From an uncultured Hyphomicrobiales bacterium (GTDB taxonomy: Bacteria; Pseudomonadota; Alphaproteobacteria; Rhizobiales; Beijerinckiaceae), in contig CAIOVE010000007.1 of assembly GCA_903861645.1 (NCBI GenBank), positions 1 to 64,000 on the forward strand: a DNA stretch of 64,000 bases. Direction: 5' to 3'. Each line of letters opens with the position of its first letter. Positions within the stretch are counted from its first letter, which is position 1. A model generated the notes under the pieces. The model was not told the DNA's origin. It saw nothing but the letters and a program-made list of their open reading frames with translations, and made no database searches. Positions 1 to 64,000 of this stretch are shown one piece after another. A program made the position numbers and the translations under genes.

Positions 1-60
1 GACCAGATCGACAAGGAGGAAGTCGATCCCATCCTCACCCTAACCGCCAAAGCTGCCTGA
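1..60 (+). CDS. 3' end of an unidentified gene
   Basis: An open frame enters from the left edge and ends at a TGA at 58-60, giving the C-terminal 19 residues DQIDKEEVDPILTLTAKAA. The acidic, regular codon pattern looks like a real gene end, and the next gene lies convergent to it 25 bases away. The fragment is too short to assign a family. Confidence 0.4.
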   Translation, partial: DQIDKEEVDPILTLTAKAA

Positions 61-85
61 TCATGCTCTCAGGCCACCCAATAAA

Positions 86-883
86 TTACACCACCTTGAC
101 GGACGCGACCGTTAGTTTCCCTTGATTGAAATTGATGATCTGCCCTGGCACACATAGATGGTGTTCTTGCCAACCTATTGCTCTTTTCACAATAAACCAA
201 GATTCACCGAATATCGCGAAGGTTCCCAAGCTTCCAAAAGATCGAATTCTACGCAAAATATTTTCAGCCGAGTGATCGAAATTTATAATTCGCTCTTCAA
301 TCGAGGGGCCTGCCCAGTAGCTACCTTCGTTTTGCCGCTGGGCATTTCTCCATAAGAAATCGACATTTTGAGCTACATGTGCGGCAAGCCAATTGCTGTT
401 CAGCTCAACTTTTAATGTCAAGCTTTCATGGCATTCGTCAGAAGATAATGCAAAATTTTTAGCACAGAGAATATCACCAGCGTCGAAACTGTTGTTAATC
501 CTGTGACAAGACACCCCCCAATAAGTGAAATTTTCTAAAATAGCCCGTGGCAACGGATAGGGGCCTCGTCCAATAGGCAGGGGCGATGGATGAAAATTAA
601 TGGCATATTTCAGGATCTCTTTTGGGTCGGGAATTTTCCATTTATACCCAGCGACTACAAGAGCATCGCATCCCTGGTCTTTTAATTCAAACAAGTCCGA
701 CGCTGTTATGCGATCTAGTTGTACCTCGATCCCAAGTCGCGCTGCTTCCGCTACAAAAAACCTATTATCATCGAATTCATTTTGAGACGGACTACTAAAA
801 AATTTAAGCGGCCGCCAACCCTCTTTAAGGAACGAATTTAATATCCCAAGATAACGATCAAAGCTGACCATCGCAAACTGCAT
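86..883 (-). CDS. formyltransferase-fold protein (methionyl-tRNA/sugar formyltransferase-like)
   Basis: A 265-residue protein with the hallmark of N10-formyl-tetrahydrofolate-dependent formyltransferases: N96-F-H98-P-S-P-L-P followed by a GRG and later D134 in the segment FDAGDIL. These correspond to the catalytic Asn-His-Asp triad of Fmt and ArnA. It is shorter than Fmt (about 310 aa) and its C-terminal part does not clearly match the Fmt tRNA-binding domain, so a sugar or small-molecule N-formyltransferase is more likely than initiator tRNA formylation. ATG at 883 is preceded by an AAGG-type ribosome site. Base composition is clearly poorer in G+C than the window bulk. It is divergent from the TPR/ATP-grasp gene; the substrate is unknown. 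Confidence 0.75.
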   Translation of the reverse strand: MQFAMVSFDRYLGILNSFLKEGWRPLKFFSSPSQNEFDDNRFFVAEAARLGIEVQLDRITASDLFELKDQGCDALVVAGYKWKIPDPKEILKYAINFHPSPLPIGRGPYPLPRAILENFTYWGVSCHRINNSFDAGDILCAKNFALSSDECHESLTLKVELNSNWLAAHVAQNVDFLWRNAQRQNEGSYWAGPSIEERIINFDHSAENILRRIRSFGSLGTFAIFGESWFIVKRAIGWQEHHLCVPGQIINFNQGKLTVASVKVV

Positions 884-1220
884 CGCCCTTCATCTCCCAA
901 TCAGGCAATCTGAAATTTATAGAGGCTCAAATATGGAAGTTCAATTTTGGCGATAATATGTCTAAAGCGAGAGGTATTGGTGGTCCCCGCCAGCTCCTTT
1001 CGGAATGTTCCGGGGCATTTTGTCCATCATTGCCGTGCGAGGAGGCATGTTTTAGGTGTTTCAATTCCAGGAGGCTAACTAAATTTAGTTTGCAGAAATC
1101 ATCCATGGCTGATTACTTGGCCTCTAACTTGTTAAGGATTTGATAGATGCCGGTTAAAGGCGCACACTATCTACTTCCCCCTATTTCCTTGACATTCAAC
1201 CATTAACGAGACGCAGGGTC
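884..1220. other. intergenic region between two divergent genes
   Basis: AT-rich 337-base spacer carrying the promoters of the formyltransferase (leftward) and TPR/ATP-grasp gene (rightward). It holds a perfect 14-base palindrome AACTAAATTTAGTT at 1077-1090, a smaller inverted repeat CGGAA-TG-TTCCG at 1001-1012, and a TTGACA at 1189-1194 that could be a -35 box too close to the ATG at 1221 for an ordinary leader. The open frame at 958-1143 has no protein-like character. No gene remnant recognised. Confidence 0.5.
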
Positions 1221-2582
1221 ATGGACGCCATTTTGGAAATTCGAAGAGCCTACGACCTTGCTCGTTGTGGCGATTATGAGGATGCTAAGGCAATCTATCT
1301 GCAGATTTTGGAACGGGATCCCGGGCATTTCGATACACTCACCGAGCTTGGAAGGCTCGCCTGGGAGACCGGCGACCGCACAACTTCCCTCGTTGCGTTC
1401 TCGCTAGCGGTTCAGCATCATCCTGAAAACAAAATTGCCCACGTTCAACTCGCTAATTTTTTTACGGATGACGGCGCTTGGGTAGTTGATGATTGCGCCC
1501 TCGCAGTTGCGCGTCATCATTATGCGGCGGCAATTTTGCTTGACCCAGAATTTGTAGATGCGCACCAAGGTATGGCATGGGTTATGATGCAACTAGGACA
1601 TCCGAATACTGATCATTGGATCAAGGGATTTGTGGGCCATGCGATCAAAACACGCCGCTATCTTGGAATAGGGGCCGGGATACCTTTAATCTTGCTTGTT
1701 TCAGCACGCGGGGGCAATGTTCCAGTGCGGCATTGGATAGATGAGCGGATCTTCGAGGTCACTGTCGTCTACGCTGATTTTTTTGATCCTGCTGAGCCAT
1801 TACCGCCGCATCGGCTCGTCGTGAATGCCATCGGTGATAGTGACTTTGCATATGAAGCGCTGGTCAGCGCTGAAAAAATCGTCCAAACTACAACTTCCCC
1901 AGTAATAAATGATCCATCGCTAGTGCGGCTCACCGGACGCGAGGAGAACGCGACGCGCATTGGGAGATTGGATGGGGTTGTAACTCCAAGAATTATTAGA
2001 AAAAAAAGCTTGTCTGATTTTGAAGCGGATCCGACCCTTACATTTCCTTTGCTGTTACGGTCTCCTGGATTTCATGGAGGCAAGAAGTTTGTTCGCTTGG
2101 AGAAACGCAGCCAATTGAATGCCTTCACTTCTGAGTTGATTGACGGGGACCTGTTCGTTATCGAATATTTAGATGCGCGTGGTCCTGACGGGTTTTGGCG
2201 AAAATATCGTGTCATGGCGATCGACGGTAATCTTTATCCGCTCCATCTTGCAATCTCAGCTGACTGGAAGGTCCATTATTTTAGCTCTCCAATGGCTGAA
2301 AACCCAGAGCATCGCGCGGAGGAACAAAAATTCCTTCAGGATATGACGGGCGTCTTAGGACCGATCGCAATGGCTGCCCTAGCTGATATAGCTGCAACAA
2401 TAGCCCTTGATTTTTGCGGAATAGATTTTGCCCTAGCACAGGATGGCCGGGTGCTCCTGTTTGAGGCTAACGCAACAATGGTGATCGTCCCAGCCGACCC
2501 AGATCCCATCTGGGATTATCGTCGACCAAAACTTGACCAAGCTTTATCCGCCGCCCGGGCAATGGTTTTGCAGCGACTTTGA
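1221..2582 (+). CDS. TPR protein fused to an ATP-grasp domain
   Basis: A 453-residue soluble protein. Residues about 1-110 form tetratricopeptide-type helices (pattern ARCGDYEDAKAIYLQILERD, then LGRLAWETGDR). From about 170 onward the sequence resembles an ATP-grasp enzyme: a segment of lysines and arginines that would contact ATP, D402 in GIDFAL and the metal-binding E415-A-N417 in LLFEANAT, which matches the E-x-N ending of ATP-grasp ligases. These enzymes join a carboxylate to an amine or thiol through an acyl phosphate. The TPR part suggests a protein or peptide partner. Its neighbours are a formyltransferase and a repeat-rich EF-hand protein with similar low G+C, so a tailoring role is conceivable; the substrate is not known. 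Confidence 0.72.
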   Translation: MDAILEIRRAYDLARCGDYEDAKAIYLQILERDPGHFDTLTELGRLAWETGDRTTSLVAFSLAVQHHPENKIAHVQLANFFTDDGAWVVDDCALAVARHHYAAAILLDPEFVDAHQGMAWVMMQLGHPNTDHWIKGFVGHAIKTRRYLGIGAGIPLILLVSARGGNVPVRHWIDERIFEVTVVYADFFDPAEPLPPHRLVVNAIGDSDFAYEALVSAEKIVQTTTSPVINDPSLVRLTGREENATRIGRLDGVVTPRIIRKKSLSDFEADPTLTFPLLLRSPGFHGGKKFVRLEKRSQLNAFTSELIDGDLFVIEYLDARGPDGFWRKYRVMAIDGNLYPLHLAISADWKVHYFSSPMAENPEHRAEEQKFLQDMTGVLGPIAMAALADIAATIALDFCGIDFALAQDGRVLLFEANATMVIVPADPDPIWDYRRPKLDQALSAARAMVLQRL

Positions 2583-2824
2583 TTATGGAACGACAGCGGG
2601 GGTCGGTAGTTGCAGCCAACGCTCCAATAGGTAGCGCTGCCACCACTGCCACAGTCGAGCTACTTTTCTGGTGGGATGATCGACTGTTAGATGGACCTAG
2701 GATCTTAGATAATTTTTTATGATTGTGTTTTGAAGATTATCGGATCTGTGAGACGCCCTTTGTCATTTTGTGGGACTAGAGCGCGTACTTTCTTAACTTT
2801 AGGGATGTGCTGTCGTTTAGGGGT

Positions 2825-5359
2825 TTAAGTTGATGCAGTGGAGCTAGGCGACGACGAACTCACCGTAGCCGTGGTAGATAATTGCTGTCCACCGACATAG
2901 CCACCAGCCTTAATGCCTTTGATGACTTCTTGAACAGTAACTTTTCCATCGCCATTCGAGTCCCAGAAATTCATAATCTGCTGCGCTTGGGCCGCGATAT
3001 CAGAAGATGTACTCGTTGTGTCCGACGAACTCAACGCCGTCTCCATGTCATTTATATCGAAATAGCCCTTTGAATTCGTGTCGTATTGCTTAACAATAGA
3101 TTGAGCTTGTTGAATGGTTTGAATGCCTGTCTGGATTTCATCCAACGTCAGGTACCCATCATTGTTAGTGTCCCAGGCATTGAAGGTAGATATTGGATCC
3201 GCACCTATAGAAGCTTGTGATCCAGCATAATTCAAGAATTCGTCGAGATTGATTTGGCCATCAAAGTTAGTATCGACCTGCGACATAATCGACACTGCTT
3301 GTGACGCTGCATCAGTTCCTGCAGAGGTATTTTTCTGCGTTGCATCCAATTGCGACTTTGCATTACTAGCTTTGATGCCATTCATGATCTCGAGTTGAGT
3401 AACCTGACCATTATCGTCAGCATCCCACGACTTCAATAGATTGAACAGACTAGGAGCGGCCGCGAAAGCAGATGCGCCTGCTGAGCTAACATCTATATAG
3501 CCATTCATTGCTGGATCAAATTGGGATAAAAGTTGGGAAGCAAGGTCGGTAACCTGCTGCCCGCTAATCATCTCACCTAGGTTAACCTGGCCGTCAGAAT
3601 TTTGATCCCATGCCGAAATGGCGCTATCGGCAGTTGCTGGATCGTTAGTGCTATTGGCGCTAGCCCATGCAGTGCTCAAATCGGTCGAAGTAATGTAACC
3701 TTTATTAGTAGTATCATATTGCGCCATCGTTTTTTCAGAACTTATACTTACATTTACTGATTCCACTAACGCTGATAATTCAGACAATGACATTGTGCTT
3801 TTCTGAATACCAGTAATGATTTCTGAGTTTGTCAATTGAGAATTATTGTCCGTGTCCCATGATTTAAGCAGGTTGCCAAGGCTGGGAGAAGCTGCGTTTA
3901 TCTGAGGTGTTAAAACACTTAAATTTAGATATCCAGCATTGTTAGGGTCGAAGTCCGCCGACAGATTGCTCGCGATATCCATTTGTTGATAGCCACTGAC
4001 CAATTCCTGTTGACTCACTTGACCGTCACTGTTCGCGTCAAATTGGGCGAAATCAGACGGAACTGTCGTTGGGTCCCCAAGCGAAGAATTTTTCGCATAG
4101 GCGTCCTGCATATCAGCCAATGTGAAGTAACCCTTACTCGAAACATCAAAAGTCTTCAGTGCCGTATTGGCAAAATTGGTTGCAGCGACTGTCTCCGCGA
4201 CAGAAGCCATCATTGTAAGCGGCATCGCGTTAAAGGTAGGGCGAGGATTACCCAAGGCTTGACGTTGGCTGATGTCTAACGCAGCGAGCTGCTCAGCTGT
4301 TAGAGCAGATACATCATCTGCCGTTAATTGGCCTAACCCAGAATTTGAAATACTACTGAGTTGTGAAGGTGTCAGAGCACCTAATTGACTGGTAGTCAGG
4401 GCTCCAACTGATGAGTCCGCCAACGCTCCCATCTGTGCTGATGACAGAGCATTGAGTTGCATTGATGTTAACCCAACGATTGCTGTGGGCCCAATGGCGG
4501 AAATTTGAGTACTATTAAGGGCAGAAATCGCGTCGGTGGTTAGTTTTGAGATCTGCGCCGAAGACAACGCGCTTATAGAAACGCTCGGCAACGCTGAAAC
4601 CTCGTTGGTTGTAAGAGAGGAGATTTCTTCCCCCGTCAAGCCAGCAATTGCATCTGTCGTTAACGCTGCTATCTGGTCGCCGTTAAAACCTGAAAACTGG
4701 GTTACAGACAATTTGCTGATATCAGATGCATTCAACCCGTTTACACTAGATGTAGTTATTGCGCCTAGCTGCGTCGGGGTCATGGCACCTATTTGGTCGC
4801 TTGTGAGCGCTCCAATCTGTGTTGAAGTCAAAGCCCCAACTTGGTCGGTCGTCAAAGCTGCTATTTGAGTAGATGATAATGCACCAATCGCTGATGTGGT
4901 GAGGGACCCGATTTCCGACGGAGCAAGGCTTGCAATTTCAGCGGGGCTTAAAGCAGAAATCTGCGATGCGGTTACACTCGATGTAGTTCCGCCATCCGGA
5001 TTATAACTTTCCAACTCGACCAGAGAGACAGCCCCATCACCGTTTGCGTCCAGGGCCTTAATCATTTCTCCAGCTTCATATTTTGCGGTCGCATAGTTGT
5101 TTGAAAAACTTGGATATAGTTGACATTCAAATATGGTCCGCTTTACGTCGAATGTAGTCGACTGAATACTAGAGGTTGATTTTGCCGCTGATGCCTTAGG
5201 TTGCTCAAGCTCCATCTCAGCAAATATCGTTTGAAAGTCACCTTGAGATATAACTCCGCTTGCTCCCGCGCGGAATTTGGTCAGTAAGGTTTGCGCCGCA
5301 GATGCCTTATCTTTTGATGCGGTCAGTTCTGATAGAAAGTTTGTCGCAGCGTCAGACAT
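2825..5359 (-). CDS. large octapeptide-repeat and EF-hand protein
   Basis: An 844-residue protein read from the ATG at 5359, chosen over the upstream frame extension to 5398 because GAGGAG lies five bases before it. Order: N-terminal helical region (1-100), one EF-hand (DANGDGAVSLVE, about 104-115), 30 tandem octapeptides of consensus LTxxQIxA (about 129-368), then some twelve EF-hand-like loops to the C-terminus. Loops such as DANSDGQVSQQE, DTNNDGYLTLDE and DSNGDGKVTVQE keep the calcium ligands; others (DVSSKGYFTLAD, DPAMNGYIDVSS) have lost acidic ligands, and the two kinds tend to alternate. No signal peptide or membrane segment is seen; the tail is Ser/Thr-rich. Probably a calcium-binding, possibly exported, structural protein. 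Function unknown. Confidence 0.8.
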   Translation of the reverse strand: MSDAATNFLSELTASKDKASAAQTLLTKFRAGASGVISQGDFQTIFAEMELEQPKASAAKSTSSIQSTTFDVKRTIFECQLYPSFSNNYATAKYEAGEMIKALDANGDGAVSLVELESYNPDGGTTSSVTASQISALSPAEIASLAPSEIGSLTTSAIGALSSTQIAALTTDQVGALTSTQIGALTSDQIGAMTPTQLGAITTSSVNGLNASDISKLSVTQFSGFNGDQIAALTTDAIAGLTGEEISSLTTNEVSALPSVSISALSSAQISKLTTDAISALNSTQISAIGPTAIVGLTSMQLNALSSAQMGALADSSVGALTTSQLGALTPSQLSSISNSGLGQLTADDVSALTAEQLAALDISQRQALGNPRPTFNAMPLTMMASVAETVAATNFANTALKTFDVSSKGYFTLADMQDAYAKNSSLGDPTTVPSDFAQFDANSDGQVSQQELVSGYQQMDIASNLSADFDPNNAGYLNLSVLTPQINAASPSLGNLLKSWDTDNNSQLTNSEIITGIQKSTMSLSELSALVESVNVSISSEKTMAQYDTTNKGYITSTDLSTAWASANSTNDPATADSAISAWDQNSDGQVNLGEMISGQQVTDLASQLLSQFDPAMNGYIDVSSAGASAFAAAPSLFNLLKSWDADDNGQVTQLEIMNGIKASNAKSQLDATQKNTSAGTDAASQAVSIMSQVDTNFDGQINLDEFLNYAGSQASIGADPISTFNAWDTNNDGYLTLDEIQTGIQTIQQAQSIVKQYDTNSKGYFDINDMETALSSSDTTSTSSDIAAQAQQIMNFWDSNGDGKVTVQEVIKGIKAGGYVGGQQLSTTATVSSSSPSSTAST
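4256..4975 (-). repeat. coding tandem repeat: 30 octapeptides LTxxQIxA
   Basis: About 30 consecutive 24-base units encode the consensus L-T-x-x-Q-I-x-A (for example LTTDQVGA, LTSTQIGA, LTSDQIGA, MTPTQLGA). The protein period of eight is kept without an indel throughout, while the DNA has diverged at synonymous and variable positions, so the array is old rather than a recent slippage product. Such regular Leu/Ile spacing suggests a solenoid or stacked short helices. Confidence 0.85.
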
Positions 5360-5611
5360 CGGAGCTCCTCTAGCCCAACTTGGCAATTTCTGTGCCACTA
5401 ATTGAGGGAAATTTTTGTCTTTTGGAGTTGCTTGGGGGTTGTCTTAAGAACCTGGGCTGCCGAAGATTTGGGAAATTCATAGCGCGTCGTCCCAGACCAA
5501 GAATTTAATAAGCTTTTTTGATTGTGGCGACCACCTGGGGCCTTAAAGCTTGTTACTCTCGCGTCGCTTTGGCTAAATTGCTGCAGATGTCCGACCCAAG
5601 TACATTGAAGC

Positions 5612-7819
5612 ATGGCAGAATCGGCTCCCCCCGCAACAAGAGAAGTCTTAGCTGGCTTGGTCGAGCGGGTGACCTTCCACAATGCCGATAACGGATTCTG
5701 CGTTCTGCGGGTGAAAGCCCGGGCGCATCGAGATTTGGTGACGGTTGTAGGCCACGCAGCAAATATCAGTGCCGGTGAATGGATCACGGCATCCGGCGAG
5801 TGGTTCAATGATTTCAGCCATGGGCAGCAATTCAAAGCCCAGTTCATGCGGACCTCGGCTCCCACTTCCATAGATGGCATTGAAAAGTACCTTGGCTCCG
5901 GAATGATTCGCGGCATTGGGCCGGTCTACGCCAAGAAAATGGTCAAGGCCTTTGGCGAGAAGGTGTTTGACATCATCGAGGCCGAGCCCAGCCGTTTGCA
6001 GGAAGTGACCGGGATAGGGGCCGTGCGCGCCAAGCGAATTACTGATGCTTGGGCTGAGCAAAAGATTGTTCGGGAGATCATGGTCTTTCTGCACAGCAAT
6101 GGCGTCGGTACAGCGCGCGCCGTGCGTATATATAAGACATACGGATCCGACGCCGTTCAGGTGATGACCGAGAACCCCTATCGATTAGCGCGAGATATCC
6201 GAGGAATCGGGTTCAAAACCGCTGACGCCATCGCCATGAAGTTGGGGATCGAAAAGACGGCGATGATCCGGGTTAGAGCCGGAATTTCCTATGCCCTGAC
6301 CGAAGCGATGGATGACGGCCATTGTGGGCTCCCAACCAAAGAGCTTGGCCCATTAGCTGTTGAACTTTTGGAGGTCCCCCCAGAATTGGTGCAATCAGCC
6401 TTGGGATTGGAGATTGCGGAAGGGACGGTGATCGCGGACGAGGTCGCCCAAACTCCCTGCATTTTTCTGGCCGGTCTCTATAAAGCGGAACAGGTCATCT
6501 CGGATCGCATTCATATACTGACTTCTGAGAATTTGCCTTGGCCTTCAATCGATGCCGACAAGGCGCTACCCTGGATTGAGGCGAAGACCGGCTTATCGCT
6601 CGCAGAAAGCCAGGTTACTGCTATTCGCTTGGCCCTTTCTTCCAAGGTGCTCGTCATTACCGGGGGGCCTGGGGTAGGGAAGACAACCATCGTCAATTCG
6701 ATTTTGCAGATCCTTGCAGCCAAATCCATAAAGCTCCTGCTTTGCGCTCCCACTGGACGTGCCGCCAAGCGAATGACCGAGGCGACTGGTTTCGAGGCCA
6801 AGACGATTCATCGGCTATTGGAGGTTGATCCCAAGGCTGGCGGCTTCAAACGCAATCTGGAAAACCCGTTGGAATGCGACCTTCTTGTTATCGATGAGTG
6901 CTCTATGGTCGACGTAATGCTGATGCAGGCCTTGACCAGAGCAATTCCTGACAGCGCTGCCCTGTTAATTGTCGGCGATATCGATCAGTTACCCTCGGTA
7001 GGGCCAGGGCAGGTTCTCGCCGACATTATTTCTTCAAGCGCGGTGCCTGTGATCCGGCTCACTGAGGTTTTCCGGCAAGCTGCGAAAAGTCAGATCATCA
7101 CCACCGCACATCGAATCAATCAGGGCTTGGTGCCGGAGTTGGGCAAGCCTGATGGAGAAAGCGATTTCTATTTTGTAGAGGCCAATGATCCGGAAATTGC
7201 GGTCACACGCATTGTCGAGCTGGTGCAGTCCCGAATTCCAAAGCGGTTTGGATTGGACCCTATCCGCGACATTCAGGTGCTTTGCCCAATGAATCGGGGC
7301 GGGGTAGGGGCTCGATCTCTGAATGTCTCCCTACAGGCCGCGCTCAATCCTGCGGGAGATCGAAAGGTTGAGCGATTCGGATGGACTTTTGCCCCTAAGG
7401 ACAAGGTCATGCAAATCGAAAATGACTACGACAAGGAAGTCTACAATGGTGACATCGGATACGTTGAAGACGTTGATCCTGAAGCTGCTGAGCTGACCGC
7501 CAGTTTTGATGGTCGGATAGTCACTTACGGCTTTGGAGAGTTGGACACGCTGGTGCCCGCTTATGCAGCGACGATCCATAAGAGCCAAGGGTCTGAATAT
7601 CCTGCCGTCGTGATCCCGGCACTGATGCAGCATTTCACCATGCTACAGAGGAACCTGCTGTACACGGGTGTCACTCGAGGGAAGAAGCTCGTCGTCCTCG
7701 TGGGACAGAAAAAAGCTGTAGCCATGGCCGTGCGAAACGTATCGGGACGGCGGAGGTGGTCGAAACTCAATGAGTGGCTTGCGCCAGTTCGGCGGGAGGG
7801 AAAAGTTGTAGGGATATGA
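5612..7819 (+). CDS. recD2: RecD2-type ATP-dependent DNA helicase
   Basis: A 735-residue superfamily 1B helicase. The N-terminal OB-like region (VTFHNADNGFCVLRV) is followed by helix-hairpin-helix motifs (IRGIGPVYAKKM, VTGIGAVRAKRI), Walker A G351-GPGVGKT, Walker B VIDECSMV, motif III GDIDQLPSVGPG and the C-terminal TIHKSQGSEYPAV and YTGVTRGKK motifs typical of RecD2/RecD-like proteins. RecD2 unwinds DNA 5'-3' independently of RecBC and acts in repair or replication. Length is normal for the family. It is divergent from the EF-hand gene and lies next to the edge of the low-G+C segment; its own composition is intermediate, as if acquired from another source. Confidence 0.93.
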   Translation: MAESAPPATREVLAGLVERVTFHNADNGFCVLRVKARAHRDLVTVVGHAANISAGEWITASGEWFNDFSHGQQFKAQFMRTSAPTSIDGIEKYLGSGMIRGIGPVYAKKMVKAFGEKVFDIIEAEPSRLQEVTGIGAVRAKRITDAWAEQKIVREIMVFLHSNGVGTARAVRIYKTYGSDAVQVMTENPYRLARDIRGIGFKTADAIAMKLGIEKTAMIRVRAGISYALTEAMDDGHCGLPTKELGPLAVELLEVPPELVQSALGLEIAEGTVIADEVAQTPCIFLAGLYKAEQVISDRIHILTSENLPWPSIDADKALPWIEAKTGLSLAESQVTAIRLALSSKVLVITGGPGVGKTTIVNSILQILAAKSIKLLLCAPTGRAAKRMTEATGFEAKTIHRLLEVDPKAGGFKRNLENPLECDLLVIDECSMVDVMLMQALTRAIPDSAALLIVGDIDQLPSVGPGQVLADIISSSAVPVIRLTEVFRQAAKSQIITTAHRINQGLVPELGKPDGESDFYFVEANDPEIAVTRIVELVQSRIPKRFGLDPIRDIQVLCPMNRGGVGARSLNVSLQAALNPAGDRKVERFGWTFAPKDKVMQIENDYDKEVYNGDIGYVEDVDPEAAELTASFDGRIVTYGFGELDTLVPAYAATIHKSQGSEYPAVVIPALMQHFTMLQRNLLYTGVTRGKKLVVLVGQKKAVAMAVRNVSGRRRWSKLNEWLAPVRREGKVVGI

Positions 7820-7974
7820 GTGACGAGGGATTTGCGACTTTACATACCAGCTCAGGGGTCCTGCATAAATTCCTATTTCGTTGGGTGATCACCCATAATC
7901 GGGGTGTTTCGCACGCTAACTCGACTACGATGCTGACCGCAGTTTGTGGGGCGTTGAGGAGGCTGCTATCATAG
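7816..7974 (+). CDS. possible small coupled ORF after recD2
   Basis: A 52-codon frame whose ATG overlaps the recD2 stop as ATGA, the arrangement expected for translational coupling. The product (beginning MSDEGFATLHTSS) has no recognisable domain and no biased codon pattern. It contains a 14-base palindrome, TGGGTGATCACCCA, at 7882-7895. The overlap is the only support; it may be chance. Confidence 0.2.
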   Translation: MSDEGFATLHTSSGVLHKFLFRWVITHNRGVSHANSTTMLTAVCGALRRLLS

Positions 7975-8115
7975 CGTTATCAGGCGCTTGGAAAGGTGCT
8001 ATTTAGGATTTATTTCCTATTACACAGATGCTACACACGCAGAAATGACCTTCAAAAAAGCCCGTCAAATAAGGACTTCTGGCATTATTGACTACTATTC
8101 GCGCTGATCGCGCCC
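7975..8115. other. AT-rich non-coding stretch at composition boundary
   Basis: No credible gene. The sequence changes from AT-rich to strongly GC-rich at about 8100, which I take as the edge of the acquired segment. A tRNA or obvious direct repeat that could mark an attachment site was not found here. Confidence 0.45.
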
Positions 8116-8139
8116 GCCGGCGAACGCGGGTTCGCCGGC
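8116..8139. repeat. perfect inverted repeat, 10-bp arms
   Basis: GCCGGCGAAC and GTTCGCCGGC flank a four-base loop GCGG. This would be a very stable hairpin in RNA from either strand. It sits eleven bases before a second, terminator-like hairpin and just inside the GC-rich side of the composition change. Confidence 0.8.
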
Positions 8140-8150
8140 CTCCGCATTTC

Positions 8151-8189
8151 AAGGGCAATCGCGTTGTTGGCGCGGTTGCCCTTTTCTTT
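8151..8189 (+). terminator. Rho-independent terminator-like hairpin
   Basis: Arms AAGGGCAATCGCG (8151-8163) and CGCGGTTGCCCTT (8171-8183) pair over 13 positions with one G-U wobble, loop TTGTTGG, followed by TTCTTT. No protein gene ends just upstream on this strand, so it may end the recD2 transcript or a small RNA that includes the hairpin at 8116-8139. Confidence 0.7.
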
Positions 8190-8322
8190 GCGCGGCCTTG
8201 GCGGCAACCCTTTCCATCGGCGGCGAAATATGGCGTTATAAGATTGAGGCAATGGCGAATTCAGGCGTCGAAACGGGTTACGGACGGCGCCGTTTTCATT
8301 GCATGGCGAACGGGTGCCCAGG
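8190..8322. other. spacer before secreted protein gene
   Basis: GC-rich spacer; no gene, and no clear promoter seen. An in-frame TTG at 8299 would extend the next gene by eight residues but lies before a better ATG at 8323. Confidence 0.35.
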
Positions 8323-8919
8323 ATGAATTGGCGCGGGTTTTTTCGCGGGCTGTGGTTGGTATTGCCGATTGCCACGACGGCGCCCCTGTCGGCGTTGGCG
8401 GCCGACAATCAGTTTTTCGAGCAATCGATTGACACGATCGACGAGTTGCGCCGGGTCGCGTCGCTGATCCAGCGGCAGCCCGCCGTCGATGTCGGCGTCG
8501 ACGAGGCCGGCAAGATCAAGCGCTACCAAAACATCGGGCGCTGCGGCATTCGCGAGGTGATGAGCTATCCCATGCCACTGACCGGCGACCCTTTGTCGCG
8601 CGAAATGAAATACAACAGTTGGGATTTTTCCGGCGTTGTGGGCGTCGAGCTGAGGGATGCCGAGCGAAAGGACAGGGCTGCCCAGTCCGGCTTCGCCGCG
8701 GGCGAGGATACGGAACCATTTATCATCAGCGTCAGAACCAATCTTTCGACCCTCGTGAATTTCAAATCCCAGAGCATTCCCGTCGACAGCGTGTTCTTCA
8801 AGAATCCCACTGTTGACATCAACAAGAACGTGTCTCGGTTCGATTTCGTCGATGTTGGCCGCCAGCGCGCGCTCGACGACAAGGGCGCCATCGAGCGTCT
8901 CGTGGCGAAATGCATCTGA
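8323..8919 (+). CDS. hypothetical exported protein
   Basis: A 198-residue protein. The N-terminus MNWRGFFRGLWLVLPIATT is a classical signal sequence with a cleavage site after ALA (about residue 27), so the mature protein is probably periplasmic. I chose the ATG at 8323 because the upstream TTG extension adds charged residues before the signal peptide. The mature part is hydrophilic, with no cysteine pair beyond C68-region and C-terminal Cys, and no domain that I recognise. It stands alone, followed by a weak hairpin (CATGCCG/CGGCATG, 8927-8952). Confidence 0.7.
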   Translation: MNWRGFFRGLWLVLPIATTAPLSALAADNQFFEQSIDTIDELRRVASLIQRQPAVDVGVDEAGKIKRYQNIGRCGIREVMSYPMPLTGDPLSREMKYNSWDFSGVVGVELRDAERKDRAAQSGFAAGEDTEPFIISVRTNLSTLVNFKSQSIPVDSVFFKNPTVDINKNVSRFDFVDVGRQRALDDKGAIERLVAKCI

Positions 8920-9090
8920 TCGCCATCATGCCGACGCATATCCGCCGGCATGGGCCGCCTAAAAGCGTGGATGCGACACAATTTCCGCCTTTTGCGAATA
9001 GTTAACCAAACAGCGCGAAACTCCATCGAATTAGACGGATTTCAATGATCGCGCGTCCGTTCGACGTCGCGCTCCCGTCGATGCGTGTCA

Positions 9091-9128
9091 GGGGGATCGG
9101 GCCCGTTCGCGGGCCCAGCCGATCCCCC
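9091..9128. repeat. strong hairpin with TTCG loop
   Basis: GGGGGATC (9091-9098) pairs with GATCCCCC (9121-9128) and the inner GGGCCCG pairs with CGGGCCC around a TTCG loop, leaving only a four-base bulge. It lies 22 bases before the preferred start of the DUF2778 gene and has no T-run, so it may be a leader structure controlling translation or an mRNA stabiliser rather than a terminator. Confidence 0.75.
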
Positions 9129-9150
9129 GCGTTGGGTGAGAGTGCGCGTG

Positions 9151-10266
9151 ATGACGAGTAGGCTGTATTTTGACGACGCGATGACCGCGCCGCTTCGGCG
9201 CCAGCGGTCATCCTCGATTGTTCGCGGCCTGCTGTTCGGCGCCGCCGTTGGCGTCTCCGCCTTCGGGCTGATCTGGACGCTTCTGAGCGGTCAGCCGGGC
9301 GGACCCGATGAAGGGATCCAGCCGCCCCGGGTCGCCGCTGGCAACCCCGCGCCCGTCGCTCTCTCCAAAAATGCCGATCGCGGACTTTCCGAACTGATTT
9401 TCGCGCCTCCCGCGCAACTTTCCGCCTTCGCGCCGGCGAAAGCCCCGTCGTCCGGTTTGGCCAGCGCAACCCCGTCGGTCGTTGTCGCCGCGGCCCCGGC
9501 CGCGGTCGCGCCGTCCGTGACGCCTCCCCGGCGCGAGGAAATCGTGGCCGCCGTGGAGCCGCCGCCGCTGCCGCCCGCCAATCCATTCCGGGCCGAAAAG
9601 CAGGCGAAGGCGGAGCCAGCGCCTGTTGTCGCGCCCGCTCCCACGCCCGCGCCGGTGAAGCAGGCCGCCCGGCCCACGCGGACGCCAGCCGGGCAGACCA
9701 CGCTGGCGAAGACGGAAACGCCCTCGGACAAGTCCAATTTCTTCGAGCGGATATTTGGCGCGCCGGCCTCGCCGCCCGCGCCCGCCATGGCCTACGCGCG
9801 ACCGGACGACGGCGCGCTGGGCGTCGCCCGTTCATACGAGAACCCGTCGCCGAAGCCCTCGGTTGGCGCGCGCACCGCCGTCTACGATATCGAGGCGCAT
9901 GTGGTTTACATGCCCGATGGCAAGCGGTTGGAAGCGCATTCCGGCCTTGGCGGCATGATCGACGACGCGCGCTACATCCACGCGAAAAACCGTGGTCCGA
10001 CGCCGCCGAATGTCTACGATCTCACGCTGCGCGAACAATTGTTTCATGGCGTGCGGGCCATCAGGCTCAATCCCGTGAATGGCGGCGCCATGTTCGGGCG
10101 CGACGGCATCCTCGCCCATTCCTACATGCTGGGGCCGAATGGCGACTCGAACGGCTGCGTGTCGTTCCGCGATTATCAGCAGTTCCTGCAGGCGTTCCTG
10201 CGCGGCGACGTCAATCGCCTCGTCGTCGTGCCCCGGCAAGGCGCGACGGTCGCCAGCCGTACGTAA
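9151..10266 (+). CDS. DUF2778/Tlde1-type cell-wall protein with proline-rich linker
   Basis: A 371-residue protein from ATG 9151 (a GTG at 9085 is in frame but lies before a hairpin that the leader would have to translate). One membrane helix near residues 24-45, a long Ala/Pro-rich linker to about 235, then the catalytic-type domain with H323 (ILAHSYMLG) and C336 (NGDSNGCVSF). This His/Ser-x-Gly-Cys arrangement is shared by L,D-transpeptidase-related DUF2778/Tlde1 domains that act on peptidoglycan stem peptides. The anchor and linker would place the domain in the periplasm, spanning towards the wall. No immunity-like partner is adjacent, so a house-keeping cell-wall role is more likely than a toxin. 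Confidence 0.75.
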   Translation: MTSRLYFDDAMTAPLRRQRSSSIVRGLLFGAAVGVSAFGLIWTLLSGQPGGPDEGIQPPRVAAGNPAPVALSKNADRGLSELIFAPPAQLSAFAPAKAPSSGLASATPSVVVAAAPAAVAPSVTPPRREEIVAAVEPPPLPPANPFRAEKQAKAEPAPVVAPAPTPAPVKQAARPTRTPAGQTTLAKTETPSDKSNFFERIFGAPASPPAPAMAYARPDDGALGVARSYENPSPKPSVGARTAVYDIEAHVVYMPDGKRLEAHSGLGGMIDDARYIHAKNRGPTPPNVYDLTLREQLFHGVRAIRLNPVNGGAMFGRDGILAHSYMLGPNGDSNGCVSFRDYQQFLQAFLRGDVNRLVVVPRQGATVASRT

Positions 10267-10281
10267 GCGTGGCGGGCTGTT

Positions 10282-10656
10282 TCAGAGAAACGGGTATTGC
10301 GCGCGCATCTGGCGCGCGCGCGTCATGCGCCATCCCGCGACGGTAAAAACCATCTGGATGACAAAAGTCGCGAGACAGCCGATCAGCATGAAGGTCGCGT
10401 CGGCGATATTGCCGGAAGCGAGCTGTCGCGCCACGTGCGAAATCGGCAGCGCCGAAACCTGAAACAGCGCGTAGCACAGGAAATCAGTGGCGAGTGCAAG
10501 CGGGACGACGAAAATGATCGCGCGCGTCAGCGGGCGCCAGCCCCGCGCGATGGCGCGACCCGTCGCGAGCGCCGCGGGCCCGCCGAGCGCGATGGTGACG
10601 GCGAGCCAGACAAGGATGTCGCTTTTCAGGTTGGCGAAGAGCCCGATGTCACTCAT
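10282..10656 (-). CDS. DUF6867-type small membrane protein of liv operon
   Basis: A 124-residue protein with three predicted membrane helices (about 14-34, 43-68 and 87-110). Its ATG overlaps the livF stop as TGATG, so it is translated from the liv mRNA as last gene. It resembles the DUF6867 family that I associate with branched-chain amino acid-type ABC operons of Hyphomicrobiales. A role as an accessory subunit of the permease is an inference from position only. Confidence 0.7.
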   Translation of the reverse strand: MSDIGLFANLKSDILVWLAVTIALGGPAALATGRAIARGWRPLTRAIIFVVPLALATDFLCYALFQVSALPISHVARQLASGNIADATFMLIGCLATFVIQMVFTVAGWRMTRARQMRAQYPFL

Positions 10657-11378
10657 CAGTGGCCGCCTTCGAGATAAGCGGCGCGGATTTCCGGTCGCGC
10701 CAGCAATTCGCGTCCGGCCCCCTGCATCGCGACCGCGCCGTTGATCAGCACATAGGCGCGGTCGGCGAGACGCAACGCGTGGAATGCGTTCTGTTCGACG
10801 AGAAACACCGTCAGGCCCCGCGATTTGTTGAGATCGCGGATCACGTCGAAGATCAGTTTGACGACGAGCGGCGCGAGACCCAGCGAAGGTTCGTCTAGCA
10901 TCAACAGGCGTGGCCGGCTCATCAGCGCGCGGGCGATGGCGAGCATCTGTTGCTCGCCGCCCGACAGCGTGCCGCCGCGTTGGTCGGCGCGTTCCTTCAG
11001 GCGCGGGAAGATCGTGAAAACGCGCTCGAGATCCTCGTCGTAATGGGCGAATTGATTGATCGCCGCGCCCATTTGCAGATTTTCCCGCACGCTCATGCGC
11101 GCGAAGATGCGTCGCCCCTCGGGCGATTGCGCGACGCCCAACCGCGCGATCCCGTGCATGGGCATGCGCGTGATGTCGACGCCATCGAAGACGATGGAGC
11201 CCGCGCGAGCGCGCGGCTCGCCGCAAATAGTCATCATCAACGTCGATTTCCCGGCGCCGTTGGCGCCGATCAGCGCGACGATTTCGCCCTTGTTGACGTC
11301 GATGTCGACGCCACGCAAAGCGGCGATATTGCCGTAATAGGTTTCGACGCCCCGAAGGCTCAGAAGGGGCTCGCTCAT
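10656..11378 (-). CDS. livF: branched-chain amino acid-type ABC transporter ATPase LivF
   Basis: A 240-residue nucleotide-binding subunit with Walker A GANGAGKST, signature LSGGEQQMLAIARAL, Walker B LLMLDEPSLGLAP and the H-loop region FLVEQN. The EPSLGLAP and VEQNA segments are typical of LivF rather than LivG. It pairs with LivG to power the LivHM permease. ATG at 11378 overlaps the livG stop by four bases. The operon is livHMGF followed by the DUF6867 gene. Substrate could be branched-chain amino acids, amides, urea or aromatic acids; no binding protein is present to decide. Confidence 0.93.
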   Translation of the reverse strand: MSEPLLSLRGVETYYGNIAALRGVDIDVNKGEIVALIGANGAGKSTLMMTICGEPRARAGSIVFDGVDITRMPMHGIARLGVAQSPEGRRIFARMSVRENLQMGAAINQFAHYDEDLERVFTIFPRLKERADQRGGTLSGGEQQMLAIARALMSRPRLLMLDEPSLGLAPLVVKLIFDVIRDLNKSRGLTVFLVEQNAFHALRLADRAYVLINGAVAMQGAGRELLARPEIRAAYLEGGH

Positions 11379-12286
11379 GCGGCGCCTCCCGGCGCGGGCG
11401 CCGTGTCGTTTTCGTCGTCGACGCCAAGATAGGCCGCGATGACGGCGGGATCGTCGCGCACCTGTTTGGCCCCGCCGTCGGCGATCTTGCGCCCATAATC
11501 CAGCACGATCACATGATCGGAAATTTTCATCACGACGCTCATGTCATGTTCGATGAGCAGCAGCGACACGGCGTCGCGCTCCCGGATGGAGAGCAGGAGC
11601 TCGTTGAGTTCGGCGGATTCCCGCGGATTCAGGCCCGCGGCGGGTTCGTCGAGACATAGAAGCGCTGGTTCCGCGCACATGGCGCGCGCGATTTCGAGAC
11701 GCCGCTGATCGCCATAAGGCAGGGCGCCGGCGGGTTCGTCCGCGCGGTCGATGAGACCAATGCGCTTCAACCACGATGTCGCGATTTCCACGGCCGCGCG
11801 TTCGGCCCGGGCATAGGAGGGCAAGCCGACAAGGCCGCCGACCGTCATCAGCGAGGCGCGCATCAATTCGTTGTGGCGCGCGACGATGAGATTTTCGAGC
11901 ACGGTCATGCCCTGGAACAGGCGGATATTCTGGAACGTGCGGGCGACGCGCGCCTCGCGGGCGATTTCGTGATCGGCCATGCGCTCCAGCAGATAAAGAT
12001 CGCCGGAGCCCATGCGCGCATGGCGTCGGCCCGAGCGCGTGAGCGCCTCGATGTCCGCCGCCGCCGCCTTGCCCTCGCGCGCGAAGGCGAGGCGGCCACT
12101 GGTCGGCTTGTAAAAACCGGTCACACAGTTGAAGACCGTGGTCTTGCCGGCGCCATTGGGACCGATGAGCGCCGTGATGTCGCCGCGCCCCACGACGAAG
12201 GACAGGTCATCGACGGCGACGAGGCCGCCAAAGCGCATTGTCAGATGCTCGACCGCGAGCAGGGGCTCGTCCAGCCAGCGTGTCAT
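11375..12286 (-). CDS. livG: branched-chain amino acid-type ABC transporter ATPase LivG
   Basis: A 303-residue nucleotide-binding subunit: Walker A GPNGAGKTT, LivG-type signature LPYGDQRRLEIARAM, Walker B LLCLDEPAAGLNP and H-loop LLIEHDMSVVM. It is longer than typical LivG (about 255 aa) because of an insert rich in basic and alanine residues after Walker A (about 75-110). ATG overlaps the livM stop by four bases. Works with LivF on the LivHM channel at the inner membrane. Confidence 0.93.
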   Translation of the reverse strand: MTRWLDEPLLAVEHLTMRFGGLVAVDDLSFVVGRGDITALIGPNGAGKTTVFNCVTGFYKPTSGRLAFAREGKAAAADIEALTRSGRRHARMGSGDLYLLERMADHEIAREARVARTFQNIRLFQGMTVLENLIVARHNELMRASLMTVGGLVGLPSYARAERAAVEIATSWLKRIGLIDRADEPAGALPYGDQRRLEIARAMCAEPALLCLDEPAAGLNPRESAELNELLLSIRERDAVSLLLIEHDMSVVMKISDHVIVLDYGRKIADGGAKQVRDDPAVIAAYLGVDDENDTAPAPGGAA

Positions 12287-13806
12287 CCGTGGCCTTCCCC
12301 CACGTGTTCGCCGGATATGGCCGCGCGCGATTTCAGGAAAATCGATGGCGCGCGCGTCGAGACGAGCCCGCGCGGCTTCCAGATCATCATCGCGACCATG
12401 GCGAGGCCGAAGAGCAACATGCGGTATTGGGCGGGGTCGAAGCCTTCGCCGAACACCTGCTTGAGGACATCGAGTTCGCGCAACATTTCCGTGCCGCCGA
12501 TCATGGCGACGGCGGCAAGCGCGACGCCCATCTGCGAGCCCATGCCGCCGAGCACGACGATGGCGAGGATGGTGGCGCTTTCGATGAAGGTGAAGCTGTC
12601 TGGACTGACAAAGCCCTGGCGCACGGCGAAAAACGCGCCGGCCAGCCCGCCGAACATGGCGCCGAGCGCGAAGGCTGTCAGCTTGGTTTTGACCGTGTCG
12701 ATGCCGAGGGAGCGGCAGGCGATTTCATCCTCGCGCAGGGCCTCCCACGCGCGACCGATGGGCAGGCGTCGCAGCCGCAGGGTCGCGAGGTTCGTGACCA
12801 GCGCGAGGCAGAGGATGAGATAGAACAGAAAGATCGTGCGATGGATGGGAGAGAACTCAAGGCCCAGCATCGCGGCGAAGCCGTCGTCGTCGTCAACGAA
12901 GGGCACGCCAAAGAAACTGACGCGCGGGATGGATGAAATGCCGGCGTAGCCGTTGGAGAAATCCGTCCAGTTGATCAGCACGACACGGATGATCTCGCCG
13001 AAGGCCAACGTGACGATGGCGAGATAATCGCCGCGCAGGCGCAGCACGGGAAAGCCGAGAATGACGCCCCAGAAGGCCGCCAGCACGCCCGCGAGCGGCA
13101 GGCATATCCAGAACGACAGGCCATAGGTCGTCGACAGCAGCGCGTAGGTGTAGGCGCCGACCGCGTAGAACGCGACGTAACCGAGATCGAGCAGGCCGGC
13201 GAGGCCGACCACGATGTTGAGGCCCCAGCCAAGCATGACGTAGATCAGGATCTGGATGCCGTAATTGTTGATCCATTTCAGCGAGCCTTGCGGCCCCAAA
13301 AGCCACAGCGCCGCGAAGGGAAAAACAAAGAGGAAGCCGAGCCCCATCGCGTTCAGCCAGCCGGACCGCGCGGCGAGCGCGTGGCGCGCGGCGCGTTGTC
13401 TGATCGCAAGCGTGGATGTCTCGGGCAGTGGCGCGAAGCCGGCCAGCAGCGCCAGCGCGCCACCCATCGTGACGAGCACGAGCAAGGCGCGCGCGACAGG
13501 TGGCGCCTCAAGCCGGGTCGCCTGCATCGCCAGCAGACCGCATGTCGCCGCGGCGCAGGCGAACGCCAGCCAGCGGGCGATGGCGCGCGCGCCGGGGAAA
13601 TGCATCGCGAGGCGGCCACAAAACACAAACGCGGCCGCGGCGACGAGCCACGACCAGCGTTGTTGCAGCACAAGCACGTTGTCGATGTTGGGCTCGGCGC
13701 GCAGCGCGAGAATGGGGAATGAAAGGCCCGCCGCGACAATGCCCGCGCCAGCCGCGTCCTTCAGCGCGCCGCGCCAGCCCGCGGAGGATTTATCGCCCTC
13801 GGCCAT
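12283..13806 (-). CDS. livM: branched-chain amino acid-type ABC permease LivM
   Basis: A 507-residue integral membrane protein. The LivM core starts near residue 175 (GIQILIYVMLGWGLNIVVGL), with the family motifs LAGLLDLGYVAFYAVGAY and LRGDYLAIVTLAFGEIIR. The first 170 residues add about four further membrane helices, making it some 80 residues longer than E. coli LivM. ATG at 13806 is preceded by GGAGAAGG; a TTG at 13812 overlapping the livH stop is the alternative. The short cytoplasmic C-terminus follows a last helix near MLLFGLAMVAMMIW. Confidence 0.92.
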   Translation of the reverse strand: MAEGDKSSAGWRGALKDAAGAGIVAAGLSFPILALRAEPNIDNVLVLQQRWSWLVAAAAFVFCGRLAMHFPGARAIARWLAFACAAATCGLLAMQATRLEAPPVARALLVLVTMGGALALLAGFAPLPETSTLAIRQRAARHALAARSGWLNAMGLGFLFVFPFAALWLLGPQGSLKWINNYGIQILIYVMLGWGLNIVVGLAGLLDLGYVAFYAVGAYTYALLSTTYGLSFWICLPLAGVLAAFWGVILGFPVLRLRGDYLAIVTLAFGEIIRVVLINWTDFSNGYAGISSIPRVSFFGVPFVDDDDGFAAMLGLEFSPIHRTIFLFYLILCLALVTNLATLRLRRLPIGRAWEALREDEIACRSLGIDTVKTKLTAFALGAMFGGLAGAFFAVRQGFVSPDSFTFIESATILAIVVLGGMGSQMGVALAAVAMIGGTEMLRELDVLKQVFGEGFDPAQYRMLLFGLAMVAMMIWKPRGLVSTRAPSIFLKSRAAISGEHVGEGHG

Positions 13807-13808
13807 GC

Positions 13809-14723
13809 TCAAACCTTCTCCACCTCGGGGCGGCCCAGCAGGCCCGAGGGCATGAAGATCAGCGTGATCGCGAGGATGGAGAAGGCGGCGACGTCCTTGT
13901 AGTCGGTGGAGAAATAGGCCGACCAGAAGGTTTCGATCAGGCCAATGATGAGGCCGCCAATGACGGCGCCGGGCAGGGAGCCGATGCCGCCGAGCACGGC
14001 TGCTGTAAACGCCTTGACGCCGGGCGTGAAGCCGTCGGCGAAATTCACGACGCCGTAATAGACCATGTAAAGCGTGCCCGCGACGGCGGCGAGCGCGGCG
14101 CCGATGACGAATGTCGTTGAAATCGTGCGGTTGACGTCAACGCCCAGCAAGGCCGCCATCTTGCGGTCTTGCTCGCAGGCGCGTTGCGCGCGACCGAGCG
14201 GCGTTTTCTGCACGAGCCACCAGAAGCCGGCGAGCAACGCCGCCGTCACCGCGACGATCATGATCTGCTTGTAGGAGAGCGTCACGACGTAGCCGCCGAT
14301 ATCGACCTTGATGAGGTCGGTGAACAACGGCGGCGTGGGCTTGTTGCGCGGTCCCTGCACGACCTGCACGAAGTTCGACAGAAAGATCGACATGCCGATG
14401 GCCGAGATCAACGGCGCGAGGCGGAACGATCCGCGCAAGGGGCGATATGCGATGCGCTCGATCGCCCAGTTCCACAGGCCCGTCAGTACCATCGCGGCGA
14501 TCAGCACGATCACGAAAGCCAGCGGCAGGGACGTCATGCCGATGAGCTGGGTCAGCGCCATGTAAACGATGAGCGCGATGAAGGCCGAGAGCATGAACAC
14601 GTCGCCATGGGCGAAATTGACCATGCCGATAATGCCGAAAACCATCGTGTAGCCGATGGCGATCAGGCCGTAGATCGAGCCGAGCGTAACGCCATTGATC
14701 AATTGCTGGAGAAAATTGCCCAT
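13809..14723 (-). CDS. livH: branched-chain amino acid-type ABC permease LivH
   Basis: A 304-residue permease with about eight membrane helices and the family signatures NGVTLGSIYGLIAIGYTMV and IIGMVNFAHGDVFMLSAF near the N-terminus and AVLGGIGSLPGAVIGG near the C-terminus. It forms the transport channel with LivM. It is first in the liv set but begins only 45 bases after the dcm stop on the same strand, so read-through from the vsr-dcm genes is possible. Confidence 0.93.
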   Translation of the reverse strand: MGNFLQQLINGVTLGSIYGLIAIGYTMVFGIIGMVNFAHGDVFMLSAFIALIVYMALTQLIGMTSLPLAFVIVLIAAMVLTGLWNWAIERIAYRPLRGSFRLAPLISAIGMSIFLSNFVQVVQGPRNKPTPPLFTDLIKVDIGGYVVTLSYKQIMIVAVTAALLAGFWWLVQKTPLGRAQRACEQDRKMAALLGVDVNRTISTTFVIGAALAAVAGTLYMVYYGVVNFADGFTPGVKAFTAAVLGGIGSLPGAVIGGLIIGLIETFWSAYFSTDYKDVAAFSILAITLIFMPSGLLGRPEVEKV

Positions 14724-14768
14724 GCGGGGCGGCGCTCCCTGACGACGGCGTGAATCAGCATTCGAGCA

Positions 14769-15977
14769 CTACACCAGAAACGAATTTGGCGTCGACTCGC
14801 GTGGGCGCCCAAATTTCGGGGATTTCGCCGTCATGGCGCGCATCACGTCCGATGCGACGAGTTCGCCCAGCGCGACCGGCACCGCGTTGCCGAGCTGGCG
14901 CATGGCCTCGCTCCACGCGCCATGGAACACGTAGTCATCGGGGAAGGTTTGCAGCCGGGCGCTTTCGCGCACGGTGAAATAGCGGAAGGTTCCATCCGGC
15001 CGCGCCAGCATGTTCTCGCCGCCGGGAACCCCGTGAACGCCTGCCTTGAGCGTCTTGGCGGGCTCGTCGAGCGGACTGCCGGTATGGCCGGGGTAGGCGC
15101 GCGCACCCGGCTGGAAGCGATGATTGGCGAAGGCCGCGGCCTTTTCGGGCGCGAATTCCGGATCTGGCAGATCGCCGATGGCGTCGCGCACGGTGCGCCA
15201 CGCCCGCGTTGGCGGCGCGGCGTCGATCCGCTCGCCAAGGGCCGCCATGCGGGGCGTCGGCCGCCGCTGGCGCGACGCGACGCGGTGTTGGTCCCAGTAA
15301 TCGCCTTTCGGTCGCTGCGCATGGGCCAGCGCCTCGACCGAATGCGTTGGAGCGGGAAACTCCCATTCGACGCCGAGATCGGCGCGGAAGCCGACGAAGA
15401 ACACCCGCTCGCGCCTTTGCGGCACGCCGTAATCGGCCGCGTTGAGAATTTGCGGCGGCAGGACGTTGTATTCCGGCGATTTGCTCGCGTGCCGCCGTTG
15501 CAGGCGGGCTTGGTGGTCGCTCCAGTCCTCGTCCGGGCGGCGTGGCAGGCCCGGGTGCTGCAATTGCAGGTGGATATAGTTGCGATAGGGCGCGAAGCCC
15601 GCGCGCATCAGACCCTTCACGTTCTCGAAGATGAAGGCCCGCGGGCTTGTTTCCCTGATCACGCGGACCGCCTGCGGCCACATATCGCGATCGTCAAGGA
15701 AGGCGCGATGCTTGCCGCCGAGCGAAAACGGCTGGCAGGGCGGGCCGCCCGCCACGAGGTCGATGGCGCCGAGATGTTCGGCGAAGTTCAGCGGGCGGAT
15801 GTCTCCCTCGATGGGGGCGGGCCAGTGGGCCAGCGGGCTTGTCCGGCGGGCGCGGTTCTCGCGGATCGTGTCGCAACACCAGCGGTCCCATTCGACGATC
15901 GCCGCTGGCTGGAAGCCCGCGCGGCTCACGCCCATGGCGAGACCGCCGGCGCCGGCGAACAGTTCAATCGAAATCAT
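14769..15977 (-). CDS. dcm: DNA (cytosine-5-)-methyltransferase
   Basis: A 402-residue C5-cytosine methyltransferase from the ATG at 15977, which overlaps the vsr stop as ATGA and gives the usual N-terminus directly before motif I (ELFAGAGGLAMG). Motif IV GGPPC81QPFSLGGK carries the catalytic cysteine; motif VI FENVKG, motif VIII QRRERVFFVGF and the C-terminal motifs RLQTFPDDY and QLGNAVP are all intact, so it should be active. The target-recognition region (about 165-300) does not tell me the site. No restriction enzyme gene is adjacent; pairing with vsr indicates a Dcm-like solitary enzyme or a degraded restriction system. Confidence 0.93.
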   Translation of the reverse strand: MISIELFAGAGGLAMGVSRAGFQPAAIVEWDRWCCDTIRENRARRTSPLAHWPAPIEGDIRPLNFAEHLGAIDLVAGGPPCQPFSLGGKHRAFLDDRDMWPQAVRVIRETSPRAFIFENVKGLMRAGFAPYRNYIHLQLQHPGLPRRPDEDWSDHQARLQRRHASKSPEYNVLPPQILNAADYGVPQRRERVFFVGFRADLGVEWEFPAPTHSVEALAHAQRPKGDYWDQHRVASRQRRPTPRMAALGERIDAAPPTRAWRTVRDAIGDLPDPEFAPEKAAAFANHRFQPGARAYPGHTGSPLDEPAKTLKAGVHGVPGGENMLARPDGTFRYFTVRESARLQTFPDDYVFHGAWSEAMRQLGNAVPVALGELVASDVMRAMTAKSPKFGRPRESTPNSFLV

Positions 15978-16396
15978 GCGGGATCCCGGAGAAACCGGGC
16001 GATTCGGTTGCGCATGCGGTCGATATTGCCCAACTGGCACTCCCAGACAACCAGCGTTTTCCAGCCCGCGCGGGCCAGCGCGCGGCGGTTGCGGGCGTCG
16101 CGCTTGCGGTTGCCCTCGAGCTTCGGGAGCCAGAAGTCGAGGCGGGTTTTCGGCAGGCGCGCCAGCTTGCAGGTCTTGGCCGCGTGCCGATGCCAGAAGC
16201 AGCCGTGGACGAAGATAGCCTTGCGCTGGCCGGCGAAAACGAGATCGGGCTTGCCCGGCAGTTTCGCGCCGTGCAGGCGATACCGGTAGCCGAGCGCCGT
16301 CGCCATGCCGCGGACCGCCTTTTCGGGCGCGGTGTGCTTGCCGGCAATGCGCGCCATGCGGGCGCTGCGTTCGGCGGGGGTCAAGGTGTCGGCCAT
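15974..16396 (-). CDS. vsr: very short patch repair endonuclease Vsr
   Basis: A 140-residue protein of normal Vsr length. It has the family segments TPAERSARMARIAGKHTAPE near the N-terminus, KPDLVFAGQRKAIFVHGCFWH with the metal-binding Asp, Cys and His positions, and WKTLVVWECQL near the end. Vsr nicks 5' to T in T:G mismatches created by deamination of 5-methylcytosine, protecting the sites methylated by its partner. Translationally coupled to the methyltransferase gene downstream. Confidence 0.93.
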   Translation of the reverse strand: MADTLTPAERSARMARIAGKHTAPEKAVRGMATALGYRYRLHGAKLPGKPDLVFAGQRKAIFVHGCFWHRHAAKTCKLARLPKTRLDFWLPKLEGNRKRDARNRRALARAGWKTLVVWECQLGNIDRMRNRIARFLRDPA

Positions 16397-16417
16397 GGGC
16401 TTTCGCGCCGGGCGGGG

Positions 16418-16810
16418 TCAGACGCCCAGTTCGTCAAACAGCGCGGCGGCTTCCTTGAACGCGTGGTTGGCGGCGGGCACGCCCGCGTAAACCCCGCATT
16501 GCATCAGGATTTCGCCGATTTCGCTCTTGGTGAGGCCGTTGTTGAGCGCGCCGCGCAAATGCAGGCGGAACTCGTCCCAGTGGCGCAGCGCCACCGTCAC
16601 GCTCAGCACCACCACCGAGCGGGTTCGCAGGTCCAGTCCCGGACGGCGCCAGACGTCGCCCCAGGCCGTGCGGACGATCCAGTCCTGGAAATCGCGAGAA
16701 AAATCCGTGGTGCGCGCGATCGCGCCGTCCACGTAGGCGTCGCCAAGAACCTGGCGCCGGCGTTTCATGCCGCCGGCGTGGCGGGTCTCGTCGTCTTCCC
16801 GTTCGCTCAT
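16418..16810 (-). CDS. pcaC: 4-carboxymuconolactone decarboxylase
   Basis: A 130-residue AhpD-like fold protein that matches PcaC over its length (GLDLRTRSVVVLSVTVALRHWDE, LNNGLTKSEIGEILMQ, CGVYAGVPAANHAF). PcaC decarboxylates 4-carboxymuconolactone to 3-oxoadipate enol-lactone in the protocatechuate branch of the beta-ketoadipate pathway. ATG at 16810 overlaps the pcaD stop by four bases, so substrate and product enzymes are coupled. The other pca genes are not in the window. Confidence 0.92.
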   Translation of the reverse strand: MSEREDDETRHAGGMKRRRQVLGDAYVDGAIARTTDFSRDFQDWIVRTAWGDVWRRPGLDLRTRSVVVLSVTVALRHWDEFRLHLRGALNNGLTKSEIGEILMQCGVYAGVPAANHAFKEAAALFDELGV

Positions 16811-18060
16811 CGGCGGGCCTTGCCCTTGCGCGCCGTTTTTTTCGTGGGGGCCTTTTTGGCCGGGCTCTTCTTCGGCGCGGCTTTTTTCACGACCGCCTTT
16901 TTGGCCGACTTGCCAACGGCCTTTTTCGGCGCGGCCTTTTTGGCCGTCTTTTTCGCGGCTGATTTCCTGGCGGGGCTTTTTTTGGCGGCGGGTTTCCTTG
17001 GGGCCGCTTTTTTAGCCGGGGCCTTTTTGGCCGCGGCCTTTTTCGCTGGGGCCTTTTTGGCCGCGGTCTTCTTCGCCGCCGGCTTCTTCCTCGCGGGCGC
17101 CTTCGCGGCGACGGGCGCCGCCTTGGGCTCGGGCGCCTTCACGACGGGGGCGGGCGCGGGGGCTGGCGGTGGGCTCTTCTCCACGCGGACGAGCCTGAGC
17201 GACTTGGGTCGCGCGGGCGCGGCGGGGGCAGGGGCAGGCGTCGTTTCGGCGGGAGCCTCTACGGGCGCGCCCACCGGCTTGCCGGTCAGGAAGGCTATGA
17301 CCGCGTTGGTGAAGGCTTCCGCCTTCTCGACGTTCGACATATGAGCCGCGTCGAGTTCGACGACGCGGGCCCCGGGAATGGAGGAGGCGATCAGGCGGCC
17401 ATCGCCGGGCGTGGCGGCGGGATCGTGAGCGCCAACGATCACCAGCACCGGCTTGCGAATGGAGCGGATCGACTGACGCTGGTCCATGTCGCGGATCGCC
17501 AGACAGCAGGCGGCGTAGCCGTGGCCGGGCGTCCGCGCGATCATGTCGCTGATTTTTTCCATGATTTCGGGGTTTTTCGCCCGGAATTCAGGCGTGAACC
17601 AGCGTTGCAGCGTGCCATCGACCAGCGACAGCATGCCCTGTTCACGGGCCGCTGTGGCGCGAGCGTTCCAGATGTCGGCGGCGGCGCCCATGTAGGCCGA
17701 GGTATTGGCGAGCACCGCGCGGACAATGCGGGCCGGCGCGTTGGCCAGCAGCCATTGGCCGACCATGCCGCCCTTGGAGAGCCCGACCCAGTGGGCTTTT
17801 TCCACGCCCAGCTTGTCGAGAATGGCGAGCGCGTCGCGGCCCAGCTTCTCGATCGTGTAGGGGCCTTCGTCGGCGGGGCTCGCGCCGTGACCGCGCGAAT
17901 CGTAGCGAATGACCCTGAACACCTTCGTCAGCTCGGGCATCTGCGGATCCCACATCCGCAGGTCCGTGCCTAGGGAGTTGGACAGCATGAGGACCGGCGC
18001 CTCGCGAGGGCCGTCGACAGCGACATTGAAATGCTCGTCACCAATGCGAATGTGAGCCAT
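16807..18060 (-). CDS. pcaD: 3-oxoadipate enol-lactonase with histone H1-like tail
   Basis: A 417-residue fusion-like protein. Residues 1-260 are a complete alpha/beta hydrolase of the PcaD family with nucleophile S95 (GLSKGG), acid D213 and H240; it would hydrolyse 3-oxoadipate enol-lactone to 3-oxoadipate. Residues 261-310 are a Pro/Ala linker and 311-417 consist almost wholly of Lys, Ala and Pro in PAKKA/AAKK units, as in histone H1 C-terminal domains and bacterial H1-like proteins. The tail is in frame with no sign of a second start, and pcaC begins within its stop. Typical PcaD is about 260 residues. The tail could bind DNA, RNA or other polyanions; its purpose here is unknown. Confidence 0.88.
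   Translation of the reverse strand: MAHIRIGDEHFNVAVDGPREAPVLMLSNSLGTDLRMWDPQMPELTKVFRVIRYDSRGHGASPADEGPYTIEKLGRDALAILDKLGVEKAHWVGLSKGGMVGQWLLANAPARIVRAVLANTSAYMGAAADIWNARATAAREQGMLSLVDGTLQRWFTPEFRAKNPEIMEKISDMIARTPGHGYAACCLAIRDMDQRQSIRSIRKPVLVIVGAHDPAATPGDGRLIASSIPGARVVELDAAHMSNVEKAEAFTNAVIAFLTGKPVGAPVEAPAETTPAPAPAAPARPKSLRLVRVEKSPPPAPAPAPVVKAPEPKAAPVAAKAPARKKPAAKKTAAKKAPAKKAAAKKAPAKKAAPRKPAAKKSPARKSAAKKTAKKAAPKKAVGKSAKKAVVKKAAPKKSPAKKAPTKKTARKGKARR
16810..17130 (-). repeat. coding low-complexity repeat (Lys/Ala/Pro tail)
   Basis: Degenerate tandem units of about 15-30 bases encode the AKKAPAKKA-type tail of the enol-lactonase (residues 311-417). On the plus strand it reads as runs of GCCTTTTTGGC. 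The repetition makes this stretch prone to length change by slippage. Confidence 0.8.
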
Positions 18061-18297
18061 TGCAGCCTCCCCAGCCGCGCCTGTCAGTCTTGTTTTTAGC
18101 GCATAGCCGCTATGTCACCGTCGCGCAATGGTTTGTGAACGCTTGGCGCCGCCCTCCGCTGTGGGTAAGGCTAACGGGCGTCCATCGGCGCGGCTGGCCC
18201 GCGCGGCGACGTCGCACGATGTTGTACGTTTTGGGGTTCTGGAAGGCGGAACGCATCGTGTTTCGCGCTGGATCGCCGCAAGGAGAGGAATTTCACG

Positions 18298-18750
18298 ATG
18301 GCCATGACGATGAAGGGGGAGGTCGCCCTTCCCGCCGACCGCCAGACGGTCTGGGCGAAGCTGAACGATCCGGAAGTGCTGAAGGCCTGCATTCCTGGTT
18401 GTCAGTCGCTTGATAAGACAGGTGAAAATGGCTTTTCAGCCGTGGTGAAGCTGAAGGTCGGGCCGGTTTCGGCGACCTTCAAGGGTAACGTCGAGCTCTC
18501 GGATTTCGATCCGCCGAACAGCTACAAGATCAGTGGCTCGGGCGAGGGCGGCATCGCTGGCTTCGCCAAGGGCGGCGCCGTGGTGCATCTGGCGGACGCG
18601 GAAGGCGGCGGCACGCTGCTGACCTATGACGTCGAGGCCAACGTGGGCGGCAAGATCGCCCAGCTTGGCGCGCGCCTGATCGATGGCGTCGCCAAGAAGA
18701 ACGCCGATACGTTCTTCGCCAATTTCGCCGAGAACGTTAAGGCTGGCTGA
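18298..18750 (+). CDS. coxG: CoxG-like SRPBCC protein
   Basis: A 150-residue protein that matches carbon monoxide dehydrogenase subunit G (GEVALPADRQTVWAKLNDPEVLKACIPGC and GEGGIAGFAKGGAVVHL). CoxG proteins have a START-like pocket and are linked to membrane attachment of, or quinone delivery to, CO dehydrogenase. This one ends with the SRPBCC domain and lacks the C-terminal membrane anchor of longer CoxG proteins. AGGAGAGG lies just upstream of the ATG. A strong terminator follows, so it is probably a separate transcript from coxSLM. Confidence 0.9.
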   Translation: MAMTMKGEVALPADRQTVWAKLNDPEVLKACIPGCQSLDKTGENGFSAVVKLKVGPVSATFKGNVELSDFDPPNSYKISGSGEGGIAGFAKGGAVVHLADAEGGGTLLTYDVEANVGGKIAQLGARLIDGVAKKNADTFFANFAENVKAG

Positions 18751-18780
18751 TCGCCCGCTTGCGAAGCCAGCGCATCGACG

Positions 18781-18812
18781 CCCCGGAGCCATTCGTGGTT
18801 TCCGGGGTTTTT
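18781..18812 (+). terminator. Rho-independent terminator after coxG
   Basis: CCCCGGA (18781-18787) pairs with TCCGGGG (18801-18807), with an inner CCA/TGG pair around a TTCG loop, followed directly by TTTTT. It lies 30 bases after the coxG stop and separates coxG from coxSLM. Confidence 0.85.
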
Positions 18813-18944
18813 CATCAAACCGTCATGGCGAATTGATTGTTCGGAGTCCCGTCGTCGGGCATTCGGACTTCCAGCTTGCTTGACGACGCCGGCTCGGCAT
18901 ATCACTCTGCCGGCAACGGACGAATTCGCGTCGGAGGAGAGGTC

Positions 18945-19421
18945 ATGCCCACGGTATCCATGACGGTGAACGGGAAGCCGGTCACCGGAGAAGTCGATTC
19001 TCGCACGCTGCTCGTGCAGTTTCTGCGCGAAACGCTGCGCATGACCGGCACGCACGTTGGCTGCGATACGAGCCAGTGCGGTTGCTGCGTCGTTCATATC
19101 GACGGCGACGCGGTCAAGTCCTGCACGACGCTCGCGCTCAGCTGCGAAGGCGCCAAGGTCACCACGATCGAGGGTCTCGCCAACGGCGACCAGCTTCATC
19201 CGATGCAGGAGGCCTTCCGCGAGAATCACGGCCTTCAGTGCGGATTTTGCACACCCGGCATGATCATGACGGCGGTCGAGCTTGTTGGTCGCAAGGGCCA
19301 TAACCTCGACGAAAAGACGATCCGCGAGGAGCTCGAGGGCAACCTGTGCCGCTGCACGGGCTACCACAATATCGTCAAGGCCATTGCCGCCGGCGCGCAG
19401 GCGATGGGCGCGAAAGCCTGA
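18945..19421 (+). CDS. coxS: CO dehydrogenase-type small subunit, two [2Fe-2S] clusters
   Basis: A 158-residue iron-sulfur subunit. C40, C45, C48 and C60 form the plant-type ferredoxin cluster; the second cluster uses CGFC ([10 protein letters not shown]) and CRC ([11 protein letters not shown]), as in all xanthine oxidase-family small subunits. It passes electrons from the molybdenum site of CoxL to FAD in CoxM. ATG at 18945 follows GGAGGAGAGG; the longer frame upstream has no such site. First gene of coxSLM, whose order is that of form II clusters. Confidence 0.95.
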
Positions 19422-19484
19422 TTTTTCCGTGAAACGGGTCGGCGACTGGTCGTCGGCCCTCTTGCGATTTTCAGGAGTGGCATC

Positions 19485-21851
19485 ATGAGCGTGACCGGCA
19501 TCGGCGCTTCCGTTCGCCGCAAGGAAGATGTTCGTTTCGTAACCGGCAAGGGTCGCTACACCGACGACATCAATCGTCCGGGGCAGGCGCACGCGTATTT
19601 CCTGCGCTCGCCGCACGCGCACGCCACGATCAACAACATCGATCTGTCGGCCGCGCTCAAGATGCCCGGCGTGGTCGCCGTCTATACCGGCGACGACATC
19701 GCCGCGGACAAGGTCGGCGGCCTGATCTGCGGCTGGATGATCCATTCCAAGGATGGTTCGCCGATGAAGGCGGGCGCGCATCCCGCATTGGCGCAGGGCA
19801 AGGTGCGCTATGTCGGCGATCACGTCGCCGTCGTCATCGCCGACAAGCTTTCGCAGGCGCGCGACGCGGCCGAGAAAATCGTCGTGGATTACGGCGTACT
19901 GCCGGCCATTGTCGATCCCGCCATGGCGGTCGGCGCCGACGCGAAAATTCACGACGCCGCGCCCGACAACACCGTTTACAACTGGCATCTTGGCGACAAG
20001 GCGGCGACGGACGCGGCTTTCGCCCGCGCCGCGCATGTCACGCGGCTCGATCTTGTCAACAACCGGCTTTCCCCCAACGCCATGGAGCCGCGCGCGGCCG
20101 TAGGCGATTACGACGAGGGGACGGATGGCCTGACGCTCTATACGACGAGCCAGAATCCGCACGTCGCGCGTCTGGTCCTGTCGGCCTTCATCGGCCTCGC
20201 GCCCGAGCACAAGTTCCGCGTCATCGCGCCGGATGTCGGCGGCGGTTTCGGCTCGAAAATTTTCATCTACGCCGAGGAGACGGTGTGCGTCTGGGCGGCG
20301 CGCAAGGTGCGCCGGCCGGTCAAGTGGACGTCCGATCGCACCGAGGCGTTTCTTTCCGACGCCCATGGTCGCGACCACGTGACCCATGCCGAACTGGCGC
20401 TCGACGCCTATGGCAAGATTCTCGGCTTGCGCGCGCACACGACGGCCAATCTCGGCGCCTATCTCTCGACCTTCTCGTCGAGCGTGCCGACCTATCTCTA
20501 CGCGCCGCTGCTGTCGGGCCAGTACGATATTCCGGCCATCTACGCCGAGGTCGACGCTGTTTACACCAACACGGCGCCAGTCGACGCCTATCGCGGCGCG
20601 GGCCGCCCGGAGGCGACCTTCGTGGTCGAGCGCCTGGTCGAGATCGCCGCGCGCGAAACCGGCAAGGATCCCGCCGCGTTCCGACGGCAAAATTTCGTCA
20701 CCAGCTTCCCGCATCAGACGCCAGTCATCATGTGCTATGACGGCGGCGATTATAACGCGTCGCTGACGAAGGCGCTGGAGATCGCCGACTACGCCAACAT
20801 CGGCAAGCGCAAGGCCGAGGCGGCGAGCCGCGGCAAGCTGCGGGGCATCGGTATTTCCGCCTATATCGAGGCTTGTGGCATCGCGCCCTCCGCCGCCGTC
20901 GGCTCGCTCGGCGCGGGCGTTGGCCTCTGGGAATCCGCCGAGGTGCGGGTGAACCCGATCGGCACCGTCGAAATTCTCACCGGCTCGCACAGCCATGGGC
21001 AGGGCCACGAAACGACCTTCGCCCAGCTCGTGTCGGAGCGTCTCGGCGTGCCGATCGACAATGTCGCGATCATCCACGGCGACACCGACAAGGTGCAGAT
21101 GGGCATGGGCACCTACGGCTCGCGCTCCGGCGCCGTGGGCATGTCGGCCATCGTGAAGGCGCTCGACAAGATCGAGGCGAAAGCCAAGAAGGTCGCGGGT
21201 CACTGCCTCGAGGCGTCGCCCGACGACATCGAGTTCAAGGACGGCAAGTTCACGGTGAAGGGCACGGACAAGTCGATTGATTTTCCATCGGTCGCCTTGC
21301 AGGCCTATATCGCGCACAAGTTCAACGGGCAGGAGCTCGAACCCGGCCTGAAGGAAAGCGCCTTCTGGGATCCGACGAATTTCACCTTCCCCGCGGGCGT
21401 CCATATCTGCGAGCTGGAAGTCGACCCGCAGACGGGCGTCACGACCATCGTCAAATGGACGGCGGTCGATGACTTCGGCAATCTCATCAATCCGATGATC
21501 GTCGAGGGTCAGGTGCATGGCGGTATCGCGCAGGGCGTGGGGCAGGCTTTGTTCGAAGGCGCCGTTTACACAAAGGACGGCCAGCTCGTGACGGCGAGTT
21601 TCATGGATTACCAGATGCCGCGCGCGGACAATCTGCCCTCCTACAATATCGCGATCACCAAAACGCCGTGCCCGTCGAACCCGTTGGGCATCAAGGGTTG
21701 CGGCGAGGCCGGCGCCATCGCCGCGCCGCCCGCCGTGATCAACGCGCTGACGGACGCGCTCGGCCACGAGGATATCGCCATGCCCGCCAGTCCGCTGGCG
21801 GTGTGGCGCGCGGCCCGAAAGACCATGGCCATGAAGAAGGCGGCCGAATGA
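19485..21851 (+). CDS. coxL: form II CO dehydrogenase-type large (molybdenum) subunit
   Basis: A 788-residue molybdopterin cytosine dinucleotide-binding subunit of the xanthine oxidase family. The active-site loop reads A368-Y-R-G-A-G-R374, the form II signature; genuine aerobic CO dehydrogenases (form I) carry AYxCSFR with the copper-binding cysteine. E741 in KGCGEAG is the conserved catalytic glutamate. Form II enzymes have uncertain substrates: weak CO oxidation has been reported for some, while others probably oxidise aldehydes or heterocycles. Lies between coxS and coxM, each with its own ribosome site (CAGGAGTGG here). Confidence 0.94.
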
Positions 21852-21917
21852 TTTTGCCGGCGGATCGCCGGCGTCGAACATAGCCGCCACCGGGCGGCGC
21901 GGATCAGGGAGAACACG

Positions 21918-22715
21918 ATGTACGCTTTCAATTACCACAAGCCCGCCACGGTCGCCGAAGCCGCCACGCTCGCGGGCAAGCACGCCGACGGCAAGTTACT
22001 GGCCGGCGGCATGACGCTGCTGCCGACGATGAAGCAGCGGCTCGCCTCGCCGTCCGACATCATCGACCTGTCGAAGCTCGGCGATCTCCGCGGCATCGAG
22101 GTCAAGGACGGCGTCGTCACCATCAAGGCGCTGACGCGCCACGTTACCGTCGCCAACTCCGCCGAGGTCAAGAAGGCCATTCCCGCGCTGGCGGAACTCG
22201 CCGGCATGATTGGCGATCCCGCCGTGCGCAACCGCGGCACGATTGGCGGTTCGGTCGCCAACAACGACCCGGCGGCGGATTATCCGGCTGCCTGTCTCGC
22301 GCTGGGCGCCACGATCCATACCAACAAGCGGTCGATCCCGGCCGACGACTTCTTCGTTGGCCTGTTCGAGACCGCGCTCGGCGAGGGCGAGATCATCACG
22401 TCGATCTCCTTCCCGGTTCCCGACAAGGCAAACTATCAGAAGTTCCGCAATCCGGCCTCGCGCTACGCCATCGTCGGCGTGTTCGTCGCCAAGAAGGGCG
22501 CGGATGTTAGCGTCGCCGTCACTGGCGCCGGCGATTCCGGCGTGTTCCGCCAGAAGGATTTCGAGGCCGCGCTGAAGTCGAATTTCTCGGCCGCCGCGCT
22601 CGACGGCAAGAGCCAGTCCGCCGCCGGCCTGAACTCCGACATCCACGCTGACGCGGAATATCGCGCCCACCTGATTGGCGTGATGGCCAAGCGCGCCGTC
22701 GCCGCGGCGAAGTAA
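21918..22715 (+). CDS. coxM: CO dehydrogenase-type medium (FAD) subunit
   Basis: A 265-residue FAD subunit with the two flavin-binding motifs LAGGMTLLP near residue 30 and GTIGGSVANNDPAAD near residue 107. It takes electrons from the CoxS clusters and passes them to the respiratory chain. AGGGAGAACACG precedes the ATG. It ends the coxSLM transcript at a strong hairpin 20 bases downstream. Confidence 0.94.
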   Translation: MYAFNYHKPATVAEAATLAGKHADGKLLAGGMTLLPTMKQRLASPSDIIDLSKLGDLRGIEVKDGVVTIKALTRHVTVANSAEVKKAIPALAELAGMIGDPAVRNRGTIGGSVANNDPAADYPAACLALGATIHTNKRSIPADDFFVGLFETALGEGEIITSISFPVPDKANYQKFRNPASRYAIVGVFVAKKGADVSVAVTGAGDSGVFRQKDFEAALKSNFSAAALDGKSQSAAGLNSDIHADAEYRAHLIGVMAKRAVAAAK

Positions 22716-22736
22716 TCCACGGTTCAGCAAATCGAG

Positions 22737-22767
22737 AATGGCCGGGCTCGCCCGGCCATTTTATTTT
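22737..22767. terminator. Rho-independent terminator after coxM
   Basis: AATGGCCGGG (22737-22746) pairs perfectly with CCCGGCCATT (22751-22760) around CTCG, followed by TTATTTT on the plus strand. The hairpin abuts the stop codon of the convergent binding-protein gene and may stop transcription from both sides, though the T-run serves the plus strand. Confidence 0.85.
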
Positions 22768-23741
22768 GTCGCGCCGCCGAGATAGCTTGCGTCGATGAAG
22801 TCGGCGACCTTCGGCGGCGCTTTCAGTTCTCCCGAGGCGACAAGGGAATCGACGACGGCCTGTATGCCCGCCGCCGAGATGGTCGCGTCCGGCACGATGA
22901 TCTTCTGGTCGATATAGTCGCGATAAATGCGTTCCGCGGTGGCCGCGTCAGCGCCGCTGTAGCGCTTCATGATGTCGAGCGTTTCATCCCGGTGGGCTGG
23001 CTCATAAAAGAAGGCGACCGCCTTGTGATAGGCGCGCAGGAACGCCTCGATTTCCGTCCGGTGATCCCTTGCGTAGGCGGCGTTGACGAAAGCGTTGTTC
23101 TGCGACCAAACGGGCACGTAGTCCGGCGCCGCGCCGAGATCGCGATAGCCATTGTTAAGCGCCAGGATGTCGTTGGGGTTGGTGAGCACCGCCGCGCCGA
23201 TGGCGCCGCTCATCAACTGGGCGAAGCGGGCGGGGGTGGTGCCGGCGTAGACGAGGTCATAATCCCGGTCGGCGAGCCCGTTCTTGCGGGCGATGACGCG
23301 CAGGAAGAACAGCGTCTGATCGCTGGGGCCGCCGACCGAAATGGTCTTGCCACGAAGATCGGCCCATTTGACCACCGACTTGTCGCCGACCACGCGGAAG
23401 GGCGCGGCCCCGACCGTGCCCGCGACGATCTTGAGCGCGCCGCCCTCGGCGATGGCGCGAACCGTGGCGTCGGTCGCCGCGATCGACAGGTCGAGCGAGC
23501 CGGCGACGGTCTGCTGCACGGCCCGCGCGGCCGACCCCGCGGTTATCCAGTTGACCTTGAGGTTCTCCGCCTCGAACAGCTTCTTTTCCATGGCGATGAA
23601 GGTCGCGATCGAGGTCGAGTCCGATCGCCCCGTCGTGCCGAATTGCAGCACGCCGGATTCCGCGCGCGCCGTGATCGACGAGGCAAGCGCGCATGCGGCC
23701 ATGAACGCCGCCGTCCCCAGTCTGGTAAGGGTTTTTCGCAT
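22761..23741 (-). CDS. NMT1/SsuA-type ABC transporter substrate-binding protein
   Basis: A 326-residue periplasmic protein with a signal peptide (MRKTLTRLGTAAFMAACALA, cleaved after ARA near 28). The mature part follows the NMT1/SsuA/TauA pattern: FIAMEKKLFEAENLKVNW, GSAARAVQQTVAGSLDLSIA, LRGKTISVGGPSDQTLFFLR. Such proteins capture sulfonates, thiamine precursors, nitrate or aromatic acids for ABC import. No ATPase or permease gene is next to it; it sits on the opposite strand between coxM and coxD, splitting the cox cluster. The ligand might be related to the cox enzyme, but this is position-based guesswork. Confidence 0.85.
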   Translation of the reverse strand: MRKTLTRLGTAAFMAACALASSITARAESGVLQFGTTGRSDSTSIATFIAMEKKLFEAENLKVNWITAGSAARAVQQTVAGSLDLSIAATDATVRAIAEGGALKIVAGTVGAAPFRVVGDKSVVKWADLRGKTISVGGPSDQTLFFLRVIARKNGLADRDYDLVYAGTTPARFAQLMSGAIGAAVLTNPNDILALNNGYRDLGAAPDYVPVWSQNNAFVNAAYARDHRTEIEAFLRAYHKAVAFFYEPAHRDETLDIMKRYSGADAATAERIYRDYIDQKIIVPDATISAAGIQAVVDSLVASGELKAPPKVADFIDASYLGGATK

Positions 23742-23905
23742 CTGGGCGTCCCGCGCGTTGGTGATCCGACAAACCGCAGCAAGTACTGTACCATGGTCCC
23801 GGCGCGCTCGTTTTGCATCGGCGGTGGATTGCGATAAATCTGCCGTATCGAACGTCCGTCGTGGCGACGGCTGTTTCGTCGCCGCGCAACGCGCTTATTC
23901 GGGGT

Positions 23906-24838
23906 GTGTATCGCTTGACCCGCGCTGTTCCCGCTTCCATCGATGAAACGCTGGCCATGCTGTCGGGCGCCGACTATGTCGCCGACCGCGCGCTGGCGAC
24001 GGTTTTGTTCCTGTCGCTCAAGATGGGCCGCCCCTTGTTCCTCGAAGGCGAGGCCGGCGTTGGCAAGACGGAGATCGCCAAGGTGCTTGCCGCGAGCCTC
24101 GGGCGCGAACTCATCCGCCTCCAGTGTTACGAGGGTCTCGATGTCGCCTCGGCGGTGTATGAATGGAATTACGCCCAGCAGATGATGGCCATCCGTCTCG
24201 CCGAAGCGTCGGGCGAAACGGATCGCTCGCGGCTTGAAGGCGATATTTTCTCGGAGCGCTATCTCGTCAAGCGCGCCTTGCTGCGCGCGCTGGAGCCCGC
24301 GGCCGGCGGTCCGCCCGTGCTGCTGATCGATGAACTCGACCGCACGGACGAGGCCTTCGAGGCTTTTTTGCTCGAAGTGCTGTCGGATTTTCAAGTGACG
24401 ATCCCCGAGCTCGGCACGATCAAGGCGGAGCGCGCGCCGATCGTCATTCTGACGTCCAATCGCACGCGTGAAATTCACGACGCGCTCAAGCGTCGCTGTC
24501 TCTATCACTGGATCGATTATCCCGACGCGGCGCGCGAGTTGTCGATATTGCGCGCGAAGGTGCCGCGCGCGCCCGAGCGCCTGACGGCCGAGATCGTCGC
24601 CTTCGTGCAGCGCATCCGCAAGGAAGACCTGTTCAAGCAGCCGGGCGTCGCCGAGACGCTCGACTGGGCCAGCGCCTTGACCGAACTGGACGCCGTCGCG
24701 CTCGATCCGGCGCAGGTGTCGGACACGCTCGGCGTGTTGCTGAAATATCAGGACGACATCGCGCGCATGCAGGGCGGCAAGGCGCAGCAGTTGATCGACG
24801 AGGCGCGCGCCGATTTGCGCGCGGGGCAGGGCGCCTGA
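23906..24838 (+). CDS. coxD: MoxR-type AAA+ ATPase CoxD
   Basis: An AAA+ protein with Walker A GEAGVGKTE and Walker B VLLIDELDRTDE, plus the CoxD-like opening PASIDETLAMLSGADYVADRALATVLFL. Related CoxD acts with CoxE as a chaperone in maturation of the CO dehydrogenase active site. The open frame reaches back to a TTG at 23813, but that part is not family-like; I prefer the GTG at 23906 (310 aa), with ATG 23957 as another option. Followed by the cysteine-rich gene and coxE with short spacing. Confidence 0.88.
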   Translation: MYRLTRAVPASIDETLAMLSGADYVADRALATVLFLSLKMGRPLFLEGEAGVGKTEIAKVLAASLGRELIRLQCYEGLDVASAVYEWNYAQQMMAIRLAEASGETDRSRLEGDIFSERYLVKRALLRALEPAAGGPPVLLIDELDRTDEAFEAFLLEVLSDFQVTIPELGTIKAERAPIVILTSNRTREIHDALKRRCLYHWIDYPDAARELSILRAKVPRAPERLTAEIVAFVQRIRKEDLFKQPGVAETLDWASALTELDAVALDPAQVSDTLGVLLKYQDDIARMQGGKAQQLIDEARADLRAGQGA

Positions 24839-24861
24839 GCGCGTGCATCGAGGGAAGGCGC

Positions 24862-25308
24862 ATGGACGAAGCGCGGGGCGACATGGAGCTTGTTCCCGGT
24901 CGGAACTGCGATGGCTGCGTCATGTGTTGCAAGGTGTTTCCCATTCCCGAAACGGGCAAGGATGACTTCGCGCCGTGCCCGCACGCGCGCGTCGGCGAAG
25001 GTTGCGGCAATTACGCTTCGCGTCCGGAAACATGCCGCGAATTTTTCTGTCTGTGGCGTCTCGATGGTTCGCTCGAGGATGACTGGAAACCCAGCGTGGC
25101 GGGCTTCGTCCTGCATGATCCCGCGCCCTGGACGCTGCTGGTGTCGGGCGATGTCGACAATCCCGACGCTCGCCAGCGCGAACCCTACGCCAGCCAGATC
25201 CGCCAGTGGGCGTTTGAACTGAAACGCCGCCAGATGTTGATGGGCGCGCGCTGCGGCGACACGACTCGTTTGCTACTCGGGGATCGCGAGGTCGATCTTA
25301 ATGGCTGA
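24862..25308 (+). CDS. cysteine-rich YkgJ-like metal-binding protein
   Basis: A 148-residue soluble protein with eight cysteines, beginning C16-x2-C19-x2-C22-C23 and continuing C39, C48, C58, C63, the pattern of YkgJ/UPF0153-type zinc or iron-chelating proteins. It starts 23 bases after coxD and its end overlaps coxE by eight bases, so it is part of the coxDE transcript. It may handle a metal or iron-sulfur cluster during enzyme maturation; not a standard cox gene name. Confidence 0.75.
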   Translation: MDEARGDMELVPGRNCDGCVMCCKVFPIPETGKDDFAPCPHARVGEGCGNYASRPETCREFFCLWRLDGSLEDDWKPSVAGFVLHDPAPWTLLVSGDVDNPDARQREPYASQIRQWAFELKRRQMLMGARCGDTTRLLLGDREVDLNG

Positions 25309-26530
25309 CGATCTCGCGCTCGCCGAGGCGCCAAAAGGCTCCGGCAGGCTGGCCGAAAACATCCTCTATTTCGCGCGCGCGTTGCGCGCCGCCGGATTGC
25401 CGGTGGGGCCGGGTAGCGTCATTGACGCGGTGCGCGCGGTCGATGCCGCGGGCGTCGGTGACCGCGTGGATTTTCGCGCGACCCTGCGCGCCGTCTTCGT
25501 GAAGAAGCACGAACAGGCGCTAATCTTCGAACAGGCGTTCGATATTTTCTGGCGTCGTCGCGGGCTCATCGACAAGCTCATCGCCATGATGTCGCCAATG
25601 GCCGAGCCGCCGAACGCGGAAAAGGCGAAGGCGCCGGCGGGCGCGACGCGGCTTTCCGACGCCATGTTCAAGCGCGAGGCCGACAAGCTCGAACGGCCGC
25701 AACTCGAACTCGATTACCGCCTGACCATGTCGCAGGACGAGGTTCTGCAACGCAAGGATTTCGCGCAGATGACCGCCGACGAGATCGCGCGGGCGCGTCA
25801 ACTGATTTCGCGGATGCGCCTCGATCACGACGATCTGCGCACCCGGCGCATGGTCGCCGACGCGCGCGGCGCGCGCATCGACCCGCGCCGGTCGTTTCGG
25901 CGTTCATTGCGCGCTGGCGGCGCGTCCATCGAACTGCTGCGGCGCTCGCCCGCGACGCGCAAGCCGCCCATCGTCGCCATCTGCGACATTTCCGGCTCGA
26001 TGAGCGATTACACGCGGGTGTTTCTGCATTTCCTGCACGCGCTCGCCGAGCAACGCGGTCGCGTGCATACATTTCTGTTCGGCACGCGCCTGTCGAACGT
26101 CACGCGCGCCTTGCGCCACAAGGATCCGGATCAGGCGCTGGCGGAATGTTCCGCGAGCGTCGAGGATTGGTCGGGCGGCACCCGCATCGCGGACTCGCTG
26201 CACAATTTCAACCGGCTGTGGTCGCGTCGCGTGCTCGGGCAGGGCGCGACGGTGCTGCTCTTCACCGACGGGCTTGAACGCGAGGGCGGCGCCGATCTCG
26301 CGCGCGAGATGGAACGCCTGCACAAATCCTGTCGACGCCTGATCTGGTTGAACCCGCTCTTGCGCTACGATCGCTTCGAGGCGAAGGCGCAGGGCATTCG
26401 CGCCATGCTGCCGCATGTCGACGCGTTCAGGCCGATCCACGATCTCGCGTCGATCGAGGATTTGGTCAAGGCCTTGTCGAGCGAGGACGATGGCAAGGCG
26501 TTCAATCCACGCGCGTGGTTGCGGGGGTGA
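25301..26530 (+). CDS. coxE: VWA-domain protein CoxE
   Basis: A 409-residue protein with a C-terminal von Willebrand factor A domain whose metal-ion-dependent adhesion site D229-I-S-G-S-M-S is intact (also the later LLFTDGLEREG segment). The N-terminal half is the helical CoxE/YehP-like region. CoxE partners the CoxD ATPase in maturation of molybdenum hydroxylases. Start ATG lies within the end of the preceding gene (ATGGCTGA). The stop codon is immediately followed by the 3' end of a tRNA gene on the other strand. Confidence 0.9.
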   Translation: MADDLALAEAPKGSGRLAENILYFARALRAAGLPVGPGSVIDAVRAVDAAGVGDRVDFRATLRAVFVKKHEQALIFEQAFDIFWRRRGLIDKLIAMMSPMAEPPNAEKAKAPAGATRLSDAMFKREADKLERPQLELDYRLTMSQDEVLQRKDFAQMTADEIARARQLISRMRLDHDDLRTRRMVADARGARIDPRRSFRRSLRAGGASIELLRRSPATRKPPIVAICDISGSMSDYTRVFLHFLHALAEQRGRVHTFLFGTRLSNVTRALRHKDPDQALAECSASVEDWSGGTRIADSLHNFNRLWSRRVLGQGATVLLFTDGLEREGGADLAREMERLHKSCRRLIWLNPLLRYDRFEAKAQGIRAMLPHVDAFRPIHDLASIEDLVKALSSEDDGKAFNPRAWLRG

Positions 26531-26615
26531 TGGTGCGGACGGCGGGGATCGAACCCGCATGGATCGCTCCGAGGGATTTTAAGTCCCTTGCGTCTACCAG
26601 TTTCGCCACGTCCGC
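26531..26615 (-). tRNA. tRNA-Leu (anticodon UAA), CCA encoded
   Basis: Read on the minus strand, GCGGACG at the 5' end pairs with CGTCCGC before ACCA. The anticodon stem GGGAC/ATCCC region presents CTTAAAA, anticodon UAA. A long variable arm (CGGAGCGATCCATG region) marks a class II tRNA and GGTTCGATCC is the T-arm loop. Length 85 with the encoded CCA. Its 3' end touches the coxE stop codon, so coxE mRNA must either end inside it or run antisense through it. Confidence 0.95.
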
Positions 26616-26730
26616 GCGGGCCAAGGCATAATCGGGCCGGCGGAGCGAGACAAGGCGCGCGCGCCGCGCGATTTGAATTCGCCGGCGTCACGCCTATGGT
26701 TGGGTTTCAAACGAGCGACGCGAGGCGCGC

Positions 26731-27585
26731 ATGGCCATTGCCGACCCAACGGGAAAAGTCTGTCTGATCACCGGCGCTGCGGCGGGGCTCGCGCGGGCCA
26801 TGGCGGTCGGCCTGTTCGAGGCCGGCGCGCGGGTCGTCGCCTGCGACATCGACGAGGATGGCCTGCTCGACACGATCAACCTCGCGCGCGCCACGGGCGG
26901 GCGCGGCGCCATCGTCGCGCAGACCATGGACGTGCGTGACGAGGCGGCCTGCAAGGCCGCCATTCAGGAGACGATCAACGAGTTCGGGCGGCTCGACGTG
27001 CTCGTCAATTGCGCCGGGCTTGGCCCGGTCTACATGCGCCGTGATTTCGTCGCCCGCCCCATGCCCTTCTGGGAGGCCGACCCCGAGCGCTGGTGGAACC
27101 TCGTGGCGGTCAATCTGCGCGGCCCTTTCCTGCTCGCGCACGCCGCCGCGCCGGCGATGATCGCGCAGGGGTGGGGGCGCATCGTCAACATCACCACGAG
27201 TTTTTCGACCATGATGCGCGGCGCCAACATGCCCTATGGCCAGACGAAGGCGGGGCTCGAGGCGGGAACGGCGAGCTGGGCCGCCGATCTCGCAGGCACG
27301 GGCGTCACGGCCAACGTGCTCATTCCCGGCGGCGCCGCCGACACGGGCATGATCCCCGCCGAGGCGGTGGCGGATCGCTCCACGCTGGTGTCGCCACAAG
27401 CGATGGTCGCGCCGATCCTCTATCTGGCGTCGTCGGCGTCGGATGGCGTCACGGGCAAGCGTTTTGTCGGTCAGTATTTCGATCCGGCGAACCCGTTATC
27501 GGCGCCGGGTTGCGCGCCCGCCGCGTGGCCCGATCTCGCGGCCGGATCGTCCAAGGGCATCGGCGAGGACAAACGGTCTCGTTAA
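26731..27585 (+). CDS. SDR family oxidoreductase
   Basis: A 284-residue classical short-chain dehydrogenase/reductase. The catalytic Tyr-x3-Lys is YGQTK with a Ser in TTSFS and the VNCAGLG segment corresponds to NNAG. The cofactor loop reads TGAAAGLAR, so the third glycine of TGxxxGxG is replaced by alanine. An acidic residue after the second strand (ACDIDED) favours NAD(H). The tail after 245 is longer than usual. Substrate unknown; stands alone between a tRNA and a haemoglobin gene, ending at a cluster of hairpins. Confidence 0.85.
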   Translation: MAIADPTGKVCLITGAAAGLARAMAVGLFEAGARVVACDIDEDGLLDTINLARATGGRGAIVAQTMDVRDEAACKAAIQETINEFGRLDVLVNCAGLGPVYMRRDFVARPMPFWEADPERWWNLVAVNLRGPFLLAHAAAPAMIAQGWGRIVNITTSFSTMMRGANMPYGQTKAGLEAGTASWAADLAGTGVTANVLIPGGAADTGMIPAEAVADRSTLVSPQAMVAPILYLASSASDGVTGKRFVGQYFDPANPLSAPGCAPAAWPDLAAGSSKGIGEDKRSR

Positions 27586-27598
27586 AAACCAGGGGGTT

Positions 27599-27627
27599 GT
27601 CTGGATTGAATGATCTTCAATCCAGAC
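27599..27627. repeat. perfect inverted repeat with 12-bp arms
   Basis: GTCTGGATTGAA and TTCAATCCAGAC flank TGATC. It lies 14 bases after the SDR stop; no T-run follows, so it is a weak terminator at best, or a processing or stability hairpin. Confidence 0.8.
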
Positions 27628-27663
27628 GTTCGGCGCATCAGCGCCGGCGCGCGTTCGCGCTCG

Positions 27664-27697
27664 CCAAGGGCGATGTGCAAGGACACATCGCTCTTGG
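27664..27697. repeat. inverted repeat with 14-bp arms
   Basis: CCAAGGGCGATGTG pairs with CACATCGCTCTTGG (one G-U wobble) around CAAGGA. It ends three bases before the stop codon of the convergent truncated haemoglobin gene and may help end that transcript. A smaller GGCGC/GCGCC hairpin lies between this and the repeat at 27599. Confidence 0.75.
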
Positions 27698-27699
27698 TG

Positions 27700-28146
27700 T
27701 CAGCCCGCGCGAATGGGCGCTTTCAGCGGCGGCAACACGCCGCGATGGAAGTCGATCGACAGTTGCAGAGACTGGGCGACACGGTTCGCGCGATCGAGGA
27801 AGAGTTGAGCCATGTCCCCGGGACATACGGCCTCGACGGTCTGGCGAAACAGGCCCAGCCATCGCTCGAAATGTGGCTTGTCGAGCCCTTCGATGGCAAC
27901 GTGCGCGGGAACGGGGCGGCCGTCATAACGTCGGGTCATCAGCAGCATCGATGACCAGAAATCGCACATCCTGGCGAGGTGCGGCTCCCAGTCGGTGATT
28001 TTCGCGTTGAAGATGGGGCCCAGTTCCGCGTCGGCGCGGATGCGTTCATAGAACGCATGCACGACGCGATGAATGATCGCCTCGGTCACGCCGACGAGGT
28101 CGCCGGGCGCGGGTCGATGGATGACGGTGGGGGCGGGTCGATCCAT
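27700..28146 (-). CDS. group III truncated haemoglobin
   Basis: A 148-residue globin matching the group III truncated haemoglobins (HAFYERIRADAELGPIFN, HLARMCDFWSSMLL, PHFERWLGLF). H82 is the likely proximal haem ligand. These proteins bind O2 and NO and are linked to NO or redox stress and microaerobic growth. The extended N-terminus up to residue 18 is not part of the fold. Encoded convergent to the SDR gene and followed upstream, on the same strand, by gpt. Confidence 0.88.
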   Translation of the reverse strand: MDRPAPTVIHRPAPGDLVGVTEAIIHRVVHAFYERIRADAELGPIFNAKITDWEPHLARMCDFWSSMLLMTRRYDGRPVPAHVAIEGLDKPHFERWLGLFRQTVEAVCPGDMAQLFLDRANRVAQSLQLSIDFHRGVLPPLKAPIRAG

Positions 28147-28164
28147 CCCTTTGGTTCCGGCTGG

Positions 28165-28671
28165 CTATTTCCCGCCAACGATCGGCTTGGCGTAGGAGAG
28201 TTCGAGATCCCACGGGAAATAAATCCAAGTGTCCTGCGAGACCTCGGTGATGAAGGTGTCGACCAGCGGTCGGCCCAGCGGCTTGGCGTAGACCGTGGCG
28301 ACGAGCGCCTTTGGCAGAAGCTCTCGCACGAGCTTCATGGTCGAGCCGGTGTCGACGAGATCGTCGATCACAAGCAGCTTGCCCGTTTCGCCAGCCTTCA
28401 TGATTTCAGGCGAAATGCTCTTGAGTACCTGCAATCCGCCCTGCTGCTGGTGGTTGTAGCTGGCAATTGAAATCGTTTCGATAACGCGGATTTCCAGTTC
28501 GCGCGCCACGATGGCGGCGGGCACGAGGCCGCCGCGGGTAATGCTCACCACCGCGGCGAAGGGCCCCTCCGAGGCGAGCCGCCACGCCAGCGCGCGCGAG
28601 TCGCGATGAAACTGGTCCCACGAAACTGGAAACGCCTTGGCAGCCCGATCGTTCATGTCGTCCTCGCTCAT
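28165..28671 (-). CDS. gpt: xanthine phosphoribosyltransferase
   Basis: A 168-residue type I phosphoribosyltransferase. The PRPP loop [13 protein letters not shown] is intact and the sequence follows the Gpt pattern ([31 protein letters not shown] at the C-terminus). It salvages xanthine, guanine or hypoxanthine to the nucleotide. An ATG at 28656 (MNDRAAK) is an alternative start. Co-directional with the haemoglobin gene 18 bases downstream. Confidence 0.92.
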
Positions 28672-28789
28672 TCGGCCCTGTTTATCAGCGTCCCGCGACG
28701 GACGGAAGCAGGCGCGGGGAGGTTAAGGAAGTTGTAGGGCCCGGTCATTCATGGTTATGTCATCCAAGTGACATAAAAGGTTCAAGGGA

Positions 28790-30523
28790 TTGTCGGACTT
28801 CGCCGCGCGGACCAGATCGAGGCTTTTCGCCTCCCCGTCACGCGGAACCGCGGTGGGCGTCGCGACGGCCATCGCCCTCGCGCTCTGGGTCGGATTTCTC
28901 TGGCGCATCGAGCCGGATGTCTGGCTGTTCGCGCCAGTTCTGGCCATCTTCGCGCTGCTGTCGTTCATGACTTTCGCCCTGACGGGACGCTGGCGGTTCG
29001 GCTTGCTCGTCGCCGTGGCGTTTTTCCTGTCCATTTATATCGCAACGTCGGCCAAGTTCGCGCTCGTGGCGATGAACCTGCATGTCTACGATGTCATTTT
29101 TTATGGCTCGACCTGGGCTCCGCTGTCGTTTTTCATTTCCGCCTATCCCGATCGCGCGGCGGCGCTGGCCCTGCTAATTGGCGTCGTGACGGTTCTGCTC
29201 GTGATGGTCTGGCGGGCCGACCGCCGGGTCCACCTGCGCTTGCCCCATCGCGCGGGCGCGTTGCTGGGCGCGAGCGCGCTGCTGGCGGGCGGACTGACGC
29301 CGCTGATGACGCGCAACGCGGACTTTTTCAACGCCGGGCACTTCGCGTTTTCGTCGTTCTTCAACTCGCTGGGCGATCTGCCGCAACTCGTGCGCTTCAA
29401 TGGCGTCATCGAGCAGGGGCCGGGCCCGGCGCCAACGACCACCGTCGCCCAGCCGATTACCTGTCATCCGGGCGAAACGCCGCCGGATATCGTTCTGTTC
29501 CTCAATGAATCGACGATGCCGCCCGGCGTCTATGACCAGCTCGTTTATCCCGACGAACTGAAGCCGCTGTTCACATCGTTCGACGGGCGGGTCCATCCCT
29601 TCCGCGTCGAGACCTTCGGCGGCGGAACCTGGCTGACCGATTTCTCGGTGCTCACGGGCCTATCGACGCGCTCCTTCGGCAATCTGCGGAACTTCGCCGC
29701 CAATTTCATGACGGGGCGGCTGCATCATTCGCTGCCGCAATATCTCAAGGCCTGCGGCTACGAGACGAGCCTGATCTATCCGGCGTCGGCCGGTTTCGCC
29801 GGCGTCGGGCGATTTTATGAGGCCATCGGCTTTGATCGCGTTATCGACACCTCCATGCATCACGCGCCCGACCAGCGTCAGCGCGACGCCTTCTATCTCG
29901 GCGAGGTCGCGAAAATTCTCGAGGCGCCCGCCACTGGCGGCGTGCGCAAGCCGCGCTTCGTCGTGCTGTCGAGCATGTCGACGCATTCGCCCTGGGATTT
30001 CCGCTTCGCGCGCGAGGCCTTGCGACCCGACGAGATCACGCGCTGGAACGACGATCCCGAGTTTGACGAGTATCTCTGGCGATTGCTCCTCGCCAAACGC
30101 GATCGGGACGACTTCCGCGCGCGACTGGCGCGCGACCTTCCCAAACAGAAAATCCTCTACGTCGACTACGGCGATCACCAGCCCGCGCTTGCGAAAGTGC
30201 CGCTGGAGAACGCGGTCGCGGTCGCCGACGAGGGGCGCTCATGGCAGCTGGAGCCGACGTCGCGGGCGTTCGAGACCTATTACGCGCTGGGCGCGCAGGG
30301 CTTCACGCCAAGCTGGCCGGCGGCGCACCTGCCGATCCTCGAGGCGGCGCACTTGCCCACCGTCATCGTCGAGGCCGCGGGCCTGCCGCTCGATCCCGTG
30401 TTCAAGCGGCGCGCGCAGCTGCTGGAAACCTGCAAGGGCCTCTACGCGACATGCCCCGACCGCGGCGCCGTGCTCGCCTTCCAGCGGTGGCTGGTGGGTA
30501 CCGGCTATCTCGCCCAGCGCTGA
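28790..30523 (+). CDS. LtaS/OpgB-like sulfatase-fold membrane enzyme
   Basis: A 577-residue protein with about five N-terminal membrane helices (to about 180) and an extracytoplasmic alkaline-phosphatase-superfamily domain. Metal and nucleophile segments are seen: LFLNESTMPP (first metal site), GGGTWLTDFS (probable Thr nucleophile), THSPWDF and YGDHQPA (His/Asp-His metal ligands). Relatives transfer phosphoglycerol or phosphoethanolamine to lipoteichoic acid, glucans or lipids, so periplasmic glucan or lipid decoration is likely here. Start is TTG 28790 with AGGGA just upstream; no better ATG lies before the first helix. Confidence 0.83.
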   Translation: MSDFAARTRSRLFASPSRGTAVGVATAIALALWVGFLWRIEPDVWLFAPVLAIFALLSFMTFALTGRWRFGLLVAVAFFLSIYIATSAKFALVAMNLHVYDVIFYGSTWAPLSFFISAYPDRAAALALLIGVVTVLLVMVWRADRRVHLRLPHRAGALLGASALLAGGLTPLMTRNADFFNAGHFAFSSFFNSLGDLPQLVRFNGVIEQGPGPAPTTTVAQPITCHPGETPPDIVLFLNESTMPPGVYDQLVYPDELKPLFTSFDGRVHPFRVETFGGGTWLTDFSVLTGLSTRSFGNLRNFAANFMTGRLHHSLPQYLKACGYETSLIYPASAGFAGVGRFYEAIGFDRVIDTSMHHAPDQRQRDAFYLGEVAKILEAPATGGVRKPRFVVLSSMSTHSPWDFRFAREALRPDEITRWNDDPEFDEYLWRLLLAKRDRDDFRARLARDLPKQKILYVDYGDHQPALAKVPLENAVAVADEGRSWQLEPTSRAFETYYALGAQGFTPSWPAAHLPILEAAHLPTVIVEAAGLPLDPVFKRRAQLLETCKGLYATCPDRGAVLAFQRWLVGTGYLAQR

Positions 30524-30532
30524 GGCGCGCCG

Positions 30533-31279
30533 TCAGGCGCCTTGCGCGGCCAGGATTTTCGTCAGCATCTCGCGCACGGCCGCGGCCGCGGCTTGCAGGG
30601 ACTCCGCGTCCTTCGAGCGCACGACGATCTGGTTCTTGAAGCGGCCCTCGCCGAACTGCGGATAGGAGCCGATGATCACGCCCGGATGCGCCTTGGCGAT
30701 GTCGCCGAGACCCGCCGCGTAGCTGCCCTCGGGCACGCCCATGGCGTCGATGGTCTCCGAAATCATGCGCGCGCCCGTCGTCAGGCGTGGCGCGACATCG
30801 TCGAGCATGGCCTGCATGATCGAGGGCACGCCGGCCATGACGATCACGTTCTCGACGCGGAACCCCGGCACTTTCGAAACGGGGTTGGCGACATGCTCCG
30901 CGCCGACGGGAATTCGCGCCATGCGGCGGCGCGCCTCGTTGAGGTCTTCGGGCTTCAGGCGTTGCAGCATCATGTCGATGATGCGCTGGTCCTCGTAGAG
31001 TTCAAGGCCAAGCGCCTTGGCGACGGAGTCGGCGGTGATGTCGTCATGGGTCGGGCCAATGCCGCCCGTTGTGAACAGATAGGTGTAGCGCTTGCGCAAC
31101 GCGTTCACCGCCGCGACGATTTCCTCTTCCTCGTCCGGCACGACCCGGACTTCCTTCATGTCGATGCCGATGTTGGTCAGATATTCGGCGATGTAGCCGA
31201 TGTTCTTGTCCTTGGTGCGGCCCGAAAGAATTTCGTCGCCGATGACAAGCAGCGCGGCGGTGATGTTGGTCTGGCTCAT
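30533..31279 (-). CDS. CinA N-terminal-type molybdopterin-binding (MoaB-fold) protein
   Basis: A 248-residue protein of the competence/damage-inducible CinA N-terminal family: LLVIGDEILSGRTKDKN, TTGGIGPTHDDIT and ADSVAKALG are the hallmark segments of this MoaB/Mog fold. It has no PncC/CinA C-terminal nicotinamide deamidase domain. Start ATG 31279 preferred over GTG/ATG-like extension at 31297. Function of the stand-alone domain may be nucleotide pyrophosphatase-like as in CinA (ADP-ribose), but is not certain. Confidence 0.85.
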   Translation of the reverse strand: MSQTNITAALLVIGDEILSGRTKDKNIGYIAEYLTNIGIDMKEVRVVPDEEEEIVAAVNALRKRYTYLFTTGGIGPTHDDITADSVAKALGLELYEDQRIIDMMLQRLKPEDLNEARRRMARIPVGAEHVANPVSKVPGFRVENVIVMAGVPSIMQAMLDDVAPRLTTGARMISETIDAMGVPEGSYAAGLGDIAKAHPGVIIGSYPQFGEGRFKNQIVVRSKDAESLQAAAAAVREMLTKILAAQGA

Positions 31280-31355
31280 GAATGTCTCCGTGCGCAAGGT
31301 TTACGGAGGGGCCCGCGCGACGGCAAGTGGATTTCACGTGAACGATCAGCGCCTC

Positions 31356-32339
31356 TCAATCCTCGGGCTCGAAACCGGACGCCTTCACCACGGGTCCCCA
31401 TTTGGCGATGTCCTCGCGCACGAGGGTCGCGAAAGCGGCGGGCGGGAGAAAGGTCATCTCGTTGCCCAGTTTCGCCTGCGCCTCGATCATGTCGGGCGAC
31501 TTGACGATCTTTTCGAGCGCCGCGCTCAGGCCGGTGACGATGGGCGCCGGCGTTTTCGCGGGCAGGAATACGCCCGACCACGTATTGATCGCGACGTTGA
31601 AGCCCTGTTCGAGCAGTGTCGGCGTATCCGGCAGAAAGCGGGAGCGCTCGGGGCTGGCGACGGCCAGAATCCGGATGCCGCCACCCCTTGCCATGGGGAT
31701 CGCCTCGCCGCTCGGATTGACGCTCATGGAAACATGACCGCCCATCAGATCCTGCAACGCCGGCGCGCCGCCGCGGTAATGCACGGCGGCGATGGGGACA
31801 TTGCTGGCGTTGGCGAGCATGACGCCGACGAAATGCGGCGTGCCGCCATTGCCGGTCGTGCCGAAATTCGCCTTGGCGGGATTGGCCTTCATCCATTCGA
31901 TGAGCGCTTTCACGCTGGTGACGTCCGCGGGCACGGCGGGGCCAACGCTGACCACGAGCGAGGATTTCGTCACCGGCGCGACGGGAATGAAATCGTTGAT
32001 TGAATCGTATTCGAGCTTCTTGAAAATGTGGGGAAACAACGTGATCGGAAAATCCGTGGTGAACAGCATGGTCGCGCCATCGGGCGCCGCGTGCTTGACG
32101 AAATCAACGGCGGGGCGGGAGCTCGCGCCCGTCTTGTTATCGACGATCACGACGGAGGCGTAATCCTCGCGCAGGCGTTCGGCGACGAGGCGCGCGCTGA
32201 CATCCGTGCCGCCGCCCGCCGCGAAGCCGACAATCATATGCGCCTGCCTGTCGATGATGGCGGCGCTGGCGCGATTGAAGGTTGGAGGAACAAGGGCGCC
32301 GGCAAGCGCGCCGGCGACCGTTTGGCGGCGTGTGAACAT
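31356..32339 (-). CDS. Bug/TctC-type tripartite tricarboxylate binding protein
   Basis: A 327-residue exported protein: N-terminal [19 protein letters not shown] carries an RR motif followed by a hydrophobic stretch, cleaved near ASA. The mature part matches the Bug family ([69 protein letters not shown]). Bug proteins bind carboxylates such as citrate, aromatic acids or amino acids. No TctA/TctB membrane genes are adjacent, a common situation for this family. Convergent to nothing; it is divergent from sfsA. Confidence 0.88.
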
Positions 32340-32447
32340 GGATGTTCCCCCCAATGTGATTTTGTGGCGTCAGTCTTGTGCGCGTGGCCCGCGCCGTCAA
32401 GTCGGGCGCCGGTTGACGCCGCGCCGCGCCGCCCGCACCTTCGCGCC

Positions 32448-33179
32448 ATGCGATTTCAAAAGCCCCTCATCCCCGGACGATTGATCCAGCGCTACAAGCG
32501 CTTTCTCGCCGATGTGGAACTAGAGGGCGGCGAGATCGTCACGGCCCATTGCGCCAACCCCGGCGCGATGCTCGGCCTGAAGGCGCCGGGCGCGCGGGTC
32601 TGGCTTTCGGAGCCCGACAATCCCGCGCGCAAGTTGCGCCATTCATGGGAACTGGTCGAGGCCGACTTCGGCGATGGGCCAACCCTTGTTGGCGTCAACA
32701 CCGCCCATCCCAACGCCATTGTGGCAGAGGCCATTGCCGCCGGCTTTTTCCCGGAGTTCGCCGACTATGGACCGGCGCGCCGCGAGGTCAAATATGGCAG
32801 GAACAGTCGCGTCGATATCCTGCTTGAGGGCGCGGGGCTGCCGCCATGCTATGTCGAGGTCAAGAATGTCCACATGATGCGGCGGCGGGGGCTCGCCGAG
32901 TTTCCCGACAGCGTCACCGCCCGCGGCGCCAAGCATCTCGTTGAACTCGGCGACATGGTCGCGACGGGCGCGCGCTCCGTGATGATCTATCTGATCCAGA
33001 TGGAGGCCGAACGCTTCACGCTGGCCGGCGACATCGACAAGGCATACGCGGCTGCTTTCGAGGTCGCGCGCTCGCGCGGCGTTGAAGCCATCGCGGTTGT
33101 CTGCGCCGTGACGCTCGACGAGATAAAGGTCGTCAAGCGCGCGCGGCTGGAAATCCCGACGTCAGCCCCAGATGCCTGA
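32448..33179 (+). CDS. sfsA: sugar fermentation stimulation protein homologue SfsA
   Basis: A 243-residue protein matching SfsA throughout ([64 protein letters not shown]). The D-x(n)-E-V-K arrangement is nuclease-like and the N-terminal OB-type region binds nucleic acid in relatives; its exact function is unsettled. ATG 32448 begins the conserved part; the upstream frame is unrelated. Its 3' end overlaps the convergent NRAMP gene by 18 bases. Confidence 0.92.
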
Positions 33180-34403
33180 AACGCCGGAATAGACGCCGAA
33201 CACGACGGTCAGCGCCACGATCACCGCCACCAGCAGCGCATAGGGGCCTTGCAGGCGGTGAGGTTCAGGCAGGCGCCGCGCCAGCAGATAGAGAAAGCCG
33301 AGCACGATTGGCAGAAGCAGGGCGTTCATCACCTGCACGCCGACGGACAACGACACCAGATTGACGCCGGACAGCACAATGCCCGCGCCCGCGATCAGCG
33401 TAAGCGTATAGACGATGTAGAACCATGGCGCCTCGTGGGGATCGCGCTCCAGCGAATGGTCATAGCCGAGCAATTCGCCAAGGGTGCGCGCCGCGGTCAG
33501 CGTCACGACGATGGTCGCCACCATCGCGGCGCCGGAAACGCCAAGGCCAAACAAGAGACGTCCCGTGGTTTCGCCGAGCGAGGGCGTCAGCGCCTCGGCG
33601 ATCTGCTGCACGGTGTCGAGCGCGACGCCGTTGCCGCCGCCGCCCGCCAGCGCGGCCGCGGTGGCGATCAGCACGGCGGCCATGATGACCTGCGTCACGA
33701 AGGCGCCGATGGCCGTGTCGAGGCGCGCGGCTGGCAGGTCGGAAACGCGCAGCTTTTTCTCGACGACGGCGGACTGCTGGTAAAAAACCATCCATGGCAT
33801 GATGACCGCGCCGATATTGGCCGCGACGAGATAGAGATATTTCGGGTTGGTCGCGGGAATATCGAGCGATTGCGTGACAAGGTTCGCGACGCCGGGGCCA
33901 GCCTTCCACGCGACGAACAGAAAAACCAGTTCAAACGCGCCGACGGCCATGGCGATGCGCTCAACCGTCAGATACGAGCCTGTCACCGCGACGGCGACGA
34001 GCGCGATGACGACCAGCGCCATGGTGATCCATGCGGGAACGCCGAGCAGGGCGCCAACGCCCGCCAGTCCGCTCAACTCGCTGAGCAGCGCGCCCACGCA
34101 GGCGACCAGCAGGGTTGCCACCGACACCCACGCCCAGCCGACGCCGAATTTTTCGCGGATAAGCTGGGCGTGGCCGCGCCCCTCGACCACGCCAAGGCGG
34201 ACGGTCAATTCCTGAACGATATAAAGGATAGGGATCAGGATCGCCTGCAACATCAGCAGCCGATAGCCCCATTCGGCGCCGCTTTGCGCGGCGGTAATGA
34301 CGCTGCCCGCGTCCGTGTCCGCCAGCATGACGACAATGCCTGGGCCGGCCACGACTCCGAACCGCCGCCAGAATCCGCGCGTCGGCGCGCCGTTCATGGA
34401 CAT
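33162..34403 (-). CDS. NRAMP-family-like metal transporter
   Basis: A 413-residue protein with about eleven membrane helices and the NRAMP layout. The first helix has [13 protein letters not shown] where Mn/Fe NRAMP proteins have DPGN, and helix six has [10 protein letters not shown] in place of the usual MPHN-type segment, so it belongs to a divergent branch and may not carry manganese. ATG 34403 chosen over TTG 34415. A perfect palindrome GCGCGTCG-G-CGACGCGC (34443-34459) lies 40 bases upstream. Confidence 0.85.
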
Positions 34404-34442
34404 TTGTTGGCTCAAGACGAATGGCTCCCCGGACAGGTTATA

Positions 34443-34459
34443 GCGCGTCGGCGACGCGC
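34443..34459. promoter_or_regulatory. palindrome upstream of the NRAMP-like gene
   Basis: Perfect 8-bp arms (GCGCGTCG / CGACGCGC) around one G, 40 bases before the start codon. It could be an operator or a leader hairpin. Further upstream (34521-34536) ATTGATAATCGTTCCA bears a vague likeness to Fur/Mur boxes, which I do not count as support. Confidence 0.35.
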
Positions 34460-34558
34460 GTCGAAAATCGTTTCTTCATTGGTATGGGCGGGGTCGCGCG
34501 CTGTCCAGAGGTCGTGCCCAATTGATAATCGTTCCAGATATCGCGCCGGCGCGGGCGT

Positions 34559-35401
34559 TCATTCGCGAACGTAGGCCATGTTTCGTCGCGTGCGTAGCGC
34601 TTCGCGATAGCCGCAGTCGGCGAGCAATTTGGGCAGCGCCGGCGAGGCGCGCCCATCGATGGTTTCCATCAGCAGGCACTTGGGCCAGATGGCCTCGGGC
34701 GCGTCGCGAAAGAACGCGTCGAGTATGACTTCCTCGGCGCCTTCCACGTCGAGCTTGATCGCGTCGATGCCTTGAAGGCCCTCCTCCTCGATGGCAGCCT
34801 TCAGGCTCTTGGTCGGCACGCGCACGCGGTCGCCGGATTTCTCCGAGTTCATGATGCGGATCGAGGTCTCGCCAAAGTTGTGGTCTGCGACGAACAGCGT
34901 GATTTCGCCGGACCGATCCGAGATCGCGCAGTCCATGGCCTTGACGCTCGAAAAGCCATTGAGGCGGATGTTCGACACGAGCCGCTCATAGATCGCCGCC
35001 TGAGGCTCGAAGGCGAGGATGCGCGCTCCGGCGCCCGCGCGCGCCGCGACGAACATTGTGTAACCGCCGACGTTCGCGCCAATATCGAGGAAGGTGAAAC
35101 CGGGCTTTATGCGGCCGGCGAGAAACTCCAGTTCCGCCTCGTCGAACAGCCGCGGGGTGAACAGCAACCGGCGCTCGCAGACGTTATTGTAGGGATGCAG
35201 GCGCATGCGCGCGCCGAGCGCCTCTACGTCGAAGGGCTTTCCACGCAAGGTCGGCGTGGCAATCCCGCGCAAGGCATAGCCGATGCGGCGACCCAGCCAG
35301 TTGGGCGGCATGGGGCGGCTCATCGCCAGAATGGCGCGGATGAACGGACCCGGCGCGTAAGCGCCAAATTCGGGCAGGTCTTTGCTGGCGGGGGAGATCA
35401 T
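34559..35401 (-). CDS. FkbM family methyltransferase
   Basis: A 280-residue SAM-dependent methyltransferase: motif I FTFLDIGANVGGYTMFVA, followed by ILAFEPQAAIYERLVSNIRLNG and the FkbM-type IDAIKLDVEGAEEVIL. FkbM enzymes methylate hydroxyls of sugars or polyketides, often on surface glycans. The ATG at 35401 is preceded by GGAAAG; the frame is open up to 35479 with an alternative ATG at 35425. Divergent from the copper cassette. Confidence 0.85.
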   Translation of the reverse strand: MISPASKDLPEFGAYAPGPFIRAILAMSRPMPPNWLGRRIGYALRGIATPTLRGKPFDVEALGARMRLHPYNNVCERRLLFTPRLFDEAELEFLAGRIKPGFTFLDIGANVGGYTMFVAARAGAGARILAFEPQAAIYERLVSNIRLNGFSSVKAMDCAISDRSGEITLFVADHNFGETSIRIMNSEKSGDRVRVPTKSLKAAIEEEGLQGIDAIKLDVEGAEEVILDAFFRDAPEAIWPKCLLMETIDGRASPALPKLLADCGYREALRTRRNMAYVRE

Positions 35402-35507
35402 CTGGCTTTCCAATCGGGCCGGCATGTAGCACGGGGCCGACGCGCCACGCCACCCCGACGAAAGCCGCCCGGTGGACATTTCCGTGAGCGGCGGCTAGCG
35501 TTCGCTC

Positions 35508-35897
35508 GTGTTTGGCAGGACGAAGACCCCCTTTTTCTGGCTCAGGGCCGTGGCGATTTTCGTCGCCTACGCGCTGGTGTTTCGTCTGGCTACGCCGATG
35601 CCGGGCGTCGCGGCGACGGGCGCCTTCGACCTCGCGGCCCATGTGCTTTGCCTGTCGGCTCCCTCCGACGAGGGCGGCCCCGCCACGCCTGCCGACCAAC
35701 ATCACGACTGCGATCAGTGTTGCCTCGCCGCGGCGCCCGCGGCGCTAGCGCCGCCTGATGCGCCGGCGCGCATCGAGCCGATCGCGCGCCGTTCAAACAT
35801 CGATGTTTTCGTCGGCGTCGAACACATCAGGGGCCCGCCGCCCGCCGAAGCCTGGGGCGCGCCGCGCGCCCAGCGGGGCCCGCCCCGATTCCAGTAA
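35508..35897 (+). CDS. small exported His/Cys-rich protein (DUF2946-like)
   Basis: A 129-residue protein with an N-terminal membrane or signal segment (FFWLRAVAIFVAYALVF) and a H-x2-C-x2-CC motif (QHHDCDQCCLAA), the pattern of DUF2946 proteins. GTG start at 35508. It lies directly upstream of YcnI- and CopCD-like genes, which argues for a copper-related role such as periplasmic metal binding. The C-terminal 40 residues are Pro/Arg-rich and unremarkable. Confidence 0.62.
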   Translation: MFGRTKTPFFWLRAVAIFVAYALVFRLATPMPGVAATGAFDLAAHVLCLSAPSDEGGPATPADQHHDCDQCCLAAAPAALAPPDAPARIEPIARRSNIDVFVGVEHIRGPPPAEAWGAPRAQRGPPRFQ

Positions 35898-35954
35898 GAG
35901 ACCTTGAACGCCCGGCGCATCCAAACGCCGCTTCAACTCCACTGGAATCACATC

Positions 35955-36494
35955 ATGTATAGCTCGATCACCCGCGCCCTTGGCGCGTCTATTGTCATTT
36001 CCGGCCTTTGCGTGTCCGCGGCGGCTCTCGCGCACGCTACGCTTGAGGCTCAGGAAGCCGCCGTTGGCTCGTCCTACAAGGCGGTCATGCGCGTTCCGCA
36101 CGGCTGCGCCGGATCGGCGACAATCCGCGTGCGCATACGCATCCCCGAGGGCATGGTTGGCGTGAAGCCCATGCCCAAACCCGGATGGGCGCTGGAAACC
36201 ACCAAGGGAAAATACGAGAAAACCTACGAACTCCAGCACGGCAAGATTTCCGAGGGCGTGAAGGAAATCTCATGGAGCGGGGGGCGGCTGCCCGACGATC
36301 AATACGATGAGTTCGTTTTCACCGGCTCCATCGCCAGCGATCTGAAGGCGGGAGCAACCCTCTATTTTCCGACCGTGCAGGATTGCGAAACGGGGGCCGA
36401 GCGCTGGGTCGACATTCCCGCCGAGGGCAAATCCGCCCACGATCTGAAGTCGCCCGCGCCAGGACTGGTCCTGACACTGGGCAAGATCCGCTGA
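35955..36494 (+). CDS. YcnI-like (DUF1775) copper-binding protein
   Basis: A 179-residue exported protein. The signal peptide ends in ALA, leaving His as mature residue one (HATLEAQEA), as required for the YcnI copper site; the domain segment ISWSGGRLPDDQYDEF supplies the conserved Trp. YcnI-type proteins bind Cu(II) in the periplasm or at the cell surface. ATG 35955 starts the signal peptide; the TTG upstream at 35904 is less likely. Middle gene of the copper cassette, 41 bases before the CopCD fusion. Confidence 0.88.
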   Translation: MYSSITRALGASIVISGLCVSAAALAHATLEAQEAAVGSSYKAVMRVPHGCAGSATIRVRIRIPEGMVGVKPMPKPGWALETTKGKYEKTYELQHGKISEGVKEISWSGGRLPDDQYDEFVFTGSIASDLKAGATLYFPTVQDCETGAERWVDIPAEGKSAHDLKSPAPGLVLTLGKIR

Positions 36495-36535
36495 CGGATC
36501 ACAACGGGCGCGGTTCGCCGCGTCCGTTCATCGCC

Positions 36536-38122
36536 ATGCGCGCTTTCGCCATTCTCCTCTTCGTGCTTGGGCTGATCGCGTCGGCGACCGGCGCCAGCGC
36601 CCACGCCTCTCTAGTCGCCAGCGATCCAGCCGATGGCGCGATCCTTCGCGCGCCGCCGGCGTCGGTGGTGCTGCGATTCAACGAGTCGGTGTCGCCGCTG
36701 GCGTTCAAGCTGATCGACGCGGCGGGCGGCGCGCACGACGGGCTGAACGCTGTCCCAAGCGGCGAAACGATCACAATCACGCCGCCGGCCGAACTGCCGA
36801 GGGGCACGCAGACCCTGAGTTACCGGATCGTCTCGGCGGATGGGCATCCCGTGGGCGGGGTCGTCGCGTTTTCCATCGGGATGCCCGGTGGCGCGAGCGT
36901 CGCCCGGTCCGAAGGCGATCGTTGGCGCGCGGGCGCGATCTGGGCGCTGCGGCTGCTGCAACTCTCCGGGCTCATCGCGGGCGTCGGCGGCGTCTATTTT
37001 CTGGGGTGGGTCGCGCCCGCCGCCGCGACGCGGCCGCTGTCGAGGCAAATCGGCGCGATGCTCGCCTTGGGTGGCCTCGCGGCTTGCATTTCGATTGGTT
37101 TGCAAGGGCTCGATCTGCTGGACCAGCCGCTGTCCGCGCTGGCGTCCTTGCCGCCGTGGCGCGCGGGCGCTGGCGGCTTGTTCGGTCTTGCCATCGCGTT
37201 GGCTGTCGCGGCGGCGCTCCTTGGCGCGGGTTCTCTCGCGGCCCGTGGACTTGGGTGGCGGCGGTTTCTGGCCGGGCTTTCGCTGGCGCTGCTGGCGGGA
37301 TCGTTCGCCAGCACGGGACACGCGTCCGCCGCCCGGCCCGAATGGCTGACGCGCCCGGCGGTTTTCCTCCACGTGGCGGGCGTTTCCATCTGGGTTGGCG
37401 CGTTCTGGCCCTTGCTCTGGCTCGTCCGCGCGCGCTCGCCGTTGCTGGCGGGCGCGTTGAAGCGTTTTTCATCGCACGGTCTGGTCGTTGTGCCGGCGCT
37501 CATCGTCGCGGGCGTCTTGCTGGCGAATGTCCAGCTGGATGCGTTCGCGCGCATGGCCGCCACCGCCTATGGGGAAATTCTTTCCGCGAAGCTGGCGCTT
37601 GTTCTGGCTTTGCTGGCGCTGGCTGGCGCGAACCTTCTGGTCGTCACGCCCGCCGTCGCGCGATCCGGCGATGGCCCCGCGCGCCTGATCGGGCGCGCGA
37701 TCACGGCCGAGTTCCTGGTCGCGATATTGATTTTGGGTCTCGTTTCGGCCTGGCGTTTCACCCCGCCGCCGCGCGCGCTCGCGGCCGCCGCGCCACCTGC
37801 GACCCGCATGGTCCATGTCCACGGAGAGCATTTGATGGCCACGCTGACGCTATCGCCGGGCCGTGTCGGCGCCAACCGCGTTCATATCGACCTGCTCGAT
37901 GGTGATTTCGCGCCCATCGCGCCGCGGGAGGTGACCCTTACGCTGTCGCCGGTCGACCGCTCCATCGAGGAAAAAGTCGTTCAGGCGCGGGCGGTGGATG
38001 GGGCGTTCGAAATCGATGGGCTTTTTGTGCCGGTCGCGGGCGTCTGGACACTTGAAGTTTCCGCATGGATGGACGATTTCACGAGGATCGATCTGGACGA
38101 CCGGCTCGAATTTGCGAATTAG
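36536..38122 (+). CDS. CopC-CopD fusion, copper import/resistance protein
   Basis: A 528-residue fusion. After a signal peptide (MRAFAILLFVLGLIASATGA), the CopC domain begins with the copper-ligand His (ASAHASLVASDPADGA) and contains SADGHPVGG. The CopD part has about eight membrane helices starting at IWALRLLQLSGL and including FLHVAGVSIWVGAFWPLLW. A small periplasmic domain (PGRVGANRVHIDLLDGDF) ends the protein. It probably moves or senses periplasmic copper with the two upstream proteins. ATG 36536 marks the signal peptide. Confidence 0.9.
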   Translation: MRAFAILLFVLGLIASATGASAHASLVASDPADGAILRAPPASVVLRFNESVSPLAFKLIDAAGGAHDGLNAVPSGETITITPPAELPRGTQTLSYRIVSADGHPVGGVVAFSIGMPGGASVARSEGDRWRAGAIWALRLLQLSGLIAGVGGVYFLGWVAPAAATRPLSRQIGAMLALGGLAACISIGLQGLDLLDQPLSALASLPPWRAGAGGLFGLAIALAVAAALLGAGSLAARGLGWRRFLAGLSLALLAGSFASTGHASAARPEWLTRPAVFLHVAGVSIWVGAFWPLLWLVRARSPLLAGALKRFSSHGLVVVPALIVAGVLLANVQLDAFARMAATAYGEILSAKLALVLALLALAGANLLVVTPAVARSGDGPARLIGRAITAEFLVAILILGLVSAWRFTPPPRALAAAAPPATRMVHVHGEHLMATLTLSPGRVGANRVHIDLLDGDFAPIAPREVTLTLSPVDRSIEEKVVQARAVDGAFEIDGLFVPVAGVWTLEVSAWMDDFTRIDLDDRLEFAN

Positions 38123-38216
38123 ACCCCGGTGCGCGAAACTCCCGTCCGGATTTCGGGTCGCTGGCGGTCTCGCGCGTTCATGACGCCGAGCGAATGAAAG
38201 ATTTTCTGGAGTTTTG

Positions 38217-39053
38217 ATGACCTTCGTGGAAGCAACGGCCGCTCGGGGTCGCAAGACCGGCCAGATCAAATTGCACGGCCCCGAAGCCTTCGAGGGCATG
38301 CGAAATGCCGGGCGTTTGGCCGCCGAGGCGCTTGATTTGCTCGTCGAGCGCGTGCGACCCGGCGTGACGACCGCGTCCCTCGATGAATTCGTTTTTGGCT
38401 TCGCGATGGACAACCGCGCCTATCCCGCGCCGCTTGGCTATCGCGGATTTCGCAAGTCCATCTGCACGTCGATCAACCACGTCGTTTGCCACGGCATTCC
38501 CGACGCCAAGCCTTTGCGCGAGGGCGATATCGTCAACATCGATGTCACCTTCATCCTCGACGGCTGGCATGGCGATTCCAGTCGCATGTATCTCGTCGGC
38601 GAGGTTCCAAGGCGGGCCGAGCGCCTGGTCGAAGTGACCTACGAGGCGTTGATGCGCGGCATCGCCGAGGTCAAGCCGGGCGCCACGACGGGCGATATCG
38701 GCGCCGCCATTCAGGAGTTCGCCGAGGGTGAGCGTTGCTCGGTCGTGCGCGACTTCTGCGGCCACGGGCTGGGCCAGCTCTTCCACGATGAGCCGAACAT
38801 CCTGCACTACGGGCGGCGGGGCGAGGGCGCGCCGCTCAAGCCCGGCATGTTCTTCACCATCGAGCCGATGATCAATCTGGGCCGCGCGCCGGTGAAGGTG
38901 CTGCCCGACGGCTGGACGGCGGTCACGCGCGACCGTTCGCTGACGGCGCAGTTCGAGCACACCGTCGGCGTCACCGAAACCGGCGTCGAGATTTTCACGC
39001 TTTCGCCGCGTGGCCTGCATCATCCGCCCTATCGCGGCGGGGACGCCGCTTGA
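38217..39053 (+). CDS. map: type I methionine aminopeptidase
   Basis: A 278-residue pita-bread fold enzyme. The metal ligands are visible in order: [18 protein letters not shown] (two Asp), [15 protein letters not shown] (His), [11 protein letters not shown] (Glu) and [11 protein letters not shown] (Glu). It removes the initiator methionine from nascent proteins. ATG 38217 follows CTGGAG; the TTG at 38214 adds one residue. The stop overlaps the start of radC (TTGA), so the two are coupled. Confidence 0.95.
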
Positions 39054-39766
39054 GCGGCAAACGCTCCGCGCCCGACCCCAAGGCCGAGGAAGACCAGCCG
39101 CATTTCGTCGGACACCGCGACCGTTTGCGCGCCCGGTTTCTGGAGGCCGGCGATCAGGCGTTGCCCGATTACGAGTTGATGGAATTGGTGCTCTATCGCT
39201 CCATACCGCGGCGCGACGTCAAGCCGCTCGCCAAGGATCTCATCAAGAAATTCGGCTCCTTCGCCGAGACGCTCGGCGCGCGGCTGGAGCGGCTGATGGA
39301 AGTGCCGGGCGTGGGCGAGGCCACGGCGCTCGACATCAAGATCGTCGAGGCGGCGGGACGGCGACTGGCCCGCGGCGCCGTGCGTGAGCGGCAGGTACTG
39401 GGTTCGTGGAAGGACGTCATCGACTATTGCCGGGCCGCCATGGCGTTCGCCGATCGCGAGGAATTCCGCCTGTTGTTCCTGGACAAGCGCAATTTCCTCA
39501 TCGCCGACGAGGTGCAGGGCGTCGGCACCGTCGATCACACGCCAGTCTATCCGCGCGAGGTTGTTCGCAGGGCGCTGGAGCTGGGCGCGACCGCCCTCAT
39601 TCTGGTTCACAACCATCCGTCGGGCGATCCGACGCCCTCGTCCGCGGACATCAAGGTCACCCACGACATCATCGCCATCGCCAAGCCGATGGGCATCGCG
39701 GTCCACGATCACATCATCGTCGGCCGGTCCGGACATGCCAGCTTCCGGGGCCTGAAGCTCATTTAA
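39050..39766 (+). CDS. radC: RadC/JAB-domain DNA repair protein
   Basis: A 238-residue RadC family protein: N-terminal helix-hairpin-helix region ([42 protein letters not shown]) and the JAMM metal motif [14 protein letters not shown]. The biochemical role is unresolved in spite of the name. TTG start overlaps the map stop by four bases. Confidence 0.93.
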
Positions 39767-39852
39767 GCCCTCTACAAAGCATCGCGGGAGTTCAAGCCCT
39801 TCTTAACCCAAGGGGATTATCCTCCGTTGATGTTTGGTTTGGGCCTATGTGA

Positions 39853-42081
39853 ATGCGGCTGCCGGAATTCAGCGGAAATCGGGAGACGGTCCGGAGTCAG
39901 GGCCAGGTTACGATATCGCTGATCACCTCGCTGACGCTGGTCTGCATGGTGCTGGTGCTTGCGTGGGGACGCGCCAACCACAACCACGAGGCGGAGTTGT
40001 TCGACGGCAATCGGCTGGTCGCGGCTGCCTCCACCGAATTATCGCAACAGGGCCATGTTCTTACGGACACGGTCAATGAAATGCTAAGCGGTCGCGCCGC
40101 CACCGACGCCGCCCGCAACATGTTCCAGGATATTTTCCTGATCGACCTCGATGGGCAGGCCGCCCTGCGCCTACCGCCGTTTTCCTCTCCCGGCGAATTC
40201 GAATTCCTGCGAGCGTCGGTCGCGGAGATGCTGAAAACCTATCGGGAGACCGCTGGTTCTGAGCTTCGCGGCGGCGTCGGCGACGAGCGGGCTTCGGGCG
40301 ATGAACCGGCGCCAGCCAAGACCCTCTCGGGCAGGAGCAGTTTTCTGGTCGTCGGCGACCAGGGCTACGCCCTGTCGATTGTCTCATTGAGCGCGGCGGG
40401 CAAGCGGGCGCTGCCCTTGTCCGGCGCGGAATCGCGCGCGCTTGTCGTGGTGGGCGTTCGGGAAGTGCGGGCATCGGTCTTGTCGCGCATCGCCTATGGC
40501 TCGGGCGTTTCGACCCTGTCGCTATCCAGAACTCCCTCGCCGGATCCGTCCGTGTCGTCGGTGCCGGTGGGCCTGGACGGCCAGCCGGCGTTCATCGAAT
40601 GGCGCGCGGACAAGCCGGGCGACCGCCTGCTCGGCAACATCGGCTCGATGCTCGTGAGTTTCGCGGCGCTTTTCGCCGGCTTGCTCGCCTATCGCTCGAC
40701 CCTGAAGCTGGCCGACGCGGAGGTGACGGCGACCAAGCTCGCGGGGCAGGACGCGCTCTCGGGCATCGCCAACCGCCTGCTGTTCACGCGCGTGCTCGAC
40801 ACGGCCTTGGCGCAGGTGGAGCGTGGCGGTCGCGGGTTCGCCTTGCTGTTCATCGATCTCGACCGCTTCAAGTCGGTCAATGACGAACTCGGCCACGACG
40901 CGGGCGACAAGATCATCATCGCCGTCGCCCATCGCCTGCAATCGAAGTTGCGCACGACGGACCTCGTCGCCCGTTTTGGCGGCGACGAATTCGCCATTCT
41001 GCAAAGCGGCGTTTCAACGCCGGCGGACTGCGAGGTTCTCGCCGAACGGCTTTTGTTCGCGCTGCGCGAACCCTTCGATCTGAATGGCGAGGAAATATAT
41101 CTTGGCGGCTCCATCGGCGTCGCCATTTGCCCGCGCGACTCGGCGGATCGCGAAACGCTGATGCGCTGCGCCGACCTCGCGCTCTACAACGCGAAAAAAG
41201 GCGGAAGGAACCGTTTCGCCTTCTTCGAGAACGCCCTATCCGAGCAGGTCGAAATCCGCCGATCCATCGAGGAGGATTTGCGCATCGCCGTGGAGAGTGG
41301 CGCATTGGAGTTGCTGTATCAGCCGCTCGTTTCGATCGATGGACGCAAGCTTCTTGGCGTCGAGTCGCTGGCGCGCTGGCGGCATCCGACCAAGGGGCTC
41401 ATCCCGCCCATGGAATTCATCGGCATGGCCGAGAAACGCGGGCTCATCCTGCAACTCGGCGAGTGGGTTCTGCGGCGGGCCTGCGAGGACGCGCGACAGT
41501 GGCTGGACATCAAGGTCGCGGTCAATGTCTCCGCCATCCAGTTCCGTCATCCGGGATTTGTGGCGACGGTCAAGCGCATCTTGCACGAGACGGGCATGGA
41601 GCCGTCCCGGCTTGAGCTTGAACTTACCGAATCCGTCATCGTCGACGACGCCGACGGCGCCGAAAACGCTATGTTCGATCTACGCGCGATTGGCGTGCGT
41701 CTCGCGCTTGACGATTTCGGCACGGGATATTCGAGCCTGATCTATCTGCGGCGTTTCGCCTTCGACAAGATCAAGATCGACAAATCGTTCCTTGAGTCCA
41801 TGGAAGCCACGGGCGAGAGCGCGATCATCGTGCATTCCGTCGTCCATCTTGGGCGCTCGCTTGGACTGACGGTCGTCGCCGAGGGTGTCGAGACGGCAGA
41901 ACAGCATCGCTTCCTGCAAGCGCTCGGCGCGCATGAATTGCAGGGCTACATGTTTTCGCGACCCGTGCAGGCCGCGGATATATCGCGTATTTGCGCCAAC
42001 GGTCTTGTCATGCCGCCCGCGCGTCCGATGGATCAAGGCGACGAGGAGGAACCGTCGCTGCCGCTGGCCGGCGCGGCCTGA
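39853..42081 (+). CDS. membrane GGDEF-EAL cyclic-di-GMP protein
   Basis: A 742-residue sensor. Two membrane helices (about 21-40 and 262-284) bracket a periplasmic sensory region of about 220 residues. The GGDEF domain has an intact G376-GDEF, so diguanylate cyclase activity is possible; the EAL domain begins with E504-S-L, keeps the later DDFGTGYSSL and AEGVET motifs and may hydrolyse cyclic-di-GMP. The balance cannot be judged from sequence. The last 49 bases overlap the convergent mocA-like gene. Confidence 0.92.
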   Translation: MRLPEFSGNRETVRSQGQVTISLITSLTLVCMVLVLAWGRANHNHEAELFDGNRLVAAASTELSQQGHVLTDTVNEMLSGRAATDAARNMFQDIFLIDLDGQAALRLPPFSSPGEFEFLRASVAEMLKTYRETAGSELRGGVGDERASGDEPAPAKTLSGRSSFLVVGDQGYALSIVSLSAAGKRALPLSGAESRALVVVGVREVRASVLSRIAYGSGVSTLSLSRTPSPDPSVSSVPVGLDGQPAFIEWRADKPGDRLLGNIGSMLVSFAALFAGLLAYRSTLKLADAEVTATKLAGQDALSGIANRLLFTRVLDTALAQVERGGRGFALLFIDLDRFKSVNDELGHDAGDKIIIAVAHRLQSKLRTTDLVARFGGDEFAILQSGVSTPADCEVLAERLLFALREPFDLNGEEIYLGGSIGVAICPRDSADRETLMRCADLALYNAKKGGRNRFAFFENALSEQVEIRRSIEEDLRIAVESGALELLYQPLVSIDGRKLLGVESLARWRHPTKGLIPPMEFIGMAEKRGLILQLGEWVLRRACEDARQWLDIKVAVNVSAIQFRHPGFVATVKRILHETGMEPSRLELELTESVIVDDADGAENAMFDLRAIGVRLALDDFGTGYSSLIYLRRFAFDKIKIDKSFLESMEATGESAIIVHSVVHLGRSLGLTVVAEGVETAEQHRFLQALGAHELQGYMFSRPVQAADISRICANGLVMPPARPMDQGDEEEPSLPLAGAA

Positions 42082-42692
42082 TTTCCCGCTTGCAACGCAT
42101 CCGGCGTGTCCACGTCGAATGTCACGGCGGCGTCGCCCGTTTCGATTTCAACCACTGAATCGCCGCCCGCCTTCAACAGCGCGCGGGCGCCTGTATCGCC
42201 CTTGAGTTCCGCCACGCGTGGAAACAGCGCGCGCGCGATCAGCACGGGATTGCCCCGTTCGCCCTTGTGCAGCGGCGCCACGGCGCTGGCCGCGGGGCTT
42301 TTCGCGAAGCCTTCGATCAGGAGATCAATGACGCTGGCCTCGATGAACGGCATGTCGCCGAGGAGCACGACCGCGCCGCGCGCCGCTGCGGGCAGGGCCG
42401 CGACTCCCGCCTTCAGCGACGACGCGAGGCCTGTCGCGAAATCGGCGTTGTGAACGAAGGCGACGGGCAGGCCGGCAAGCGCGGTTTCGACATCCGCCCG
42501 GGCATGGCCCGTGACGACGACGACGGGGCGCGCCTTCGCGGCCAGCGCGGCGCGCGCCACGCGACGCACGAGCGCCTCGCCCTCGTGGCGCGCGATGAGT
42601 TTCGTGCTGGGTCCGTCGGGGCCCGCGGCCGCGCGGTACCGGCTCGACGCGCCCGCCGCCAGAATGATGGCGGCGATGTCATCCATCGCCAT
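42033..42692 (-). CDS. mocA: MocA-like molybdenum cofactor nucleotidyltransferase
   Basis: A 219-residue NTP transferase with the nucleotide-binding signature AAIILAAGASSRYR and the LLGDMPFIEA segment of MocA/MobA enzymes. MocA adds CMP to molybdopterin, producing the cytosine dinucleotide form needed by CO dehydrogenase-type enzymes. Start at ATG 42692 or 42686, within the end of the molybdopterin-binding gene. Last gene of the XdhC-like cassette; its tail overlaps the GGDEF-EAL gene by 49 bases. Confidence 0.87.
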   Translation of the reverse strand: MAMDDIAAIILAAGASSRYRAAAGPDGPSTKLIARHEGEALVRRVARAALAAKARPVVVVTGHARADVETALAGLPVAFVHNADFATGLASSLKAGVAALPAAARGAVVLLGDMPFIEASVIDLLIEGFAKSPAASAVAPLHKGERGNPVLIARALFPRVAELKGDTGARALLKAGGDSVVEIETGDAAVTFDVDTPDALQAGNQAAPASGSDGSSSSP

Positions 42693-43722
42693 CGTGGTCC
42701 GATTCAACCGGGCTTTCGCCGCCACGCGGTTGCCCTCGGGAGATGATTTCCATCAACAGTCCGCCGGCGCCCATGCGCCTGATGTCGGCGGCGTTCACGG
42801 GCACGCCCGCGAGCAGGCGCTGAAGCACCCAGTCGAAACCGTTTTCCTTGGGCGAGCGGGCGCAGCCGGGCGCGCCGAGAACGATCTTGCGCCCCGCGCC
42901 CTCGCCGATATGTCCGAGCAGCAACAGGTTGCCGGGGTCGACGGGCATGCCGAACTGGTCGATCTGGCCGCCCGCCAATTCGAGCGCCATCGGAATAACA
43001 TCGCGTCGATCGGTAATCGCCGAGGCGCCGAACACGACGATGAGATCGCTGTCCCCGGCGGCCGCCCTGATGGCGTCCGCGAGCGGCGCGGCGTCGTGCG
43101 CCACCTCGCTCGCCCGCCCGATGGCGGCGCCGGCGGGCGCGAGGCGCTCGTTCATCACGCGCAGGGTCTTGGCGATCACCGAGGGCTTCAGGCCGGGCAA
43201 CAGGGTCGAGATCACGCTGATGCGCGTGGATTTGTAGGGCGCGACGCGCAGGCCGACATGGCGCGCCGCGGCGATCGCCCGATCCACAACCGCGCCGGGT
43301 GCGGCGAAGGGAATGATCTTGACCGTTCCCATCATTTCGCCGGCCACGACCGCGCGAAACGCCGGGAGCGTAGCCACCGTGACGCGCTCGTCGACTTCAT
43401 TGACGCGGTCAAGCGCGGCCGTGTCGAACATCAACACGCCGGCGGTTTCCGCGAACAGATTGGATCGGCCGGTGAAGGGTTTCTCGATGCGCAAGTGCGC
43501 GCCCGCGATGGCGTTCGCGAGCAGCCGCGCCGCTTCATCCTCGCCAATGTCGCCGACGTCGAGCCGCGCGATGACGATTTCCGTCACGCCAACGGTTTTG
43601 AGCGCGTCGATCCGCGCTTGGTCGAGCATTTCGCCTTTCTTGAGGACGAGGCCCTCGCGCCGGACGGCGTGGGCGACAATGCCGCCCAACGCGTCTTCGA
43701 CCGGAACCGGGCCGAATTTCAC
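42679..43722 (-). CDS. molybdopterin-binding protein (MoeA/MogA-like)
   Basis: A 347-residue protein from GTG 43722 (GTGA overlap with the XdhC gene). The N-terminal third (KFGPVPVEDALGGIVAHAVR, GLVLKKGEMLDQARIDAL) resembles the MoeA N-terminal region and the C-terminal part (SDLIVVFGASAITDRRDVIPMAL, GRKIVLGAPGCARSPKENGFDWVL) is a molybdopterin-binding fold. Such genes accompany XdhC and MocA in Hyphomicrobiales and probably present or insert the cofactor. Confidence 0.83.
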   Translation of the reverse strand: MKFGPVPVEDALGGIVAHAVRREGLVLKKGEMLDQARIDALKTVGVTEIVIARLDVGDIGEDEAARLLANAIAGAHLRIEKPFTGRSNLFAETAGVLMFDTAALDRVNEVDERVTVATLPAFRAVVAGEMMGTVKIIPFAAPGAVVDRAIAAARHVGLRVAPYKSTRISVISTLLPGLKPSVIAKTLRVMNERLAPAGAAIGRASEVAHDAAPLADAIRAAAGDSDLIVVFGASAITDRRDVIPMALELAGGQIDQFGMPVDPGNLLLLGHIGEGAGRKIVLGAPGCARSPKENGFDWVLQRLLAGVPVNAADIRRMGAGGLLMEIISRGQPRGGESPVESDHDGDG

Positions 43723-44420
43723 GCCGCCTTCTCCACGCGCAAAGGCTTCTTGCGCAACGCGGCGATGATTTCGCCCAGCACGGAAACCGCGATCTCGGCG
43801 GGCGATACCGAACCTATGTCTAGGCCTATGGGCGCGTGGATGCGCTTGAGCGCGTCCTCGCCGAAGCCTTCCGCCATCATGCGTTCGACGCGCTTCGCGT
43901 GGGTCTTTCGCGAGCCAAGCGCGCCGATATAGAAGCATTCGGCCTTGAGCGCCGCGATGAGCGCGGGGTCGTCGATCTTGGGATCATGGGTCAGCAGGCA
44001 AACGCCCGTGTACTGGTCGAGGCCGAGCCCCGGCAGCACGTTCTGCGGCCAGTCCGCGAGGACGGGCGCGTCGGGGAAGCGTTCCGGCGTCGCGAAGGCC
44101 GTGCGTGGATCGATGACCGTCAGGTCGAAGCCCGTCAGTTTCGCCATGGGCGCGAGGGCCTGCGAGATGTGTACGGCGCCGATGCAGAAGATGCGCACCG
44201 GCGGCGCCTGCACGGTCAGGAACAGTTGCTTGCCGTCATGCTCCGCGCTCCGGCTCTTGCCAGCGCGCAACGCCTGATCGAGCAGGTCGGCGAGGGGATC
44301 GGCGGCGATGTCCGCGCCCTTTACGAGCCGCTGCTCGCCACTGGCCATGTCGGTCACCAGAATGGCGGCGCGGCGGGCCTTGCGTTCCTCGTTGAGGGTC
44401 TTGAGAAGGTCGAGGCGCAT
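43719..44420 (-). CDS. XdhC-family protein, Rossmann half (CoxI/CoxF-like)
   Basis: A 233-residue protein starting at ATG 44420 (TGATG overlap with the gene before). It ends in the XdhC Rossmann domain (PVRIFCIGAVHISQALAPMA, VIDPRTAFATPERFP, CFYIGALGSRKTHAKR, IGLDIGSVSPAEIAVSVLGEI). XdhC proteins bind the sulfurated cofactor and hand it to the apo-enzyme. The other half of the usual XdhC protein is encoded by the upstream gene. Confidence 0.88.
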   Translation of the reverse strand: MRLDLLKTLNEERKARRAAILVTDMASGEQRLVKGADIAADPLADLLDQALRAGKSRSAEHDGKQLFLTVQAPPVRIFCIGAVHISQALAPMAKLTGFDLTVIDPRTAFATPERFPDAPVLADWPQNVLPGLGLDQYTGVCLLTHDPKIDDPALIAALKAECFYIGALGSRKTHAKRVERMMAEGFGEDALKRIHAPIGLDIGSVSPAEIAVSVLGEIIAALRKKPLRVEKAA

Positions 44421-44743
44421 CAATCCACCCGTTCAACAAAGACGCGAATGCGTCCGCCGCAAGACAGGCCCACCCGCCAAGCGGTTTCATCGGCGACGCC
44501 AAACTCGAGCGTGCGCGCCTTGCCGTCGGCGATGACGTCCGTCGCCTCGCTGACGACCTCGCCCTCGACACAGCCGCCGGATACGGAGCCGAGAAAGTTG
44601 CCGTCCTCGTCGATCACGAGATGACTGCCGACGGGTCGCGGCGCGGAGCCCCAGGTTTCGACCACGGTGGCGATGGCCACGCCCTTGCCGGCGGCCTTCC
44701 AGTCCTGCGCCTTGATGAGAATATCGTCGTCGGAAGCGAGCAT
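44420..44743 (-). CDS. XdhC/CoxI N-terminal domain protein
   Basis: A 107-residue protein consisting only of the XdhC_CoxI domain: ILIKAQDWKAAGKGVAIATV, ETWGSAPRPVGSHLVI, GSVSGGCVEGEV and GLSCGGRIRVFVE with two conserved Cys. ATG 44743 follows AGGAGCTCGTC; the longer frame upstream is not family-like. First gene of a four-gene coupled cassette for molybdenum cofactor tailoring. Confidence 0.88.
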   Translation of the reverse strand: MLASDDDILIKAQDWKAAGKGVAIATVVETWGSAPRPVGSHLVIDEDGNFLGSVSGGCVEGEVVSEATDVIADGKARTLEFGVADETAWRVGLSCGGRIRVFVERVD

Positions 44744-44838
44744 GACGAGCTCCTGTGGAGGTTGTTCCCTCGGCCTTGCGGCATGTTCGTTCGTATATAG
44801 CGCTTCGGGGCGGTTGGCGCCAGTGCGCGGCGGCGCCA

Positions 44839-45660
44839 TCAGGCGACGGGCGCTTCCGCCGTTGTGCTTGAGCAGGCCAGCAAGAAGGGCAGGGCGACGC
44901 CAAGCGCCTGTTTCCACGTGGGCCAGTCGTGGGTTCCATCGCGCAGGCCGAAGCGGGCGCTCTGGCCCCGATCGCGCAGACAATCGTAAAGATGTCGCGC
45001 TTCCTCGGCGATGCCGAATTCATCCTGCGCGCCGCTCTCGATGTAAAAGCGCGGGAACTTGCCCCTGGCGATATAGTCGCCCATGAGACTGGGGTAGGCC
45101 TCGCGCCGCCATAGCGCCGGCTCGAATGTCAGCTCGCCGCTTGGCGCCGCCACGCAAAAGGGACGGCCCGACCAGGCGCTTGAGCCGGCGTGGGGCAGGT
45201 CGGCGTATATGGCCGGGCTCATCAAAGCGACGCCCGCGAACATTTCCGGGCGTTTCAGCGCCTGTCGCAGGCTGCCGTAGCCGCCCATGGAAATGCCGCC
45301 GATGAAACGACTAGCCGGGCTGTTTGCAACAGGTTCGGTGGCCTCGATGCGCGGGATGAATTCCGAAACGAGCGCCGTTTCCATGCGCGTGGTTTCATGG
45401 TCGAGGTACCACGAGGAGGCGCCGTCGGGCATGGCGATGACGACGGGGGGCATGTCGCCCGCCGCGATCAGCCGGTCGACCGTCTGTTGCAACGCGCCGG
45501 CGTCGATGAAGTCGTCGGGCGATCCGTAATTGCCATGCAGGAGATAAATGACCGGATATCGTTTCGTGTCGTCCGTTGGCGCGAGGACGATATAACGCCA
45601 GTCACGCCCGAGCGTCGTCGAGGCGAATGTCAGGCGTTTAATGACACTTGTCCCCGACAT
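44839..45660 (-). CDS. esterase-family alpha/beta hydrolase
   Basis: A 273-residue hydrolase of the esterase D/feruloyl esterase-like group (YPVIYLLHGNYGSPDDF, FIGGISMGGYGSLRQAL with nucleophile Ser, D in SGAQDEFG and H in DGTHDWPTW). No signal peptide, so cytoplasmic. Start ATG 45660. Substrate unknown; possibly S-formylglutathione-like or acyl esters, but the key family motifs of FghA are not complete. Confidence 0.83.
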   Translation of the reverse strand: MSGTSVIKRLTFASTTLGRDWRYIVLAPTDDTKRYPVIYLLHGNYGSPDDFIDAGALQQTVDRLIAAGDMPPVVIAMPDGASSWYLDHETTRMETALVSEFIPRIEATEPVANSPASRFIGGISMGGYGSLRQALKRPEMFAGVALMSPAIYADLPHAGSSAWSGRPFCVAAPSGELTFEPALWRREAYPSLMGDYIARGKFPRFYIESGAQDEFGIAEEARHLYDCLRDRGQSARFGLRDGTHDWPTWKQALGVALPFLLACSSTTAEAPVA

Positions 45661-45694
45661 GGCCGCTCGCCGCAAAAGCACAGACCGTTGCCTA

Positions 45695-46105
45695 TCAGAG
45701 TCGGTCCCAGAAAATATGGCTGTAGCCGCCATCGGCTTCCGGATCCGTGACGAAGGTCATGCGCTTGCCGTCGATGCGGGCGTGCCGGACGCGGGTTTTG
45801 CCGACCCAGCCGGGGAACAGGGCGACCTCGATATGATGCAGCACGTCGTCGCCGCGCAGTTCGAATGTTCCGAAATAGGCGACGCATCCGTCGGCGGCCT
45901 TCGCTTTTTCCTCGACGGTGAGTCTAGCGGGATCGCCGGTCGCGACGCCGCGCGGGTCGGTCGCAAGCACCATGACGTGGCCCTCGGGCGTGTAGAGCAG
46001 ATAGCCCGGCGCGTCCGCGCTCTTTTCGCTGGCGAGCGTTCCATCGGCCCTGAAATTCTTCTGGCCCGCGCCGCGCCACGTCCCCACGATGTCGCTCTTT
46101 TGCAC
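45695..46105 (-). CDS. lipocalin-like domain protein
   Basis: A 136-residue soluble beta-rich protein that matches the lipocalin-like (Lipocalin_5) group: DIVGTWRG near the N-terminus, PGYLLYTPEGHVMVL, YFGTFELRGDDVLHHIEVALFPGW. GTG start at 46105 with GGGAGGA upstream. These small domains are often associated with polyketide or small-molecule metabolism, but no specific ligand can be named. 34 bases upstream of the esterase gene on the same strand. Confidence 0.72.
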   Translation of the reverse strand: MQKSDIVGTWRGAGQKNFRADGTLASEKSADAPGYLLYTPEGHVMVLATDPRGVATGDPARLTVEEKAKAADGCVAYFGTFELRGDDVLHHIEVALFPGWVGKTRVRHARIDGKRMTFVTDPEADGGYSHIFWDRL

Positions 46106-46230
46106 GCAATTCCTCCCGGCAATGTTGGTCCTCGATGCGTAGCATAGCGCATTTGACGCGTCGCGCGATCGGTCGTTGCGCCGATGGCCGCGACCTGCCA
46201 TTCAGTCAAACAAAAGCGGGGAGAACGTCC

Positions 46231-47307
46231 ATGACCCTCATTTTGTCCAATGACGATGTCGGCAAGCTGCTGACGATGCCTGACTGCATGGACTGTCTGG
46301 AGGACGCCTATCGCGAACTCGCGCATGGCCGCGGAATCTCGCGCACGCGTTCCGACAGCGTCGCGCCGTCGGGGCGCGACGACGAAGCGTTGTATTCGCT
46401 GAAGTCGATGGATGGCGTGATTCCGAAACTCGGCGTTGGCGCGGTGCGCATCAACTCCGACATCATCACCTGGCCAAAAATCGGCAATTCCATGCGGCGC
46501 GTGAAATCGCCCGCCGCGCCGGGCGGTCGCTATACCGGCCTCGTCTTGTTGTTTTCCAGCGAGACGGGCGAGCCGCTCGCGATCATGCCCGATGGCGTCA
46601 TGCAGCGTATTCGCGTTGGCGCCGCGAACGGGCTCGGCGTCAAATACATGGCGCGCGCGGACGCGAAAACCGTGGGCATTCTGGGGTCTGGCTGGCAGGC
46701 GGGAACGCAACTCGCCGCGGCCTGCGTCGCGCGCGGCATAACCGCCATTCGCTGCCACAGTCCGACGCGCGAAAACCGCGAGAAGTTCTGCGCGGACATG
46801 ACGGCCGAGCTTGGCGTTGAGTGTATTCCCGTGGACTCGCCCGAGGCGGCCATCGCGGGCGCGGATATTGTCATGTGCGCCACCAACACAATCGATGCCG
46901 TGTTTTTCGAGCAATGGCTTGAACCGGGCGCGCACCTGACGTCGATCAAGCGACCGGAGATCGAGGAAAAGGCCGTCGCGCGGTGCGACCGCGTGGTCGT
47001 GCACACGCATGATGACAAGCCGATGCTGGTGGCGACGCGCGATCTCGACGTGCCCGAGCACGGCGGCGAACGCGGATGGGGACTCGCCGCCGGTATCGAT
47101 TTCGCCAGCCTGCCGACATTGCCGCAGCTGATCGCGGGTGAAATCGTCGGACGCGAAAGGCCCGACGAGATCACCTGTTTCCTCAATAATCTCGGTCTTG
47201 GCTATCAATTCGCTGCGGCGGGCGCGGTGGTCCATCGCAAGGCTCGCGAGCAGGGGCTCGGCCACGATCTGCCGACCGATTGGTTCACCGAGGACGTGCA
47301 TCCGTAG
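46231..47307 (+). CDS. ornithine cyclodeaminase/mu-crystallin family protein
   Basis: A 358-residue NAD-binding protein of the OCD/mu-crystallin family (VGILGSGWQAGTQLAAACVAR is the dinucleotide loop; KSMDGVIPKLGVGAVRINSD and MQRIRVGAANGLGVKYM are family segments). Members act as ornithine cyclodeaminase, alanine dehydrogenase or ketimine reductase; sequence alone does not choose. ATG 46231 follows GGGGAGAAC. Overlaps the convergent monooxygenase gene by 23 bases. Confidence 0.87.
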   Translation: MTLILSNDDVGKLLTMPDCMDCLEDAYRELAHGRGISRTRSDSVAPSGRDDEALYSLKSMDGVIPKLGVGAVRINSDIITWPKIGNSMRRVKSPAAPGGRYTGLVLLFSSETGEPLAIMPDGVMQRIRVGAANGLGVKYMARADAKTVGILGSGWQAGTQLAAACVARGITAIRCHSPTRENREKFCADMTAELGVECIPVDSPEAAIAGADIVMCATNTIDAVFFEQWLEPGAHLTSIKRPEIEEKAVARCDRVVVHTHDDKPMLVATRDLDVPEHGGERGWGLAAGIDFASLPTLPQLIAGEIVGRERPDEITCFLNNLGLGYQFAAAGAVVHRKAREQGLGHDLPTDWFTEDVHP

Positions 47308-48505
47308 CGGGATCGCCGTAGAGCCAATCCATTTTCGCCAGCATGCGCGCGGGGCTCATCTGGCCCATGACGAGGTCGCGCGCCACGGCCATGGGGCCGC
47401 TCATATGATAGATCGCGCCCTGCCGGCGCGATGTCATCACCACCGCCGCGGCGCGGGCGACCCGCGCCGACTGGTACGCGGCGAGCGCCGCGTCGATGTC
47501 AGCGCCATGTCGGACGAAGGCGTCGCCGAGCGCGCCCGCATCCTCGATGGCCTGCGCCGCGCCCTGCGCCAGAAACGGCAACATCGGGTGAGCGGCGTCG
47601 CCGAGCAACGCGACGCGTGGGATCGTCCAGCGACGGGCGGGCGACCGGTCGAACAGCGGCCAGCGTCGCCAGTCACTGGCGCTGGCGATCAGGCCCCGCG
47701 CGTCGGCGTGCCAACGGGCGAAGCTGGGCGCCATGGCGGCGCCGGCGCCGGCGATATTCCAGAGGTCGGGCGCGTCGTTGGCGCGCCAGTCGCCTTCCGT
47801 GATCGCGACGATATTGATCAACTCGCCTTGCCGAACGGGATAATGGACAAGATGCGCCCTCGCGCCGAGCCAAAGCCCGGTTTCGAGCTTTCGGGCGAAC
47901 AGCGGCGCGTCGCCGGTCGGCACGAGCGCCCGCCAGGCCACGCGGCCCGACCACGCCGGCTGGTCGGAGAGGCCTAGGCCGATGCGTTCGCGCAGGTGGG
48001 AGCGCAAGCCGTCCGCGCCGATCAGCGCGTCGGCCTCGACGCGCATGTTTTCATTGCCGCGTCGGGCGCCGATCTCGACGCCGCCGTTGGCCACGGCGAA
48101 GCCCATCACCGTGGCGCCGGTCAGCAACGTGATGGCCGGCTCGGCGGCGCAGGCCTCGACCAGCGCGCGCAGCAGATCGGCGCGGTGGATGACGATATAG
48201 GGCGTGCCCCAGCGCAATTCGGCGATGGGGCCGAGCGGCAGGCGGGCGAGATCGCGGCCATCGCGCGCGCGGCGGATGCGCAACTGCTCGGGTGCCAGGC
48301 CCAGCCGCAGAACGGGGTCGAGAACGCCGAGCGCGCGCAGCCGCGACGTGGCGTTGGAGGCGAGTTGCAGGCCGGCGCCAACCTCCTCGAAGGCGGGCGC
48401 GCGCTCGAACAGCGTCACCCGCAGACCAGCGCGCGCCAGCGCCAGCGCGGCGGTCAGTCCGCCAACGCCACCGCCGGCGATTGCCGCGTGAAGGGGTTCA
48501 GCCAA
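47285..48505 (-). CDS. FAD-dependent aromatic monooxygenase
   Basis: A 406-residue single-component flavin hydroxylase: GGGVGGLTAALALARAG at the N-terminus, DGLRSHLRERIG in the middle and VALLGDAAHPMLPFLAQGAAQAIEDA for FAD ribityl binding. It resembles salicylate or 6-hydroxynicotinate-type hydroxylases. TTG start at 48505, because the FAD loop begins only nine residues in and no in-frame ATG fits. Encoded next to a second flavin hydroxylase three genes away. Confidence 0.85.
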   Translation of the reverse strand: MAEPLHAAIAGGGVGGLTAALALARAGLRVTLFERAPAFEEVGAGLQLASNATSRLRALGVLDPVLRLGLAPEQLRIRRARDGRDLARLPLGPIAELRWGTPYIVIHRADLLRALVEACAAEPAITLLTGATVMGFAVANGGVEIGARRGNENMRVEADALIGADGLRSHLRERIGLGLSDQPAWSGRVAWRALVPTGDAPLFARKLETGLWLGARAHLVHYPVRQGELINIVAITEGDWRANDAPDLWNIAGAGAAMAPSFARWHADARGLIASASDWRRWPLFDRSPARRWTIPRVALLGDAAHPMLPFLAQGAAQAIEDAGALGDAFVRHGADIDAALAAYQSARVARAAAVVMTSRRQGAIYHMSGPMAVARDLVMGQMSPARMLAKMDWLYGDPATDARPR

Positions 48506-48538
48506 GGCAGCGGACCCGCCGTGCGAGGAACGGTGCGA

Positions 48539-48784
48539 TCAGGCCGCCTGGGGCGACCACTCGCAGGCGGCGGGATCGGCGTGGCCATGCAGGCTGGCGT
48601 CGAACGTGTAGAGAGTCGAGCAATAGGGGCAGATGGCTTCCGGCGCGTCGCCCATGTCGATGAAAATATGCGGATGATCGAAGGGCGGCAGGGCCCCGAT
48701 GCACATGAATTCCTTCGCCCCCACGCGCACGGCGCGCACGCCGGGCTGGTTGTGGTAATGCGGCGTCGAATGGTCAGCGGACAT
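48539..48784 (-). CDS. zf-CHCC zinc-finger protein (NDUFS6-like)
   Basis: An 81-residue protein with the zf-CHCC pattern: C of FMCIGALPPFDHPHIFIDMG followed by EAICPYCSTLYTF. It is the bacterial counterpart of the zinc-binding NDUFS6 domain of complex I; the family also includes small free-standing proteins of unknown role. ATG 48784. Confidence 0.82.
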   Translation of the reverse strand: MSADHSTPHYHNQPGVRAVRVGAKEFMCIGALPPFDHPHIFIDMGDAPEAICPYCSTLYTFDASLHGHADPAACEWSPQAA

Positions 48785-48861
48785 GATCGATCCCCGAAAG
48801 CCTGTCGGGGCGTTCATAGGCCAGCGCCGGCGGTTTGAACAGAGGCCGCGACGCCGCGGGA

Positions 48862-49620
48862 TCAGGGCGTCGTCATGCCTTGCGCCACGAAGATATCGCG
48901 CGCCGCCGGCGAGCGGAGATAGGCGATCAACGCCTTGCCGGCCTCGGCGCCCGCCGCGCCCGCGCCTTGCGCGCCGGCGAAGGCGTTGAACGTCGCGGGA
49001 TCATCGGGTTTCAGCGGCACGGCGCGAACGCCCTTGACGGGCACGATTTCGCTGAGCAGGCCGACGCCGACCTCCGCCGTTCCCTTGGCGACCAGGCTCG
49101 CGCCCTCGCCGGGCTGGACATAGGTCGTGCGCGCCTTGAGTTCGTCGGCGATGCCGAGCCGGGCGATCAGCTTGGCGAAATACACCGCGCTGAAACCGCC
49201 GAGCGCCGGATCGCTGTAGGAAATCGATTTAGCCCCGAGCAGGAAGGCCTTCAGCTTGTCGTCGGAGGACACGTCGGGGGTCGACGCGCCCGCCGGCAGG
49301 GCGAGGCCGCAGCCCGCCATGGCGATGTCGACGCGGGGTCCACTGGCCTTGCCTTGCTTGATGGCGTCGTCGATCTGCGCCGGCGACAGCACGGCGACAT
49401 CGAAGGTTTCGCCGCCATCGATTTTGGCCTTCAGGGCCGCGGCCGAACCGAACACGACGTTGACCTTCACGCCGCTGGATTTTTCAAAGGCTGGGACGAG
49501 CGTTTCCATCACGCCGCGCACGCCGACGGAGCTGATCAACTTGATTTCGGCGGCGTTCGCCAAGGGGCCGCCAAGCGCGAGCAACATGCCCGCCGCGATT
49601 CCCGCGATTAACCTGCCCAT
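48862..49620 (-). CDS. ModA-like extracellular substrate-binding protein
   Basis: A 252-residue exported protein with a signal peptide (MGRLIAGIAAGMLLALGG, cleaved after ANA). The mature part follows the molybdate-binding ModA fold (AEIKLISSVGVRGVMETLVPAFEKSSGVKV, FGSAAALKAKIDGGETFDVAVLS). ModA-like proteins bind molybdate or other oxyanions, and some bind organic acids. No modB or modC is near. In a window with molybdenum enzymes a molybdate role is attractive but unproven. Confidence 0.8.
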   Translation of the reverse strand: MGRLIAGIAAGMLLALGGPLANAAEIKLISSVGVRGVMETLVPAFEKSSGVKVNVVFGSAAALKAKIDGGETFDVAVLSPAQIDDAIKQGKASGPRVDIAMAGCGLALPAGASTPDVSSDDKLKAFLLGAKSISYSDPALGGFSAVYFAKLIARLGIADELKARTTYVQPGEGASLVAKGTAEVGVGLLSEIVPVKGVRAVPLKPDDPATFNAFAGAQGAGAAGAEAGKALIAYLRSPAARDIFVAQGMTTP

Positions 49621-49694
49621 GTCGCGCCTCCCCCGGATGATTTCGCGAAATCTCATCCGGCGGAGCGCGCCTTGTCAACCAGCCGAGCGGCCGC

Positions 49695-50885
49695 TCAAAG
49701 CGACTCGGGCAATTTCACGCCGTCGTAAATCCACGCGACGCAATCGTACATGTCCTTCGGAGTCTTGCGCGACTCGATGTCGTTCCGCACGTCGCGCGCG
49801 ACGCCGCCGACATGATAGAATTGCCAGAGCGAACGGGATTCCAGCACGATGCGGGCGGTGCGCAGCACGCGCTCCTTTTCGTAGCGCTGGAAAGCCGCGG
49901 CGAAATCGCCCTTCGACAATTCGATGCAGCGCGCCAGCACGACTGAGTCCTCGATCGCCATGCAGGCGCCTTGCGCGAAGGATTGCAATGTCGCGTGTGC
50001 GGCGTCGCCGAGCAGCGTGACGCGGCCATGGCTCCAGTGGCGAATGGGTTCGCGGTCGGCGATGACCCAGCGTCGCTTGAGGTCCATCATGCGAAGCATG
50101 TCGTGCATGATGGGATGCGCGTTGGCGTAGGTTTTCATCAGGACGGAGCGATAGGTGTCCTCGTCGGCGCGCTCGTAGATGTTCTCCGTGCGGAACACCG
50201 CGACGATGTTGAAGAGGCTTTCCTGGCGCAGCGGATACTGCACGATGTGGAAGCCGTCGCCGGCCCACAGGATGACTTCCTTGCGGCGCACGCGCTCTGG
50301 CGCCTTGTCCATCGGCACGATCGTGCGATGGGCGACATAGCCGATCGGCACGGGCTTTTCCTCGCCGACGAACTGACGGCGAACCGCCGAGCCGAGGCCA
50401 TCGGAGCCAATCAGCGCGAGGCCCTCGATGACGCGGCCATCGGTCGTGGTCATCCTGACGTGGTCGCCGAGATCCTCGACGCGCGCGAAGGCGGTCGAGG
50501 TCATGATCTCGATGTTTGGCAGTTTCTTGCAGGCGTCGAGCAGGCAGCGGTGCAGGTCGACGCGATGGATCGCCACGTAGGGGTCGTGAAAGCGTTCGAC
50601 GAAGCCCGCGCCCGTCGGCATTTCCGAAATGGTTTCGGCCGTCTGGGCGTCGAGCATCATCACGTTGGGCGGGAAGTGGGAATTGGCGAGAACCTCCTTC
50701 TCGATCCCCAGTTCCCGGAACATCGGAAACACGTTGGGGCCGAGCTGGATGCCGTAGCCGATGACGCCGAGTTCCGACGCCTCCTCGATCAGACGGACGG
50801 CGAAGCCCTTGCGGGCGAGGCCCAGCGCGGCGGCGGCGCCGCCAAGACCGGCGCCGACAACGAGAATCGGAAGTTCCCTGGACAC
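49695..50885 (-). CDS. FAD monooxygenase, 3-hydroxybenzoate 6-hydroxylase-like
   Basis: A 396-residue flavin hydroxylase (LVVGAGLGGAAAALGLARKG, IGSDGLGSAVRRQ, VTLLGDAAHATLQSFAQGACMAIED). Its overall sequence is closer to 3-hydroxybenzoate 6-hydroxylases (for example XlnD/NagX type) than to the other flavin enzyme of the window. Such enzymes make gentisate from 3-hydroxybenzoate. GTG start at 50885. No gentisate dioxygenase gene is seen in the window. Confidence 0.83.
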   Translation of the reverse strand: MSRELPILVVGAGLGGAAAALGLARKGFAVRLIEEASELGVIGYGIQLGPNVFPMFRELGIEKEVLANSHFPPNVMMLDAQTAETISEMPTGAGFVERFHDPYVAIHRVDLHRCLLDACKKLPNIEIMTSTAFARVEDLGDHVRMTTTDGRVIEGLALIGSDGLGSAVRRQFVGEEKPVPIGYVAHRTIVPMDKAPERVRRKEVILWAGDGFHIVQYPLRQESLFNIVAVFRTENIYERADEDTYRSVLMKTYANAHPIMHDMLRMMDLKRRWVIADREPIRHWSHGRVTLLGDAAHATLQSFAQGACMAIEDSVVLARCIELSKGDFAAAFQRYEKERVLRTARIVLESRSLWQFYHVGGVARDVRNDIESRKTPKDMYDCVAWIYDGVKLPESL

Positions 50886-50915
50886 GTTATGCTCCCCGTA
50901 TTTGTTTTCAGGCGT

Positions 50916-51704
50916 TCAATGAACCATCTGGCTTAGCCGCGTCGCGAAATAGGCGATGGTGCGGGCGTAGACATCGGATTTGTTCCATTCCTTGATGACG
51001 GCGAAATTCGGCTGGCCCGGCTCCCAGCCAGCGCCTTTCGACCAGCCGTAGCCGCGCAGGTAATTGGCGGTCGCCGACAGGGCGTTCTGCGAGGAATGGA
51101 TCAGGTCGCGCCCGCCGCCAAACTTGAGATAGGACGAGGGCATGAACTGGGTCTGGCCGATCTCGCCCGCCCAGGCGCCGCGCATCGCGGCGGGCGTCAT
51201 GTAGCCGGCGTCGACGATCTTCAGCGCGTCAAAGAGTTCGGCGCGGAAGCGATCGGTGCGGCGGCAATCGTAGGCAAGCGTGACCAGCGAGCGGATCGTG
51301 CCGAATTCGCCGTTCACCGCGCCAAAGCTGGTTTCCAGCCCCCATATCGCCACGAGCACCGGGCCCTGAACGCCGGTCTGGCTCTCCAGACTGTCGAAGA
51401 AGGAGCCCATGGCGCGCAGCTTGTTCGCGCCCGCGTTGAGCAGGGGCGCCACGCGATGCGGGCCGAACTGTTCGAAGGTCTGGCGGAAGACGCCCTGTCC
51501 GCGGTCTTTACGAATGACCGCCGGGTCGGGCGTCATGCCTTCGAGCGCGGCGAGACCGCGCGCGCCGATGCCGCGGCCGGCGGCTTCCTGTTTGGCTTGC
51601 GCGAGCCAGGCGCCGAAATCGCCGCCGCAGCTCGCGGCCATGGCGGAAAGGGGCGAGGTCGCGAGGGCAATGGCAAGGGCTAGGGAACCGAAGGTAAGCC
51701 GCAT
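50916..51704 (-). CDS. MltB-type lytic murein transglycosylase
   Basis: A 262-residue exported protein (signal peptide MRLTFGSLALAIALATSPLSA). The catalytic glutamate lies in IWGLETSFGAV and family segments GEIGQTQFMPSSYLKFG and NALSATANYLRGYGW are present. It cleaves peptidoglycan with formation of 1,6-anhydro-muramic acid. The mature N-terminus has ASCGG, not a lipobox, so it is likely soluble in the periplasm, unlike E. coli MltB. A peptidoglycan-binding domain is absent. Confidence 0.9.
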   Translation of the reverse strand: MRLTFGSLALAIALATSPLSAMAASCGGDFGAWLAQAKQEAAGRGIGARGLAALEGMTPDPAVIRKDRGQGVFRQTFEQFGPHRVAPLLNAGANKLRAMGSFFDSLESQTGVQGPVLVAIWGLETSFGAVNGEFGTIRSLVTLAYDCRRTDRFRAELFDALKIVDAGYMTPAAMRGAWAGEIGQTQFMPSSYLKFGGGRDLIHSSQNALSATANYLRGYGWSKGAGWEPGQPNFAVIKEWNKSDVYARTIAYFATRLSQMVH

Positions 51705-51889
51705 GGATCGTCGTCTCCTGGATCGGTCCGCGAATCGCAGACTAGGGTTGGGAATCAATACGCGCAACGCGACAAGTTAACCTATGCGACTGTAACGCAT
51801 GGCGCTTACGAAAGTGTTCGACGGGCCGTTTGGCGCGGCCCCATCGCCGTTCTATAAGCCCGCGAACAATCGCCGGAACGAGACCGCCC

Positions 51890-52657
51890 ATGAACTCCTT
51901 CACCCACGATGGCGTGCGCATCGCCTATGTCGACATGGCGCCCACGACGGATGACGTCGGCGAGCCCATCCTGCTGATCCATGGTTTCGCGTCAAATCAC
52001 GCCGTCAACTGGATGAACACGCTTTGGGGCAAGACCCTGACGCACGCGGGTCGTCGGGTGATCGCGCTCGACAATCGCGGTCACGGGCAGAGCGACAAGC
52101 CGCACGACCCCGAAAGCTACGCCTTGCCCGTGCTGGCCGAGGACGCGCGGGCGCTGCTCGATCATCTGGGCGTTCAGCGTTGCGACGTCATGGGCTATTC
52201 CATGGGGGCGCGGATCACGGCCTTTCTGGCGCTCGCCCATCCGGCGCGCGTGCGGTCGGCCATTCTGGGCGGCCTCGGGCAGCATCTCGTGTCGGCGTCG
52301 AGCCTGCCGCTTGGCATCGCCGACGCCATGGACGCGCCGGCCCTCGAAAGCCTGACGGACCCGACGCAGCGCATGTTCCGGGCCTTCGCCGACGCCAATG
52401 GCAACGACCGGCGGGCGCTGGCCGCCTGCATCCGCGGCGCGCGCCAGATGATGAGCGCGGCGGACTTCGGCCGCATCGCGTGTCCGTTGCTGGTGGCGAT
52501 TGGCACCAAGGACGCCATCGCCGGCGACCCGCATGCGCTGGCGGCGCTCAATCCCCGGGCGCAAGCCCTTGATATTCCCGGCCGTGATCACAATCTGGCG
52601 GTGGGCGACAGGGTGTTCAAGCAAGGCGCGCTCGACTTCCTGACCGCCCGGCCCTGA
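51890..52657 (+). CDS. alpha/beta fold hydrolase
   Basis: A 255-residue hydrolase with the HGFASNH oxyanion region, nucleophile elbow GYSMGARI, acid in GTKDAIAGD and His in GRDHNLAVG. Generic family; substrate unknown. ATG at 51890 chosen because the upstream frame from 51830 is Arg-rich and unlike the family. Confidence 0.85.
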   Translation: MNSFTHDGVRIAYVDMAPTTDDVGEPILLIHGFASNHAVNWMNTLWGKTLTHAGRRVIALDNRGHGQSDKPHDPESYALPVLAEDARALLDHLGVQRCDVMGYSMGARITAFLALAHPARVRSAILGGLGQHLVSASSLPLGIADAMDAPALESLTDPTQRMFRAFADANGNDRRALAACIRGARQMMSAADFGRIACPLLVAIGTKDAIAGDPHALAALNPRAQALDIPGRDHNLAVGDRVFKQGALDFLTARP

Positions 52658-52716
52658 GGGCCATCGTCCCGTCGGCTGTTTTGTGGTAGTTTGTTCTGGT
52701 CGTTCGGGAGTTTCGC

Positions 52717-53544
52717 ATGGCGTCTCATCATTCCGCCCGCGTGATCGGGTTTGGCAAGACCGATCCGGTCTTCGCGCGCATCCGTGTCGAGGCGGAGGAA
52801 TCCGTTCGCCGCGAGCCGGAACTCGCGGGCTTCGTCATGACGACGGTGCTCAACCACGACACGCTCGAAAGCGCCGTGGTTCATCGCATCGCCAACCGCC
52901 TCGATCATCAGGACGTGCCCGGCGATCTCATCCGGCACGCCTTTCTCGAAGCCCTGTCGCGCGACGCCGCCATGGGCGAGGCCATCCGCGCGGACCTGAC
53001 GGCGGTGGTCGACCGCGATCCCGCCTGCATGCGATTCATCGAGCCCTTGCTCTATTTCAAGGGGTTTCACGCGCTCCAGACCCATCGGCTCGCCCACGCG
53101 CTGTGGAAGGCGGGCCGCACCGACTTCGCGCTTTGGCTGCAAAGCCGCTCGTCCGAGGTGTTCCAGACCGACATCAACCCGCAAGCGCGTCTCGGCAAGG
53201 GCATTTTCCTTGATCACGCGACCGGTCTGGTCGTGGGCGCGACCGCCGTCATCGAGGACGATGTTTCCATTCTTCATGGCGTGACGCTGGGCGGCACCGG
53301 CAAGGAGCGCGGCGACCGCCACCCCAAGATCCGCCACGGCGTGCTGATCGGCGCCGGCGCCAAGATCATCGGCAATATCGAGGTCGGCCATTGCGCGCGC
53401 ATTGCCGCGGGCTCGGTCGTTCTCAGCGACGTGCCGCACAACAAGACGGTGGCTGGCGTGCCGGCCCGCGTGGTTGGCGAGGCTGGCTGCGCCGAGCCCG
53501 CGCATTCGATGGATCAAATCCTGGCGAAAAAAATCGAGCCATAG
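52717..53544 (+). CDS. cysE: serine O-acetyltransferase
   Basis: A 275-residue CysE: N-terminal helical domain with SVRREPELAGFVMTTVLNH and the left-handed beta-helix with HGVTLGGTGKERGDRHPKI and the catalytic His of FLDHATGLVVG. It makes O-acetylserine for cysteine synthesis. The C-terminal tail (SMDQILAKKIEP) is the part that would dock to cysteine synthase. TTCGGGAG stands before the ATG. Confidence 0.95.
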   Translation: MASHHSARVIGFGKTDPVFARIRVEAEESVRREPELAGFVMTTVLNHDTLESAVVHRIANRLDHQDVPGDLIRHAFLEALSRDAAMGEAIRADLTAVVDRDPACMRFIEPLLYFKGFHALQTHRLAHALWKAGRTDFALWLQSRSSEVFQTDINPQARLGKGIFLDHATGLVVGATAVIEDDVSILHGVTLGGTGKERGDRHPKIRHGVLIGAGAKIIGNIEVGHCARIAAGSVVLSDVPHNKTVAGVPARVVGEAGCAEPAHSMDQILAKKIEP

Positions 53545-53625
53545 GCGCGCTGGCCCTCGCCTTGCGGGGGCGGCGCTTTTCCCGTATCCAGCGGGCTTCT
53601 CACGCAATTGATCGGGACGCCGGGC

Positions 53626-54021
53626 ATGGACAAGACGGAACTGCGCAAGCTTCAGGCTTTCGTGCGCAAATCCTTCAGCAACGAAACCATCCGGGTGACG
53701 CTCGATCCCAAGAATACGGAGGCAGCGGCGGTTCATCTGGGCGAGCGCAAGATCGCGAACATCACCGTCGACGACGAGGATGGCGACCGTTCCTTCGCCT
53801 TCGAGATGAAAATTCCGGTTGGACGCGAAGTGTTGCAGGAATATCTGCGCCGCCTGTTCGAGGCCGATTCGCTGACGATCGTTTCCCGCGGCCGGAAGCA
53901 GGACTCGGTTGAACTGAACAACGGCGAGGATTTCCTCGGCGTTATTTCCGCCGACGACGCCAAGGGCTCATCCTACACCCTGCAGATCGCCGTTCTGGAT
54001 TTCGATCTCGAGGACATGTGA
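53626..54021 (+). CDS. DUF3126-like protein with internal duplication
   Basis: A 131-residue acidic protein. DUF3126 proteins, as I recall, are about 70 residues with LQ-x-[FY]-[LV]-R at the start and a VDDEDGDRSF-type segment. Here this unit appears twice: residues 9-64 (LQAFVRKSF ... DDEDGDRSFAFEMKI) and 70-126 (LQEYLRRLF ... ADDAKGSSYTLQIAVLDF). So it looks like a tandem duplication fused in one gene. Start ATG 53626. Cytoplasmic, function unknown. Follows cysE by 81 bases. Confidence 0.78.
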   Translation: MDKTELRKLQAFVRKSFSNETIRVTLDPKNTEAAAVHLGERKIANITVDDEDGDRSFAFEMKIPVGREVLQEYLRRLFEADSLTIVSRGRKQDSVELNNGEDFLGVISADDAKGSSYTLQIAVLDFDLEDM

Positions 54022-54046
54022 TCGCGCGCCGGCGCGGCGATTTTTT
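54022..54046 (+). terminator. terminator-like hairpin plus T-run after the DUF3126 gene
   Basis: A self-complementary GC stretch (TCGCGCGCCGGCGCGGCGA) begins right after the stop and is followed by TTTTTT at 54041-54046. The convergent gene on the other strand ends within it. Confidence 0.5.
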
Positions 54047-54699
54047 CACCGCGTCATGCGCTCCAGCAACGCCCGAACGACGCCGACGAGGCGTTCCCAG
54101 TCGAGCAGGGCGTCCGGCGCGAACCTGATATGCGCATCCAGTCCGCTCGTTCTGATATCGCTGATGCAGGTTTCGGGGATGCCGTCGGGCGGCTGCGCCG
54201 GGCGCGTGCAGCGCGCGGTGAACAATCGGCCTTCCGGCGGAGCGAAATAGAGCTCCTCGCGCTCGTAGGGACTGCCTGGTTCGAACCGGCGCATGACCAG
54301 CCCGGCCGGGTGTGTCCATTGTTCCGGCTCCAGAAAGCGCACGTAGAGCTTGTCCATGCGCTCCTCAGGCGCGAGCGAGCCGTCCGCCGCCTCGATCCGG
54401 ATGAACACGAGGTTTTCCGGCTTCGATTTCGTGTCGGCGCCAGCTGGCTCGAAGCCGGGCAGTCGCATGGCGATGTCGAGCCGGTCGAGCCGGCCGCCAT
54501 CGCGGTCCTCCGTCGAGCGGCCGTAGGCCGGATCGTAGCGCACGCGAACCTCGCCCAGTTGCGCCGTCGCCATGCCCGATCCGCGCGCCCTGTCGCCTTT
54601 GAAGGCCTGATAAAGCGTCCAGCCGCCCGCCGCCATCGCGGCTGCGAACCCCAGCGCCGCCACGGTGGCGATCATGCGTGCGGCCATGCGCGTTCCCAT
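54046..54699 (-). CDS. hypothetical membrane-anchored protein
   Basis: A 217-residue protein with one N-terminal membrane helix (MIATVAALGFAAAMAAGGWT) and a periplasmic domain. The domain has two Cys near the C-terminal end (RCTRPAQPPDGIPETC), probably a disulfide, and no family I recognise. ATG at 54699; the ATG at 54687 is an alternative. Divergent from the gamma carbonic anhydrase gene. Confidence 0.7.
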   Translation of the reverse strand: MGTRMAARMIATVAALGFAAAMAAGGWTLYQAFKGDRARGSGMATAQLGEVRVRYDPAYGRSTEDRDGGRLDRLDIAMRLPGFEPAGADTKSKPENLVFIRIEAADGSLAPEERMDKLYVRFLEPEQWTHPAGLVMRRFEPGSPYEREELYFAPPEGRLFTARCTRPAQPPDGIPETCISDIRTSGLDAHIRFAPDALLDWERLVGVVRALLERMTR

Positions 54700-54782
54700 C
54701 GAACCTCGAATCGGCGATGACTATAGCGCGCGCCCGCTCGGTTCGGCGCGCGTTCCTTCCCCTTGCGCGGCGAGGCCAGGCG

Positions 54783-55328
54783 ATGCCGATTTACACACTC
54801 GACGGGCAGGGGCCCGATCTGCCGACGAATGGCCGCTACTGGATCGCGCCGGACGCCACGATCATCGGCCGCGTGCGCCTGCTGGAGGATGCCAGCGTGT
54901 GGTTTGGCTCGGTGCTGCGCGGCGATAACGAGTGGATCACGATCGGCGCGCGCTCGAACGTGCAGGACGGCTGCGTGATGCACACGGACCTGGGATTTCC
55001 GCTCGATATCGGCGAGGACTGCACCATCGGCCATCGGGTGACGTTGCACGGCTGCGTCATTGGCGCGCATTCGCTGATCGGCATGGGCGCCACGATCCTC
55101 AATGGCGCGCGCATCGGGCGGAACAGCCTCGTCGGCGCCAACGCGCTGGTGACGGAGGGAAAGACGTTTCCCGACAATTCCCTGATCGTGGGCGCGCCGG
55201 CGCGCGTCGCCCGAACGCTGGACGCGGAGGCGGTGGCAGCCTTTGGCCGGGCGGCCGAGGGCTACGTTCGCAATTACAAGCGGTTCGCGGCTGGTCTCGC
55301 GCCGTATGATCCGACGGCCAGGGGCTGA
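54783..55328 (+). CDS. gamma-class carbonic anhydrase family protein
   Basis: A 181-residue left-handed beta-helix protein. It has the gamma carbonic anhydrase segments VWFGSVLRGDNEWITIGARSN, QDGCVMHTDLG and CTIGHRVTLHGC, supplying the zinc His residues, and lacks the acidic loop of Cam, as in CamH-type proteins. ATG 54783 begins the family match. Its stop abuts the end of the convergent PilZ gene. Confidence 0.9.
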   Translation: MPIYTLDGQGPDLPTNGRYWIAPDATIIGRVRLLEDASVWFGSVLRGDNEWITIGARSNVQDGCVMHTDLGFPLDIGEDCTIGHRVTLHGCVIGAHSLIGMGATILNGARIGRNSLVGANALVTEGKTFPDNSLIVGAPARVARTLDAEAVAAFGRAAEGYVRNYKRFAAGLAPYDPTARG

Positions 55329-55961
55329 TCAGAGCCGGATATTCTCGTCGAACTTTTCGATGGGGGTCATGCGCAGGAATTCGATGGCGATGCCGCCCTC
55401 GATGTGGCGCACGACGCGGCCCTTCGTCTGACCGATGGTGATGATGGAAGCCAGCGGCGGTTGCGTGTCGCATTTGATCGCCGCGCCGGAGAGCGAGACG
55501 TCGATCAACTTGACGATATATTCGCCGCCGTCGGACAAAATCATTGTCGATCGTGGATTGCGCGGCGCGATACGCTCGTGACGACGATCCTCGGGCAGGC
55601 CAAGGGCATGGCGGTTCGCCAGCCAGGTCAGTTGGTCGGCGAGTTTTTCCCGCTTGGCGGCCGTCATGTTGAGCTGGAGCGCGAATCCATTCGGCAAATG
55701 ACGGACCGCGGTGCCCTCGATTCGGCCGATGTCGTCGAGATAGGCGACGATGCGCGAGCCGACGGGCGCCTTGACGGGCGCGAAAAGACCCACGCCGCCG
55801 GGCGACATATCAATCGTTTGACAGGGAAATTCACGCCTGTCTTCAAGCATGTAGCGGCCGAGCAGCGTGACCTTGACGCGCTGGTGACGGCGACGGTCGC
55901 GCACTCTTGCCAGCAAGTCTTCCGCCGTCACCATCGCAGTCGCAGCGGCCAATGTCTTCAT
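55329..55961 (-). CDS. protein with two PilZ domains
   Basis: A 210-residue protein. The first PilZ domain has RRRHQRVKV and IDMSPGGVGL; the second has RRHERIAP and IDVSLSGAAI. Both keep the RxxxR and DxSxxG cyclic-di-GMP-binding motifs. It may be a receptor of the signal made or degraded by the GGDEF-EAL protein in this window. Confidence 0.88.
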   Translation of the reverse strand: MKTLAAATAMVTAEDLLARVRDRRRHQRVKVTLLGRYMLEDRREFPCQTIDMSPGGVGLFAPVKAPVGSRIVAYLDDIGRIEGTAVRHLPNGFALQLNMTAAKREKLADQLTWLANRHALGLPEDRRHERIAPRNPRSTMILSDGGEYIVKLIDVSLSGAAIKCDTQPPLASIITIGQTKGRVVRHIEGGIAIEFLRMTPIEKFDENIRL

Positions 55962-56060
55962 CCTCGCATCCGCAGGGAAACCTCCGCTCTTTATTACTTG
56001 GCAACTGTTAATGTCGGCTTAGCGCGTTCACCAATAGTTTTTGTTTGTTTTACTCGCGGA

Positions 56061-56672
56061 TCAACCCGCGAGTCCGCCGCGCACGACTCGCAACGTGAAA
56101 TCGCGGCCCCGTGGAGCCGGCGATGGCAGTGTTTCGACCGAAGGCTCGGGTTCCGGCTGAACGGCGATGGCGCGAAGATTTTCCTCGCGAATGATCCGAA
56201 GCGAGACGAGCCGCAGCGGCGCGCTTTCAATCAGGCCCAACCAGCCGGGCGTCGTCGCCGGAGTCATCGCGCCAAGCAGACGCGCGTGCGTTTTGCCGCG
56301 ATGTCGCAAGGGTAGAAGGATCAATTCCAAATCCAGACGCGCGCGTTCCGAGGGCCCCGCGCGCAGACCAGCGATGGCGGCCGTCGGATCGTCAATCACG
56401 GACTCCACGATGGCGCGAATGCTGTCTTGATCCTCTTCCTGAAACAGGTCGGGAAAGGGGACGGCCTTGAGTTCGCGCATGAAAAGCGACGAGATGCGAC
56501 CGCCCGCGACCCGCACGGGCAGGGTGCGGCGGCGGTCGACCTCCAGAATGAAGGTATCGCGCAACAGATTTCGGATGGCGGCGGGATCAATGTCCTCGCG
56601 TTCGGGCGCGGTGCGCTCGCCTCGCAGTTTGTCCCAATAGTTGAACAACTTGCGCGTTCCCGGTTGTTTCAT
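56061..56672 (-). CDS. PAS-domain (PAS_5/DUF1560-like) protein
   Basis: A 203-residue protein. The region LFNYWDKLRGERTAPEREDIDPAAIRNLLRDTFILE matches the PAS_5 group found in alphaproteobacteria. No output domain follows. ATG 56672 chosen over an upstream in-frame ATG at 56729. Next to the PilZ gene on the same strand; the 99 bases between carry no clear signal. Confidence 0.78.
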   Translation of the reverse strand: MKQPGTRKLFNYWDKLRGERTAPEREDIDPAAIRNLLRDTFILEVDRRRTLPVRVAGGRISSLFMRELKAVPFPDLFQEEDQDSIRAIVESVIDDPTAAIAGLRAGPSERARLDLELILLPLRHRGKTHARLLGAMTPATTPGWLGLIESAPLRLVSLRIIREENLRAIAVQPEPEPSVETLPSPAPRGRDFTLRVVRGGLAG

Positions 56673-56869
56673 TTCGGCGCCCTTGACGGCGCTCGGCCGT
56701 CCGCATGTCGGATTTTGGCGCCAATCCAAGGGATCCGCGCCGGTTCGCGCCGAGCGGAGCCATTCGCGTGCCAGGAAACTTTAACGCGACCGGCAAGTTC
56801 GCCCGTTCAAATTAACCTTATGTTCGGGATTGTGTTGCGCGGGGAGCGCGCGCGCCGCATGATCGAAAC
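56673..56869. other. spacer between PAS gene and small ORF
   Basis: Contains the upstream part of the PAS gene leader; rich in CG and without clear motifs. No gene recognised here. Confidence 0.35.
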
Positions 56870-57034
56870 GTGCAGAAGATGTTGTCGCGGCCCCCCAGCA
56901 GGGACGTCGGCTCGATCGGAAAAAGGGTTGCGCGGCCGGTTTTGCTCCGGACAGGGCGCGTCGACCCCAACGTCGGGATGCGCAGGGCATTCGGCGAGGG
57001 CGAATACGACGAGTCGATTGGTCGATCTGAATAA
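56870..57034 (+). CDS. possible small protein, 54 aa, with terminator
   Basis: An open frame from GTG 56870 (ATG 56879 alternative) to TAA 57032-57034. Third codon positions are mostly G or C, as in genes of this region. The product (MQKMLSRPPSRDVGSIGKRV to the acidic end GEGEYDESIGRSE) has no known domain. A perfect terminator hairpin starts inside the stop codon, which argues that a transcript ends here. No convincing ribosome site is seen, so it may instead be part of a small RNA. Confidence 0.42.
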   Translation: MQKMLSRPPSRDVGSIGKRVARPVLLRTGRVDPNVGMRRAFGEGEYDESIGRSE

Positions 57035-57063
57035 GGGAGGGTCCGCTCCGGCCCTCCCTTTTT
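57033..57063 (+). terminator. Rho-independent terminator
   Basis: AAGGGAGGG (57033-57041) pairs perfectly with CCCTCCCTT (57052-57060) around TCCGCTCCGG, and T residues continue to 57063. It ends the transcript of the small ORF or small RNA upstream. Confidence 0.88.
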
Positions 57064-57159
57064 CATTGCCCGCATAGTATCCAGTGACATACGCGGGTTG
57101 CCCCGCCGTCGCGCGATCCGCGCGAATACCGGCGGGCGCGCCGCGTCGATGGAGTTCAG
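57064..57159. other. leader of the rhomboid gene
   Basis: Ninety-six bases between the terminator and the GTG start, with GGAG five bases before it. No other element recognised. Confidence 0.35.
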
Positions 57160-57960
57160 GTGCGCGATCAGCCGATTTTCAACGTGCCCGCCGTGGTGCT
57201 GGCGATTGTCGCCATTCTCGTCGCGATTCATGGCTACCGGGAATATTTCGCGACCGATGAACTCGACGGGTGGCTGCTTTCCACCTTCGCCTTCGTGCCG
57301 GGGCGATTGACCTTTTCCTTCGATCCCGCCGGCGTGGCCGATGTGTTTTCCACTTTCGCGGGGCCGAACGCGGCGGGTCAGGAGAACGCCGCGCGATATT
57401 TCCTTGGCGATGGCTCGCCGCAATGGTGGACATTGCTGACCTACGCGGGCCTGCACGCCGACTGGGCCCACTGTGGCGTCAATTGTCTCTGGCTCGTCGC
57501 CTTCGGGTCGCCCGTGGCGCGGCGCGTCGGCGGCATGCGTTTCCTGCTGTTGTTCATCGTGACCGCGGTCGCGGGCGCGGCGCTTCACTGGCTCTTGCAT
57601 CGCTTCGATCTGTCGCCGGTCATTGGCGCCTCGGCCGCCGTTTCCGGCGCGATGGCGGCGGCGACGCGATTCATCTTTCAGCCGGGCGCGCCACTGGGCC
57701 TGGGCGGCGCGCTTGGCGATACGGGGGATGAACCCTTCCAGCGACCGATCATGCCGCTGGGACGCGTGTTTCGCGATAGTCGCGCCCTGCCGTTCCTGAT
57801 CATGTGGTTCGGTCTGAATTTGCTTTTCGGCCTTGTGTCCGCGCCGCTCGGCATCACGCAGGGGCCGGTCGCATGGGAAGCGCACGTGGGCGGGTTTGTG
57901 GCGGGCTTGCTGCTGTTTCCCCTGTTTGACGCGCGGCGCGCCTCGCAGGATCGGACTTGA
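57160..57960 (+). CDS. rhomboid-family intramembrane serine protease
   Basis: A 266-residue membrane protein with about six helices. The nucleophile Ser158 is in GASAAVSG and the His is in WEAHVGGFVAG, the two catalytic positions of rhomboids. The glycine after the serine is replaced by alanine (GASA rather than GxSG), which could affect activity. A large periplasmic loop (about 45-85) follows the first helix. GTG start at 57160 with GGAG nearby. Confidence 0.85.
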   Translation: MRDQPIFNVPAVVLAIVAILVAIHGYREYFATDELDGWLLSTFAFVPGRLTFSFDPAGVADVFSTFAGPNAAGQENAARYFLGDGSPQWWTLLTYAGLHADWAHCGVNCLWLVAFGSPVARRVGGMRFLLLFIVTAVAGAALHWLLHRFDLSPVIGASAAVSGAMAAATRFIFQPGAPLGLGGALGDTGDEPFQRPIMPLGRVFRDSRALPFLIMWFGLNLLFGLVSAPLGITQGPVAWEAHVGGFVAGLLLFPLFDARRASQDRT

Positions 57961-58045
57961 TCGAAAGGAGGCTTGCGTCGACTCTCCGTCGGGCGCATCC
58001 TCGTTTCAGCCAGTCGACACGCTGGACTCACGGGAGGAGGTCTTC

Positions 58046-58477
58046 ATGACGGTCGCTCGTATTCTCGCCGCCAAGGGCGGCGAAGTCGTCACCATCCAGC
58101 CGCATCGCACCATCGCCGAGGCCTCAAGGCTGCTGGCGGATCGCCGCATTGGCGCGGTCGTGGTGGCGGGCGCGGATGGCGAACCGCGCGGCATTATTTC
58201 GGAGCGCGATATTGTTCGCGCCGTGGCGGACCATGGCGCGGCCGCGCTCGACGCGCCTGTGACGCGTCATATGACGTCGAGACTGACCATGACCTCCCGC
58301 CACGAGACCGTCGGTCAGGTGATGCGGTTGATGACCGAAGGGCGTTTTCGCCATGTGCCCGTCGTCGAGAGCGGCAGGTTGATCGGCATCATCTCGATCG
58401 GCGACGTGGTCAAGACGCACATCGAGGAAATCGAGACCGAGCATCGGGCGTTGCGCGAATATATCGCGACGGCCTGA
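58046..58477 (+). CDS. CBS-domain protein
   Basis: A 143-residue protein made only of two CBS domains (TIAEASRLLADRRIGAVVV and TVGQVMRLMTEGRFRHVPVV), a module that binds adenosyl ligands such as AMP or ATP. CACGGGAGGAGG precedes the ATG at 58046. It follows rhomboid with 85 bases. Its stop is directly next to the hisI stop on the other strand. Confidence 0.92.
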   Translation: MTVARILAAKGGEVVTIQPHRTIAEASRLLADRRIGAVVVAGADGEPRGIISERDIVRAVADHGAAALDAPVTRHMTSRLTMTSRHETVGQVMRLMTEGRFRHVPVVESGRLIGIISIGDVVKTHIEEIETEHRALREYIATA

Positions 58478-58891
58478 TCAAGCCTCGTCGATGACAAGAC
58501 GGGGGCCATCCGTCGCGTTCTCGACGCGCCGGTAAAAACAGGAGCGGCGGCCGGTGTGGCAGGCCTTGCCGTCGCCGCCCGCGCGCACTTCAAGCTGGAT
58601 CGCGTCCTGATCGCAGTCGACGCGCATTCTCACGACCTCCTGCGTCTGGCCGGACGTATCGCCCTTGCGCCAGAGGCTCTGGCGCGAACGCGACCAGTAA
58701 TGCGCGACGCCGGTTTCAATCGTCAGACGCAGACTCTCGGCGTTCATGTAGGCGACCATCAATATGTCGCCGGTGTTCGTTTCCGTGGTCACGCAAACGA
58801 TCAGCCCGTCGGCGTCGAATTTGGGCGAGAAGGCCGAGCCTTCCTCGATGGCGCGCTTGTCGCCGCGCGGCGCGAATGGTGTGGCGGTCAT
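58478..58891 (-). CDS. hisI: phosphoribosyl-AMP cyclohydrolase HisI
   Basis: A 137-codon gene (about 136 residues plus stop) of the monofunctional HisI type: GDILMVAYMNAESLRLTIETG, YWSRSRQSLWRKGDTSGQ, CDQDAIQLEV and the zinc ligands CHTGRRSCFYR. It hydrolyses PR-AMP in histidine synthesis. No HisE part is fused. ATG 58891; the frame upstream is not family-like. Confidence 0.95.
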   Translation of the reverse strand: MTATPFAPRGDKRAIEEGSAFSPKFDADGLIVCVTTETNTGDILMVAYMNAESLRLTIETGVAHYWSRSRQSLWRKGDTSGQTQEVVRMRVDCDQDAIQLEVRAGGDGKACHTGRRSCFYRRVENATDGPRLVIDEA

Positions 58892-58992
58892 CTTCAATCC
58901 CCGTTTGGCGAGGTTCCTAGCACGGTCGCCGGCGTCTTGGATATTCGCGAAGGCCATGTGAAAAGGGAAGCGACTCCAACGCGCGGCGGCAC

Positions 58993-59742
58993 ATGCTCGA
59001 ATATGTTTTCCTGGCCTTCGTCGGATTGCTCGCGGGCGCGATGAACGCGGTGGCCGGCGGCGGCACCTTCGTCAGCGTGCCCGCCCTGATCGCCGCCGGC
59101 GTGCCTTCCGTCGCCGCCAACATGACCAGCACGGTCGCGCTGTTTCCCGGCGCCATCGCCAGCGCCTACGCCTTTCGCAAGGATTTCCGGGCCTTTGGCG
59201 ACGCCTCGCCGATCCTGTTGCTGGGTATCAGCGTCGCGGGCGGCGCCGTGGGCGCGCTTTTGTTGATCGTCACCTCGTCGCGCGCCTTCGACGCGCTCGT
59301 GCCATGGTTGTTGCTCATGGGCGCGATCGCCTTCGCCTTTGGCCGGCAGATTGGCGACTGGTTGCGCGCGCGCGTCACGCTGGGCAAACCGGCCCTGCTG
59401 ATCGTGCAGTTTCTGCTGGGCGTTTATGGCGGCTATTTTGGCGGCGCCGTCGGGCTGATGATGCTGGCGGCCTGGACGATCTTTGGCGCGCGCGATCTTA
59501 TCGCCATGAGCGCGGCGCGGACGCTGATCGTCGGCCTGACCAACGCAACGGCGGTGATATTTTTCGTCGCCATCGGCACGGTCTATTGGACCCATGTGAT
59601 GGTGATGCTGTTCGCCGGCGTCGCGGGCGGCTACACGGGGGCGCTCATCGCCAAGCGCATTCCCGTGCCGGTGTTGCGGATCGGGATTTCCTGCCTGAAC
59701 TTCGCCGTGACGGCGGCGTTCTTCTGGAAAACCTTCGGCTGA
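58993..59742 (+). CDS. TauE/SafE (TSUP) family membrane transporter
   Basis: A 249-residue protein with about eight membrane helices and the TSUP repeat signature GLLAGAMNAVAGGGTFVSVPALIAAG near the N-terminus and GVYGGYFGGAVGLMMLAAW in the second half. TSUP proteins move sulfite, sulfoacetate or other organosulfur anions. Divergent from hisI; ends six bases before the folE stop on the other strand. Confidence 0.9.
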   Translation: MLEYVFLAFVGLLAGAMNAVAGGGTFVSVPALIAAGVPSVAANMTSTVALFPGAIASAYAFRKDFRAFGDASPILLLGISVAGGAVGALLLIVTSSRAFDALVPWLLLMGAIAFAFGRQIGDWLRARVTLGKPALLIVQFLLGVYGGYFGGAVGLMMLAAWTIFGARDLIAMSAARTLIVGLTNATAVIFFVAIGTVYWTHVMVMLFAGVAGGYTGALIAKRIPVPVLRIGISCLNFAVTAAFFWKTFG

Positions 59743-59748
59743 CGCCGA

Positions 59749-60387
59749 CTACTTCATACCGCGGACCATGGTGAAGAACCGCGCCTGTTCGGCGGGCTCG
59801 TCGCGGAACAGGCCGGTGAAGCGCGTCGTGATCGTCGAGGCCCCGTGCTTCTGCACGCCGCGCATGGACATGCACATGTGCTCGGCCTCGATCAGCACGG
59901 CGATGCCGCGAGGGCGAAGCGCGTCGTCGATCGACTCGGTGATCTGCGCGGTCATCGTCTCCTGCGTCTGGAGCCGACGGGCGAAAACCTCGACCACGCG
60001 GGCGAGCTTCGACAGGCCGACCACGCCGTCGGAGGGGAAGTACGCGATATGCGCCTTGCCGACGAAGGGCACCATGTGGTGTTCGCAATGGGACGCGAAG
60101 GGAATGTCGCGCACGAGGACCATGTCGTCGTAGCCTTCGACGTCCTCGAAGACGGTGGCGAGGATTTCCGCCGCGTCCTGCTTGTATCCCTTGAACAATT
60201 CCTCGTAGGCCTTGACGACGCGCTTGGGCGTGTCGATCAGGCCTTCGCGATTCGGGTCGTCGCCAGCCCAGCGCAGCAGCACGCGCACGGCGGCTTCCGC
60301 TTCCTCGCGGGTTGGCTTGTGTTCGGGAGCGAGGTTTGAATTCGCGCGGGCATGCAACGGCTTCAAGGTCTTAACCACAGCGTCCAT
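59749..60387 (-). CDS. folE: GTP cyclohydrolase I
   Basis: A 212-residue FolE with the zinc and catalytic segments [48 protein letters not shown]. It forms dihydroneopterin triphosphate for folate. The ATG at 60387 has AAAAGGAGG upstream. The N-terminus carries a 20-residue extension before the core. Confidence 0.96.
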
Positions 60388-60431
60388 GTGGCGCCTCCTT
60401 TTCGGGTTAGCTTCCTGACTGATACGCATGA

Positions 60432-60447
60432 GGTCCAGAGCTGGACC
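60432..60447. promoter_or_regulatory. operator-like inverted repeat between folE and the IscU-like gene
   Basis: GGTCCAG and CTGGACC flank AG in the 214-base divergent spacer. It could be a regulator site acting on either gene. A TATATAGT at 60545-60552 may be a -10-like box for the rightward gene. Confidence 0.4.
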
Positions 60448-60601
60448 ATACGCGCGCGAAATAATTTTGGCCGCGTCGCGGCGTCGTCACCGGGTTGAAT
60501 TGCCCTTCCGGAAACCCCGATGGTTCCGTTTTTCGCTCCTCTTCCTATATAGTATGGCGGGCTTCCAACCAAAAGGCGAGGGGGCCGACGAAGGTCCGAC
60601 C

Positions 60602-61051
60602 ATGCTGAACGACGTCTATAACAAGCGCATTCTTGAACTGGCCGCCGATATTCCACGACAGGGACGTCTCGCCGCGCCGGACGCGTCCGCGACGGCGCAT
60701 TCCCGCCTCTGCGGCTCGACCGTGACCATTGATCTGGCCATGCGCGACGGCAAGGTCGTGGACTTCGCGCATGACGTGAAGGCCTGCGCGCTGGGGCAGG
60801 CGTCATCATCGATCATGGCTCGCAACATCATCGGCTCCACGCCGGAGGAGTTGCGTCACATTCGCGAAATCGTTCGCAAAATGCTGAAGGAAAATGGCGC
60901 GCCGCCAGTGGGCAAGTGGGCCGATATCGCGGTTCTCGAGCCGGTGCGCGACTACAAGGCGCGGCATGCCTCGACGCTGCTGACATTCGACGCGGTCGTC
61001 GACGCCGTCGGCCAGATCGAGGCCCGCCAGGGGGCCGCCGCGCCGGCTTGA
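60602..61051 (+). CDS. IscU/NifU-like iron-sulfur scaffold protein
   Basis: A 149-residue scaffold protein: RLC37GSTVTIDLA, KAC62ALGQASSSIMA keep the first two cluster-binding Cys. In the region of the third Cys the sequence is RH122ASTLL, so His replaces it. This subtype is known in alphaproteobacteria, and a role in Fe-S assembly or transfer is likely. ATG 60602; the longer frame upstream contains a hydrophobic stretch unlike the family. Confidence 0.82.
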   Translation: MLNDVYNKRILELAADIPRQGRLAAPDASATAHSRLCGSTVTIDLAMRDGKVVDFAHDVKACALGQASSSIMARNIIGSTPEELRHIREIVRKMLKENGAPPVGKWADIAVLEPVRDYKARHASTLLTFDAVVDAVGQIEARQGAAAPA

Positions 61052-61173
61052 CGCCCGCGCGTCATATGGTCGGTTGTCATGACGATCAAAATCATTTGAA
61101 TTGTTCGTGATAACGGGTGTCGATCGGGGGATCGCATGGGAACGACGGACGAAACCCGGTGTGGTCGCCGCCG

Positions 61174-62016
61174 ATGAGGGCCGACTTTTTCGCCGCGCAT
61201 CATTTTCGTATCCTGATGCTGGCGATCGCGCTGGGTCTCGCTGGCGCCCTTGCGTGGAAATCCTACGAGGACGCGCATCGACGCGAGGCGCCGGGTCGAT
61301 CCGACGCCGTCGAGGCGCGCGCGCCATCGCGCCCGTCGCCCGCCGCCGTCGCCACGCGCCGGGGTGAAATCGAGTCGCTTTTCGCCGGCGCGCAGCCTTT
61401 CGCCGGCTTCTTCGCGCGCCTCAAGCAGACCTATCCCGCCGACTGGAACCGTATTCTCGACACGCTCGCGCGGCAGGGCGCGACGCCCGGCGAAACGGAC
61501 AGCGCGGCCAATTACGTTTCCGACATTTTGCGCATATTGCGTCGCGATCGCGGCATTGTCGCCAGCCGCGCCGGCCCCGAGGCGATGGCGGCCGTGTTCG
61601 AGGCGCAGGCCCGTCTGCTTTCCACGCTCGCGGTCGGCGACAAGCGGGTATGCGTGGATTTTCTCATGGGACAACCGAGCCCCGCGTTTCTGGATCTCGT
61701 CGCGCGCAACGCGAGCCAACTCGCCGATCTGGCCAACGCCACGCTCGCCGCGATCATCGACGGCGGCGCGCGCAAGATCGATCGCGAGGCGCCCTCGGAC
61801 GCGGATTTCGACCTGCTGGCGACCGCGCTGACCAATCGCGGCCTGGGCAAGTCCGAAATCGAGGTTCTGCTCGACGGTCGCCTGCCAGACCCACCCCTGC
61901 CGGACGCGATCCTTTGCGACGCGGGTCTGGTCTATTTCGACGCGCTCAAAAGCCTGCCGGACGACGTTCGCGCGCGCATGTACGCGCTGGCGATTCAGGC
62001 CATGGGCAAATCCTGA
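61174..62016 (+). CDS. hypothetical single-pass membrane protein
   Basis: A 280-residue protein with one N-terminal membrane helix (HHFRILMLAIALGLAGALAW) and a mostly helical periplasmic domain rich in Ala and Arg. No known family recognised. Two Cys (CVDFL, LCDAG). ATG 61174 is preceded by GCCGCCG only; an upstream frame to 61117 is less likely. Its end overlaps the convergent yidD gene by 22 bases. Confidence 0.72.
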   Translation: MRADFFAAHHFRILMLAIALGLAGALAWKSYEDAHRREAPGRSDAVEARAPSRPSPAAVATRRGEIESLFAGAQPFAGFFARLKQTYPADWNRILDTLARQGATPGETDSAANYVSDILRILRRDRGIVASRAGPEAMAAVFEAQARLLSTLAVGDKRVCVDFLMGQPSPAFLDLVARNASQLADLANATLAAIIDGGARKIDREAPSDADFDLLATALTNRGLGKSEIEVLLDGRLPDPPLPDAILCDAGLVYFDALKSLPDDVRARMYALAIQAMGKS

Positions 62017-62315
62017 TCAGGGTTCGCTGGTTCGCAGACCATCGGCTGGCGCCAGACGCCATGGCGCCAGGGCGTCAACGCCGTCGCGCCGACCGGCAGG
62101 CTCGCGGGCGCGGGGTCGTAACCCCTGCCGCCTCCCGGCCGGCAGCGGCAGATGCGCGCCACGCCCATCCAACCGCCCAGCCACAGGCCGTGCGCCTGAA
62201 TGGCGTCGTCCGTATATTGCGAACAGGTCGGCAGATAGCGGCACTGGCGGCCGACGAAGGCCGACAAGGTCAACTGATAGAACCTGATGAGCAGATGCGC
62301 CGTCGCGCGGATCAC
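61995..62315 (-). CDS. yidD: membrane protein insertion efficiency factor YidD
   Basis: A 106-residue YidD: the segments LIRFYQLTLSAFVGRQCRYLPTCSQYTDDAI and GWMGVARICRCRPGGGRGYDP are the family core with conserved Cys. Start GTG 62315. It assists YidC-mediated insertion. The rest of the long open frame upstream to 63608 is an antisense shadow. Confidence 0.92.
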   Translation of the reverse strand: MIRATAHLLIRFYQLTLSAFVGRQCRYLPTCSQYTDDAIQAHGLWLGGWMGVARICRCRPGGGRGYDPAPASLPVGATALTPWRHGVWRQPMVCEPANPDQDLPMA

Positions 62316-62435
62316 GCCTGATTCTCCACGCGCGCGCCGGGACTTTCGCGGCGCGCCTGATCGGGTACATTGAACTTCAATGTGGGCGAGGACGCGCGCC
62401 GGTTCAACCGGGCGCCCGCCAATCGGGAGGAAATC

Positions 62436-63473
62436 GTGACGATTGCGATGCGCGGCGCCGTGGCGCGCTTTTTTGCCTTGCTGGCTCTTGCGCTGCCTCC
62501 CCACGCGGGCGTCGCCAGCGCCGCCGAGACCGTCACGGTTGGCACGACATTCTCGATCACGGACCTGCCTTTCTTCATCGGGATGAAGCGGGGGTACTTC
62601 GCCGCCGAGGGACTGGACGTCACGTTCGTCAATCTCGATTCCGCCGCGCGGATGATCGCGCCGCTGGCCTCGGGCGAGCTTGATCTGGCCGCGGGCGGGC
62701 CTTCGGCGGGTCTTTACAACGCCATCGCGCGCAACATCGGTATCCGCATCGTCGCAGACAAGTCGGCGACGCCGCCCGGCCGCCACAGCCAGACACTGCT
62801 GGTGCGCAAGGAGTTGATCGACAGCGGACGGGTCAAGACGTTGGCCGATCTCAAGGGGCTGCGCGTGGCGAGCGCCGCGCCGGGTTCGTCGGCGATGGGA
62901 ACGCTCAATCGCCTCTACAAGATGACCGGCCTGAAGCCGACGGATATCGAGCGCGTCTATCTCGGCTTTCCCCAGCAGATCGCCGCGTTGCGGGGCGGGG
63001 CGGCCGACGTCGCGTTTCCGACCGAGCCCTTCGCCAGCGAGGCCGTCCGGCAGGGTTACGCGGTCGCCTTCATGACCGACGACCAGATTTACCCCGGCCA
63101 CCAGATATCCGTGATGATCTATTCGGACCGGTTTCGCACCCAGCGCAAAGCGGTCGCGCTCGCCTTCATGCGCGCCTATCTGCGCGCCGTCCGCGACCAG
63201 AACGCCGCCATTGTCGATGGCAGGCTCGCGGGCAAGGACGCGGAGGAATTCATCGGCCTCATCGCCGACAACACGCCGGTGAAGGATCGCGATTTCCTGC
63301 GTTCGATCAATCTTAGCGCCAGCGATGACGACGGGCGCGTCAATGTCGAGAGCCTGAAGGAGGACTTCGAGATTTTTCGCGCCGAGGGGCTGATCGAAGG
63401 CAAGATCACGGTCGACGACGCGCTTGATCCGAGTTTCGCCAGGGCCGCCGTGGAGGCGCTCGCCCGGCGCTGA
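62436..63473 (+). CDS. NMT1-type ABC transporter substrate-binding protein
   Basis: A 345-residue exported protein. GTG start at 62436 with GGAGGAAATC upstream; signal peptide MRGAVARFFALLALALPPHA with cleavage near ASA. The mature part has SITDLPFFIGMKRGYFAAEG, RMIAPLASGELDLAAGGPS and the later LKGLRVASAAPGSSAMGTL, as in NMT1/TauA/NrtA proteins. No permease is near. The ligand is unknown. Confidence 0.85.
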   Translation: MTIAMRGAVARFFALLALALPPHAGVASAAETVTVGTTFSITDLPFFIGMKRGYFAAEGLDVTFVNLDSAARMIAPLASGELDLAAGGPSAGLYNAIARNIGIRIVADKSATPPGRHSQTLLVRKELIDSGRVKTLADLKGLRVASAAPGSSAMGTLNRLYKMTGLKPTDIERVYLGFPQQIAALRGGAADVAFPTEPFASEAVRQGYAVAFMTDDQIYPGHQISVMIYSDRFRTQRKAVALAFMRAYLRAVRDQNAAIVDGRLAGKDAEEFIGLIADNTPVKDRDFLRSINLSASDDDGRVNVESLKEDFEIFRAEGLIEGKITVDDALDPSFARAAVEALARR

Positions 63474-63549
63474 ACGCGATCGTCTTGTCAAACCGCGGGC
63501 GCGCATGCTTGAGATCGCGGGCACGAGAAAACAAGCGGAGACTTTCAGC

Positions 63550-64000
63550 ATGAAGGCGATGCGTATCCACTCCCACGGCGGGCCGGAAGTGCTGAGCTGG
63601 GAGGACATCGAATTGCCGCCGCCGGGGCCGGGCGAGGCGCGCGTGCGTCATACGGCCATTGCGCTGAACTTCTCCGACATCAATATTCGCCGCGGCGGCT
63701 TCTATCAGAAAGACCCGCTGCCGATGCCGTTGATCCCCGGCAACGAGGCGGCCGGCGTCGTGATCGCGGTTGGCCCCGGCGTGACCGAGGTGAAGATTGG
63801 CGATCGCGTCGGCTATGTGGGTGTCGGCGCGGGCTTTTTCGCCAAGACCGGCGCCTACGCGCAGGAGCGCAACGTGCCCGCGTCGCGGCTGGCGCATCTG
63901 CCCGACGGCATCTCGGATGTTCAGGCCGCCGCGGTGATGCTGAAAGGTCTAACTTCGTCGAACATCGTCAACAAGATCTATCGGCCCGAGCGTGGCGACC
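63550..64000 (+). CDS. quinone oxidoreductase-like zinc-independent MDR enzyme, partial
   Basis: The first 150 codons of a medium-chain dehydrogenase/reductase of the quinone oxidoreductase type (MKAMRIHSHGGPEVLSWED, ALNFSDINIRRGGFY, PGNEAAGVVIAVGPGV, GDRVGYVGVGAGFF). No zinc-binding Cys cluster is seen in the first part. NADPH:quinone reductase-like activity is expected. Continues beyond the right edge. Confidence 0.9.
   Translation, partial: MKAMRIHSHGGPEVLSWEDIELPPPGPGEARVRHTAIALNFSDINIRRGGFYQKDPLPMPLIPGNEAAGVVIAVGPGVTEVKIGDRVGYVGVGAGFFAKTGAYAQERNVPASRLAHLPDGISDVQAAAVMLKGLTSSNIVNKIYRPERGD

Follow-up and report, generated by a model that had tools for sequence, protein, structure and literature searches.

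The window, the whole 64,000-nucleotide stretch of DNA that was analyzed, encodes a PcaD-type alpha/beta hydrolase whose reading frame continues into a strongly basic, histone H1-like C-terminal tail. Each part is of a known kind, and it is the combination that is new. Among the matches listed from the open-license PMC literature, we found no publication on a PcaD-type enzyme with such a tail, and the lysine-rich bacterial tails described in the excerpts consulted belong to DNA-handling, ribosome-related, or granule proteins. Relatives carrying the tail fall into a single clade, which fits one old gain followed by retention in most members.

We propose that a PcaD-type lactone hydrolase would long ago have acquired this disordered, polycationic extension and that most of one Rhizobiales clade (Beijerinckiaceae-like) would have kept it because it binds an intracellular polyanion, most likely nucleoid DNA, with polyphosphate as the alternative. 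The tail would thereby hold the enzyme, and perhaps a PcaC-like partner where one is present, at the polyanion site. We give this tethering role, with the nucleoid as the favored target, about an even chance.

A hydrolase core and a basic tail in one reading frame

The tailed gene (16807..18060, minus strand) is a single uninterrupted open reading frame (ORF) of 417 codons that begins with ATG and has no internal stops. Residues 1 to 260 (17281..18060, minus strand) form the PcaD-type core, assigned by its TIGR02427 match, its fold match to PDB entry 2xua, and its conserved columns. The window protein has 157 residues beyond the core. Residues 261 to 310 (17131..17280, minus strand) make up a linker rich in Pro (15 of 50 residues) and Ala (12 of 50) that is without secondary structure in the predicted model. 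The H1-like tail, residues 311 to 417 (16810..17130, minus strand), was delimited by composition, lysine periodicity, and low pLDDT. Its 37 Lys, 36 Ala, and 13 Pro account for 86 of 107 residues, and with 6 Arg the net charge reaches +42. The core has a net charge of 0 and a pI of 7.1, versus a pI of 12.0 for the tail. The preliminary description, according to which the PcaD core is complete by residue 260 and is followed in the same open frame by a linker and an H1-like tail, was thus borne out.

The same description had the pcaC gene starting inside the stop codon of the tailed gene, as we also found. The start codon of a gene for a PcaC-like protein of the carboxymuconolactone decarboxylase family (16418..16810, minus strand; PF02627, 79.5 bits) lies within that stop, in an ATGA overlap. 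This ORF scored 146.3 bits with the PcaC model TIGR02425, under the cutoff of 155.7, and its product has a pI of 6.4. Because the frame is uninterrupted, translation of the tail is likely.

The core matches PcaD in sequence and predicted fold

Residues 15 to 259 matched TIGR02427, the NCBIfam model for 3-oxoadipate enol-lactonase, with 296.6 bits, above the equivalog cutoff of 255.85. In an AlphaFold2 model built from 31 aligned sequences, the core was confidently predicted and superposed on the enol-lactonase 2xua with an rmsd of 1.2, a TMt of 0.96, and 47% identity. No helix or strand was predicted beyond residue 258, where block-mean pLDDT was 43 to 61 (50 to 59 in the tail itself). Ser95, Asp213, and His240, which from motifs and the general features of the family we take to be the catalytic triad, occupy columns that are identical in all 33 pcaH-linked sequences. 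Among the tailed loci, Ser95 is retained in 31 of 32, and Asp213, His240, Trp131, and Arg134 are each retained in 32 of 32.

As a broader reference, we took the columns in which at least 94% of the 33 pcaH-linked sequences agree, 37 in all. The commonest residue of the tailed set departs from that of the pcaH-linked set at one of these columns. Some columns drift within the tailed set, namely Asn28 (20/32), Ser29 (21/32), Ile201 (21/32), and Cys186 (22/32), and the window protein has Thr at position 217 in place of the common Pro. Taken together, sequence, predicted fold, and catalytic residues fit PcaD.

The gene order, PcaD and then PcaC, is that of the fused PcaDC proteins described by NF051488. 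An identity as such a fusion was rejected because the window protein scored 274 bits against a cutoff of 390 and because the PcaC-like protein is encoded by a separate ORF; here, in contrast to the fusion, there are two overlapping genes, the first of which bears a basic tail.

Genomic context makes a beta-ketoadipate pathway role doubtful

The preliminary description had called the protein a beta-ketoadipate pathway enzyme. A PcaD-type catalytic domain is indeed present, but the assignment to the pathway is weakened by the genome. In the window's genome, which is listed as 100% complete, PcaH was not detected at an E value of ≤1e-30 and CatC had no match at an E value of ≤0.001. Two intradiol dioxygenases were present, both scoring far under the catechol and protocatechuate cutoffs, and there were two further TIGR02427 matches besides the tailed gene. 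A PcaB-like lyase (G000:C68, L217:7233-8942) scored just above its NCBIfam cutoff and lies on another contig than the tailed gene; a CoA-transferase gene is nearby, and the neighbors do not read as pca genes.

The same situation prevails among relatives. PcaH was present in 7 and absent in 19 of the 26 genomes with a tailed gene, the window's included. CatC was found in 2 and any intradiol dioxygenase in 13 of 26 tailed genomes; these two counts, like those for PcaB and pcaH linkage, cover the tailed genomes other than G076 and G144. A pcaH gene lay within 15 kb of the tailed gene in none of 25 tailed relatives, although contig breaks may mask some linkage. In G096 and G003, the tailed gene and pcaH are each at least 36 kb from contig ends. 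At the same distance, pcaH accompanied PcaDC fusions in 18 of 36 cases and tail-less sequences with less than 44% identity in 14 of 22. It accompanied only 1 of 26 tail-less kin with at least 44% identity, the sole linked sequence being L101.

The tailed gene is thus a PcaD paralogue unlinked to pcaH, a property that it has in common with its tail-less kin. Because those kin are also mostly unlinked, the separation from the pca cluster either predates the gain of the tail or came about independently of it, and nonlinkage cannot be counted as an effect of the tail. A place in the protocatechuate or catechol branch was not found for the gene. A beta-ketoadipate role is therefore what the sequence suggests and what the genome makes doubtful, and annotation as PcaD in this group does not imply that pathway.

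The tail recurs in frame among relatives

A TIGR02427 match at an E value of ≤1e-40 was found in 125 of 149 genomes of the same family. We collected 72 loci with relatives of the core from a public genome collection; 7 had an in-frame Lys-rich tail, including the five closest (82, 74, 72, 69, and 65% identical). The addition of 30 loci from the TIGR02427 search and 80 further stretches, a subset of the matches listed, gave 182 loci. Their C termini comprised 32 tails, 36 PcaDC fusions, 112 without any extension, 1 cut by a contig end, and 1 Arg-rich continuation. These counts refer to loci rather than species because some tail-less loci are common to both collections (e.g., L066/L101 and L057/L136). 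Two of the 32 tails, those of L112 and L161, remain in frame up to the point where the contig ends.

Eight stretches added later contained two more tails, for a total of 34 of 190 relatives. With L009 and L109 treated as one record, the window is joined by 33 distinct tailed loci. Core identity to the window among the tailed loci ranges from 82 down to 47%. In a genus mate, G139, the TIGR02427 match that was retrieved is a tail-less paralogue with 37% identity. The search for Lys-rich extensions that the preliminary description had proposed was accordingly positive, and the frame disruption between linker and tail that it had named as a possible refutation was not seen; the five closest relatives are all in frame. 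With the in-frame tail present in 33 other distinct loci, an assembly or frame artifact was rejected.

Two other kinds of C terminus were observed. In L183 (G064), the frame continues for 239 residues with 26% Arg and 8% Lys, which may be chance read-through or another type of tail. In L128, L135, L161, L173, and L175, an acidic, Glu-rich linker precedes the Lys-rich tail, and an intramolecular charge clamp is possible.

A single gain with later losses fits the tree

A maximum-likelihood tree was obtained by a quick search on 176 cores, with 7 of 183 rows (the 182 loci plus the window) omitted as duplicates or as shorter than 200 residues. The tail label required 3 changes on this tree, compared with a mean of 29.8 for shuffled labels; none of 500 shuffles was as low. 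One clade of 35 rows holds all 32 tailed rows, the window among them, together with 3 tail-less ones. This distribution fits one gain and two losses within the clade. Because the SH-aLRT support of the clade, 92, is under the 95 mark, we take a single origin as the most economical interpretation and not as proven. The preliminary description had also raised the accidental acquisition of a lysine-rich protein end; the pattern fits instead a single old gain kept by most of the clade.

The three tail-less rows of the clade are L019, L024, and L154. Across 600 bases downstream of each, none of the three forward frames has more than 5 Lys per 30 residues. A tail concealed by a frameshift was therefore rejected, and the loss appears to have left no local trace. 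That these three rows do without a tail also indicates that it is dispensable. The probable single gain on a small-molecule hydrolase lets tailed and tail-less forms be compared in nature, given the three rows without a tail that trace to two losses and the many tail-less sisters, which would make testable whether metabolic enzymes are positioned on DNA or polyphosphate in bacteria.

Lysine spacing persists while tail sequence drifts

Counted with the linker, the extension beyond the core is 75 to 312 residues long in the relatives, with a net tail charge of +18 to +77. In 32 of 33 tails, the spacing of Lys doublets at 4 to 5 residues was more pronounced than in any of 500 shuffles (z of 3.7 to 11.2); the 33 include the window and count both L009 and L109. 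The exception is L166 (z of −0.7). The period is 4 in some subclades and 5 in others, and in the window's tail it is about 5. The DNA of the window's tail has a weak 15-base periodicity, with 57% identity at lag 15. It is not a pure repeat, because its Lys codons alternate between AAA (18) and AAG (19). In L009/L109, an obviously recent expansion of a KSAAK unit is present.

These features bear on an alternative that we consider unlikely, in which slippage of repeats at the gene's 3′ end would have produced a low-complexity Lys/Ala extension that is neutral or under weak selection, has no specific partner, and is tolerated. The wide range of lengths, the KSAAK expansion, the weak DNA periodicity, and the three clade rows that lack a tail would all be in keeping with such an origin. 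It accounts less well for a tail whose frame stays open across 33 further distinct loci as core identity falls from 82 to 47%, for doublet periodicity that persists in 32 of 33 tails despite differing sequence and period, and for the alternating lysine codons. Selection on charge spacing acting on a drifting repeat would give the Lys-doublet pattern; slippage combined with weak selection may also give it.

Comparison with H1-like and other lysine-rich proteins

The tail, strongly basic and predicted to be disordered, resembles the Lys/Ala-rich Pfam family HC2 (PF07382) and matched it over residues 317 to 412. The score of 37.0 bits is under the gathering cutoff of 40, so membership in the family is not supported. 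At an E value of ≤0.001, HC2 matched 7 of 31 aligned members. For the whole window protein, Pfam at a threshold of 0.001 returned only hydrolase-type families and HC2-like composition; the N-terminal helical granule or phasin domain of AlgP and PhaF was not among the matches. An HC2 search of the window's genome gave two matches, both under the cutoff, namely the window's own tail and a different Lys/Asp/Pro protein. No Lys-rich ORF of at least 100 residues was found in L214. Counts of Lys-tailed proteins elsewhere are lower bounds, as scoring covered 150 of 411 candidates in one scan and no more than 150 per genome in a second.

Standalone H1-like proteins also occur in these bacteria. On contig C41 of the window's genome, L216:1396-1854 (plus strand) encodes a Lys/Ala protein of 113 residues, counted from an inner ATG, with a pI of 12.0 and no Pfam family at 0.001. 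Standalone H1-like proteins of relatives lie at L226:1498-1839 and L228:1318-1881, and in three genomes (the window's, G009, and G045) such genes adjoin a putative gatB. Those of G009 and G045 scored 32.1 and 50.9 bits with HC2, against the cutoff of 40. G009 further encodes a 366-residue protein (L235:1420-2520, plus strand) in which an N-terminal HC2-like segment (56.3 bits, above the cutoff) precedes the C-terminal domain of malate synthase (PF20659, 59.5 bits; cutoff, 23.1). This fusion gene adjoins one for a putative glycolate-oxidase-like iron-sulfur subunit. The tailed PcaD gene is thus not the only one in which an H1-like module accompanies a metabolic domain.

In architecture, the protein resembles AlgP and PhaF of Pseudomonas, whose disordered C-terminal Lys/Ala/Pro repeats are strongly basic according to an excerpt of their description (PMC9239181). 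There the repeats are of the KPAA type and follow a helical or granule-associated domain, whereas here they are KKxxx or KKxx and follow an alpha/beta hydrolase. In actinobacteria, topoisomerase I (TopA, PMC7398561) and the HU-type proteins HupB (PMC5676037) and HupS (PMC11229371) are likewise reported to end in a domain of lysine repeats. Those proteins act on or package DNA, while the core here is a small-molecule hydrolase.

The tethering role that we favor is proposed by analogy with AlgP/PhaF and with lysine-rich polyphosphate binders, as these appear in the excerpts of PMC9239181 and PMC12077175. In its favor are the in-frame tails of relatives and their place on the tree, the Lys-doublet spacing, the net charge, the standalone H1-like protein of the window's genome, and a lysine density in the window's tail equal to that of polyphosphate-positive proteins. 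Against it stand the missed HC2 cutoff, the lack of a Pfam match for the standalone H1-like protein, the three tail-less rows of the clade, the clade support of 92, the aperiodic tail of L166, the drift at Asn28, Ser29, and Cys186, and a longest lysine run of 2 in the window's tail. A wider form of the proposal, which we hold as tentative and somewhat improbable, is that Beijerinckiaceae-like bacteria would generally dock metabolic enzymes to the nucleoid or to polyphosphate by means of H1-like tails. Its clade-wide case would be the tailed PcaD paralogue and a second, independent one the malate synthase fusion, and the tailed hydrolase would act off the beta-ketoadipate pathway on another lactone or ester at the docking site.

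That polyphosphate rather than DNA is the target, with starvation-linked, noncovalent docking to granules as for AlgP or lysine polyphosphate modification proteins, seems to us improbable. The portion of PMC12077175 consulted describes polyphosphate as bound by lysine-rich stretches, and the window's tail, with up to 9 Lys in 20 residues, equals two of its positives, EngA and SrmB. An excerpt of PMC9239181 reports that the similar tail of AlgP is required for granule spacing. The polyphosphate-positive proteins in the former source have four lysines in a row, however, and no such run is present in the window's tail.

Neighborhood of the tailed gene

In the window and several tailed relatives, the tailed gene is divergent from a cluster of CoxG-like and molybdenum hydroxylase genes. 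In the window, these include a putative CoxG-like gene (18298..18750, plus strand), conserved in position in several tailed relatives and without an NCBIfam family at 1e-10. They also include a CoxL-like gene for a molybdenum hydroxylase large subunit (19485..21851, plus strand), assigned from synteny and from NF041018 (663.3 bits) and TIGR02416 (636.3 bits), both scores being under the cutoff. On the other side, a PcaC-like gene and then putative branched-chain amino acid transporter genes follow the tailed gene. Another part of the clade has other neighbors (e.g., a putative RadC-like gene), with no PcaC-like gene in the flank.

It is very unlikely that the tail serves the enzyme itself as an adaptor for charge or solubility, assembling PcaD into oligomers or with a mildly acidic PcaC-like partner where relatives have the covalent PcaDC fusion: the pI values of the PcaC-like protein and the tail, a PcaC-like gene immediately after the tailed one at 12 loci of 32 (11 distinct), and the frequency of the fusion in the family (36 of 182 loci) suit such a role, but no PcaC-like gene was found in the flank of the other 20 of 32 (some flanks being short or ended by the contig), and 58 of 112 tail-less relatives have a PcaC-like neighbor without needing a tail.

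Between the pcaC-like gene and livH, the window also contains genes for a putative cytosine-5 DNA methyltransferase and a Vsr-like mismatch endonuclease (14769-16040 and 15974-16396, minus strand). The Vsr-like gene is found at this place in L005, L006, and L007 as well; in L028 and L132, livH directly follows pcaC.
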